NCBI RefSeq assembly: GCF_019037185.1
Contig: NZ_JAHHXM010000028.1
Coordinates: 1 to 38,465 of the forward strand
Length of the DNA: 38,465 bases
Direction: 5' to 3'
DNA from: Oceanobacillus caeni
GTDB taxonomy: Bacteria; Bacillota; Bacilli; Bacillales; Amphibacillaceae
A program made the position numbers and the translations under genes. Under the pieces are notes generated by a model. It was not told where the DNA came from and ran no database searches. It saw only the letters and a program-made list of their open reading frames with translations. Shown here in pieces: positions 1 through 38,465 of this stretch; the stretch's first letter is position 1; every line of letters begins with the position of its first letter.

Positions 1-79
1 GCTTCCAGCGCTCGACTTGCATGTATTAGGCACGCCGCCAGCGTTCGTCCTGAGCCAAGATCAAACTCTCCAAAAAAAG
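1..79 (-). rRNA. rrs: 16S ribosomal RNA, 5' end only (partial)
   Basis: The reverse complement carries the near-universal start of bacterial 16S rRNA: the 27F primer region (AGAGTTTGATCTTGGCTCAG) followed by the GACGAACGCTGGCGGCGTGC block. The mature 5' end lies at about 76-79, and the gene runs off the left edge of the window. It is the first gene of an rRNA operon, with its promoters at 244-359 on the same strand. ygxA lies directly upstream, the arrangement known for B. subtilis rrnD. Confidence 0.97.
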
Positions 80-194
80 TTTGTTTCAAATGAACAAAAG
101 TCATTTGAAGTTCTTAGCTTTATAGAGGCAAAAACCTCTATTTTAAAAAGAAAAACGAGTTTCTTTTGTCTTAACATACTGGTTGTTTTGTTCA

Positions 195-208
195 GTTTTC
201 AAAGAGCA
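195..208 (-). promoter_or_regulatory. rrn leader boxA-like antitermination element
   Basis: On the minus strand this reads TGCTCTTTGAAAAC, the boxA-type sequence found in Bacillus rRNA leaders. It lies between the downstream rrn promoter and the 16S start. In the family it nucleates Nus-factor antitermination; that role here is inferred from sequence and position. Confidence 0.7.
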
Positions 209-243
209 AATTCATTTAATCGCTTCATAACAGCGACTTTTAT

Positions 244-272
244 AATATATCACTTTCAGCATCTCATGTCAA
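244..272 (-). promoter_or_regulatory. rrn promoter P2 (SigA type)
   Basis: Minus strand: -35 TTGACA (267-272), a 17-nt spacer, and -10 TATATT (244-249). It lies about 165 nt upstream of the 16S 5' end and just upstream of the boxA leader. It is one of two tandem promoters, as is typical of Bacillus rrn operons. Confidence 0.85.
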
Positions 273-329
273 CAATTATTTTAATTAGTTGTCGTTAATT
301 AGAGACGCCTTTCAGAAGCGACAATGAAT

Positions 330-359
330 ACTTTACCATGCTTATCAATCTATTGTCAA
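330..359 (-). promoter_or_regulatory. rrn promoter P1 (SigA type)
   Basis: Minus strand: -35 TTGACA (354-359), an 18-nt spacer, and -10 TAAAGT (330-335). It lies 86 nt upstream of P2. The rest of 80-495 holds no credible gene; short ORFs there are shadows. No clear terminator is seen between the ygxA stop and this promoter. Confidence 0.75.
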
Positions 360-495
360 CATATTTTTTTAAAAACTATCAGCATCACAAACACATTAAT
401 AAAAAGCCTATTCGATACTAGCACTTCAAACAAAATCGAACAGTCCATCCCCACACTCCTTCATGCAGAAACGAAACTGTCCACAACAACAAAAT

Positions 496-1368
496 CTAAA
501 AATTACTTATTCTATATTTCCTATGAAACACTCCAACACCCTTCGTCTCTTCCAACACTGGTAATATAATTTCTTTTTCTTCTAAATAAGAAATGATTGC
601 AGAAAGATCAAGTTTATATGGCTCCACGAACGGGTTTGTTTTTAATTCAGCGTATGACCATGGTTCACCTTTTGTTCGCATAATGTTAAGTAGATGTTCA
701 GCCGATGCTGCTGCCCTATGATTAATCACATAGTCCATTGCCAATATCATTAATTGGATTTTCTTCTCCATCTCTTCCCTACTGTCGATGAACTCTTCAT
801 ATAACTTATAGATTTCTAAATCTATATTTTTAACTTGATTCCATACAGTCACTTCAGGGTAGTAGCCTTTTTCTACAACCGCAAGCCTTGCTAAGTAATG
901 TAAAGAATAAAACACCTTACTATGCGCATCTTTATAATTCTTGGAGGTAAATAAAGCTTTTGCTTCGTTATAACTTTTTACCAACTTACCAAATTCAATA
1001 GCTTTTCTAAGATTTCTTTGTTGTAGTGGAAAATCTCTTAGTTTTCTCTTCAAATCACTAATATATTCATTTCTGTCATAAACGACTCTTCCATTAATCA
1101 CCCACTCTACCGCTCGTCTGGAAGAGCTTGTATCAATCCAGTCCATTAACGTACTTTCTTTAACAATATGCATTGCTGCTGTTTCACCAGCACTCTCATA
1201 ATGTTTCACAAACCATTCTTGTTCCGCTTCTTTTACAATAATAAGTAGAATGATATCAAAATTATCTGTTAGAGGACTGTTGGGATTAGTTTTTTCCATC
1301 ATTAGAATACCTAATGTTTTCGGGTCACTTGCACGTTCTTGATAAATTGGCCTTAAGAAATTCTCCAT
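496..1368 (-). CDS. ygxA: YgxA, nucleotidyltransferase-like protein
   Basis: This 290-residue protein matches the YgxA family by overall sequence and by synteny: upstream of an rRNA operon, divergent from ygzB and next to perR. The N-terminal ~100 residues are the nucleotidyltransferase-like part. The middle (about 115-215) is helical, HEPN-like. The C-terminal ~60 residues (from about KLDLSAIISYLEEKEI) resemble a small winged-helix segment. Its substrate and cellular role are unknown. The start ATG is preceded by GGAGG at good spacing. The divergent ygzB start is about 190 nt away. Confidence 0.85.
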   Translation of the reverse strand: MENFLRPIYQERASDPKTLGILMMEKTNPNSPLTDNFDIILLIIVKEAEQEWFVKHYESAGETAAMHIVKESTLMDWIDTSSSRRAVEWVINGRVVYDRNEYISDLKRKLRDFPLQQRNLRKAIEFGKLVKSYNEAKALFTSKNYKDAHSKVFYSLHYLARLAVVEKGYYPEVTVWNQVKNIDLEIYKLYEEFIDSREEMEKKIQLMILAMDYVINHRAAASAEHLLNIMRTKGEPWSYAELKTNPFVEPYKLDLSAIISYLEEKEIILPVLEETKGVGVFHRKYRISNF

Positions 1369-1519
1369 CTTACTTCCTCCATCTTTCTAAAAATTACCTA
1401 TACATAGAAACAACCACTCTATTCTATCACCAAAATTCGACAAAATTAATTTCTAACTATAATATTTCGTTATAAATAAGTGAAATCCTCTTTTTGAAAA
1501 CGAAATATTTAAACATATA

Positions 1520-1528
1520 TGCTATACT
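1520..1528 (+). promoter_or_regulatory. extended -10 promoter for ygzB
   Basis: TGCTATACT is an extended -10 (TGnTATACT) 28 nt ahead of the ygzB start codon. No good -35 lies at 17 nt; TTGAAA is about 23 nt upstream. GGAGGT at 1545-1550 is the ribosome binding site. Confidence 0.55.
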
Positions 1529-1555
1529 ACTAGTGATATATGAAGGAGGTAGATT

Positions 1556-1927
1556 ATGTCCGAACCGAAATTAGTCTATTCAAGCAAAATTAATAAAATC
1601 CGATCCTTTGCTCTTATTCTTATATTTGTAGGGTTTCTTTTTATGTATGGGGGCATTTTACTGAAAAAGATAGAATGGTTAATGTTAATCTTATTTGCTT
1701 TGGGCGTCCTAGCTATTGTGTTTAGTTTAGTTGTATATGTTTGGATTGGTACCTTATCACTTAGGTCTGTGCCGGTTGTTTGTCCAAACTGTAATAAGCC
1801 AACGAAAATGCTAGGTCGTGTCGATGCTTGTATGCATTGTAAACAGCCACTTACATTAGATAAAGATTTAGAAGGTTTGGATTTTGATGAAAAGTATAAT
1901 TCCAAACGTTATCAAAAGAAAAAATAA
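1556..1927 (+). CDS. ygzB: YgzB, small zinc-ribbon membrane protein
   Basis: This 123-residue protein of the YgzB family (UPF0295) has two membrane segments, about 17-37 and 40-65. A cytosolic zinc-ribbon-like tail follows with two CxxC pairs (CPNC and CMHC), ending in a Lys-rich C terminus. No function is established for the family. It sits between ygxA and perR as in B. subtilis, transcribed opposite to both, and shares a bidirectional terminator with perR. The GGAGGT site ahead of ATG fixes the start. Confidence 0.85.
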   Translation: MSEPKLVYSSKINKIRSFALILIFVGFLFMYGGILLKKIEWLMLILFALGVLAIVFSLVVYVWIGTLSLRSVPVVCPNCNKPTKMLGRVDACMHCKQPLTLDKDLEGLDFDEKYNSKRYQKKK

Positions 1928-1968
1928 CAAAAGCTATCGCCAATTAAAAATAGGCGATAGCTTTTGTT
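1926..1968. terminator. bidirectional terminator between ygzB and perR
   Basis: A perfect 16-bp stem (1926-1941 with 1953-1968; arm AACAAAAGCTATCGCC) encloses an 11-nt loop. A-rich sequence on one flank and T-rich on the other serve both convergent genes. Confidence 0.9.
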
Positions 1969-1974
1969 TCCATC

Positions 1975-2424
1975 TTAATGTTTCTGACTAGCTATTTTCT
2001 TACATTCATCACAAATACCATATACTTCTAACCGATGATGACTTACATCAAATCCAGTTACCTTCTCCGCTAGGGCCTCCACTTCATCTAAAGGTGGATA
2101 GTGAAAATCGACTATTTTACCACACTCATTGCAAATAATATGGTAGTGATCAGATGTATTACAATCGAATCGACTAGATGAATCTCCATAGGTCAGTTCG
2201 CGAACTAGTCCTACCTCACGCAATACCCTTAGATTATTATACACAGTTGCAACACTCATATTTGGAAACTTACCTTCTAGTGCTTTGTATATTTCATCTG
2301 CAGTTGGGTGTATCATAGAATTTAATAAGTATTCTAGTACTGCATGACGTTGTGGAGTGATACGGACGCCTGATTTCTTTAAAGTATTAATAGCTTTTTG
2401 TAATCGTTCTTCAGACACAGCCAT
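1975..2424 (-). CDS. perR: PerR, peroxide-sensing Fur-family repressor
   Basis: PerR represses peroxide-defence and iron-handling genes. It senses H2O2 by metal-catalysed oxidation of its own His residues. From the ATG at 2424 it has 149 residues, with a winged helix at about 15-85. The metal ligands known for B. subtilis PerR are all present with a +2 offset: H39, D87, H93, H95 and D106. The structural zinc cysteines are CNEC (98-101) and CDEC (138-141). A longer reading from TTG at 2445 exists, but homologues begin near MAVSEE. The AGGTGG ahead of the ATG is closely spaced, so a GTG at 2418 is also possible. A Per box upstream indicates autoregulation. Confidence 0.95.
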
Positions 2425-2471
2425 CCACCTCACTTTCCGTCTCAAAAATGTATTCTAATAATATTATTAAA

Positions 2472-2486
2472 TTATAATCTTTATAA
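2472..2486. promoter_or_regulatory. Per box upstream of perR
   Basis: On the minus strand TTATAAAGATTATAA matches the Per box consensus TTATAATnATTATAA in 13 of 14 defined positions. It lies about 48 nt ahead of the perR start, in an AT-rich promoter region. Autoregulation of perR is established in B. subtilis; its operation here is inferred. Confidence 0.8.
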
Positions 2487-2618
2487 TTAGTTTACATTCC
2501 CAAAAGGACATCTGTCAATATAAGTACTCTGCCCACTAAATAGTATTTCTTTTTCATTATTATTATTCCCATTTTTATTAGACATCAGTCTTCAGATGTT
2601 GTGAAAGTCTGTAATACC

Positions 2619-3569
2619 TTAATACCCCCTTGTTAAATCGATTGGATTAATATAATTATCCCCATTTCTACGGAAGACTTGTAAATTTTCCTCAAATATA
2701 TCCAATGCTCGATTAGTATATTCCGGTGAGACCCCTGATATATGCGGTGTTATTGTAATAGTTTCTTCTGTCCAAAATGGATGTCCTTTTGGTAATGGTT
2801 CTTCTTTTACCACATCCAAAATAGCGTGTTCTATTTCCCCTGCTCGTATTGCTGCCAATAAATCTTCTTCCATTACTGCATCGCCACGTCCCATATTTAA
2901 GAAGACAGCGCGGTTTGGCATCGCTTTAAATTGTTCATATTTAAAAATATCTTTTGTCTCCTTTGTACTTGGTAACACAGATATAACAAAGTCAGCTAGA
3001 GATAGTGCTTGGTTTAACTCACTAATTTTATAGTTTTCATTAAAGTGCCCTACTTTCTTTCCACTTCTAGAAACCCCAATCGTATACATTCCAAAAGCCT
3101 TACCTAGTCTAGCAACTTCACTTCCGATAGCACCTGTCCCAACTACCACCATTGTTTTTCCAGTAATTTCTCTTAAGCTTATACCCTGATTATCCCAAAC
3201 TTGATTTTCCTCATTTTTAATGACGGATTTTTCTTGACGATAAACTTGTAGCAGCATTGATATGGCATATTCGGACATTTGAGTCTTATGTATTCCCCGT
3301 ACATTTGTAACGCGTATTCCTCTTTCCCGGATACTAGCAAATGGTAGATTATCTACCCCTGCAGAAAGTACATGAATCCACTTTAAACTCACTGCCTTTT
3401 TAATAAATTCTTCATTAATATCACTACCAAACGTCACATACACTTCTGTATCTCGAATGTATGTATTCACCTCTTCCATCGTATCGCAATAAATAAAATT
3501 TTCATTTGGGAATTTTCCTTTTAATCTATCTTGATACGATTCTGCAAGCTTTCTAGAAAAAACAATCAT
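2619..3569 (-). CDS. D-2-hydroxyacid dehydrogenase family protein
   Basis: This NAD(P)-dependent D-2-hydroxyacid dehydrogenase has 316 residues from the chosen start. The family reduces 2-oxoacids such as glyoxylate or hydroxypyruvate; the actual substrate cannot be read from sequence. A Rossmann glycine motif (VVGTGAIGSEVARLG) lies near residue 140, with the NMGRGD segment and the catalytic His in the late 'ITPHISG' motif. The start ATG at 3569 has AGGAGG seven nt upstream, whereas the longer TTG reading (3593) has no site. It lies between perR and bcp. It is not part of the classical B. subtilis order here, so it is a lineage-specific insertion or a relocated gene. Confidence 0.85.
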   Translation of the reverse strand: MIVFSRKLAESYQDRLKGKFPNENFIYCDTMEEVNTYIRDTEVYVTFGSDINEEFIKKAVSLKWIHVLSAGVDNLPFASIRERGIRVTNVRGIHKTQMSEYAISMLLQVYRQEKSVIKNEENQVWDNQGISLREITGKTMVVVGTGAIGSEVARLGKAFGMYTIGVSRSGKKVGHFNENYKISELNQALSLADFVISVLPSTKETKDIFKYEQFKAMPNRAVFLNMGRGDAVMEEDLLAAIRAGEIEHAILDVVKEEPLPKGHPFWTEETITITPHISGVSPEYTNRALDIFEENLQVFRRNGDNYINPIDLTRGY

Positions 3570-3689
3570 CACTATTCCTCCTACAATTTTCAAGTTATTA
3601 TTATTTTACATAAATAAAGTGAACTTTGGGAGTTATTTTTCCCTTAAGAAAATAACGTCCGAAGTTGCAGTAAGAATCTTAAATCAGAA

Positions 3690-3727
3690 AAAAGATGGAG
3701 CGTTAATCATTTTATGCTCCATCTTTT
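3690..3727 (-). terminator. terminator of bcp
   Basis: AAAAGATGGAGC (3690-3701) pairs with GCTCCATCTTTT (3716-3727). A T tract follows on the minus strand, directly after the bcp stop codon. Confidence 0.85.
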
Positions 3728-3735
3728 CTATAAAA

Positions 3736-4206
3736 TTACTGTAAGTTTTCCTTAATATAAGTCAAAGCATCTTCTACATGTCCATCCACTTTAACCTTAC
3801 GATATTCTTTCTGTAGAACGCCTTCTTTATCAATGATAAATGTTGAACGTTCCACTCCATAATATTCTTTACCAAAGTTCTTCTTCAATTTCCATACATC
3901 AAATTCTTCTGCTAGCTTATGCTCTTCATCTGCCAACAATTCAAATGGTAGATCATGTTTTTCGATGAATTTTTGATGGCGTTCAACTGGGTCTGGACTT
4001 ACACCAAGAATTACGGCATTTAATTCTCCGAAACTTTCATGATGATCACGGAAATCACAAGCCTCTGTCGTACAACCAGGCGTCATATCTTTTGGATAAA
4101 AATATAATACAACGTTTTTTCCACGAAAGTCCGATAAACTAACTTGTTCACCATTTTGATTCGGTAATGTAAAGTCATTCACAGCTTTTCCTACTTCAAC
4201 TGACAT
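3736..4206 (-). CDS. bcp: Bcp/PrxQ-type thiol peroxiredoxin
   Basis: This 156-residue AhpC/TSA-fold peroxiredoxin of the bacterioferritin-comigratory (PrxQ) class reduces H2O2 and organic peroxides using thioredoxin. The peroxidatic Cys is C45 in TPGCTTEAC. The resolving Cys is C50, the five-residue spacing typical of atypical two-Cys PrxQ. GGAGG precedes ATG 4206; the longer reading to 4266 has no ribosome site and would run into the channel gene. B. subtilis has ygaF/bcp in the same neighbourhood next to perR. A degenerate Per box lies in its upstream region. Confidence 0.92.
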   Translation of the reverse strand: MSVEVGKAVNDFTLPNQNGEQVSLSDFRGKNVVLYFYPKDMTPGCTTEACDFRDHHESFGELNAVILGVSPDPVERHQKFIEKHDLPFELLADEEHKLAEEFDVWKLKKNFGKEYYGVERSTFIIDKEGVLQKEYRKVKVDGHVEDALTYIKENLQ

Positions 4207-4229
4207 TAAAATCCCTCCAACCTCATTTT

Positions 4230-4244
4230 CTATAACAACTATAA
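4230..4244. promoter_or_regulatory. degenerate Per-box-like site ahead of bcp
   Basis: On the minus strand TTATAGTTGTTATAG matches the Per box consensus at 11 of 14 positions, 24 nt upstream of the bcp start codon. In this AT-rich context the match is suggestive only. Confidence 0.35.
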
Positions 4245-4262
4245 CATAACGTAGAATTGCAT

Positions 4263-4700
4263 TCACTCATCTCTACTTCGTTCACCCATTTGGAATAACT
4301 TCATCACAAAGGCTGTCGGTAACACATAACCAATTAGCGCCTCTGTTATCGCTAACAGCCTTCCTATACCAACTGGCGAAATATCACCGTAACCAATCGT
4401 TAGTAATGTTACCCCACTAAAATAGATAGAATGAATAACAGAACCAATTAATGTCGGTTGGCGTAATTCCCCATATTCTACTAAAATAATCCCTTGAAAC
4501 GACAAAATAAAATAAATCATTCCAAACCCAAGTATAACAATCACATAAATAACTAATAACGCCATAAATAGTTCACTAGAAAACCGGCTATCCCTCAATT
4601 CCAACTTCACATGGATTTGCTTTCCAGTAATAAAACCAATAATACTTTTCACCAACACATAACAAATCAAAATAAATATAATCCAAGGAATTAGAAACAT
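4263..4700 (-). CDS. small potassium channel protein (ion_trans_2 type)
   Basis: This predicted membrane K+ channel subunit has 145 residues from the chosen start. Three membrane segments are visible (about 2-24, 44-66 and 113-134). A pore helix precedes the K+ selectivity filter TIGYGD (101-106). It has no RCK or other cytosolic ligand domain, so gating is unknown. The start at 4700 is preferred because AAGGGG lies about 8 nt ahead of that ATG. An ORF reading extends to 4799 (178 residues) without a convincing site, adding a 33-residue N terminus. It lies upstream of bcp on the same strand with a 56-nt gap, so cotranscription is possible. Confidence 0.8.
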   Translation of the reverse strand: MFLIPWIIFILICYVLVKSIIGFITGKQIHVKLELRDSRFSSELFMALLVIYVIVILGFGMIYFILSFQGIILVEYGELRQPTLIGSVIHSIYFSGVTLLTIGYGDISPVGIGRLLAITEALIGYVLPTAFVMKLFQMGERSRDE

Positions 4701-4839
4701 ATCCCCTACCCCTTTAAAATACTTATCTATAAAGATATATGCATAGATGAATAAAGGCTTGTCTTTTATTTTTTTTAAAACCATATTCGTTCCATCCATT
4801 TATACCGAAGCTACATTCATCGTCTTTTCTAATATTTTT

Positions 4840-4848
4840 TGGTATAGT
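4840..4848 (+). promoter_or_regulatory. extended -10 promoter for gsaB
   Basis: TGGTATAGT forms an extended -10 about 32 nt before the gsaB start codon. No strong -35 is visible. Confidence 0.45.
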
Positions 4849-4880
4849 AAAGTTTGGATTTAGTTTAGGGAGGAAATACG

Positions 4881-6167
4881 ATGCAGTTCACAAAATCAGA
4901 ACAACTACATAAAGAAGCATTGGAACATATTGTAGGTGGGGTTAACTCACCATCCCGCTCCTATAAGGCAGTTGGTGGCGGTTCTCCAGTCTACATGGAG
5001 CGCGGACAAGGAGCGTATTTCTATGATGTAGATGGAAATAAATATATTGATTATTTAGCGGCATACGGTCCCATTATTACTGGACACGCACACCCACATA
5101 TCGCAAAAGCCATTTCTAACGCGGCATCAAATGGTGTATTGTTCGGCACTCCAACACAATTGGAAAATAAATTTGCAAAAATGCTAAAAGAAGCAATCCC
5201 TTCATTAGAAAAAGTTCGTTTCAATAATTCAGGTACAGAAGCTGTCATGACAACCATTCGTGTTGCTCGAGCATATACTGGACGTACGAAAATTTTAAAA
5301 TTCGCTGGTTGTTATCACGGGCATTTCGATGCGGTACTAGTTCAAGCTGGATCAGGACCATCTACATTAGGAACTCCTGACTCTGCTGGAGTTCCTACTT
5401 CAACAGCAGAGGACGTTATTACGGTTCCATTTAATGATCTAGACGCTATGAAAGAGGCACTAAATAAATGGAACAACGAAATTGCTGCAGTATTGGTAGA
5501 ACCAATCGTAGGAAACTTTGGTATTGTAGAGCCACATGAGGGATTTTTACAAGAAGTAAATAATTTGGCACACGAAGCAGGCGCACTGGTTATTTACGAT
5601 GAAGTAATTACAGCATTCCGCTTTACTTATGGTAGCGCCCAACAAGTGTATGGGGTTGAGCCAGACATGACTGCAATGGGTAAAATCATTGGTGGAGGAC
5701 TTCCAATTGGAGCTTATGGTGGTCGTAAGGAAATCATGGAACAGGTAGCACCATTAGGTCCAGCATATCAAGCTGGAACAATGTCGGGAAACCCAGCTTC
5801 CATGGCTTCAGGAATTGCTTGCCTAGAAGTTCTTAGCAAAGAAGGTGTCTATGAAAAATTAGACCAACTTGGTGAACGATTAGAAAAAGGAATTCTTGAA
5901 AAAGCCAAAGAACATAGTATTCACATTACGATTAATCGACTAAAAGGGGCACTAACGGTCTATTTTGGAGTAGATCAAGTTACCAATTATGCTGAGGCTG
6001 AAGCAAGTGATGGTGAAGCATTCGGACGATTCTTCAAGCTCATGTTAAATGAAGGTGTTAACCTTGCCCCATCTAAGTATGAAGCATGGTTCTTAACTAC
6101 CGAACATACAGAAGAGGATATTGACCAAACGATTGAGGCAGTTGGCCGTGCATTTGCACAGATGTAA
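4881..6167 (+). CDS. gsaB: glutamate-1-semialdehyde 2,1-aminomutase
   Basis: This PLP-dependent enzyme (428 residues, full length) converts glutamate-1-semialdehyde to 5-aminolevulinate, the committed precursor of heme. The PLP lysine is K268 in [11 protein letters not shown]. The family blocks [16 protein letters not shown] and [10 protein letters not shown] are intact. By position next to perR, bcp and ygaD it corresponds to B. subtilis gsaB, the second paralogue beside hemL in the hem operon; whether this genome also carries hemL cannot be seen. GGAGG precedes the ATG. It is monocistronic, ended by a strong hairpin. Confidence 0.93.
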
Positions 6168-6203
6168 TTTAGTTCACTTAAGTAGTTTATTGGAAAATAT
6201 TTT

Positions 6204-6233
6204 AAAAGGCGGTTCGAATTCGAACCGCCTTTT
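6204..6233. terminator. terminator after gsaB
   Basis: A perfect 30-nt palindrome has 15-nt arms (AAAAGGCGGTTCGAA) and is rich in A at the start and T at the end. It follows the gsaB stop by 36 nt and can also act on the convergent ygaD. Confidence 0.9.
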
Positions 6234-6237
6234 ATCA

Positions 6238-6284
6238 TGTCCAGCTCAAGCGCCACGTTACTAAGCGGTCGCTTTCGCTTTTCC
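6238..6284 (-). repeat. short copy of a GCGGAAGCGC...GGCGCTGGAGC dispersed repeat
   Basis: Read on the minus strand, one end resembles AAAGCGAAAGCGACCGC and the other GGCGCTTGAGCTGGAC. These correspond to the two ends of the full element at 15341-15580, so this looks like an internally deleted copy. It sits between the gsaB terminator and the ygaD stop codon. Confidence 0.6.
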
Positions 6285-8036
6285 TTAATCATTATCCAAA
6301 TGCTGTACTTGATATAAATTATAATAACTTCCTTGTCTTTCCATTAATTCATCATGTGACCCAATCTCCACAATTTCTCCGTTTTCAATAACAACAATTC
6401 GATCGGCATGAGTGATTGTTGCCAAACGATGCGCCACAATAAATGTTGTTCTGTCAGATGCTAATTTTTCCATTGTTTCTTGGATAAGATGTTCACTTTC
6501 CAAATCTAATGCAGAAGTCGCTTCATCAAAAATGAGGATAGGTGGATTTTTTAAGAACACGCGCGCTATTGCGACACGCTGCTTTTGCCCACCAGATAAC
6601 TTGACGCCACGCTCTCCTACAAGTGTATCGTAACCTTGGGGTAGATTCATAATAAACTCATGGGCGTTCGCTGCCTTTGCTGCAGCAATAACTTCTTCGT
6701 CGGTTGCATCAGGATTCCCCATACGGATATTAACAGCAATAGATTCACTGAATAAAATATTATCTTGCAACACCATTCCAATGTTGTTTCTTAATGAACG
6801 CGCATTGACATCACGAACATCGATACCATCTACTTTAATGGAGCCCTCTGTTACATCATAAAATCGAGGTATTAAACTTACAATGGTAGATTTTCCTCCA
6901 CCACTCATTCCGACAAACGCAATAGTTTCCCCTTTTTCTACATGAAGGGATACATTTTTTAATACAACATTGTCTTCTTCATCATAACGGAAAGATACAT
7001 TTTCGATATCAATATTTCCTTCCACTCGTCCCAATTCTTTAGCATTTTCTTTATCCTTAATATCGTATTCTTCATTCATAAACTCCATCACACGATCAAT
7101 CGATGCAATTGCTTGAACAAGCTGTGTTGATGAATTCATTAATCTTCTTAATGGACTGTATACCCTTTCTAAATATCCAACAAATGCCACTAATGTCCCA
7201 ACACTAATATTTCCTACAATTACTTGATAACCACCAAATGCAACAACTAAAAGTGGTGCTAAATCGGTAATCGTATTCGTCACTGCAAAAGTTTTCGCAT
7301 TCCAATCAACTTGCTTCATGGCTCGATTTAAGAATTCATCATTTCTTTTTCCAAATTGTCCTTGTTCATATTCTTCAAGGGCAAAACTTCGGATTACAGG
7401 AATCCCCTGTACTCTCTCATGTAAATGACCTTGTACTTCCGCTAATGCTTGTGACCTGTCACGGGTTAATTGTCGTAGTTTCCCGTAAAAGTATTTAATC
7501 GAAAAACCAAATATAGGAAAGAGAATAATAGATACTATAGTCATCTCAATATCCATTGTCATCATAATTCCAATGGCGATTAAGATTGTAATAAGGTCTA
7601 ACCAAACGTTCATTAATCCAGTTACTACGAAGATTTTTGTTTGTTCGACATCATTTATCACCCGGGAAATAATTTCCCCGGTTTTTGTCTTAGAATAGTA
7701 TTTCAAACTAAGTTTTTGTATGTGGTCAAACAACTTGTCCCTTATATCATATAGGATTCTATTCCCCACCCATTGACCAAAATATTGTCGAAAATATTCA
7801 ATTGGCGGCCTTACAATAAGGAAAATTAAGAAAGCAATCCCCATTAACCAAGCTAATTCTGTTATTTTTTCTGCATTTGTCATATCTGTAGGAGTAATTA
7901 TATCATCGACTACATATTTTAATATTAGTGGCATTAAGAGAGGAATACCGAATTTAATGATTCCTATAATAATAGTCCAAAATATTTTCCAAATATAAGG
8001 TCTTACAAATTGCATATATTGTCTTATAGGACTCAT
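6285..8036 (-). CDS. ygaD: YgaD, ABC half-transporter (membrane + ATPase)
   Basis: This 583-residue ABC exporter half-unit acts as a dimer. Six membrane helices lie in the N-terminal ~310 residues. The nucleotide-binding domain has Walker A GMSGGGKS (about 376-383), signature LSGGQKQR (about 480) and Walker B ILIFDEATS (about 500). Homology and gene order match B. subtilis YgaD, a multidrug/lipid-exporter-like protein of unknown substrate. Start: ATG at 8036 (MSPIRQYMQF) has AAGGAAG 9 nt upstream and fits the homologue. The upstream ATG at 8060 has none. Confidence 0.92.
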   Translation of the reverse strand: MSPIRQYMQFVRPYIWKIFWTIIIGIIKFGIPLLMPLILKYVVDDIITPTDMTNAEKITELAWLMGIAFLIFLIVRPPIEYFRQYFGQWVGNRILYDIRDKLFDHIQKLSLKYYSKTKTGEIISRVINDVEQTKIFVVTGLMNVWLDLITILIAIGIMMTMDIEMTIVSIILFPIFGFSIKYFYGKLRQLTRDRSQALAEVQGHLHERVQGIPVIRSFALEEYEQGQFGKRNDEFLNRAMKQVDWNAKTFAVTNTITDLAPLLVVAFGGYQVIVGNISVGTLVAFVGYLERVYSPLRRLMNSSTQLVQAIASIDRVMEFMNEEYDIKDKENAKELGRVEGNIDIENVSFRYDEEDNVVLKNVSLHVEKGETIAFVGMSGGGKSTIVSLIPRFYDVTEGSIKVDGIDVRDVNARSLRNNIGMVLQDNILFSESIAVNIRMGNPDATDEEVIAAAKAANAHEFIMNLPQGYDTLVGERGVKLSGGQKQRVAIARVFLKNPPILIFDEATSALDLESEHLIQETMEKLASDRTTFIVAHRLATITHADRIVVIENGEIVEIGSHDELMERQGSYYNLYQVQHLDND

Positions 8037-8130
8037 ATTTTCAAACTTCCTTTTTTGCATCGTATTTTAATTGGAAAAATTGACATTTGCCAAATTTTAG
8101 GTAAATATCTTTGTTGTACCTACCTAAGTT

Positions 8131-8158
8131 GGATAAGAAGTTTATACCATTCTTATCC
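8131..8158. other. intergenic hairpin between ygaC and ygaD
   Basis: GGATAAGAA (8131-8139) pairs perfectly with TTCTTATCC (8150-8158) over a 10-nt loop. No T tract follows. It lies just upstream of ygaD together with the terminator at 8172-8194, in a 324-nt gap (8037-8360) that otherwise shows no gene. The 64-codon ORF there has no ribosome site. Confidence 0.5.
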
Positions 8159-8171
8159 GACAATAGAAAAA

Positions 8172-8194
8172 CCTTGTTACCTTTTGTAACAAGG
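8172..8194 (-). terminator. terminator downstream of ygaC
   Basis: CCTTGTTAC (8172-8180) pairs with GTAACAAGG (8186-8194) over a 5-nt loop. On the minus strand TTTTTCT follows. It lies about 170 nt after the ygaC stop codon. Confidence 0.75.
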
Positions 8195-8360
8195 AATTTT
8201 ATTTCTACTAGATAAAGGGCCAATCGTCTTGGCAAGAAATTCTTCTAACTAAATGCTCATTGTACGTATTAGAAATCCACTTGCTCCCCTCCGTAATTTA
8301 TCTTTTAGGATAAACCTAATTATAGGGTGGGCTAACTACCGCAAGTAAAGATGAGATCAT

Positions 8361-8888
8361 TTAGCGATACGTTAAAAACCTTTCATACCAATTATCAATA
8401 AAATCTGGTGAGAATGGACCTTTTCGTTGCCGAACCCATCTTAGTAAGTACTCCATATTATTTCGCAATATTTGATCTAACACTTCTGGATAATTCATTA
8501 GTCTCCTATGTTCTTCGTATTCATCTTCATCAAGAAGATCGTACGTCATATCGGGATACACTTTTACATCTAAATCATAATCAATATACTTTAATCCTTC
8601 ATCATCATAAACAAATGGTGAGCTTATATTGCAGTAATAGTATATACCATCATTTCGAATCATTCCGATTATATTAAACCAATATTTAGCATGGAAATAA
8701 CAAATAGCCGGTTCCCTAGTAATCCAAGACCTTCCATCACTTTCAATGACAGGTGTTTTATCATTGGCCCCAATCACAACCAATTCATTTCCCTTTAAAA
8801 CTAATGTATTCTGCCAAACTCTATGTAGTTGCCCATTATGTTTATAGCTTTGAATTTTCATTTTAGACCCTGCATTAGGAGCAACCAT
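8361..8888 (-). CDS. ygaC: YgaC, DUF402 nucleoside tri-/diphosphatase family
   Basis: This 175-residue DUF402 protein is highly similar to B. subtilis YgaC. Family blocks visible include [29 protein letters not shown] and the acidic [13 protein letters not shown] segment, which in characterised relatives binds divalent metal. The staphylococcal homologue is reported to hydrolyse nucleoside tri- and diphosphates; the physiological role is uncertain. Its gene order (sspE - ygaC - ygaD) follows B. subtilis, although ygaB and fabL of that species are missing between sspE and ygaC. Confidence 0.9.
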
Positions 8889-8978
8889 AGTATTCTCCCT
8901 TTCTAATTTCCAATAATCCTTGCATACATTATATAGATAAAAGAAATAAAGATAAAGTATTACGACCAGAAATAGAAA

Positions 8979-9008
8979 AAGAGCACCCTATGTGAATAGA
9001 GTACTCTT
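8979..9008 (-). terminator. terminator of sspE
   Basis: A 13-bp stem (8979-8991 with 8996-9008) includes two G-T pairs over a GTGA loop. The T run CTCTTTTTC follows on the minus strand, 21 nt after the sspE stop codon. Confidence 0.85.
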
Positions 9009-9029
9009 TTTTCTTAGGAAGGAATTTAT

Positions 9030-9362
9030 TTATTTTTTGTTTTGTTGGGACTTTTGGTTTTGCTTTCTTACTTCTTGAGCATTTGTTTCAGAAGCAAACT
9101 CTGTACCAAATTGCCCAGAACCTTGTGCTGCTTGTTGGTTTTGTTTTCTTACTTCCTGAGCATTTGTTTCAGAAGCAAACTCTGTACCAAATTGTCCAGA
9201 ACCTTGTGCTGCTTGTTGGTTTTGTTTTCTTACTTCCTGAGCATTTGTTTCAGAAGCAAATTCTGTACCAAATTGTCCAGAACCTTGTGCAGATTGTTGA
9301 TTTTGTTGTCTCACTTCCTGAACGTTAGTACCAGCAGTTGTCTTTTTAGGATTTTTAGCCAT
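9030..9362 (-). CDS. sspE: gamma-type small acid-soluble spore protein, three-repeat form
   Basis: This is a spore-core storage protein, degraded by the protease GPR during germination to supply amino acids. It has 110 residues, Gln/Ala/Gly-rich, with three copies of a 27-residue unit. Each unit contains GQFGTEFASE, the GPR cleavage region, and (T)NAQEVRKQNQ. B. subtilis SspE has two such units and is 84 residues, so this is an expanded form. GGAGGTGAT sits ahead of ATG 9362; a longer reading to 9395 is not needed. Expression in the forespore under SigG is known for the family, but I could not identify a convincing SigG promoter. Confidence 0.95.
   Translation of the reverse strand: MAKNPKKTTAGTNVQEVRQQNQQSAQGSGQFGTEFASETNAQEVRKQNQQAAQGSGQFGTEFASETNAQEVRKQNQQAAQGSGQFGTEFASETNAQEVRKQNQKSQQNKK
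9087..9329 (-). repeat. three 81-bp tandem repeats inside sspE
   Basis: Landmark CTGTACCAAATTG recurs at 9101, 9182 and 9263, exactly 81 bp apart. The units are almost identical at DNA level, indicating recent duplication or homogenisation by recombination. A partial fourth unit forms the C-terminal tail. Confidence 0.9.
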
Positions 9363-9519
9363 CAATATCACCTCCGCACTACTTAATTTGTCCAAGAATT
9401 CTTTTGTTATCCATTTATTTTTAAATATTTATAACCATCCTTGGAAAGAAGTCCCGCGGTAATTTAAGCTGATTATACACAAATTAGTAATGATCGGAAT
9501 TTTTATAGGGGGAAAAAAC

Positions 9520-9705
9520 ATGGATACTCTTAGAGATTTTTCCGAGCTTACAATGATGAGTAAAAAGAAGTGGAAAGATGAAGAATTAGACTATTATCAA
9601 CAGGCCCTGTCCCAAGTTTTACCATATATTAACTCAGAAGGATTGTCCAAATTACACGAAATAAATGAGGAAATGTATAGTAGAAATTTAAATAATGACG
9701 TGTAG
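9520..9705 (+). CDS. small hypothetical protein in the yfhS position
   Basis: This 61-residue acidic, helical protein has no membrane segment and no recognised domain. It begins MDTLRDFSEL and has a KKKWKDEELDYYQ stretch. The ATG at 9520 has AGGGGGA at proper distance, so the upstream in-frame ATG (9490) is not the start. It lies between sspE and mutY, divergent from sspE and convergent with mutY, the place of B. subtilis yfhS. I cannot confirm orthology from memory of the sequence. A hairpin terminator follows. Confidence 0.7.
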   Translation: MDTLRDFSELTMMSKKKWKDEELDYYQQALSQVLPYINSEGLSKLHEINEEMYSRNLNNDV

Positions 9706-9716
9706 ATAAGTTTGTA

Positions 9717-9742
9717 GAGGGCTTAGGTATTTCTAAGCCCTC
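9717..9742. terminator. hairpin between the yfhS-position gene and mutY
   Basis: GAGGGCTTAG (9717-9726) pairs perfectly with CTAAGCCCTC (9733-9742) over a 6-nt loop. The T run is weak on both sides. Confidence 0.7.
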
Positions 9743-9781
9743 AAGAATTAGTTTTGTTAAATGGCTTTTCACAATAACCAT

Positions 9782-10849
9782 CTACAAAAATTTCATCATT
9801 TTCTGATGTGACACAGGAAATGGGAATTCCTCTATTTCCTCTTTTGAAACAAATTTCAATCGTGAATCTTTTACTTTTTCATTAACAGTTACTGCTTCAT
9901 AAATACTTAAATCCCATTTAATATGGGAAAAAACATGTGTCAAATGATCTATTTTATCTTTAACACGAACAGAAACACCATATTCCTTTTGTACCCATTC
10001 AGCAGCTCCCTCTAATCCAACTTCTTTCAACGAAATCATTGGGAATTGCCAGAGGTTTGCTAGCAAACCTTCATTTAGTCGCTTCTCAATCAAATATTCA
10101 TCCTTATTATTTTTAACTAATAATACCATATAGGAAAGTGTTTTTTGCTTTTTAGCCTTTGTCTTTATTGGTAATTCTTCTTGTACTCCCTCTGCAAAAG
10201 CCTGGCAATACTCTCCAACTGGACAAAATAAACAAGCGGGTGATTTTGGGGTACAAATGGTTGCACCTAAATCCATGATTGCTTGATTAAAGGAAGAAGG
10301 ATCTTCTTTTGAAATAACTTCCCGTACCAACTCCTCAAACTTTTTCCTTGTTTTCAATTGTGCGATATCATCTTCTATCTTGAACACGCGAGAAAAAACA
10401 CGCATAACATTTCCATCCACTGCCGGTTCTGGCAGGTCATATGCGATGGATAGAATTGCCCCTTTCGTATACGGTCCTATTCCTTTTAATGAGCCTAATT
10501 CTTTGGGGTTATCCGGAACTTTCCCATCATACGTTTCTACAACTTCTTTCACCGCAGACTGTAAATTCCTTGCACGTGAATAATAACCTAGCCCTTCCCA
10601 TGTTTTTAAAACTTCTTGTTCATCCGCTTTTGCCAATTCATACACCGTTGGAAATTTTTCCATAAACTTTTGAAAATATGGAATAACTGTATCCACTTTA
10701 GTTTGTTGAAGCATGATTTCAGAAACCCATACTTTATAAGGATCTTGATCTTGTCGCCAAGGTAAATCTCGCTTATTCTCGTAATACCAGTCAAGTAAAT
10801 CATACTGAAATCCAAAACTGTTAAAGTTTTTTAAAATTTGTGTTATCAT
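9782..10849 (-). CDS. mutY: MutY, adenine DNA glycosylase
   Basis: MutY removes adenine mispaired with 8-oxoguanine in base-excision repair. It has 355 residues from ATG 10849, which has GGAAG 7 nt upstream; the reading frame stays open to 11065 but without a start signal. The catalytic Glu is E44 in SEIMLQQT. The helix-hairpin-helix is GIGPYTKGAI with D145 in AVDGNV. The [4Fe-4S] ligands C199, C206, C209 and C215 have the family spacing CX6CX2CX5C. The C-terminal ~125 residues form the NUDIX-like 8-oxoG recognition domain. It is divergent from yfhP, as in B. subtilis (yfhQ-yfhP). Confidence 0.95.
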   Translation of the reverse strand: MITQILKNFNSFGFQYDLLDWYYENKRDLPWRQDQDPYKVWVSEIMLQQTKVDTVIPYFQKFMEKFPTVYELAKADEQEVLKTWEGLGYYSRARNLQSAVKEVVETYDGKVPDNPKELGSLKGIGPYTKGAILSIAYDLPEPAVDGNVMRVFSRVFKIEDDIAQLKTRKKFEELVREVISKEDPSSFNQAIMDLGATICTPKSPACLFCPVGEYCQAFAEGVQEELPIKTKAKKQKTLSYMVLLVKNNKDEYLIEKRLNEGLLANLWQFPMISLKEVGLEGAAEWVQKEYGVSVRVKDKIDHLTHVFSHIKWDLSIYEAVTVNEKVKDSRLKFVSKEEIEEFPFPVSHQKMMKFL

Positions 10850-10947
10850 AATGACACTTCCTTTATGGTACAATAAAAAATATAAATAAAAATTTTCATT
10901 GAGGTAAAAGTAAACATAGTGATACTTTTTAAGCGAGAGGAGGATAT

Positions 10948-11940
10948 TTGAACTTGGATACAGCAACGCACATAGTAATGGGAATTTCATTAGGTGGTTT
11001 AGCAACAATTGATCCAGTAGTTCATAATGATGCAACCCTATTTTACGCTGTTTTAACTGGTACAATCATAGGTTCACATGCCCCTGATTTTGATACCATT
11101 TTTAAACTAAAAAATAATGCGACGTATATTCGTCATCATCGTGGGGCATCCCATTCGCTCCCAGCTATCGTACTATGGGGATTAATCGTGTCCGGATTAA
11201 TTTACATGTTTGTTCCAGAAGTAAGCTATCTACATCTCTGGTTTTGGACAGCACTTGCTGTTATTATACATGTATTTGTTGATTTATTTAATGCATATGG
11301 AACCCAAGCATTCCGGCCGTTCTCGAACAAATGGATTGCACTTGGATTTATCAATACATTTGACCCTTACCTCTTCTTAATTCACCTTGGAGGTATTGGT
11401 GCTTGGATGTTAGGTGCACATCCGGGATATACATGGTTATCCATTTATACCGTAATTGTTTTATATTACATCAAACGCTACATGGATAAAAGAGAAATTG
11501 TTAGAGAAATAAAAGATTATATACCAAACACAATCGAAATTGCCACTTCTCCAACATTAAAGCAAAACTTCTGGCGTGTCGCCATCACGACGGAAGATAA
11601 GTTTTATGTAGCCACCGTTGAGAATGGGCATATCGAAATTGTGGATGAATTTAATAAAATTCCGTTACCCGAATCACCAATTATTGAAAAAGCATTTGAA
11701 GACAAAAATGTCGCTTCTTTCTTAAATTTCTCTCCTGTTTACCGTTGGGAAATTAATGAATTTGATCAATACACAGAAGTTCGCTTTATAGATTTACGCT
11801 ATCGTTCAAAAGAATATTATCCCTTTGTTGCAATCGTACAAATCGATCGTAACATGGAAATTATCAGTTCCTATACAGGTTGGATATTCTCGGAACATAA
11901 GTTGCGCAATAAACTTGTTATTGAAGACAACTTTGTATAG
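10948..11940 (+). CDS. yfhP: YfhP, membrane-bound metal-dependent hydrolase family
   Basis: This 330-residue protein is of the YdjM/DUF457 family. Several membrane helices occur in the N-terminal half (about 12-40, 67-115 and 145-175), followed by a soluble C-terminal domain of about 140 residues. Conserved His/Asp motifs include HAPDFDTIF and YIRHHRGASHS, thought to bind metal. The function is not established; B. subtilis YfhP is linked to membrane stress responses. The start codon is a TTG: 10948 is listed, but TTG at 10954 begins exactly like the homologue (LDTATHIVMG). AGGAGG lies just upstream and allows either. Confidence 0.85.
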   Translation: MNLDTATHIVMGISLGGLATIDPVVHNDATLFYAVLTGTIIGSHAPDFDTIFKLKNNATYIRHHRGASHSLPAIVLWGLIVSGLIYMFVPEVSYLHLWFWTALAVIIHVFVDLFNAYGTQAFRPFSNKWIALGFINTFDPYLFLIHLGGIGAWMLGAHPGYTWLSIYTVIVLYYIKRYMDKREIVREIKDYIPNTIEIATSPTLKQNFWRVAITTEDKFYVATVENGHIEIVDEFNKIPLPESPIIEKAFEDKNVASFLNFSPVYRWEINEFDQYTEVRFIDLRYRSKEYYPFVAIVQIDRNMEIISSYTGWIFSEHKLRNKLVIEDNFV

Positions 11941-11950
11941 CAACATGAAA

Positions 11951-11981
11951 AAGACCAATTTCAGAGACTGGAATTGGTCTT
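11951..11981. terminator. terminator after yfhP
   Basis: A 14-bp stem (AAGACCAATTTCAG with CTGGAATTGGTCTT, one G-T pair) has an AGA loop. T-rich sequence follows on both strands, so it likely also serves yfhH from the other side. Confidence 0.85.
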
Positions 11982-11987
11982 TCTTCA

Positions 11988-12047
11988 TGTTTAGCTCAAG
12001 TGCTAAAGTCATAGCGAGAACATCGCTAAACGGACGCTTTCATCTTT
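11988..12047 (-). repeat. short copy of the GCGGAAGCGC...GGCGCTGGAGC dispersed repeat
   Basis: On the minus strand it starts GAAAGCGTCCGTTTAGCGA and ends near GCACTTGAGCTAAAC. These parallel the left end (GGAAGCGCCCGTTTAGCAA) and right end (GGCGCTGGAGCCGGAC) of the full copy at 15341-15580. The ~150-bp interior is absent. It lies between the yfhP terminator and the yfhH stop codon. Confidence 0.55.
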
Positions 12048-12052
12048 CTATA

Positions 12053-12388
12053 TCATTCCATCACTTTTTTTCCAAGCAATGAAATTGGAATAGCTTCTTC
12101 TTTTTCATATACTTCTTTTAGCAAGTTTACTCGATGACCCCATGCAAAAACTCCATTAATATAATTGATTTTAAACGTAAATCCCGGATCCATTTTTAAC
12201 TCATATTCTTCGTTTGAACCAAAGTCTTCTGGATTCATTGTATAGGCCAGCGCAACTTGCATTTTTCTTTCATTTATTTGTACTTCTGATATGTTTCCGA
12301 GCTGCTCCGCTTTCTGAGCCTTTTCTTTCAACTTACCTATTTCTTTATATAACTCTTCAACCGAGTAATCACTATATCTGTAATTCAT
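12053..12388 (-). CDS. yfhH: YfhH family protein (DUF1811)
   Basis: This 111-residue protein is clearly related to B. subtilis YfhH. It has an N-terminal helical region (RYSDYSVEELYKEIGKLKEKAQKAEQLG), MNPEDFG in the middle, and an SH3-like C-terminal part with the conserved INGVFAWG motif, ending PISLLGK. Its function is unknown. It is encoded immediately downstream of recX (56-nt gap with only a weak hairpin) on the same strand, as in B. subtilis, so the two probably share a transcript. Confidence 0.88.
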   Translation of the reverse strand: MNYRYSDYSVEELYKEIGKLKEKAQKAEQLGNISEVQINERKMQVALAYTMNPEDFGSNEEYELKMDPGFTFKINYINGVFAWGHRVNLLKEVYEKEEAIPISLLGKKVME

Positions 12389-12444
12389 CCCTTTTCCCCC
12401 TTACACCTTTATTTTACACCGGTTTCTAAAAAAGAGAAACTTAT

Positions 12445-13266
12445 TTAGTAGGAGTCCCCTTCCAGAAATTCAGCCAAATAACGATTTATGTACTCCACCT
12501 GAAATCCTTTACGGTACATTGCTTCTTTTAGCTTTTGCTGTAGTATGAATCCTTCATACTTTTTACTATATTTCCGTAATAGCTTATCTCCTTGATATAC
12601 AATGGCATCCCATTCCGCTTCCTTGTCTTCTCCTTCATTCATTTGGGATATGGCATCTGAAATAACAGCCTGGCTAAACCCTTTTTGGAGTAGGTTTGCC
12701 TGAAGTTTTTGAATTTGTTGCTTATAGGATTCTCGCTTGCCGGCATTTATTTTTTTCTCCAACTTTTTGGATACCTTCTCGAACTGTGCTTCATAAGGAT
12801 ATAAATGAATAGCCTCCTCCGCAATCGCACTAGTAACTCCTTTTTCTATTAATTCCTTTTTAATAAGTAAAGGTCCTTTACTTGACGTATTCATCCGCGT
12901 CCTGACAAACATTTCCGCAAAAAGTTTATCATCAAGTAATTTTTCTTTTATTAATCGTTCCATAATGATCGTTATTTGTTCAGGAATGACTTCTTTTTTC
13001 GCTAAATATTCCCGCATTTCCTTTTTTGTCCGCATACGATAGCTTAAAAAATGAATCGCCAGTGTATAGGATTTTTGAATGGAGTCCTTTTCCAACAACA
13101 TTTCAATCATGGAATCACTCATTTCCAATCCTTTACGAAGATTAAATTCAACTAAAACGGCCTCATCTACACTAAATGCATATTCTTCCTGATCCCCATC
13201 CGTTAGAAAAATATTATATCTGTTCTTTGTCCGCTTCTGCGTTGTAATCTTAGCTATTTTTTTCAT
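12445..13266 (-). CDS. recX: RecX, regulator of RecA
   Basis: RecX modulates RecA filament formation during recombination and the SOS response. This protein has 273 residues, the long Bacillus form. The N terminus (~60 residues, MKKIAKITTQKRTKNRYNIF...) is followed by repeated three-helix units. The hallmark is YTLAIHFLSYRMRTKKEMREYL at about 70-90, then the LIKKELIEKGV and QKLQANLLQKGFS repeats. GGGGA lies about 10 nt ahead of the ATG. No LexA-type operator was recognised upstream. yfhH follows; upstream lies a repeat-rich gap. Confidence 0.92.
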   Translation of the reverse strand: MKKIAKITTQKRTKNRYNIFLTDGDQEEYAFSVDEAVLVEFNLRKGLEMSDSMIEMLLEKDSIQKSYTLAIHFLSYRMRTKKEMREYLAKKEVIPEQITIIMERLIKEKLLDDKLFAEMFVRTRMNTSSKGPLLIKKELIEKGVTSAIAEEAIHLYPYEAQFEKVSKKLEKKINAGKRESYKQQIQKLQANLLQKGFSQAVISDAISQMNEGEDKEAEWDAIVYQGDKLLRKYSKKYEGFILQQKLKEAMYRKGFQVEYINRYLAEFLEGDSY

Positions 13267-13458
13267 GGCACACTATCCCCCTATTCTTCATATATTAACA
13301 TGGAAGTTTATCTATCTATAAGCAATTGTATTATATTTCTTTAGGAAAAAATTTCATACAAAATAAACAAAAAACCATTTCTTTTTTAAGAAAAACATTG
13401 TAGAATGAAACTACCAAATTACGAAAGAGATGAAATTTAAACCAACCGTTTATCCCAC

Positions 13459-13607
13459 TAAACGAGCAGTAAGACTCTCGCCTCAAGCTTCTAGGGAAAC
13501 AAAGAAGGCAGATGGGAGTCTGGCTGCCCGTAAAGGTCTCATAAGTACGACTAGTCATCAGTGGTGGATGAAAGTAACCCCCCACTTATGAAAGTCTTCT
13601 TTATCGG
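13459..13607 (+). repeat. GGGCAGTAAGACT-type dispersed repeat, long copy
   Basis: It begins AACGAGCAGTAAGACTC and ends AAGTCTTCTTTATC. The 5' half folds into a hairpin (GCAG..GACTCTC with GGGAGTC..CTGC, 13465-13528). The 3' half contains a second fold (AGTGGTGG with CCCCCCACTT, 13560-13587). Related shorter sequences occur at 14893-14948 and 33611-33638. The 13267-13458 part of this gap, upstream of recX, holds nothing I can identify. Confidence 0.6.
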
Positions 13608-13637
13608 GAATGAAATATTAATTTGAAATTAAATAGG

Positions 13638-13804
13638 GAAGGCAAATGGTGCGCCACCAGTTTTTACTGGTTCTAGTGGGTTCGATTCCCACCCCGAATT
13701 TTTGTTGAAATCTAAAATAAAAATTCGAGGGTGGGTCACTCACACAATCCTTATGCCTTTTCGCGTTAGGACAGTACCCACCTGGAATGAGGAGGGTATT
13801 TTTT
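13638..13804 (+). ncRNA. candidate structured leader RNA (attenuator) upstream of a GNAT gene
   Basis: About 165 nt directly ahead of the acetyltransferase gene can form mutually exclusive stems. A closing stem GAAGGCA (13638-13644) pairs with TGCCTTT (13754-13760). A T-arm-like stem-loop GTGGG-TTCGATT-CCCAC spans 13676-13692. A long hairpin CCCACCCCGAATTTTT (13688-13703) pairs with AAAAATTCG-A-GGGTGGG (13719-13735). GGTGGGT (13730-13736) can instead pair with ACCCACC (13776-13782), which would break the terminator-like hairpin at 13775-13798. I do not recognise any known riboswitch or T-box class. Function and ligand are unknown. Confidence 0.5.
13775..13804 (+). terminator. terminator-like hairpin overlapping the GNAT ribosome binding site
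   Basis: TACCC-A-CCT (13775-13783) pairs with AGG-A-GGGTA (13790-13798) over GGAATG, and six T follow (13799-13804). The AGGAGG ribosome site lies in its 3' arm and the ATG begins right after the T run. The structure can therefore stop transcription or mask translation. Confidence 0.6.
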
Positions 13805-14362
13805 ATGTTAAAAACTCGTGATCTACATGAAGTTCCTGTTTTATTTGAATTAATGTCGCATCCGGAAGTTTTCCCATACGTAAGGCATAAAGCCTATTCT
13901 GTAGATGAATTCTACTTTATGACAAAGAAAATGATGGAAGATGAAGAAAATGGAAAGTTAATTTCACGAACCATTCTTGACGAGTACCAACAACCAATTG
14001 GAACAATCAATCTTTTTGATATAGAAGATAATTTTGGTTTCTTAGCAACATGGATTGGGAAACCGTATTTCGGAAAAGGATATAATAAACCGGCCAAAGA
14101 GAACTTTTTCGATGAATTATTTTTCTCTAATCAAATTGAGGGAATCTTCATGAAGGTGAGAAGAACAAATACCCGCTCCTTAAAAGCCGCATTGAAGTTA
14201 CCTTATGTTGCACTTGCCAATACAACGTATCCGGAAGTATATCAAAAAGTAAATAAAACGGAAGACATTTATGATTTATTCGTCATTACAAAAGAACATT
14301 ATCTTTCCTATAAACAATTTGCGTCAGTTGAATCAGCCTCTACTGGAGAAGAAGTTTCTTAG
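13805..14362 (+). CDS. GNAT-family N-acetyltransferase
   Basis: This 185-residue protein has the GNAT fold and resembles ribosomal-protein-type acetyltransferases. Visible are a first strand 'LKTRDLHEVPVLFELMSHPEVFPYV', the strands around 'PIGTINLFDIEDNFGFLATWIG', and a 'YFGKGYN' acetyl-CoA loop resembling the usual QxxGxG/A. The RTNTRSLKAALKL segment corresponds to the conserved 'N..S.....k.GF' end. The substrate is unknown. ATG 13805 has AGGAGG 9 nt upstream; the in-frame ATG at 13787 lies within the leader hairpin. The gene sits where B. subtilis has yfhF, between recX and yfhE, and appears to be controlled by the structured leader. Confidence 0.8.
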   Translation: MLKTRDLHEVPVLFELMSHPEVFPYVRHKAYSVDEFYFMTKKMMEDEENGKLISRTILDEYQQPIGTINLFDIEDNFGFLATWIGKPYFGKGYNKPAKENFFDELFFSNQIEGIFMKVRRTNTRSLKAALKLPYVALANTTYPEVYQKVNKTEDIYDLFVITKEHYLSYKQFASVESASTGEEVS

Positions 14363-14608
14363 AAGAGGTTGGGACAAAAATGTTTTATCAAAAGGGAAAT
14401 CCGAACTTTACAGAAGTTATGGAGTAGATAAACCGCTACGGAAATATACTTCGCTTTCCGCGGGCGGCTGGTGAGCCTCCTCGTGCTAACGCACTGCGGG
14501 GTCTCACCCAGGCCTTTTTCCCCGCAGGAGTCTACGTATATTTCCTCCACTAATTTTGTAGGATTGTTCGTCTTTTGAGTTAAACATTTCGTTATGTCCC
14601 ATCCTCTT
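14363..14608. repeat. 246-bp dispersed repeat with terminal inverted repeats
   Basis: Outer 14-bp arms AAGAGGTTGGGACA (14363-14376) and TGTCCCATCCTCTT (14595-14608) differ at one position. Inner arms GGAAATATAC and GTATATTTCC are perfect. The core is GC-rich with CCGCGGGCGG and CCCCGCAGGAGTC, unlike the AT-rich surroundings. It starts at the base after the acetyltransferase stop codon. No protein is encoded. Elements of this look are familiar from Bacillaceae genomes as non-coding dispersed repeats; I cannot name a catalogue entry. Confidence 0.75.
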
Positions 14609-14704
14609 TCTTTTGCTAAAAATAATGATTTTTCCAACTATATGTAAACATGAATAATCTCCTAACCAATGGGTAAACTATATTTAAAAAGTGAGGGATG
14701 ACTT

Positions 14705-14833
14705 ATGCCAAAGCATAGATCCGAACACCGCGGCAAAATACTGAATAGTACACAAGAAGTTCTTTACCAAAAGGAATTTAAGCGTGCAGATCGTATTTAT
14801 AACCAATTATCTCAAAAAGGAAACCGAGGCTAA
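14705..14833 (+). CDS. yfhE: YfhE-like small protein
   Basis: This 42-codon gene encodes a basic peptide beginning MPKHRSEHRG with the central TQEVLYQKEFKRADR motif. That motif resembles the YfhE family (B. subtilis yfhE, also ~40 residues, next to the recX cluster). GAGGG lies 7 nt ahead of the ATG. It is followed immediately by a terminator whose stem includes the last codons. Its function is unknown; the family is confined to spore formers and relatives. Gene order recX - (GNAT) - yfhE supports the assignment, which is otherwise from motif memory. Confidence 0.75.
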   Translation: MPKHRSEHRGKILNSTQEVLYQKEFKRADRIYNQLSQKGNRG

Positions 14834-14850
14834 TTTGCTTCGGTTTTTCT
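14821..14850 (+). terminator. terminator overlapping the yfhE stop codon
   Basis: AAACCGAGGC (14821-14830) pairs with GCTTCGGTTT (14837-14846), one G-T pair, followed by TTCTT. The stop codon TAA lies in the 6-nt loop, so ribosomes reaching the end of yfhE would block hairpin formation. Confidence 0.75.
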
Positions 14851-14892
14851 TATTACTCCGTTTATTAACATTATTATGCATAACTGATTTGG

Positions 14893-14948
14893 AAACGGGC
14901 AGTAAGACTACCACCTTAAGCTTTCCGACGGGAGATCAACTATTGCCC
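14893..14948 (+). repeat. GGGCAGTAAGACT-type dispersed repeat, truncated copy
   Basis: It begins AAACGGGCAGTAAGACT, as at 13459, and ends TTGCCC. It can form only the first hairpin of that element (GGGCA with TGCCC). The rest of 14949-15050 shows nothing else. Confidence 0.5.
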
Positions 14949-15076
14949 TTTCGATGCATCTGTTATTGGTTTCTACCTTATTTCAAAAAACTTTTGAAAT
15001 AATTTAAAACTCTTTATCCACCATATTGCTTTTACCTCCTGCAAAATCTATACTTAGGATGGGGAGGTTTGATAGT

Positions 15077-15334
15077 ATGGTAATGGTACTGTCTATAATC
15101 ACTGTAATCACTGTAATAATAGCACTTATCGCAACTATGTATATTTTTAAACAAGAAGAAAATAAAGCAAAAAGATATGAAGCAGAAGGCCAAACAGCCG
15201 CGAACGAGCTAAAACGCTCTCACGAATATGAAACAAAGTCCGTATCTTATAATATAAAAAACCTATCTTGGATTTATGTATTAATGATTCTCCTATCCTT
15301 TATCGGCTTAGCTATTTATATGTACAATTTATAG
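15077..15334 (+). CDS. small two-helix membrane protein, unidentified
   Basis: This 85-residue protein is not recognised. An N-terminal hydrophobic helix (about 1-24, Ile/Val-rich), a charged middle (KQEENKAKRYEAEG..., about 27-58) and a C-terminal helix (about 64-84) suggest a hairpin membrane protein with the loop on one side. The ATG at 15077 has GGGGAGG 9 nt upstream; the ATG two codons later is an alternative, and the frame extends back to 15026 without a site. It stands alone between repeats. Confidence 0.6.
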   Translation: MVMVLSIITVITVIIALIATMYIFKQEENKAKRYEAEGQTAANELKRSHEYETKSVSYNIKNLSWIYVLMILLSFIGLAIYMYNL

Positions 15335-15340
15335 AACCAA

Positions 15341-15580
15341 AGGCGGAAGCGCCCGTTTAGCAACGTACAAACTGGAACACTACGCAATGAGATAAAGGAA
15401 ACACGGTGAGGTACGAGCCGATGTTGACTTTCACCACAAGGGTATAAGTGCGACTAAGCCTCTAGTTTCACCAATCGGCAAGTCTTCTTTATCGTAGTGG
15501 AGGAGTGTGAAGTTTGGGACTGCGCTAACGCTCGCCCCACCAAAAAGATCTGCTAGTTGCTGGGCGCTGGAGCCGGACGT
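15341..15580 (+). repeat. full-length GCGGAAGCGC...GGCGCTGGAGC dispersed repeat with nested segment
   Basis: The left end GGCGGAAGCGCCC (15342-15354) is the inverted repeat of the right end GGGCGCTGGAGCC (15562-15574). The interior includes AACTGGAACACTACGC and GGTGAGGTACGAGCCGATG. Between two copies of CTAGT (15462-15466 and 15553-15557) lies an ~86-bp segment containing AAGTCTTCTTTATCG, which also ends the other repeat family at 13607. This region of about 320 nt has no supportable gene. Confidence 0.7.
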
Positions 15581-15623
15581 GGCCTTTCTTAAGACAAGAA
15601 ATATTAAGAATTTATACATTCCC

Positions 15624-15667
15624 AACACAAAATAAAGCGAAGCACATGCTCCGCTTTATTTTGTGTT
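15624..15667. terminator. terminator of the GntR-ABC operon
   Basis: A perfect 16-bp outer stem (AACACAAAATAAAGCG, 15624-15639, with 15652-15667) encloses an inner AGC/GCT pair. It overlaps the stop codon of the permease gene at 15656. Confidence 0.85.
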
Positions 15668-16357
15668 GATAATGGTAATCCTTCTTGTAAATAAATAGGA
15701 TAATGCGTAAAGTACTATTCCTATACCAAACAATTGTAAGAAAAACATTAAATCTAAATCAGAGAGTAATCGAGCGAAGAAATCAAACACCGACCCTTTA
15801 GCTATTCCTAGCAGAAGAAGAACTACTAATATTGCAGCAACACTTCCGCCTCCAAGTAATCCTGTATTATAGAAAAGTAAACCAAACAAAAACATGATTG
15901 TTAGTAATAAAAACATAACTGCTGTATCAACCATGATTCTATTTAACCAAGTATCACTAACAAATTCTGCCAAATGTATAAAGTTAAACGTACTAATCCC
16001 CGCTGCTTCCGTAAATGCTACGGTAATCGATTGTAAAGTACTACTTACTACCGCCTTAACAAATGCAATTCCTAGAAAAAATAAACCAGTCGCAATAAAC
16101 AAATTTCTCCTTGTAGCTCCCATTTTTAACGCAAATGGAATACCTTCTTTTACAGTTAAGAAGCCTAAGAACATGCAGTAAAAATAAGTTGCGTTTGGAA
16201 AACCGAAGTAAAATACTGCATCCTCTACCCCTAATAAAAAGTAAGAGATACTAAGCGATAATACTAAAACTCCAAATAAGATACTCCAAAAAATTGTTAA
16301 TGAAAAACGAATATCCGTTACAAAGAAATATAATAACCCCTTTAATTGTTTACCCAT
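15656..16357 (-). CDS. ABC transporter permease-like membrane protein
   Basis: This 233-residue hydrophobic protein has six predicted membrane segments (about 17-38, 48-68, 85-110, 138-165, 170-190 and 203-225). It has no strong signature of its own. It is assigned as the membrane partner because it follows the ATP-binding gene by 3 nt in the same operon, the layout of the YtrA/YhcF-type GntR-ABC systems in Bacillus. The substrate is unknown; related operons respond to cell-wall antibiotics. The stop codon is embedded in the operon terminator. Confidence 0.75.
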   Translation of the reverse strand: MGKQLKGLLYFFVTDIRFSLTIFWSILFGVLVLSLSISYFLLGVEDAVFYFGFPNATYFYCMFLGFLTVKEGIPFALKMGATRRNLFIATGLFFLGIAFVKAVVSSTLQSITVAFTEAAGISTFNFIHLAEFVSDTWLNRIMVDTAVMFLLLTIMFLFGLLFYNTGLLGGGSVAAILVVLLLLGIAKGSVFDFFARLLSDLDLMFFLQLFGIGIVLYALSYLFTRRITIINTK

Positions 16358-16360
16358 GAA

Positions 16361-17218
16361 CTACGCCCCTCTTTTCTTTTCCGTTAAATGAATCATTAAT
16401 TCTTGTATTGGAATTCCTTCCACTTGAAGCCCGCTTTGTTTAGCCTCTTCTGCATTTCCATATACATAAGCGGTCATCATTCCTACAAGTTGTTTCGAAT
16501 CCAAGATGTCTTTCCCTGTTATAAATCGTTCTACTTCTTCTATCGTTCCTGACACAGCGTACGTATTTCTTCTTAGTGCATCAGCCTCTTCTTTTAGTAC
16601 AAGTGACCCTTCGCTTAAGATTAAAACTTCTTCAAACATTAAACTAACTTCATCGATTAAATGTGTAGAGAAAATAATGGTTCTTTTTTCCGTTTGATAT
16701 TCTTCGAGTAAAATTTCGTAGAATCTTTTTCTTGAGGGTGCGTCCAGTCCAATATATGGTTCATCAAAAATCGTTATCGGTGCTTTACTCGCTAAACCAA
16801 CAATAATTCCTAAAGCCGACTCCATTCCTTTCGATAATGCTTTAACTTTAGTATTTAAATGTAAATGATATTCCTTCAGCATATAATCTGCTAATTCCTG
16901 ATCCCAATTCGGATAAAAGTAAGAGTATATCTTTAGGACGTTTCTTACCTTTAAATCTTTCTTAAAGTTATTTCCCTCTTTAATTAAACAAATCGATTCT
17001 GTCAAACGTTGATTATCGAATGGATTTTCCCCATCAATTAAAATCTCTCCACCACTTGCTAATATTTGACCAGATAATATGTTCATGAATGTTGTTTTTC
17101 CTGCTCCATTTCTGCCAAGTAAACCATAAATCTTCGGCTCATCTAAAGTAAACGAAACATTCTCTAACGCTACTTTATCCCGATACTTTTTCGTTAAATT
17201 TTTTACTTCAATTTTCAT
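16361..17218 (-). CDS. ABC transporter ATP-binding protein (YtrB/YhcG-like)
   Basis: This 285-residue cytosolic ATPase has Walker A GLLGRNGAGKTT at about 33-44, a Q-loop replaced in 'ICLIKEGNNF', a degenerate signature ALSKGMESALG in place of LSGGQ, Walker B PITIFDEPYIGLD, and a switch His in FSTHLIDE. A ~70-residue C-terminal extension follows the ATPase core. The start overlaps the regulator's stop by 4 nt, showing translational coupling. The relaxed signature is common in exporters of the ABC-2/YtrB type. Confidence 0.88.
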   Translation of the reverse strand: MKIEVKNLTKKYRDKVALENVSFTLDEPKIYGLLGRNGAGKTTFMNILSGQILASGGEILIDGENPFDNQRLTESICLIKEGNNFKKDLKVRNVLKIYSYFYPNWDQELADYMLKEYHLHLNTKVKALSKGMESALGIIVGLASKAPITIFDEPYIGLDAPSRKRFYEILLEEYQTEKRTIIFSTHLIDEVSLMFEEVLILSEGSLVLKEEADALRRNTYAVSGTIEEVERFITGKDILDSKQLVGMMTAYVYGNAEEAKQSGLQVEGIPIQELMIHLTEKKRGA

Positions 17219-17583
17219 TCGTTGTCCTCCCTTTGTACCATTTCAATTAATTCATCCGTACTCATCCTTAATTTGTGAGCTTCCATTTTTAACGGCAGCA
17301 TATAGCTTTCATAAAACAGTTTCTTTCGCTTTTCAATTAAAATTTCTTTAGCATTTTCCGTAACAAACATTCCAACACCCCTTCTTTTATAAAGAATCTC
17401 TTCTGCAACTAGTTCATTAATGCCTTTACCAGCAGTGGCTGGATTAATATTATAAAACTTTGCAAATTCATTTGTAGAAGGCGCACGATTTCCTGCTTTC
17501 AGATTCCCATCTATAATGGAGTCTTCGATTTGTTCTTTAATTTGAAGGAATATTGGTTTATTATCATCTAGTGTATTTTTCAT
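17215..17583 (-). CDS. GntR-family regulator, YtrA/YhcF subfamily
   Basis: This 122-residue repressor has a winged-helix GntR domain at about 8-75 (PIFLQIKEQIEDSIIDGNLKAG then PSTNEFAKFYNINPATAGKGI). It has only a short C-terminal helical dimerisation part, the size that defines the YtrA subfamily. It is first in a three-gene operon with an ABC ATPase and permease. By analogy with YtrA it should repress its own operon and release it under cell-envelope stress; the inducer here is unknown. An inverted repeat overlaps the promoter. Confidence 0.9.
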   Translation of the reverse strand: MKNTLDDNKPIFLQIKEQIEDSIIDGNLKAGNRAPSTNEFAKFYNINPATAGKGINELVAEEILYKRRGVGMFVTENAKEILIEKRKKLFYESYMLPLKMEAHKLRMSTDELIEMVQREDNE

Positions 17584-17603
17584 TTTACGCTCCTTCGTTA
17601 ATC

Positions 17604-17653
17604 GGTTAATTACTTATGTAACCAACTATAAACCCAATCAAGATGTTTGTCAA
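17604..17653 (-). promoter_or_regulatory. promoter and putative operator of the GntR-ABC operon
   Basis: Minus strand: -35 TTGACA (17648-17653), a 17-nt spacer, and -10 TATAGT (17625-17630). Directly downstream, over the expected start site, GGTTA...TAACC arms form a 20-bp inverted repeat (17604-17623). That is the natural place for autorepression by the GntR protein. Confidence 0.75.
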
Positions 17654-17739
17654 CTTAATTTTCGGAAAATAATAAAAATGCCTATTAAGGTTTGAAAACT
17701 AATTATATTCATAGAACGTATTATATTAATACATATAAA

Positions 17740-17778
17740 AACTGCACCTACATTGGCTAAAACAATGTAGGTGCAGTT
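17740..17778 (-). terminator. terminator of the ComEC-like hydrolase gene
   Basis: A perfect 16-bp stem (AACTGCACCTACATTG, 17740-17755, with 17763-17778) has a 7-nt loop. TTTTATATG follows on the minus strand, right after the stop codon. Confidence 0.9.
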
Positions 17779-17779
17779 C

Positions 17780-18649
17780 TTATACCGGATATCTTATTAA
17801 ATTATCTGTCGGGTCTCTACTCGGAAAAATAAAAAACCTTTTCCCATTTGTCCTTATAATAATATCTCCAAAAGACGCCGTAGAATAAACATTTGCTTCT
17901 ATTCGGTCTAAATTTTCTACCACTCGTTCAACAGGATGGCCATAATCATTATCAACACTAAAGGTTAAAATAGCGATTTGCGGATTTACTTCTCGTAAAA
18001 ATTCAAGCGATGTACTAGTATCAGATCCATGATGGGCCACTTTCATGATTTCCGATTGAATATCATACTTTTCCATTAATTTTTTTTCTTGTTTTATTGT
18101 TGCATCACCCATAAATAGAAAATCCATTTCATTGTAAGTCATCTTTAATACAATGGAAGACTCGTTATTGGATTGGTCCTTTTGATAGGCATTTAACACT
18201 TGAATGGTTAAATCTGAATCAAGCTGAATACGTTGATTAGGTTTTGCAACTTTCTTCGGAATTCCTTGTTTACGAATTTCAGCAGCGTATTTTGCAAAAG
18301 CTCTAGTTAGGTGGATTTTGCCTGTATCAAGAATCTGCTTTACTTCAAAAGATTTCATTACATGTATAAGTCCACCTATATGATCGTAATCTGGATGAGT
18401 TGCAATTAATAAATCTATTTTCTCTATCTTTTGTTTCTTTAAGTAGGATACAACCTTATTCCCGGCTTTCGGAAGTCCACCATCAATAAGGATTGTTTTA
18501 TCATTAGGTGTTTCCACCAAAATACTATCCCCTTGACCTACATCAATAAAATGCACTTCCATAAATGGAGGTGCCTCAGCATTGATATTAGGTGGCACTA
18601 CAGTTATAAAAAATAAAATAAAAGTAAGAGCTACATTTAGTTTCTTCAT
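17780..18649 (-). CDS. secreted ComEC/Rec2-like metallo-beta-lactamase-fold hydrolase
   Basis: This 289-residue protein has an N-terminal signal peptide (KKLNVALTFILFFITVV..., cleavage near 24). The MBL-fold domain is like the C-terminal part of the DNA-uptake protein ComEC: VHFIDVGQGDSILVETP at about 32-48, metal motif HPDYDH at 85-90, and KVAHHGSDTS later. No competence-protein membrane domain is present. Stand-alone proteins of this type are predicted extracellular nucleases or phosphodiesterases; the activity is not proven here. It is monocistronic with its own terminator, 124 nt downstream of the clpE stop. Confidence 0.85.
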   Translation of the reverse strand: MKKLNVALTFILFFITVVPPNINAEAPPFMEVHFIDVGQGDSILVETPNDKTILIDGGLPKAGNKVVSYLKKQKIEKIDLLIATHPDYDHIGGLIHVMKSFEVKQILDTGKIHLTRAFAKYAAEIRKQGIPKKVAKPNQRIQLDSDLTIQVLNAYQKDQSNNESSIVLKMTYNEMDFLFMGDATIKQEKKLMEKYDIQSEIMKVAHHGSDTSTSLEFLREVNPQIAILTFSVDNDYGHPVERVVENLDRIEANVYSTASFGDIIIRTNGKRFFIFPSRDPTDNLIRYPV

Positions 18650-18739
18650 AAATCCACCCTTTTTATCAAGTTTTGGTCTTATTAGTTTGGCTAAAAAAGG
18701 GTGAATTATGATTGCTTTCAGATGGCGCTATATGTAAAA

Positions 18740-18767
18740 AATCCCACCAACCTAAGTTAGTGGGATT
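18740..18767 (-). terminator. terminator of clpE
   Basis: AATCCCAC (18740-18747) pairs with GTGGGATT (18760-18767), with an inner AAC/GTT pairing. TTTTTACATA follows on the minus strand, just after the clpE stop at 18774. Confidence 0.8.
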
Positions 18768-18773
18768 AGAAGA

Positions 18774-20915
18774 TTATTTATTACTTACTACGATTTCTCC
18801 ATCGGCAACATCAACTTTTACATGATCAACTTTCTCTTCTTCTAAGATTAAATCAGTAAGTTGGTCTTCAATTTTATCTTGGATAACTCTACGTAAAGGT
18901 CTTGCACCAAATCGTACATCGTATCCAAGTCGTACAAGTTCTTGTTTAGCTTCTTGTGTAATATCAATTTTAATATTATTTTCCTCGATTGTTTTCTCTA
19001 ATTCATGAAGCATTAGATCCACAATTTCTAATAAATTATCTTCCGTTAATTCATTGAACTTGATAATAGCATCAAATCGGTTTAAGAATTCTGGTTTGAA
19101 GTAATTGCTAAGTGTTTCTAGTGTTGAAACAGATTCATGTTTTGCTTGATTAAAACCAACACTAACCTCTTTCACACCAGTACCAGCATTACTTGTCATG
19201 ATGATAACTGTTTCCTTAAAGTTAACAGTACGACCTTGTGAATCCGTTAAATGACCATCTTCTATGATTTGTAGGAACATATTTTGTACGTCTGGATGTG
19301 CTTTTTCAATTTCATCTAAGAGAATAATGGAATATGGATTGTGACGTACTCGTTCCGTTAATTGACCTGCTTCTTCATGACCTACATATCCTGGAGGTGA
19401 ACCAATAAGTTTAGACACGGAATGTTTTTCCATATACTCACTCATATCAAGTCTGATAAGTGCATCACGAGTACCAAACAATTCTTCTGCTAAAGCTTTG
19501 GTCAATTCTGTTTTACCAACCCCAGTTGGTCCAACAAATAAGAAGGAGCCAATTGGGCGATATTTCGATTTCAATCCCGCACGGCTTCGACGGATAGCTT
19601 TTGCAACTTTTTGCACTGCTTCGTCTTGTCCGATAACCTTTTTACCTAGGTTAACACCTAGATCCTTCATTTTTTGTTGTTCATCGGATTGCATTTTCGT
19701 TACAGGAATACCTGTCTTTTCTTCTACAATCAATTGGATATCAGATACATCAACATCGAGGACTTTTTCTTTGTCATCAGCTTTTTCCAATTGTTTTTGT
19801 AGTTGAATTTCTTGATAGCGTAAGTTTGCAGCACGTTCGTAATCTTCTTTTTCAGCCGCTTCTTGTTTTTCTTTAACAACTTCATCTAGACGAGCTTTAA
19901 TAGTTTTGGAATCCCCTTGCGAATTCCTTAAATTCAAACGGGAACCTACTTCATCCATTAAGTCTATCGCTTTATCTGGTAAGAAACGATCTTGGATATA
20001 ACGATTAGATAACGTTACGAACGCTTCGATCACTTTATCGGAATAGCGTACTTCATGGAATTTTTCATAACGGTCTTTAATTCCATTTAAAATTTTGATT
20101 GCATCTTCTAAAGAAGGTTCTTTTACAATAATAGGTTGTAGACGACGTTCTAATGCTGCGTCTTTTTCAATTTGACGGTATTCTTTTAGAGTTGTTGCAC
20201 CAATTAATTGTAATTCACCACGTGCTAATGCTGGTTTTAAAAGGTTACCTGCGTCCATTTGTGAATTTTCTGCAGTTCCAGCACCTACTAATAAATGAAT
20301 TTCATCAATAAATACAATCACATCATTACGTGTTTTCAATTCTTCTATTAGTTTTTTCATTCTTTCTTCAAATTGACCACGAATACCAGTGTTGGCAACT
20401 AATGATGCAACATCAAGCATATAAATTTCTTTATTTAACAATTTAGTAGGTACATTTCCTTCTACAATCTTGAGAGCTAATCCTTCTGCGATTGCCGTTT
20501 TACCTACCCCTGGTTCCCCAATTAGTACAGGGTTATTTTTATTTCTTCTATTTAAAGTTTCAATAACACGTTTAATTTCAATATCACGACCAATTACTGG
20601 ATCAATTTCACCAGCTCTTGCGGAATCAGTTAAGTTTTTACCTAATTGATCGATAAGGCCTTTTCTCTTTGTAGTTTGTTGTTGTGTTTTTGTTGTAGTA
20701 AAGCCTTGATTTTGACCATTTCCTTGATTAAAGAAATTAGAAAAAACTTCTGCATTACCTAATGGGAAACCGGAGAAAAAGTCAGATTGATTAAACATTT
20801 GACTTTGAATTTCTTGAAAACATTCATTGCAAAGGTGTAATTCCATCTTTTGATTGTTCATTTGCATTGTTGCATTAATGTTCGCTTCATTTACACCACA
20901 TTTTTGACATTTCAT
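18774..20915 (-). CDS. clpE: ClpE, zinc-finger AAA+ ATPase of the ClpP protease
   Basis: This 714-residue Hsp100 unfoldase feeds substrates to ClpP under heat and protein stress. Four cysteines form the ClpE-specific N-terminal zinc finger (C3, C6, C29, C32). Two AAA+ modules follow: Walker A GEPGVGKT at about 133-140 and GPTGVGKT in the second. Between them lies a UVR-type helical segment ([20 protein letters not shown]). ATG 20915 is chosen because homologues begin MKCQxC and AGGAGG precedes it; the frame continues to 21041 but without a start signal. The upstream CtsR boxes predict heat-shock derepression. Confidence 0.95.
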
Positions 20916-20966
20916 CGTTCCCATTCCTCCTTGAAATAAAAAGATTTTTAAGATCATAAAGCCATT

Positions 20967-20989
20967 TTTGACTTTGACTATCTTTGACC
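20967..20989 (-). promoter_or_regulatory. CtsR operator, downstream of the clpE start site
   Basis: On the minus strand GGTCAAAGATAGTCAAA (20973-20989) matches the CtsR consensus of two direct heptads 3 nt apart perfectly. A third heptad AGTCAAA (20967-20973) abuts it. Confidence 0.85.
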
Positions 20990-20999
20990 TTATGACTTC

Positions 21000-21028
21000 A
21001 TTATACTCTGACCTTTTTTGACTTTCAA
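21000..21028 (-). promoter_or_regulatory. clpE promoter (SigA type) overlapped by a second CtsR box
   Basis: Minus strand: -35 TTGAAA (21023-21028), a 17-nt spacer, and -10 TATAAT (21000-21005). The spacer contains AGTCAAAAAAGGTCAGA (21007-21023), a CtsR box with one mismatch. A repressor bound there would cover the promoter. Confidence 0.85.
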
Positions 21029-21116
21029 GGGTTTTGATCAAATTTTTTTATCCTTTTCTTAACGTTACGCTGTTATTCAATCTGAAGCTGAATCACTTCC
21101 TATTTAGACCAAAAGC

Positions 21117-21390
21117 TTATGAGTGACCATTTGACGATTGGATTGCCTCATTCGGGCACTCATTTACCTTATGAGTGACCGTTTGACAATTCGGCTGCTG
21201 CATTTGGTCACTCATTTACCTTATGAGTGACCGTTTGACGATTGAATTGCTTCATTCGGGCACTCATTCATCTTATGAGTGACTATTTGACGATTGGATT
21301 GCCTCATTCGGGCACTCATTTACCTTATGAGTGACCGTTTGACGATTTGGTTGCTTCATTCGGGCACTCATTTACCTTATGAGTGACAAT
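21117..21390. repeat. tandem array, exact 52-bp period, 5 units plus a partial sixth
   Basis: TTATGAGTGA starts at 21117, 21169, 21221, 21273, 21325 and 21377, always 52 bp apart. The units are ~80-95% alike, with variation concentrated in the middle (after TTTGAC). Every junction carries CACTCAT-(7 nt)-ATGAGTG, a perfect 7-bp stem, so the array can fold as a row of hairpins. It has no unique spacers, so it is not a CRISPR array. It fills the gap between the clpE promoter and the AlkA-like gene; 21061-21116 shows nothing. Confidence 0.95.
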
Positions 21391-21412
21391 TCGTTGGTTA
21401 TTTTTCTGTATA

Positions 21413-21441
21413 AAAAAAGCTTGGATAAAATCCAAACTTTT
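21413..21441 (-). terminator. terminator of the AlkA-like gene
   Basis: AAAAGCTTGGAT pairs with ATCCAAACTTTT around an AAA loop with one mismatch. TTTTTTTATAC follows on the minus strand. Confidence 0.8.
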
Positions 21442-21444
21442 CTT

Positions 21445-22311
21445 CTATTCAATACTCCTCCATAATGTTAAGGAAGCATAACTACGGTAAGGATACCATT
21501 CCTGACTTATTTCCTCTAATACTTCTTTTGTCGGCTTTTGATCCATCGCCAAGAATTTTTTCACTGCATTTTGAATCCCGATATCAGCTTTTGGAAATTG
21601 ATCTTCCCTTCCTAAGCCAAACATAAGCCAGTTTTCGGCTGTCCACCTACCAACTCCACGAATTTTAATCAGTTCCGATAAAATCTCTTCGTCCGCTTTC
21701 CCTTTTAATTCGTTCAAATCTAATTTCCCTTCTGCAATCAATCTCGATGTATCAATCACATACTCCGCTTTTCTTCCACTAAATTGCAGCTCACGCAAAT
21801 CTTCTACTTTTATACTCGCTATTCTCTCAGGAGTCGGATAGAACCATACACCCTCAACTTGTTCTCCGTAGCGCTCCACAAAACGAGTAGATAGGACATA
21901 AGCAAATTTCATATTTAATTGTTGGTGAATGATTGTTTTCATCAAACTATAGTAAAGGTCAAATTCTCTTACAATTGGAGTTCCGGGATATTGATTAAAA
22001 AGTGAAACCAAATTAGTACCAATAAAATGATTTTTAATTTTAGCTAAATCTTTCTTCCATTGAAATAAATCAACTATAAATTCTAAGATTTCATTTTTTC
22101 TTTTAGCATCTTTACTTTTTACAATAAAACGAGGCTGTTTCGTTGATCCAATTGCTTGAACATGGATAATATGTTTTTCATTCCCCATAACAAAAGGAAT
22201 AGAAACGAATCTTTCCTCTATTTGAACTGATGCAAGTGGATCGAATGAGATACGATATAAAGAATAATCAAAATCATAAATGGTATTTAATTTTATTTCT
22301 TCTTCCCACAT
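21445..22311 (-). CDS. DNA-3-methyladenine glycosylase II-like protein (AlkA/YfjP type)
   Basis: This 288-residue base-excision repair glycosylase removes alkylated purines. The HhH-GPD core runs from about 120, with IIHQQLNMKFA, the hairpin RGVGRWTAENWLM, and the catalytic Asp in FPKADIGIQNAV. The N-terminal ~110 residues form an AlkA_N-like domain. ATG 22311 (MWEEEIKLN) has AAGGGG 9 nt upstream; the longer frame to 22371 runs into the pdaA terminator. It lies directly downstream of pdaA on the same strand, the yfjP neighbourhood of B. subtilis. Confidence 0.88.
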   Translation of the reverse strand: MWEEEIKLNTIYDFDYSLYRISFDPLASVQIEERFVSIPFVMGNEKHIIHVQAIGSTKQPRFIVKSKDAKRKNEILEFIVDLFQWKKDLAKIKNHFIGTNLVSLFNQYPGTPIVREFDLYYSLMKTIIHQQLNMKFAYVLSTRFVERYGEQVEGVWFYPTPERIASIKVEDLRELQFSGRKAEYVIDTSRLIAEGKLDLNELKGKADEEILSELIKIRGVGRWTAENWLMFGLGREDQFPKADIGIQNAVKKFLAMDQKPTKEVLEEISQEWYPYRSYASLTLWRSIE

Positions 22312-22357
22312 TCTATATGTCCCCTTTTTCCCTAGAATACAAAATCTAACGAAAAAA

Positions 22358-22379
22358 AGCGAGGTAAACATACCCCGCT
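22358..22379 (-). terminator. terminator of pdaA
   Basis: AGCGAGGTA (22358-22366) pairs with TACCCCGCT (22371-22379, one G-T pair) over a 4-nt loop. TTTTTTTCG follows on the minus strand. It begins at the pdaA stop codon. Confidence 0.8.
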
Positions 22380-23177
22380 CTAAAATCCAGGAAACCCATC
22401 CGGCAACATATTCTTAACTACTAGATCGTCTAAGTTTTTAAATTCATAACCTTCTTTTTTCAAATCTTGAATGATTTTCTCTAAAGCTTGTGCGTTATCA
22501 GAAGATACAGCATGAAGTAGGATGATAGCCCCTGGGTGGATTTGTTCCATCACACTGTCATACGCATATTGCCAGCCTTTCTGATTGGATGTATTCCAGT
22601 CTTTAAATGTAAGGGACCAGAATACATGGGTAAGGCCTAGTTCGTTCGCCCATTTTAGCGTTCTTTCATTAAACATCCCACGTGGAGGGCGTAAAAATTT
22701 AATTTCTTTTTGATCTGTCACTTCAGCCACCGCTGCTTCTAGTGTCTTTAATTCCTCCGTCATCGATTCCTTACTAACAATCGTAAAATCTGGATGGTGG
22801 AAAGAATGATTTCCTACTATATGACCTTCGTTTACCATTCTCTTTACCAAGTCCGGGGAACTTTTAACATAGTGACCTGTTACAAAAAAAGTCGCTGGAA
22901 CCTTTTCTTTTTTTAATACATCAAGTATTTCATCTGTATAACCCTCTTCATAACCATTATCGAACGTTAAGTATACGACCTTATCCCCTGAAAGATCTGC
23001 ATAATAAGCACCGTACTTATCCAACATTTCTTGGTATTTACCAATATCCGGAACTTTATGATCTTTATTCTTCTGATATCCCCATCCGTATCCACTTGCT
23101 TCTATTTGTACTGGATTCGCCCATGCAAGGAAAAAGGCAAGAGAAAGAATAATCGTTGTGAAAACATGTTTTTTCAT
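22380..23177 (-). CDS. pdaA: PdaA, polysaccharide deacetylase for spore-cortex muramic delta-lactam
   Basis: PdaA removes the N-acetyl group from muramic acid so that delta-lactam, the mark read by germination lytic enzymes, can form in the spore cortex. This protein has 265 residues with a signal peptide (KKHVFTTIILSLAFFLAWANP, cleavage near 27). The NodB-type deacetylase domain covers about 65-255, with motif 1 TFDNGYEEGY, metal His pair NHSFHHPDF and RPPRGMFNE. AGGTGGG lies ahead of the ATG. In B. subtilis it is made in the forespore under SigG; no clear SigG promoter was found here. Confidence 0.93.
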   Translation of the reverse strand: MKKHVFTTIILSLAFFLAWANPVQIEASGYGWGYQKNKDHKVPDIGKYQEMLDKYGAYYADLSGDKVVYLTFDNGYEEGYTDEILDVLKKEKVPATFFVTGHYVKSSPDLVKRMVNEGHIVGNHSFHHPDFTIVSKESMTEELKTLEAAVAEVTDQKEIKFLRPPRGMFNERTLKWANELGLTHVFWSLTFKDWNTSNQKGWQYAYDSVMEQIHPGAIILLHAVSSDNAQALEKIIQDLKKEGYEFKNLDDLVVKNMLPDGFPGF

Positions 23178-23231
23178 AACAACCCACCTACTATTTTTCT
23201 CTTACCTTTCCTCAAATCAAATTAAATTATT

Positions 23232-24542
23232 CTAAAGTATAAGGGATGCAATCCACCCAAAAACAAACAACGGAATATTAAAATGAATAAACGTCGGAAC
23301 AACCGTATCCCACATATGATTATGGTTTCCATCCGCATTCAGCCCTGATGTTGGACCTAATGTACTATCGGATGCTGGTGAACCTGCATCCCCTAATGCA
23401 CCTGCAGTACCAATTAAAGCTGTTATAGCTAATGGTGAGAAGCCAGCCGCTAAACAAATCGGTACATATAACGAAGCTAAAATAGGTACCGTTCCGAAAG
23501 AAGTGCCAATTCCCAGTGTGATTAATAAACCTACTAATAGTAATACAAAAGCAATAACTGCTTTATTATCTCCTATCATACTAGAAGATGCTTCAACTAA
23601 AGCGGAAACCGCACCTGTTTCTTGTATGACAGTAGCAAATCCTGATGCGGATAACATAACAAACGCAATGAATCCCATCATTTTAATACCATCTGAAATA
23701 ACTTGATCTCCCTTTTTAAACGGAATAACAAAAAATAAAAACATACAGATTAGTCCAGCTAATGCTCCTAAAATCAAGTTACTTGTCACAATCTGTACAA
23801 CGAAAGCGGCAAGGATGGAAATTATAGTTAGCACATGTTCTTTATTAAATGTTACATTCTGATCGTCTGCTTCACCTATTATAGTTCCTGTACCACCTGC
23901 TCCTTCTACAGCATCTCGACCTTTTCGGTACGTAATAAATATAGCAATGAATAAACCTGCTACCATTCCAAGACCAGGGATAATCATCGCTAGTACAATA
24001 TCTCCCATTTGTATAGTTAACCCAGCATCAACCATTGCATTATAAATCGTCTCATGGAATAAAAGACCAAATCCAGCCGGTATCATCATATATGGAGTTG
24101 TCAGGCCAAAAGTTAAGGCAACAGCTACCGCTCGCCGATCCAATCGCATAGAATCAAATAATTTTAATAATGGCGGAATTAATATTGGAATAAAGGCAAT
24201 GTGAACCGGAATTAAATTTTGCGATAAACATGCTACGCCCGCAATTACAAGTAGTAACATCGTTTTCTTCCCAGTTAATACACGGATTAAGAATTTAACA
24301 AGTAAACCGGTAATCCCTGTATAACTTATCGTAACTGCAAAAGCCCCTAATAAAATGTAGCTTAATGCAGTACTAGATTGACCACCCATTCCACTAACAA
24401 ATAAATCAATTGAATCTACTATTGAAAATCCTGACATCAATCCTGCAGAAATAGCAGCAGCAATAATGGCTATTATAACGTTCACACGTAATAAACTAAG
24501 AACTAACATGACTAGTACGGATATAACGACTACCCATTCCAT
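23232..24542 (-). CDS. Na+/H+ antiporter-family transporter (YuiF-like)
   Basis: This 436-residue integral membrane protein has about 11-12 hydrophobic segments. It resembles the NhaC-like Na_H_antiport_2 family. The paired conserved loops are QNLIPVHIAFIPILIPP in the first half and GTAGALGDAGSPASDSTLGP near the C terminus. Its B. subtilis relative YuiF was annotated as an antiporter and later linked to histidine uptake, so this may be an amino-acid/Na+ carrier; the substrate is uncertain. It is transcribed toward pdaA with a 55-nt gap and no terminator seen between, so read-through into pdaA is possible. Confidence 0.82.
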   Translation of the reverse strand: MEWVVVISVLVMLVLSLLRVNVIIAIIAAAISAGLMSGFSIVDSIDLFVSGMGGQSSTALSYILLGAFAVTISYTGITGLLVKFLIRVLTGKKTMLLLVIAGVACLSQNLIPVHIAFIPILIPPLLKLFDSMRLDRRAVAVALTFGLTTPYMMIPAGFGLLFHETIYNAMVDAGLTIQMGDIVLAMIIPGLGMVAGLFIAIFITYRKGRDAVEGAGGTGTIIGEADDQNVTFNKEHVLTIISILAAFVVQIVTSNLILGALAGLICMFLFFVIPFKKGDQVISDGIKMMGFIAFVMLSASGFATVIQETGAVSALVEASSSMIGDNKAVIAFVLLLVGLLITLGIGTSFGTVPILASLYVPICLAAGFSPLAITALIGTAGALGDAGSPASDSTLGPTSGLNADGNHNHMWDTVVPTFIHFNIPLFVFGWIASLIL

Positions 24543-24586
24543 TTTTACTTCACCTCAAATTTTTCCTTACTCTTTAATACTTCACC

Positions 24587-24615
24587 ATGATAAAGCATTA
24601 AAGAGAATAAATCAA
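24587..24615 (-). promoter_or_regulatory. putative promoter of the YuiF-like gene
   Basis: Minus strand: -35 TTGATT (24610-24615), a 17-nt spacer, and -10 TATCAT (24587-24592), about 45 nt ahead of the start codon. Confidence 0.55.
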
Positions 24616-24634
24616 CCCTTTTTAATGAAAAAAT

Positions 24635-24657
24635 AACCCTGATTGATAACCAGGGTT
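24635..24657 (-). terminator. terminator of yfkD
   Basis: AACCCTG (24635-24641) pairs with CAGGGTT (24651-24657) over a 9-nt loop. ATTTTTTC follows on the minus strand. Confidence 0.8.
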
Positions 24658-24664
24658 TCTAACA

Positions 24665-25468
24665 CTATTTAATTTGAAATGAAAAGGAAACATGATCCTG
24701 AATCGGAATCCAGCCTCCGATACCTTGTTTCGTTACATTCTTAATGATTAAACCTTTATTACTACCTTTTAACTGAACATATACTTCCCCAAAGGTTACT
24801 TGTCCCTTTTCATTGACCGCGGGCGCGAAAGCATTCAATACACCAAATTTTTCTGCAGGAATATTATAGGAATTTTCCTTTTTTGTATTTTTACCAATGA
24901 TGGTTTGGTAAGATAGTGGTAATTTTGTTTTTTCCTTCGTTGCTAAAAGCATCATTTTTTTTACATCATCTGGATTTTTTATTTTGTTTGTTAAAGCACC
25001 TTTAATTTCCTTTTGTTCTTGTTGAACATAATTCATCACCTGGTTAGCATCCCCACCAAGATTGTTTAGTTCATTTGTATTAATTTTTTGATATTCCCAG
25101 TTTATATTTGTTTCTAGTGACTCATAATTTAATGGCCAACGTCCCAAATAAATCATTCCCCGGTAACCAATTGCAACTGGAGATGGGTCTAAAGTGGATT
25201 CATTCAACATTTTTATTAAATCCGGATTTTTTATCGGGATGTCTGTTCCCTCCATTAATTCTTTTGTTAATTCACTAGGCTCAATAACTTCCTGATTTTC
25301 TGTCGTATTTGGATACGTATTTTCTTTGGAAATATCTAATACGTGGCTAGGAATTTCAAAAGGATCTTTACTCTTTTTAGCATCTTTTTGTTCTTCAGCG
25401 GAGCTTAGAATCGGAAAGATTAATGCATAAATGCAAGCCATTAGTATAGTAAGTTTTCTTCCCTTCAT
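24665..25468 (-). CDS. yfkD: YfkD-like secreted protein
   Basis: This 267-residue protein is homologous to B. subtilis YfkD. A signal peptide occupies about 1-24 (GRKLTILMACIYALIFPILSSA). The conserved body has EIPSHVLDISKENTYPN, EPSELTKELMEG, GYRGMIYLGRWPLNYES and a C-terminal beta-rich end. No enzymatic motif is visible and the function is unknown. It stands alone with its own terminator. Its place near yfkH and yfkJ reproduces the yfk cluster of B. subtilis. Confidence 0.87.
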   Translation of the reverse strand: MKGRKLTILMACIYALIFPILSSAEEQKDAKKSKDPFEIPSHVLDISKENTYPNTTENQEVIEPSELTKELMEGTDIPIKNPDLIKMLNESTLDPSPVAIGYRGMIYLGRWPLNYESLETNINWEYQKINTNELNNLGGDANQVMNYVQQEQKEIKGALTNKIKNPDDVKKMMLLATKEKTKLPLSYQTIIGKNTKKENSYNIPAEKFGVLNAFAPAVNEKGQVTFGEVYVQLKGSNKGLIIKNVTKQGIGGWIPIQDHVSFSFQIK

Positions 25469-25547
25469 TTCAGTTTCATCCTTTCATTTTTCCCTAGTTT
25501 TTTCTTATAGGATAAAAATATACGTGACTGAAATTAAATATTAAAAT

Positions 25548-25575
25548 AAGACCAAATCACTCAAGATTTGGTCTT
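25548..25575 (-). terminator. hairpin downstream of the amino-acid ABC genes
   Basis: AAGACCAAATC (25548-25558) pairs perfectly with GATTTGGTCTT (25565-25575) over a 6-nt loop. A weak T-rich tail (TTATTTTAA) follows on the minus strand, ahead of yfkD. Confidence 0.7.
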
Positions 25576-25627
25576 GTAAAAGGGTATAAAAATTCAGCTT
25601 AATAAATCTCGCCATAAGGAAGACCAT

Positions 25628-25663
25628 GTCAAGGACAGGCGACAGGGCGCTTCCGCTTTTGTT
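25628..25663 (-). repeat. end fragment of the GCGGAAGCGC dispersed repeat
   Basis: On the minus strand it begins AAAAGCGGAAGCGCCC, matching the left end of the copy at 15341. The right end is not recognisable. It lies directly behind the permease stop codon. Confidence 0.5.
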
Positions 25664-25665
25664 CA

Positions 25666-26349
25666 TTAAACATACTTACTATAATGACTTTCTAATCTTT
25701 CCTGCATGTAACCAATTAAGATACATATAGGCCAATAAATAAGCGCAACTAATATATACATCGTCATGGCATCAAACTCTCTACCGGCAACGATTTGTGT
25801 TTTTTGAAAAAGCTCCGGTACAGTGATGACAGCTGCTAATGATGTTGCCTTCACAACATCCATAAACACATTGGTTAGAGGCGGAACCGCTATACGAACA
25901 GCCTGGGGCAAAATAATCGATCGTAATGTCGTTCCGTAACTTAACCCTAATGACCTAGCAGCTTCCCATTGCCCTTGATCTACAGAGCTTAAAGAGGAAC
26001 GATTGATTTCAGCGATATAAGCAGCACTATTTAAGCCGAACCCTAATATAGCTGCACTAATTGCATTTAATTTCATCCCTACAACTGGTAATCCAAAATA
26101 TAAAATAAATAAGAAAACAAGCATCGGAGTTCCTCTCATAAATGATATATATAAACGTGCGGGCCAGCGTAACCCCCTCATATTTGAACCTCTAGCAAGC
26201 GCTAAAAATAGACCAAGGACTAACCCAATTCCCATTCCTACTACCGAAATTAGAATCGTCATAGGTAATCCTTCTAAAACAAAAGGCAAGCTCCGTATCG
26301 CTAGTTCTACATCAAATAATCCTTCAAAATCAAAGCCATTCACATTCAT
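25666..26349 (-). CDS. polar amino-acid ABC transporter permease
   Basis: This 227-residue HisM/GlnP-type permease has about five membrane helices and the EAA coupling loop (SSVDQGQWEAARSLGLSYGTTLRSIILPQA) near 120-150. The start of the family domain (LPFVLEGLPMTILISVVGM) is visible. It follows the binding-protein gene by 10 nt on the same strand. No ATPase gene lies in the operon, so it must use one encoded elsewhere. The arrangement recalls the two-gene yckA-yckB unit of B. subtilis. Confidence 0.9.
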   Translation of the reverse strand: MNVNGFDFEGLFDVELAIRSLPFVLEGLPMTILISVVGMGIGLVLGLFLALARGSNMRGLRWPARLYISFMRGTPMLVFLFILYFGLPVVGMKLNAISAAILGFGLNSAAYIAEINRSSLSSVDQGQWEAARSLGLSYGTTLRSIILPQAVRIAVPPLTNVFMDVVKATSLAAVITVPELFQKTQIVAGREFDAMTMYILVALIYWPICILIGYMQERLESHYSKYV

Positions 26350-26359
26350 TGTACTCTCC

Positions 26360-27208
26360 TTACAGATCTAACCCTTCAATTTCCTCAATTTCTCCCTCTG
26401 GTTTTTGGGAGGCATCTTCTTTGTAAAATTGATTTGCTAATTTCGATAATGTTCCGTCTTCACGCATTTCATTTAAGGCTTTATTAATTTCTTCTGTAAC
26501 TCGATCTGCATCTTTAGGTAAAATAACGCCTTGTTCTGTTGGGTGGAACTTCAATGTCGGATGTAAATGAATTTCGAAGTCAGGGAATGCTGCTACACCA
26601 AATTTAGTTAAGAAGTAATCGTTTATAACAACATCCGTTCTACCGTTATCTACATCTCTTAAGTATGCCTCATTTGGTGCATTTCCGTATGTAACTACTT
26701 CCGCTCCGAAACGTTCTGCAATTTGACTATAAATCGTAGTTGCTCCACCACCAGCTTTTTTTCCTTTTAAATCTTCCAATGATTCAATTCCAGAATTATC
26801 TTCTTTTCTTACAGCCATCGTTGTATAAGAATACTTATATGGTTCACTAAAATTAAATTCTTCTTTTCGTTTATCTGTAATTTCAATGTCATTCGCTGCC
26901 ATATCGATTCTTCCACTCTTAATTGCTGGAAGCATACTATCGATTCCCATTATTTCAAAAGAAACATCTAACCCTAAGCGCTTACCGACTTCACGCATTA
27001 TTTCAACATCATAACCTGTTAAATTTTCATCTTCATCATAATAAGAGGAAGCAATTAAAGTTCCGGATGTCCCGACAACTATTTTTCCCGTATCTTGAAT
27101 TTTCTCCCACACCTTATCGTCAGACGCCTTTTCTGTATCACCACAAGCAGATAAAATGGTAATACACAAAACGAACAACAAAATTAAACTACCTTTAAAT
27201 TTATTCAT
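26360..27208 (-). CDS. amino-acid ABC transporter substrate-binding lipoprotein
   Basis: This 282-residue family-3 solute-binding lipoprotein has a signal peptide with lipobox LSAC (C22), which anchors it outside the membrane. Typical blocks are GKIVVGTSGTLIASSYYDEDENLTGYDVEIM, FEIMGIDSMLPAIKSGRIDM and the LKGKKAGGG hinge. The acidic C-terminal tail (EGEIEEIEGLDL) is unusual. The substrate is probably a polar amino acid or cystine; it cannot be settled from sequence. GGGGAG ahead of the ATG gives the start. It is cotranscribed with the permease. Confidence 0.92.
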   Translation of the reverse strand: MNKFKGSLILLFVLCITILSACGDTEKASDDKVWEKIQDTGKIVVGTSGTLIASSYYDEDENLTGYDVEIMREVGKRLGLDVSFEIMGIDSMLPAIKSGRIDMAANDIEITDKRKEEFNFSEPYKYSYTTMAVRKEDNSGIESLEDLKGKKAGGGATTIYSQIAERFGAEVVTYGNAPNEAYLRDVDNGRTDVVINDYFLTKFGVAAFPDFEIHLHPTLKFHPTEQGVILPKDADRVTEEINKALNEMREDGTLSKLANQFYKEDASQKPEGEIEEIEGLDL

Positions 27209-27290
27209 CCTAATCTCCCCTTTGTTATAATTTGTTATCCGTATTATATTGTAACAGCATCAACATGGTTAATCCACCAAATCATTAAAA

Positions 27291-27320
27291 AAGACATCCG
27301 TTTATGATAACGAATGCCTT
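27291..27320 (-). terminator. terminator of yfkH
   Basis: AAGACATCCGTT (27291-27302) and AACGAATGCCTT (27309-27320) pair over 12 positions with two G-T pairs. TTTTTTAATG follows on the minus strand. Confidence 0.75.
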
Positions 27321-27344
27321 CTGTAATTTATGATGCTGTAATGA

Positions 27345-28178
27345 TTAAAAAAATGTTCCTCTTTCTTTCTTAAACTCACTAATGACAGAGTTAATAATTC
27401 CGCCTATAATAATAATCGCGCCAAGTAGATAAAACCAAATCATTAAAATAATAATTGCACCTAGACTTCCGTATTTAACGGAATAATTTGCAAACGTACT
27501 TACATAAAAAGAAAAACCATAGGATACAACTTGCCATGCAATCGTACCAATAATCGTTCCCCAAATTGCTTCTCCAAAAGAAATATGTTTATTCGGGGCT
27601 AATTTATATAAGAAAAGTAATACGATAAAAAATATAACGGTAGATAACACCCATCTTAATGTGTGCCACAATTGTAAAAAGCTATCCGATAATCCAACAA
27701 ATGCAAAAATGTATTCACCAATAATTTGACCAAATACAGGGAGTAGTAAGGAAACAACGATAACTAATACCATTGCAATTGTTAAAACAATTGCAATTAG
27801 CCTTGTTACAAAGAAAGAACGGTCTTCATCGATATCATAGGCACGGTTAAAAGCTTTCATAATAGCATTAATGGCGTTAGAAGCAGCCCATAAGGTCCCG
27901 ATAATCCCGATTGAAAGTAACCCTCCATTTGTTTGGCCCAATAATTGATCTAAATTCGATTCAATTAATGTCATAATCTCGTCCGGAGCGTAAAAGTCCA
28001 TGATTTCCATAACCGATTCCACATTAATTGGAAGATATCCGATTAAGTTAAGTAAAAACAGTAAAAACGGGAAAAGCGAAAGTAAGAAGAAATAAGCTAG
28101 TTGTGCGGCCAATCCAAAAACATCCACATCATCCATGCGTTTACCCAACTGCTTACCCATAATGATTAAATTACCCAA
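27345..28178 (-). CDS. yfkH: YihY/BrkB-family membrane protein (YfkH)
   Basis: This YihY/virulence-factor-BrkB family protein has 278 residues from the chosen start, with six membrane helices (starting GLAAQLAYFFLLSLFPFLLF). The family was once called 'ribonuclease BN' in error; its real function is unknown. The start is uncertain. TTG 28178 has GGAG 8 nt upstream. TTG 28199 and ATG 28160 are alternatives with worse spacing. It follows yfkJ and the YtxH-like gene, matching the B. subtilis yfkJ-yfkI-yfkH order, but an intervening hairpin terminator may limit read-through. Confidence 0.85.
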   Translation of the reverse strand: MGNLIIMGKQLGKRMDDVDVFGLAAQLAYFFLLSLFPFLLFLLNLIGYLPINVESVMEIMDFYAPDEIMTLIESNLDQLLGQTNGGLLSIGIIGTLWAASNAINAIMKAFNRAYDIDEDRSFFVTRLIAIVLTIAMVLVIVVSLLLPVFGQIIGEYIFAFVGLSDSFLQLWHTLRWVLSTVIFFIVLLFLYKLAPNKHISFGEAIWGTIIGTIAWQVVSYGFSFYVSTFANYSVKYGSLGAIIILMIWFYLLGAIIIIGGIINSVISEFKKERGTFF

Positions 28179-28224
28179 TTTCCTCTCTCCTATTTTCAAA
28201 GGAACTTTTCTTTATTCAGAAAAA

Positions 28225-28243
28225 AATCGGCTTTTCGCCGATT
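28225..28243 (-). terminator. terminator/attenuator between the YtxH-like gene and yfkH
   Basis: AATCGGC (28225-28231) pairs with GCCGATT (28237-28243), and TTTTTTCTG follows on the minus strand. It lies between two genes that are otherwise in operon order. Confidence 0.8.
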
Positions 28244-28273
28244 CCCTTCCCTTTACATTATGTAAATTACCCA

Positions 28274-28552
28274 CTATTTATTATTCGTAAACTTATTTAT
28301 TGTTTCTTCAACTTGCTCTAAAGCGTTAATTGCATTATCCGCCCCACTAGTTAATGTTTCATTCCAACGATCAACTGTTGTACGGAATGTTTGAACTGCT
28401 TCAGATGGATTCTTAATATAATGAGAAGAACAAGATTTTACTGAATTCAAATGTGTTTTTGCATATTCTCTCGTATCCTTATCAAGTAATGCAACAATAG
28501 CTCCAACTGTTGCACCTGCAACCACTCCTGTAATCAATCTAGCTTTACCCAT
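28274..28552 (-). CDS. YtxH-like small protein (yfkI position)
   Basis: This 92-residue protein has a short N-terminal hydrophobic, Gly/Ala/Val-rich segment (LITGVVAGATVGAIVALL, about 6-23) followed by the DKDTRE turn and a helical charged tail. That layout is typical of YtxH-like proteins linked to general stress in Bacillus. It lies 16 nt behind yfkJ on the same strand, clearly an operon, in the position of B. subtilis yfkI. Its function is unknown. Confidence 0.78.
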   Translation of the reverse strand: MGKARLITGVVAGATVGAIVALLDKDTREYAKTHLNSVKSCSSHYIKNPSEAVQTFRTTVDRWNETLTSGADNAINALEQVEETINKFTNNK

Positions 28553-28567
28553 AAGTAATCTCTCCTT

Positions 28568-29041
28568 TTACAATGAATGTTCCATTTTAATATAGTTTAA
28601 TAATTGGGTGCAACCCTCTAACACTAACTCATAAGCGTAATCAAAATTCCCAGTAAAGTAAGGATCCGGCACATTTTTTTCTTTAGGATTCTCTATAAAG
28701 TCCATTAATTTTCCAGTGGTTGCCTTATGGTTATTAGCATTTCCTAAATCCTTTAAACCTTTCATATTTTGATCATCCATTGCAATAATATAATCAAAAT
28801 CCTCAAAGTCATGTACATTTACTTTTCTCGCAACCATGCCTTCGTACGAGATATTCTTACTATCTAATATATCTCTCGTACCTTTGTGTGGTGCTTTACC
28901 AATGTGCCACTCACCTAGACCCCCAGAATCCACTTCAATTTTATCGGCCAAGTTTTCTTTACAAACCATGTCTCTAAAAATAGCCTCTGCCATTGGCGAT
29001 CTACATATATTCCCTAAACAAACAAATAAAACACGTATCAT
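28568..29041 (-). CDS. yfkJ: low-molecular-weight protein-tyrosine phosphatase (YfkJ)
   Basis: This 157-residue enzyme dephosphorylates phosphotyrosine. The P-loop CLGNICRS (C8-S15; nucleophile C8, R14) is at the N terminus, and the general-acid Asp is in VPDPYFTGNFDYAY near the end. B. subtilis YfkJ has been tied to ethanol stress resistance. It is the first gene of the yfkJ-yfkI-yfkH cluster. No clear promoter motif was picked out in the 113-nt upstream gap. Confidence 0.93.
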   Translation of the reverse strand: MIRVLFVCLGNICRSPMAEAIFRDMVCKENLADKIEVDSGGLGEWHIGKAPHKGTRDILDSKNISYEGMVARKVNVHDFEDFDYIIAMDDQNMKGLKDLGNANNHKATTGKLMDFIENPKEKNVPDPYFTGNFDYAYELVLEGCTQLLNYIKMEHSL

Positions 29042-29154
29042 TTAATCACCTATTTTACAACTATTGTTATTATAATCAACTATTCCTATCATAAGCAATA
29101 TTAATCCATTTTTCCAGAAGTTCTCCTTAAAAAACTTGGCATTTGTTTTTAAAC

Positions 29155-29820
29155 TTATGTAATTGGTTGAATACACATTTCATCATTATTTATTGCAGCA
29201 TTCACATAAGAACCTACATTATAAGCTGTCAATTCTTCCATCTCTATTGAATGTATAAATTCATGCGCTTGTTCGGGATGAAATTTAATAGGTGAAATCC
29301 ATTCATTTTCCTTCTCTTTTGGTAAAATAACTGGCATCCGATGATGAATATTTCGCATAAATGTATTAGCCTCTTTTGTAAGGATTGTACATGTAAATAA
29401 GACCTTATCGTCCTGCACCCACTTATCCCAAAGACCGGCAAATGTGAAAATGTTCCTGTCTTTTACTTGAATTCGCTTTGGTTGCTTTTCACCATCTACC
29501 TTTTTCCATTCATAAAAACTGTCTGCTACAATAAGACATCGTTTTTGTGACATTAATTTTTTAAAACTCGGTTTTTCATGTGCAGTTTCGCTTCTTGCAT
29601 TTATCATTTTATACCCTATTTTTTCATCCTTCGCCCATGACGGAACTAATCCCCAGCGCAAATATCCCGCTCGCTTTTTCTTTCCATCATGAATAATAGC
29701 TAATACATTTTGACCAGGAGCGATATTATAACTAGGTTGATAGGAATCAATTGGTTCATCGATATCAAATTCTTCAAGAATCTCTAGTTCATCTTTAAGC
29801 AACGTATACCTGCCACACAT
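29155..29820 (-). CDS. SRAP (YedK/HMCES-like) abasic-site-protecting protein
   Basis: This 221-residue SOS-response-associated peptidase family protein forms a DNA-protein crosslink with abasic sites in single-stranded DNA through its N-terminal Cys. Start ATG 29820 gives MCGRYTL with the essential C2; the alternative TTG two codons earlier would bury it. Other hallmark residues are NARSET, the Glu of DSFYEWK and the His pair of IHHRMPVIL. AAGGGG lies 9 nt ahead of the ATG. It follows a short ORF by 2 nt. Confidence 0.92.
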   Translation of the reverse strand: MCGRYTLLKDELEILEEFDIDEPIDSYQPSYNIAPGQNVLAIIHDGKKKRAGYLRWGLVPSWAKDEKIGYKMINARSETAHEKPSFKKLMSQKRCLIVADSFYEWKKVDGEKQPKRIQVKDRNIFTFAGLWDKWVQDDKVLFTCTILTKEANTFMRNIHHRMPVILPKEKENEWISPIKFHPEQAHEFIHSIEMEELTAYNVGSYVNAAINNDEMCIQPIT

Positions 29821-29822
29821 GT

Positions 29823-30020
29823 TCAATCACCCCTTGTAGAAAACCTTGCATTCCCTTTTCCTTTAAACGTACGATAAGCCCCTTCCATACATGCTACTAT
29901 AAACGCAAAAACTTTTGAATTACTTTGAATTGAGAATGGGACTTCAACATTCCTAGACTTGATTATCATTCCGAGTTTGATAAGTGGACTTAAACCTGTA
30001 AATATAATTGCAGTTACCAA
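29823..30020 (-). CDS. doubtful short ORF upstream of the SRAP gene
   Basis: This 65-codon reading frame opens with TTG and its stop is 2 nt before the SRAP start, which would suit translational coupling. There is no ribosome site before it and no family is recognised. The product is mildly hydrophobic at the N terminus and basic at the C terminus (KGKGNARFSTRGD). It may be a spurious ORF or the remnant of a decayed gene. Confidence 0.2.
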   Translation of the reverse strand: MVTAIIFTGLSPLIKLGMIIKSRNVEVPFSIQSNSKVFAFIVACMEGAYRTFKGKGNARFSTRGD

Positions 30021-30158
30021 ACCATTGGAAAGGATTCCCCGAAGCTAGTTGATCTGAAGCTTATTAATCAACCTGATTAAACAGATATTAGACAACTACT
30101 TTTTGGGCATATTATCAATATCTTTATCATTCATTTTTGTCCGAAGGGAGAAGATCAG

Positions 30159-30863
30159 ATGGATTTTTTTCACGGTCAAGAAACACTTACGGCCATGCAA
30201 TGGGTTTTGAGGGCAGTAGTAAGCTATTTTTTTATGCTTATTATCACAAAATTAATGGGACAGCGCTCCATTTCACAGCTTAATTTACTTGATTTTGCGA
30301 TTGCAGTGATTATTGGTAACATAATCGCCCACCCTTTATCTGACGAAGGATTAGGCTTAAAAGGAGCTATGATTACGATGGGTTCACTTGTCATTTTATA
30401 TGTATCAAGTGTTTTCATCGTATTAAAATCAAAATATATAAGAAAATTTGTTTTACCAAATCCAATGCCATTAATTAAAAATGGACAATTTGTTTATAAA
30501 AACTTAGCAAAGGCAAGAATTTCAGTGGATTACATATTATCAGAAGCCAGAAAAGAAAATATTGATGACCTTAAAAAGCTCTCGTTAGCTTTATGGGAGC
30601 CTAATGGAACGATTTCATTTTTTGTTAGTCCTAATTATCAGGCTATTACTCGGGGGGATTTAAATATTTTAACGAAGCCTTTTGATTTTCCAAAAGTTGT
30701 TATAAGAGAGGGGAATATAGAAAAATCTGTCCTACAGCAAGCCGGAAAGGAGGAAAGCTGGCTGCTATCAGCATTAAAAACAAATCATAATGTTGTACTG
30801 GAAGATGTGTTATTAGCTACTATAGATAAGAGCTATCAGTTAAAAGTTTTCTTATATCGCTAA
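30159..30863 (+). CDS. DUF421 membrane protein (YetF/YkjA-like)
   Basis: This 234-residue member of the YetF/DUF421 family has three N-terminal membrane helices (about 15-38, 47-62 and 70-90). Two cytosolic or exposed alpha/beta segments follow, with the family strings TKLMGQRSISQLNLLDFAIAV, GNIIAHPLSDE and the NPMPLIKNGQ turn. Some members influence spore germination; others are uncharacterised. AGGGAG lies ahead of the ATG. It is a single gene, divergent from the SRAP gene and convergent with the CAP-domain gene. Confidence 0.85.
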   Translation: MDFFHGQETLTAMQWVLRAVVSYFFMLIITKLMGQRSISQLNLLDFAIAVIIGNIIAHPLSDEGLGLKGAMITMGSLVILYVSSVFIVLKSKYIRKFVLPNPMPLIKNGQFVYKNLAKARISVDYILSEARKENIDDLKKLSLALWEPNGTISFFVSPNYQAITRGDLNILTKPFDFPKVVIREGNIEKSVLQQAGKEESWLLSALKTNHNVVLEDVLLATIDKSYQLKVFLYR

Positions 30864-30950
30864 TGAAGGTACTGATTACTCACATACTCCATTAGGAAAA
30901 GCCATCATTATCATTCCGTTGTAGAATTTTTCTTGAATAGCAGATGAAAA

Positions 30951-30996
30951 AAACAGCACGAAACCAAATGTTTATCCATTCGATTTCATGCTGTTT
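30951..30996 (-). terminator. terminator of the CAP-domain gene
   Basis: AAACAGCA (30951-30958) pairs with TGCTGTTT (30989-30996), extended by GAAA/TTTC and further weak pairing. TTTTTTTCATC follows on the minus strand. Confidence 0.8.
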
Positions 30997-31025
30997 ATTT
31001 GTTTTAAAAAAGTTTTGTTCCAGTC

Positions 31026-31871
31026 TTATTTACCAATAAATTGTTGTGTCCAAAGGTTACCATTTTCTACATAACCCACACCGATGTGTGTAAAGTTTCC
31101 GTTAAGGATATTAGCACGGTGACCTTCACTGTTCATCCAAGCATTTACCACTTCTGCTGGAGTACGTTGACCTTTGGCAATGTTTTCACCTGCAGTACTG
31201 TAGCTAACGCCGAATTTCTTCATCATATCAAATGGTGAACCGTAAGTTGGGCTATTATGATCAAAGTATCCATTCGCTGCCATATCACGAGATTTTTCAC
31301 GAGCTACTTTACTCAATTCATTATCTACTTTTAGTGCTGCTAAACCATGTTTTGCTCTTTCTTGGTTTGTTAAAGTAACTACTTCTTGTTCAAATTGGCT
31401 TAATTGATTACCTTGTTCTTTTGTAGCTTCTTTTTCAGCTGGTTTTTGAGTTTCCTTCGTTGGTTGTTGTACTTTATTATCAGCTGGTTTTTCTACTTCT
31501 TTTGCTGGTTGATCTGCTTTATTTTCAGCAGGTTTTTCTACTTCTTTTGCTGGTTGGTCAGCTTTATTTTCGGCTGGCTTTTCTACTTCTTTTTCCGGTT
31601 GATCTGCTTTATTCTCTTTTGTTGGTTGTTGATTGTTGTCATTACAGTTTATCTTATACTTGTTCATTGCTTTCTGAACTAAATCGTGAATCTTAGCTTG
31701 ATCTAGATTTTTATTGTTTAGGTTAACTTGTTCTCCATTAATAGAGTAATAAACTTTATATGAACTATTTGCATTAGCGTTTGTATCTGCATGTGCATCT
31801 GCGGAATCAAATGCTCCCCCAAAGATAATTGCAGCCGATAGTGCTGTTACAATACCTACCTTCTTAAACAT
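31026..31871 (-). CDS. secreted CAP/SCP-domain protein with EKPAENKADQPAK repeats
   Basis: This 281-residue protein resembles YkwD and other bacillar CAP proteins. A signal peptide covers 1 to about 26 (KKVGIVTALSAAIIFGGAF). A short N-terminal domain (about 35-75) is followed by a Lys/Glu/Pro linker with four 15-residue repeats (86-145). The CAP domain lies at about 162-281 with FDHNSP, AGENIAKG and EGHRANILN. No cell-wall anchor motif is seen; the linker suggests spanning or binding the wall. Its biochemical activity is unknown. AAGGAGAG precedes the ATG. It is divergent from mreBH. Confidence 0.9.
   Translation of the reverse strand: MFKKVGIVTALSAAIIFGGAFDSADAHADTNANANSSYKVYYSINGEQVNLNNKNLDQAKIHDLVQKAMNKYKINCNDNNQQPTKENKADQPEKEVEKPAENKADQPAKEVEKPAENKADQPAKEVEKPADNKVQQPTKETQKPAEKEATKEQGNQLSQFEQEVVTLTNQERAKHGLAALKVDNELSKVAREKSRDMAANGYFDHNSPTYGSPFDMMKKFGVSYSTAGENIAKGQRTPAEVVNAWMNSEGHRANILNGNFTHIGVGYVENGNLWTQQFIGK
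31437..31616 (-). repeat. four 45-bp repeats encoding the Pro/Lys/Glu linker
   Basis: Four 15-codon units of type ENKADQPAKEVEKPA occur; the middle copies are nearly identical in DNA, so copy number may vary between strains. Confidence 0.85.
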
Positions 31872-31931
31872 ATATATGTTCTCTCCTTTTGGTTTTTATT
31901 TTTGAAAAGCCCTCGTGTGACTTACAAAATC

Positions 31932-31940
31932 ATCATAGCA
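31932..31940 (-). promoter_or_regulatory. extended -10 promoter for the CAP-domain gene
   Basis: On the minus strand TGCTATGAT is an extended -10 located about 61 nt ahead of the start codon. The -35 region is AT-rich without a clear hexamer. Confidence 0.45.
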
Positions 31941-32133
31941 CAGGTTTTTTGTAATAATTTTGGCTCTAATTTCCAAATGAGAGATTTAAAATAAACTAGA
32001 TTCATAAAAAAAGAGAAAACCTTGATTTATCCATCAAACTGAAAAATCCTTGATTTAGAATAAATGGATAGGGATGCTTCTTCCTACAAAATTTTCCATA
32101 ATATTAATGTTGACACTTTTTTTAATGGCGTCA

Positions 32134-32165
32134 TTTGTTACAAAACCACCTTTTTTGTAAACAAA
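32134..32165. promoter_or_regulatory. inverted repeat in the CAP-mreBH intergenic region
   Basis: TTTGTTACAAAA (32134-32145) faces TTTTGTAAACAAA (32153-32165), an inverted repeat with one extra base in one arm and a 7-nt centre. A TTGACA lies at 32110-32115 but no good -10 follows. It could be an operator. The remainder of this 476-nt gap holds no gene. Confidence 0.35.
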
Positions 32166-32281
32166 TTGTCACTTGATTTGTTCTCTATTTCGGATTATTT
32201 TTATTAATATGCTTTTCACTATTAGATATATATAGGAAGTTTCTAAAATCTATTAAAGGGAAAAATTAAAACTATTATACA

Positions 32282-32307
32282 ACCCCCATAAAAAAGTAGA
32301 ATTAGAA
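32282..32307 (+). promoter_or_regulatory. SigI-type promoter of mreBH
   Basis: ACCCCC (32282-32287), a 16-nt spacer, and AGAA (32304-32307) fit the SigI pattern (ACCCCC, 16 nt, CGAA) with one -10 mismatch, 41 nt ahead of the mreBH start. mreBH is a known SigI target in B. subtilis. Confidence 0.65.
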
Positions 32308-32347
32308 GTATTACTATATAAAGTCTGACTTCATTGGAGGAACTTAA

Positions 32348-33355
32348 ATGTTTTCAAATGCTGAAATTGGAATTGATTTAGGAACAGCTAACATCCTGAT
32401 CTATTCAAAATCAAAAGGTATCGTACTAAATGAGCCATCTGTTGTGGCAATTGACATAAATACAAAACAAGTCGTAGCCGTTGGGGCTGAGGCAAAAGAA
32501 ATGATCGGAAAAACTCCTCAAAACATCGTACCTATCCGCCCCTTAAAAGATGGCGTTATTGCGGATTATGACGTAACCGCGCAAATGTTAAAAGTTCTCT
32601 TAAAAAAGGTAAGCAAAAAAGCAGGAATTTCTACGAGGAAACCTATTGTTGTAGTCTGTACTCCATCTGGAAGTACTTCTGTGGAGAGACGCGCAATCCA
32701 CAATGCAGTCACTAGTTACGGTGCAAAGAATGTACATTTAATAGAAGAACCAGTTGCTGCAGCAATTGGTGCTGACTTACCGGTTGATGAACCTACTGCA
32801 AGTGTGGTTGTTGACATTGGTGGAGGTACAACCGAGGTTGGAATTATCTCATTCGGGGGTGTAGTTGCTTGTAATTCAGTACGTGTAGCAGGCGATCGTT
32901 TGGATGAAGAAATCATTCTTCACATTCGCAAACATTACAACATTTTAATTGGGGAACGTACTGCTGAAAGTATTAAAATGGAGATTGGCCATGCAGATTC
33001 GGATCATGAAGAAGTAAATATGGAGGTTCGTGGACGTGATATGGTTACGGGGTTACCAAAAACCATTACAATCTCATCTAAAGAAATTCACTCTGCTCTT
33101 AAAGAATCTCTAGAACAAATCCTTGATACAATCCGTGCAACATTAGAAGATTGCCCACCTGAACTAAGTGGAGACATCGTAGACCACGGTATTGTTCTAA
33201 CTGGTGGCGGAGCATTATTAAATGGAATACAAAAATGGTTGTCTACAGTAATCAATGTTCCCGTTCATATTGCACCTAGTCCACTAGAATCAGTTGCAAT
33301 TGGAACAGGTCGTTCTTTACAAATGATTACAAAATTACAAAAGGCTGCAAAATAA
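32348..33355 (+). CDS. mreBH: MreBH, actin-like cell-shape protein
   Basis: This 335-residue actin homologue forms membrane-associated filaments directing side-wall synthesis; in B. subtilis MreBH guides the autolysin LytE. It is assigned to MreBH rather than MreB or Mbl because of [42 protein letters not shown] and the ending close to IxKLQKAxK, as well as identical length and a SigI-like promoter. The phosphate-binding loops IGIDLGTAN and [10 protein letters not shown] and the adenosine motif [10 protein letters not shown] are intact. GGAGG precedes the ATG. Its monocistronic transcript ends in a strong terminator. Confidence 0.9.
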
Positions 33356-33362
33356 TCCTCTT

Positions 33363-33400
33363 CAGTTCATGTATTTTTTTAATGCATGAACTGTTTTTTT
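33363..33400 (+). terminator. terminator of mreBH
   Basis: CAGTTCATG (33363-33371) pairs with CATGAACTG (33385-33393), followed by seven T. Confidence 0.92.
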
Positions 33401-33441
33401 AATCATAATAAAAAATATTTAGAAATTAACGATAGAAATCG

Positions 33442-33470
33442 TTTACAAATGTTTTACTTTGCTTTATAAT
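33442..33470 (+). promoter_or_regulatory. strong SigA-type promoter of the orphan small RNA
   Basis: -35 TTTACA (33442-33447), an exactly 17-nt spacer, and consensus -10 TATAAT (33465-33470), in a gap with no downstream protein gene on this strand. Confidence 0.8.
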
Positions 33471-33476
33471 ACTAAT

Positions 33477-33602
33477 TAATCAACCGTGTTCATTCACGGT
33501 TAAAACCTACGAATAAGTTACTGCCTAGTCTGTTCACATTCCTTTATAGGTCTGTTCCAACAGATGTAAGCCATTTCAAAACATTTGAAATGGCCTTTTT
33601 TT
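33477..33602 (+). ncRNA. candidate small non-coding RNA, ~125 nt
   Basis: A complete small transcription unit: promoter at 33442-33470, expected start near 33477, and a strong intrinsic terminator ending near 33602. The predicted 5' hairpin is AACCGTG-(6 nt)-CACGGTT (33482-33501). TCTGTT/AACAGA and CCTA/TAGG pairings are possible in the middle. No ORF with a ribosome site fits. The next gene (lysine dehydrogenase) lies on the other strand, so this is not a leader. I do not recognise it as 6S, SRP, RNase P, tmRNA or a riboswitch. Its function is unknown. Confidence 0.65.
33570..33602 (+). terminator. terminator of the candidate small RNA
   Basis: GCCATTTCAAA (33570-33580) pairs perfectly with TTTGAAATGGC (33584-33594) over an ACA loop, followed by a C and a run of seven T. 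Confidence 0.92.
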
Positions 33603-33610
33603 ATTCCACC

Positions 33611-33638
33611 TAAATGGGCAGTAAGAAGTCTTCTTTAT
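33611..33638 (+). repeat. minimal copy of the GGGCAGTAAGACT repeat (ends fused)
   Basis: GGGCAGTAAGA, the left end, is joined directly to AAGTCTTCTTTAT, the right end of the element at 13459-13607. The whole interior is missing. Confidence 0.5.
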
Positions 33639-33664
33639 TATATTCGAAACGAACAACATTAAAA

Positions 33665-33686
33665 AACCTGCTTCACATAGCAGGTT
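33665..33686 (-). terminator. terminator of the lysine 6-dehydrogenase operon
   Basis: AACCTGCT (33665-33672) pairs with AGCAGGTT (33679-33686) over a 6-nt loop. TTTTAATG follows on the minus strand. Confidence 0.85.
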
Positions 33687-33714
33687 ACATTCTAGCAGTC
33701 ACATTCTATCAGCA

Positions 33715-34851
33715 TTAGCACTCTTTTATATTTACTCCACGTTTTGCCATTTCTTTTATATACAAATCCCCAGGAACTATTTGCTCTGGAGGTAGAACGC
33801 CTTTATCCTTGATCGTTCCATTTCCTATCATTTGTGCAACAACAGAAATCGTATTAGCAGTAGCGCGAGCCATTGCTGTTGTTTTCTTTTCTTTATAGGT
33901 CACCATTTCATATTGACGTTTGCAAGGTTTCCCGTCTTTTAAACCTGAGACAATAACCCGAAGTAATACAACATCGTCTTTTTCTCCTAATTCTACGATT
34001 GGATCCAGCACTTTTAAAAATACTTCTCTCGGACTTACCTTCATTCCGTTGATATCTACTTTAAAGCCTTTACGCGTTAAATTTAAATCAATCAAAAACT
34101 TAAATTTTTCTGCATGGCCTGGGTAGCGTATGGTTTTATATTCTAATTCCTCTAGGTTAGGAAATGAAATCGACAGAGTAGATGTCCCCCCCGAAGTATG
34201 AAAGGCTTCTAAAGGTCCAAATTTTTCAAAATGAATTTCCTCTACTTCAGATAAGGAAGGAATCTCTTGTTTCACGCCATTTCGTATAATAAAGGATGGG
34301 TCTGTATAATGATCAAAAACGCCTTCCATGGAAAATACATGATTATACTGAAATGGAGGCTCTGGTCTTAATGGAATTCCACCAACAAATAGTTTAATAG
34401 ACCTAACGTTATCTAGTTTACTACCCCCATAGCCAGATAAAATATTGATCATGCCAGGAGCAACACCTAGATCCGGAATGATTGTAATTTTAGCTTTTTT
34501 GGCTTCCTCAGCTAATTTTAATACTTTATCCGTTATATGACCGATGTGTCCTCCTAAATCAACAGAATTTACCCCTACTTTAATAGCCGTCTTAGCAACT
34601 GTTTCATTAAAAGTATAAAATAATGCATTAATAATCACATCAAACTGTTTCATGAAATTCTCTAATTCATTAAGATTATTCGCATCAACTTGATAGGCGG
34701 TTAGTTTAGCCGATTCAAGTTGTTCACATACCTTTTGAGCACGATCTAAATCCACGTCAGCCAAACCAACAGCTGAAACATTCGGACTCGTTACTAAATC
34801 TCTTACCACTTCTTTCCCCATTAACCCAGATCCCAATACACCAACTTTCAT
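33715..34851 (-). CDS. lysDH: L-lysine 6-dehydrogenase
   Basis: This 378-residue saccharopine-dehydrogenase-fold oxidoreductase is very similar to the Geobacillus stearothermophilus lysine 6-dehydrogenase. That enzyme deaminates the epsilon-amino group of lysine, giving alpha-aminoadipate semialdehyde (cyclising to piperideine-6-carboxylate), NADH and ammonia. The N-terminal Rossmann motif is [11 protein letters not shown]. Family blocks are [47 protein letters not shown] and [18 protein letters not shown] lies ahead of the ATG. It is encoded 117 nt behind the aldehyde dehydrogenase that can take its product. Confidence 0.9.
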
Positions 34852-34921
34852 ACGGTTACCTCCAGTATCTCAAAAGTTGTTTACTTTCATTGGCAGGTAC
34901 CCCCTGCATAAGTGCAACTAA

Positions 34922-34948
34922 GACATTCGCTAAAAGCATGCGAATGTC
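34922..34948. other. hairpin between the aldehyde dehydrogenase and lysine dehydrogenase genes
   Basis: GACATTCGC (34922-34930) pairs perfectly with GCGAATGTC (34940-34948) over a 9-nt loop. With no real T run it is more likely an mRNA processing or stability element, or a weak attenuator, than a full terminator. Confidence 0.55.
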
Positions 34949-34968
34949 AAGTTTTCTAAGTGTCTTCA

Positions 34969-36462
34969 TTAGTCTACGTCAATTTGGGCACGTTGTAATT
35001 TACCACTATAATCCACATAAACCGCCTTCCATTCTGTAAACACGTCCAGTGCCTGAACACCTGAATCACGATGACCATTTCCCGTTCCTTTTGTACCGCC
35101 GAATGGTAAATGAATTTCCGCTCCAGTTGTTCCTGCATTCACGTACACGATACCAGTATCTAAATCACGTTGTGCTTGAAATACACGATTTACATCTTGA
35201 GTAAAAATAGAACTTGATAGACCAAATGACACCCCGTTATTAACCTCAATCGCCTCTTCTAGACTTTGGACAGGAATTAACGAAACAACCGGACCAAAGA
35301 TTTCTTCCTGCGCTATTCTCATATCTGGTTTAGCATCTGTAAACAAAGTTGGAGCAAAGAAAAATCCACCCTCAAAACCAGAGCCGCTTAATTCATATCC
35401 ACCTTCGACTAATCTGGCACCTTCCTTTTTACCAATCTCGATATAATCTTTAATTTTATTCATACCTGCCTGATTAATGATAGGACCAACTTTTATGTTT
35501 TCATCTAAACCATTGCCAATTGTTAATTCTTTCATTTTTACTAATAACTTTTTCTCAAGCTGCTCTTTTACTGCTTCATGCACAATAACACGGCTACATG
35601 CTGTACAACGCTGCCCACTTGTTCCATAGGCGCTCCACAATATTCCCTCGACCGCTAAATCTAGGTCAGCATCATCCATAACGATTACTGCATTTTTTCC
35701 CCCCATCTCTAGTGAAACCTTTTTTAGTTGTCTACCACAATCAGCCGCAATATTTCTACCGACATCATTAGATCCTGTAAACGAAATCACTCGAATATCG
35801 TCGTGATGGACCATCGCATTTCCAACAGTCGCTCCACTACCAAAAACAACATTTATTACTCCTTTTGGTAGACCAGCTTCTTCAAAAATTTTAGCGAGTT
35901 CATAAGCCATAATTGGCGTTTCCGAAGCTGGCTTCCATACTACTGCATTTCCAGCAACAATTGCCGGGAATGATTTCCATGTTGCGATTGCAATCGGAAA
36001 ATTCCAAGGGGTAATTATCCCAACTACTCCAACTGGAACCCGCTGACTCATAGCAAACTTACTTTTTAGTTCTGCCGGGGTCGTCTGTCCAAACATCCTT
36101 CTACCTTCTCCTGCCATATAAAAGGCCATATCGATTCCTTCCTGCACTTCTCCCCTTGCCTCTTCAATTACTTTTCCGTTTTCCATCGTTAGCAGTTTAG
36201 ATAAATGTTCTTTTCTTTCTTCTAATAAATGACCAACTCGATATAAAAATTGTGCACGTTGTGGAGCTGGTACAAGTGCCCATTCTTTTTGAGCGTTCTT
36301 TGCCGCAAAAACAGCATCATTTACCGAATCTTGACCGGATAATGGAACTTGAACAATCTCTTTACCGTTCGCTGGATTAATAACAGCTACTGTTTCTTTC
36401 ACCTCCACCCATTTTCCGTTGATGTAGTTCTTTAATTTGTTCGTATCTAAAGAAACTGACAT
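34969..36462 (-). CDS. aldehyde dehydrogenase, likely alpha-aminoadipate-semialdehyde dehydrogenase
   Basis: This 497-residue NAD(P)+-dependent aldehyde dehydrogenase is full length. The catalytic C286 is in GQRCTACSR, general base E252 in LEMGGKN, the cofactor stretch FTGSNDVG near 228, and WNFP at 153. The C-terminal GTKGTGNGHRDSG block resembles enzymes acting on aminoadipate semialdehyde rather than betaine aldehyde. Position upstream of lysine 6-dehydrogenase on the same strand supports oxidation of its product to 2-aminoadipate. Substrate assignment is inferred. AAGGGG precedes the ATG. Confidence 0.85.
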   Translation of the reverse strand: MSVSLDTNKLKNYINGKWVEVKETVAVINPANGKEIVQVPLSGQDSVNDAVFAAKNAQKEWALVPAPQRAQFLYRVGHLLEERKEHLSKLLTMENGKVIEEARGEVQEGIDMAFYMAGEGRRMFGQTTPAELKSKFAMSQRVPVGVVGIITPWNFPIAIATWKSFPAIVAGNAVVWKPASETPIMAYELAKIFEEAGLPKGVINVVFGSGATVGNAMVHHDDIRVISFTGSNDVGRNIAADCGRQLKKVSLEMGGKNAVIVMDDADLDLAVEGILWSAYGTSGQRCTACSRVIVHEAVKEQLEKKLLVKMKELTIGNGLDENIKVGPIINQAGMNKIKDYIEIGKKEGARLVEGGYELSGSGFEGGFFFAPTLFTDAKPDMRIAQEEIFGPVVSLIPVQSLEEAIEVNNGVSFGLSSSIFTQDVNRVFQAQRDLDTGIVYVNAGTTGAEIHLPFGGTKGTGNGHRDSGVQALDVFTEWKAVYVDYSGKLQRAQIDVD

Positions 36463-36559
36463 ATAAGCATCCCCTTTCCCTTTTTTAAAGAGAGACTCAT
36501 ACTACTTCTAAATTCATCTGACACTATATTTTATTAAAAGGCCAATTGTTTAAGAACAT

Positions 36560-36589
36560 TTGTTTACATGGATATGCTTATGTTATACT
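36560..36589 (+). promoter_or_regulatory. promoter of the NSS transporter gene
   Basis: Extended -10 TGTTATACT (36581-36589), with TTGTTT at an 18-nt spacing or TTTACA at 15 nt as -35, 47 nt ahead of the start codon. Confidence 0.55.
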
Positions 36590-36635
36590 TATAGAATTGT
36601 AAAGCAGAGATATACAAAAGAGAGGACATAGTTTC

Positions 36636-37973
36636 ATGCAGAAAAAACAACAATGGACATCACGTTTAGGATTTATCCTTTCATCTGCTGGTGCTGCCAT
36701 AGGCCTTGGTGCAATTTGGAAGTTTCCATATATGACCGGTACTAATGGCGGAGGAGCATTTTTCTTATTATTTATCGCTTTTACCATCATTATTGGATTA
36801 CCTATTCTAATTGCAGAATTCATTATTGGTAGGGGGGCTGGTACGGAAGCTGTTCGTGCCTATAAAAAGCTTTTACCAAATGGTATTTCTAAATATATTG
36901 GTCACTGGGGAGTTGTTGGGGCTTTTTTACTTATGTCATTTTATTGTGTCGTTGGTGGATGGGTTCTCATATATAGTATTTTGTCTATTCCTGGACTTAT
37001 TGTTCAAGAAGGCGCTAATTATAATGAACTTTTCTCCCAAATCACAGGCACTCCATGGGTTACCCTCTTAGGTTTTGCACTATTTCTTCTAATCAATATG
37101 ATAGTTGTTTCTTTCGGAATTCAAGATGGAATAGAAAAGGCTAGTAAAATATTAATGCCGCTATTATTTATCTTTTTTATCATATTAGTGATTCGCGCTG
37201 TCACGTTTGAAGGTGCTATAGAAGGTATCCGCTTTTTCCTTGAACCTGATTTTTCAAAATTAAATCAGGAAAACATTTTATATGCATTAGGACAATCATT
37301 CTTTTCCTTAGCAGTTGGAATTTCGGTTATGGTAACATATAGTTCCTATTTAGGTAAGGATGTAAGTTTACCAGTATCAGCTGGTTCTGTTTCGATTATG
37401 AATATTTTAGTTTCCTTGTTTGCTGGACTAGCTATCTTCCCTGTTGTATTTGCATTTGGATTGGAGCCAGCAGAAGGACCTGGGTTATTGTTTATCGTAT
37501 TACCAGAAGCTTTTAGCAGCATGCCATTTGGTGAATTGTTCTTGAGCTTATTCTTATGGTTGTTTTCATTTGCGGTCTTCACTTCTTCCTTTAGCATGCT
37601 TGAAATTATAACAGCAGCATTTATGAATAAAAACCGTTCGCGTAGAAAAGTAGCAAGTATTTCAACTCTATTAGTATTCATCGCTGGTATTCCAGCTGCA
37701 CTTTCTTCCAATATACTTAGTGATTTCACAATTTTCGGTTTGACCGTATTTGATGCTACAGATTTCCTTGTTAGTAATATTATGCTACCGGGTGGGTGTT
37801 TGTTCATCGCTTTATTTGTCGGATTTAAAATGGATCGAACTTTAGTACAACAAGAATTTCTAGCTGGAGGTCAATTTGGGATTAACACGTATCACGTATG
37901 GTACCAACTTATACGCTGGTTAGTTCCGATAACGATTATTATTGTGTTCTTAACAACACTTGGAATCATATAA
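36636..37973 (+). CDS. neurotransmitter:sodium-symporter (NSS) family transporter
   Basis: This 445-residue integral membrane protein of the bacterial NSS/SNF family (as B. subtilis YocR and YhdH) has about 11 helices. The unwound first helix with the substrate/Na+ site reads SSAGAAIGLGAIWKFPYMTGTNGGGAF. Further landmarks are FYCVVGGW in the third helix and ALGQSFFSLAVG in the sixth. NSS members take up amino acids or related compounds with Na+. Divergent location from the lysine catabolic genes suggests, but does not show, lysine or a related substrate. GAGAGG precedes the ATG. Confidence 0.9.
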   Translation: MQKKQQWTSRLGFILSSAGAAIGLGAIWKFPYMTGTNGGGAFFLLFIAFTIIIGLPILIAEFIIGRGAGTEAVRAYKKLLPNGISKYIGHWGVVGAFLLMSFYCVVGGWVLIYSILSIPGLIVQEGANYNELFSQITGTPWVTLLGFALFLLINMIVVSFGIQDGIEKASKILMPLLFIFFIILVIRAVTFEGAIEGIRFFLEPDFSKLNQENILYALGQSFFSLAVGISVMVTYSSYLGKDVSLPVSAGSVSIMNILVSLFAGLAIFPVVFAFGLEPAEGPGLLFIVLPEAFSSMPFGELFLSLFLWLFSFAVFTSSFSMLEIITAAFMNKNRSRRKVASISTLLVFIAGIPAALSSNILSDFTIFGLTVFDATDFLVSNIMLPGGCLFIALFVGFKMDRTLVQQEFLAGGQFGINTYHVWYQLIRWLVPITIIIVFLTTLGII

Positions 37974-37976
37974 AAT

Positions 37977-38010
37977 AAAACAAGGCTCTGGAACTCTGGA
38001 GCCTTGTTTT
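37977..38010. terminator. bidirectional terminator after the NSS transporter
   Basis: AAAACAAGGCTC (37977-37988) pairs perfectly with GAGCCTTGTTTT (37999-38010) over a 10-nt loop. It is symmetric for both convergent genes. Confidence 0.9.
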
Positions 38011-38027
38011 ATTATTTATAGTTCAAA

Positions 38028-38369
38028 CTATAGACGTGAAAATAATATATTATTTTCTAAATGAATGCGTTGGAACGTATCCTCTTCTGATTCTGCTAAG
38101 CACGCATATGTGATTTGATAAGAACCACATGCATCTGCTGGCGGTAAGAAATCACCAGTAATGATTCTCATTTCTTTCAACAGATTTCCTACAGCGTTAT
38201 GTTCATCTTCTAATCCACCATTTGCTACCCGAATCTTTTCTAGCAGTTCTTTACTTTGATTGGCCTCATATTCCTTGATAAGCGGGAATACTTCATTATT
38301 TTCTTTAATCGTGTGTTGCTTCAAACGTAGAGAGTGGGTATCATGGACAAAAGATACTGGATTTTTATT
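38028..38369 (-). pseudogene. truncated RIC/ScdA iron-sulfur cluster repair protein
   Basis: The open stretch encodes only the C-terminal ~113 residues of a di-iron RIC (ScdA/YtfE) protein, which normally has ~230. The recognisable part runs from QHTIKENNEVFPLIKEYE through GGLEDEHNAVGNLLKEMR, FLPPADACGSYQ and HLENNILFSRL. The N-terminal ScdA_N domain with its Cys pair and the first hemerythrin His ligands are absent. Upstream the frame is closed by TGA (38370-38372). A short stretch FVHDTHS looks like a fused remnant of the VHGDxHP region, suggesting internal deletion too. It is likely non-functional. Confidence 0.75.
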
Positions 38370-38463
38370 TCAAACGTCCGTGAGATCCTACACCTGCTTC
38401 TGTCAAGTAGACAGTACCAAAGTGTCTCAAAAAACTTTTCACAATACCTTTGTTTCCGATAGT
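38365..38463 (-). CDS. C-terminal end of an unidentified ORF (partial, runs off window)
   Basis: An open frame on the minus strand from the window edge to TAA at 38365-38367 gives 32 residues ending YLTEAGVGSHGRLK. I do not recognise it. It ends exactly where the truncated RIC gene begins, so it may belong to whatever sequence replaced the RIC 5' end, for example a mobile element; that is speculation. Confidence 0.35.
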   Translation of the reverse strand, partial: TIGNKGIVKSFLRHFGTVYLTEAGVGSHGRLK

Positions 38464-38465
38464 TT

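Follow-up and report, generated by a model that had tools for sequence, protein, structure and literature searches.

An RNA conserved downstream of mreBH in Oceanobacillus caeni is probably the orphaned leader of a glutarate operon

Results

A transcription unit downstream of mreBH

We analysed a stretch of 38,465 nucleotides of the Oceanobacillus caeni genome (contig NZ_JAHHXM010000028.1; hereafter the window), in which a promoter and an intrinsic terminator delimit a predicted short RNA behind mreBH (Table 1). An earlier note on this DNA had described a near-consensus promoter, a 5′ hairpin and an 11-bp terminator with a T run, lying behind an mreBH gene with its own terminator and facing a gene on the opposite strand, and our analysis confirms each of these features.

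Table 1. Features of the mreBH downstream region (positions in the window)
Feature	Position	Strand	Remarks
mreBH	32348..33355	+	NCBIfam NF010540 above cut-off; typically precedes the leader in the genus
Intrinsic terminator of mreBH	33363..33393	+	Terminator scan
cre-like (CcpA) site AGAAATCGTTTACA	33434..33447	+	Overlaps the -35 box; read from the sequence
Promoter TTTACA-17-TATAAT	33442..33470	+	11/12 consensus; -35 box 33442-33447, -10 box 33465-33470
Predicted RNA, ~126 nt	33477..33602	+	Start inferred from the -10 box
5′ hairpin AACCGUG-UUCAUU-CACGGUU	33482..33501	+	Apparently a shortened form of the longer hairpin of relatives
Conserved core (antiterminator element)	33516..33582	+	Covariance models R1, R2
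P0 5′ strand ACUG	33520..33523	+	Partner in relatives: CAGU in the 5′ arm of the terminator
P1 hairpin GUCUGUU...AACAGAU with inner helices	33528..33565	+	Covariation
Terminator hairpin GCCAUUUCAAA-ACA-UUUGAAAUGGC	33570..33594	+	11 pairs, then T run to 33602
Saccharopine-dehydrogenase-fold protein	33715..34851	-	Pfam PF16653, PF03435; convergent neighbour
Aldehyde dehydrogenase	34969..36462	-	Pfam PF00171; beside the saccharopine-dehydrogenase-fold gene

When the 359-nt gap between mreBH and the next gene was dinucleotide-shuffled 2000 times, a promoter with at least 11/12 consensus positions arose 19 times, a terminator with a stem of at least 10 pairs twice, and the two together never. Looser scans were uninformative, both for promoters at 9/12 or better (10 found, 12.7 ± 3.9 expected) and for terminators (4 found, 2.2 ± 1.6 expected). 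As a prediction from promoter and terminator, the discrete terminated unit proposed in the earlier note is therefore supported. The RNA folds at -34.5 kcal/mol (z -5.64, equalled by 0/200 shuffles), a value partly due to the terminator itself. Four open reading frames of at least 20 aa (25-34 aa) overlap positions 33400-33680, and none is contained in 33477-33575, in line with the claim that the unit holds no ORF.

The note had also been unable to assign the RNA to a known family, and indeed a search of the window against Rfam 15 gave no match at the element above the gathering threshold. The only family above threshold was an rRNA end at 1-76, where the contig starts with the end of a 16S rRNA gene on the minus strand. 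We rejected the best sub-threshold match (Qrr, E 0.25, scoring 20.1 bits where the cut-off is 50), which covers mostly the terminator, together with suhB, snoRNAs and others up to E 4.2. Nor did Rfam give a gathering-threshold match in the first 20 related loci or anything at the element in 20 further loci, where a SAM riboswitch (L239) and a Bacillaceae-1 RNA (L259) lie hundreds of bases away.

The sequence AGAAATCGTTTACA is a putative cre-like (CcpA) site; by eye, similar sites are found in 7/11 leaders of the genus. The convergent gene probably encodes lysine 6-dehydrogenase, and a saccharopine-dehydrogenase-fold gene is found near the operon of relatives described below as well.

In relatives the sequence leads probable glutarate operons

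A blastn search of 58 genomes with a 131-nt query found the sequence in 11, its own included, all of the same genus. In nine of these 11 it is the leader of a glutarate CoA-transferase/acyl-CoA dehydrogenase operon, the terminator lying shortly before the start codon of the CaiB-type CoA-transferase gene, and mreBH is upstream in nine of these loci when 11 genus regions of three kb (L002-L012) are compared. Of 80 named CoA-transferase loci, 61 have the element immediately before the gene, 59 of them at E<=0.01. The assertion that the unit cannot be an mRNA leader thus does not hold in relatives.

The best NCBIfam model for the CoA-transferase is succinate--glutarate CoA-transferase, below its cut-off. 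The acyl-CoA dehydrogenase behind it is taken to be a glutaryl-CoA dehydrogenase, which is the second-best NCBIfam model, again below cut-off, for the homologue at L181. Nine named loci carry varying sets of genes for aldehyde dehydrogenase, class-III aminotransferase, amino-acid permease, IclR regulator and DUF3870, sets which fit the lysine/5-aminovalerate/glutarate route.

We built two covariance models of the core, R1 from 11 sequences including that of the window, and R2 from 75 rows that include a near-identical sister (L019) and not the window copy. The window core scores 83.7 bits (E 5.7e-20) with R1 and 65 bits (E 3.9e-12) with R2. R1 matches 17/28 genomes of the genus and 21/397 genomes sampled from the order, and R2 matches 37/397 order genomes and 17/259 genomes of a class sample. 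The element also precedes other genes: GlaH glutarate hydroxylase (NF002814 above cut-off; L180, L185) followed by an LhgO-like oxidase, an arrangement seen by eye at L182 and L267 as well; acyl-CoA dehydrogenase alone (L181); an APC permease (L038 by Pfam; L041, L043, L177, L179 and L263 by eye); a TAXI transporter subunit (L032 by NCBIfam, L033 by eye); and a gene nearest to caprolactamase, below cut-off (L162). Because the same RNA stands before unrelated glutarate genes (GlaH and LhgO), it is probably an ON switch of the glutarate pathway. Glutarate, a C5 dicarboxylate derived from lysine, would be the point that the differing controlled genes have in common.

A conserved alternative helix takes the 5′ arm of the terminator

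The RNAalifold consensus of 11 cores contains a helix ACUG.CU/AG.CAGU (P0), a hairpin AUCUGUU/AACAGAU (P1) and two short inner helices. As P0 takes the 5′ arm of the terminator, the terminator and antiterminator folds are mutually exclusive. Covariation was counted over 90 model-aligned rows (80 distinct), including two minus-strand matches (L018, L115) that were left out of A4, the alignment of 75 sequences behind R2. In the core, 12/18 pairs are changed on both sides, which 7/500 shuffles reach, and 93.2% of cells are paired compared with 83.0% in shuffles and 27.5-35.6% with slid partners; this pairing and the covariation score were equalled by 0/500 shuffles. These figures overstate the certainty, since the alignment was fitted to the model and its rows are related, but the contrast is still large. 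Covariation lies mostly in P1 and the inner helices, and P0 is nearly invariant (1/6 pairs changed on both sides).

In its operon-linked relatives, the element has the architecture of a leader-type transcription attenuator, in which a conserved alternative helix draws on the 5′ arm of the terminator. A pseudoknot ACCUA/UAGGU can be drawn in the window copy; we rejected it, as by eye it is lost in most relatives among the alignment rows listed.

The window copy has lost its operon and is conserved

In the window species (genome G000) and its sister species G016, the leader is followed by the convergent saccharopine-dehydrogenase-like gene and not by the operon. A search of the G000 genome for both enzymes found no orthologues, the best matches being 48% identical paralogues (one for the 185-aa CoA-transferase query, 12 for the dehydrogenase); G016 has no operon at the leader site. 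Neither genome has a DUF3870 match. P0 is broken in the window, where C33521 faces U33574, and G016 has the same C-U mismatch. With this mismatch, a convergent next gene and no operon orthologues, the window copy does not itself qualify as a leader-type attenuator. The terminator reads GCCAUUUC...GAAAUGGC or GGAAUGGU in the two genomes compared with GCCAGUUC...GAACUGGC in relatives, and its energy is -12.9 kcal/mol in the window and -11.1 in G016, whereas seven relatives with a linked operon range from -22.7 to -27.9. Since both genomes have the P0 mismatch and the altered terminator, the loss probably predates their split.

Such losses (operon, DUF3870, P0, part of the 5′ hairpin, terminator strength) would be expected if the window copy were a fading relic with no present function. 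We consider this reading doubtful, because positions 33474-33579 are identical to G016 at 103/106 nucleotides, whereas identity at 4-fold sites is about 71% in mreBH (113/160) and 94/149 in the neighbouring dehydrogenase gene; given 71%, the binomial probability of 103/106 is about 1e-12. By reading, two of the three changes fall in stems and leave the pairs as G-U. The promoter hexamers and the terminator pairing are also kept, against a promoter spacer identical at 12/17 positions and a sequence that aligns poorly beyond the terminator. Just upstream, the terminator of mreBH is likewise conserved, as a functional element should be. Identity so far above that of 4-fold sites makes a stand-alone conserved RNA more likely than a dead relic. 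Conservation in close relatives, whose absence the note had named as refuting, and covariance among homologues, which it had proposed as a check, both came out positive: the sequence is kept and constrained between the two species, and the conserved core covaries strongly.

DUF3870 accompanies the leader

Among the 397 genomes of the order sample, DUF3870 (Pfam PF12986) occurs in 167, namely in 36 of the 37 that carry the leader and in 131 of the 360 others; the single carrier that misses it is the window genome. The same association is seen among CoA-transferase genomes (61/61 with leader compared with 11/19 leaderless) and in the genus (15/17 leader genomes compared with 4/11 others), where the exceptions are G000 and G016. 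The DUF3870 gene lies next to the leader or the operon, and the order DUF3870-[element]-target recurs. In the Bacilli proteins Pfam finds only DUF3870, and no PRD domain. The predicted fold resembles IscU, and among the 50 fold matches listed there is no HutP or other RNA-binding fold; in a search with DUF3870 sequences against solved structures no relative was found (best E 0.69 and 0.59). In the open-licence literature searched, the name DUF3870 occurs in one paper, which concerns a Bacteroides domain.

A sister attenuator sits between DUF3870 and DUF819 or epimerase-like genes (L140-L153, L195-L224). It was found in the same register behind the gene in 35/35 distinct DUF819- or epimerase-type DUF3870 loci, which are not a random sample because they were picked among high-scoring DUF3870 matches; for this count 40 nt upstream were added, the 3′ motif was loosened and 33 distinct cores were read by eye. 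It replaces a regular-expression count (12/18 DUF819-type, 8/17 epimerase-type, 2/17 glutarate-type, 0/10 halo, 0/6 sim) whose pattern was too stringent for copies that overlap the stop codon of DUF3870. The sister element forms a hairpin of ~40 nt containing a 1x3 internal loop; its count of two-sided pairs were reached by 19/500 shuffles, its pair types by 2/500 and its covariation score by 0/500. A search of 55 loci for it with the glutarate model R2 returned only L125 and L127, both at E 3.3, which we ignored. A model of the sister element itself (R3) matches 58/397 genomes at E<=0.01, 54 with DUF3870 and four, more weakly (E>=2.4e-5), without; as R3 was built from DUF3870 neighbours, this adjacency is partly by construction. 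Solo copies of the sister element stand before an ABC permease operon (L257-L259).

The attenuator directly behind the sister DUF3870 subfamily makes DUF3870 a candidate RNA-binding antiterminator. The sister attenuator probably marks a second regulon under the same system, one that may serve cell-wall peptides.

The association can also be read the other way, with the element as a riboswitch whose directly bound ligand is glutarate or a closely related C5 dicarboxylate, DUF3870 as just a pathway gene and the window copy as an orphaned riboswitch. Convergence of non-homologous glutarate genes under one RNA is a usual mark of riboswitches; the core is structured and its internal loops are conserved, DUF3870 can occur in leaderless genomes, and the unlinked sister-element copies fit a small ligand equally well. 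We nonetheless think this rather unlikely, given that the hairpin of the sister element is small for an aptamer, that the DUF3870-[element]-target order recurs although the gene under control is often another one, and that the orphan is the one leader genome of the order sample without DUF3870.

In a third DUF3870 subfamily (L217, L218, L225), the gene is followed by another kind of attenuator-like stretch (...CUUAUUAAAACCAAGC or the like), and at L217 and L218 the next gene looks by eye like a 3-oxoacid CoA-transferase. At L160, L164-L168 and L172, which are Halobacillus and Thalassobacillus CoA-transferase genomes, DUF3870 stands beside a TRAP-type gene (by eye) with no detectable element, most of them having an LhgO-like oxidase too (by eye); these are either a counter-example to the DUF3870-element link or cases of a diverged element.

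Discussion

Computational comparison establishes the ancestry and the architecture of the element. We consider it likely that the window unit as a whole is the orphaned leader of a glutarate operon, with DUF3870 as its likely stabiliser, whose RNA has been kept, probably for a role in trans. The view that it arose as an independent trans-acting small RNA gene and was never a leader can point to its own promoter and terminator, the convergent neighbour and the lack of an ORF, and is highly improbable, since the homologue, usually behind the same gene, leads the operon in nine of the 11 genomes of the genus and the element serves as a leader in several families, which already contradicts such an origin. 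The label of an orphan small RNA gene given in the earlier note hence does not describe the nature of the unit, which is a leader stripped of its genes.

For the effector, the ligand and the present function we infer the following. In the ancestral form, whose architecture is taken from covariation, the promoter (here overlapping the cre-like site) would make the leader, and by default the hairpin GCCAGUU...AACUGGC would end transcription. With glutarate present, the antiterminator would form instead: ACUG would pair with the CAGU in the 5′ arm of the terminator, an asymmetric internal loop and then P1 would follow, and the operon would be read; the small DUF3870 protein would be the likely stabiliser, acting like LicT, GlpP or HutP. 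In G016 and the window species there is no longer an operon behind the leader and no DUF3870 is found, and with P0 mispaired and the terminator rebuilt as a shorter matching stem, the promoter should now always yield the terminated RNA of ~126 nt. As the sequence is held by selection, this RNA probably has a role in trans.

The element resembles the attenuators of LicT, GlpP or HutP, or a riboswitch, and this likeness suggests an analogy with either class, not membership of it. As in BglG/LicT (RAT), GlpP and HutP systems, a hairpin with internal loops overlaps the terminator 5′ arm before a catabolic operon. The licT gene lies beside its target leader, and the candidate regulator gene here is likewise often just upstream of the target leader; unlike BglG/LicT, no RAT-type hairpin is seen by eye, the core of the element reads RCUGC(CUA/UUU)AUCU...AGAUAAAANCCAG, and Pfam finds no PRD in the candidate protein. 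The antitermination mechanism of the LicT/GlpP/HutP type is treated in the part of PMC7430163 consulted. Mutually exclusive terminator and antiterminator folds, as well as non-homologous genes of one pathway, are shared with riboswitches that have intrinsic terminators, such as those for SAM and lysine, from which the element differs in having no Rfam riboswitch match at its position in the window and 40 related loci. Transcription attenuation in Firmicutes is also known from ANTAR and T-box leaders; there is no Rfam T-box match, and by eye the paired hairpins of ANTAR leaders are not seen. For Listeria, the consulted part of PMC8079631 describes SreA, a terminated leader RNA with a role in trans, and Rli55, an RNA with a site for an antiterminator protein. 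SreA and, in another form, Rli55 are thus precedents for the role in trans proposed for the RNA studied here, but the Listeria RNAs act beside living systems, whereas the window species has no operon behind the leader any more and its genome gave no match to the candidate regulator.

Among the papers listed by searches of open-licence literature, none names a glutarate or csiD riboswitch and, for mreBH with small RNA, none concerns this unit by title. The consulted parts of PMC4448311 and PMC4387736 do not describe the element, caiB in the former being an E. coli matter. These results add a probable glutarate-catabolism switch RNA that was not found in Rfam 15 or in the open-licence literature searched, give DUF3870, a domain of unknown function, a testable role, and offer a natural case in which an mRNA leader would have become a stand-alone RNA after operon loss, with constraint measurable in a sister species. 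It seems to us an evenly balanced matter whether the Bacilli DUF3870 proteins are, more broadly, new metabolite-sensing RNA-binding antiterminators with branch-specific hairpin codes, CUGC-CUA-A for glutarate operons and CUGC-UUU-A for operons resembling cell-wall-peptide use, the window unit being a leader kept as a free regulatory RNA.

Glutarate leaders of several genera have an optional 5′ hairpin, AUCAUG..AAACG..CGUU..CAUGAU, which is strongly conserved (e.g. L025:1445-1481, L087:4806-4841, L098:4801-4838), is shortened in the window and is possibly a second binding site. Many relatives (e.g. L064, L087, L034) carry in the promoter spacer a stretch such as ATTTTTCAGAATA, close to the CodY box, where the window clade has the cre-like site. 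One genome, G616, has three glutarate-type elements within 19 kb (C1:1187205, 1194486 and 1205842), among them L263 before an amino-acid permease.
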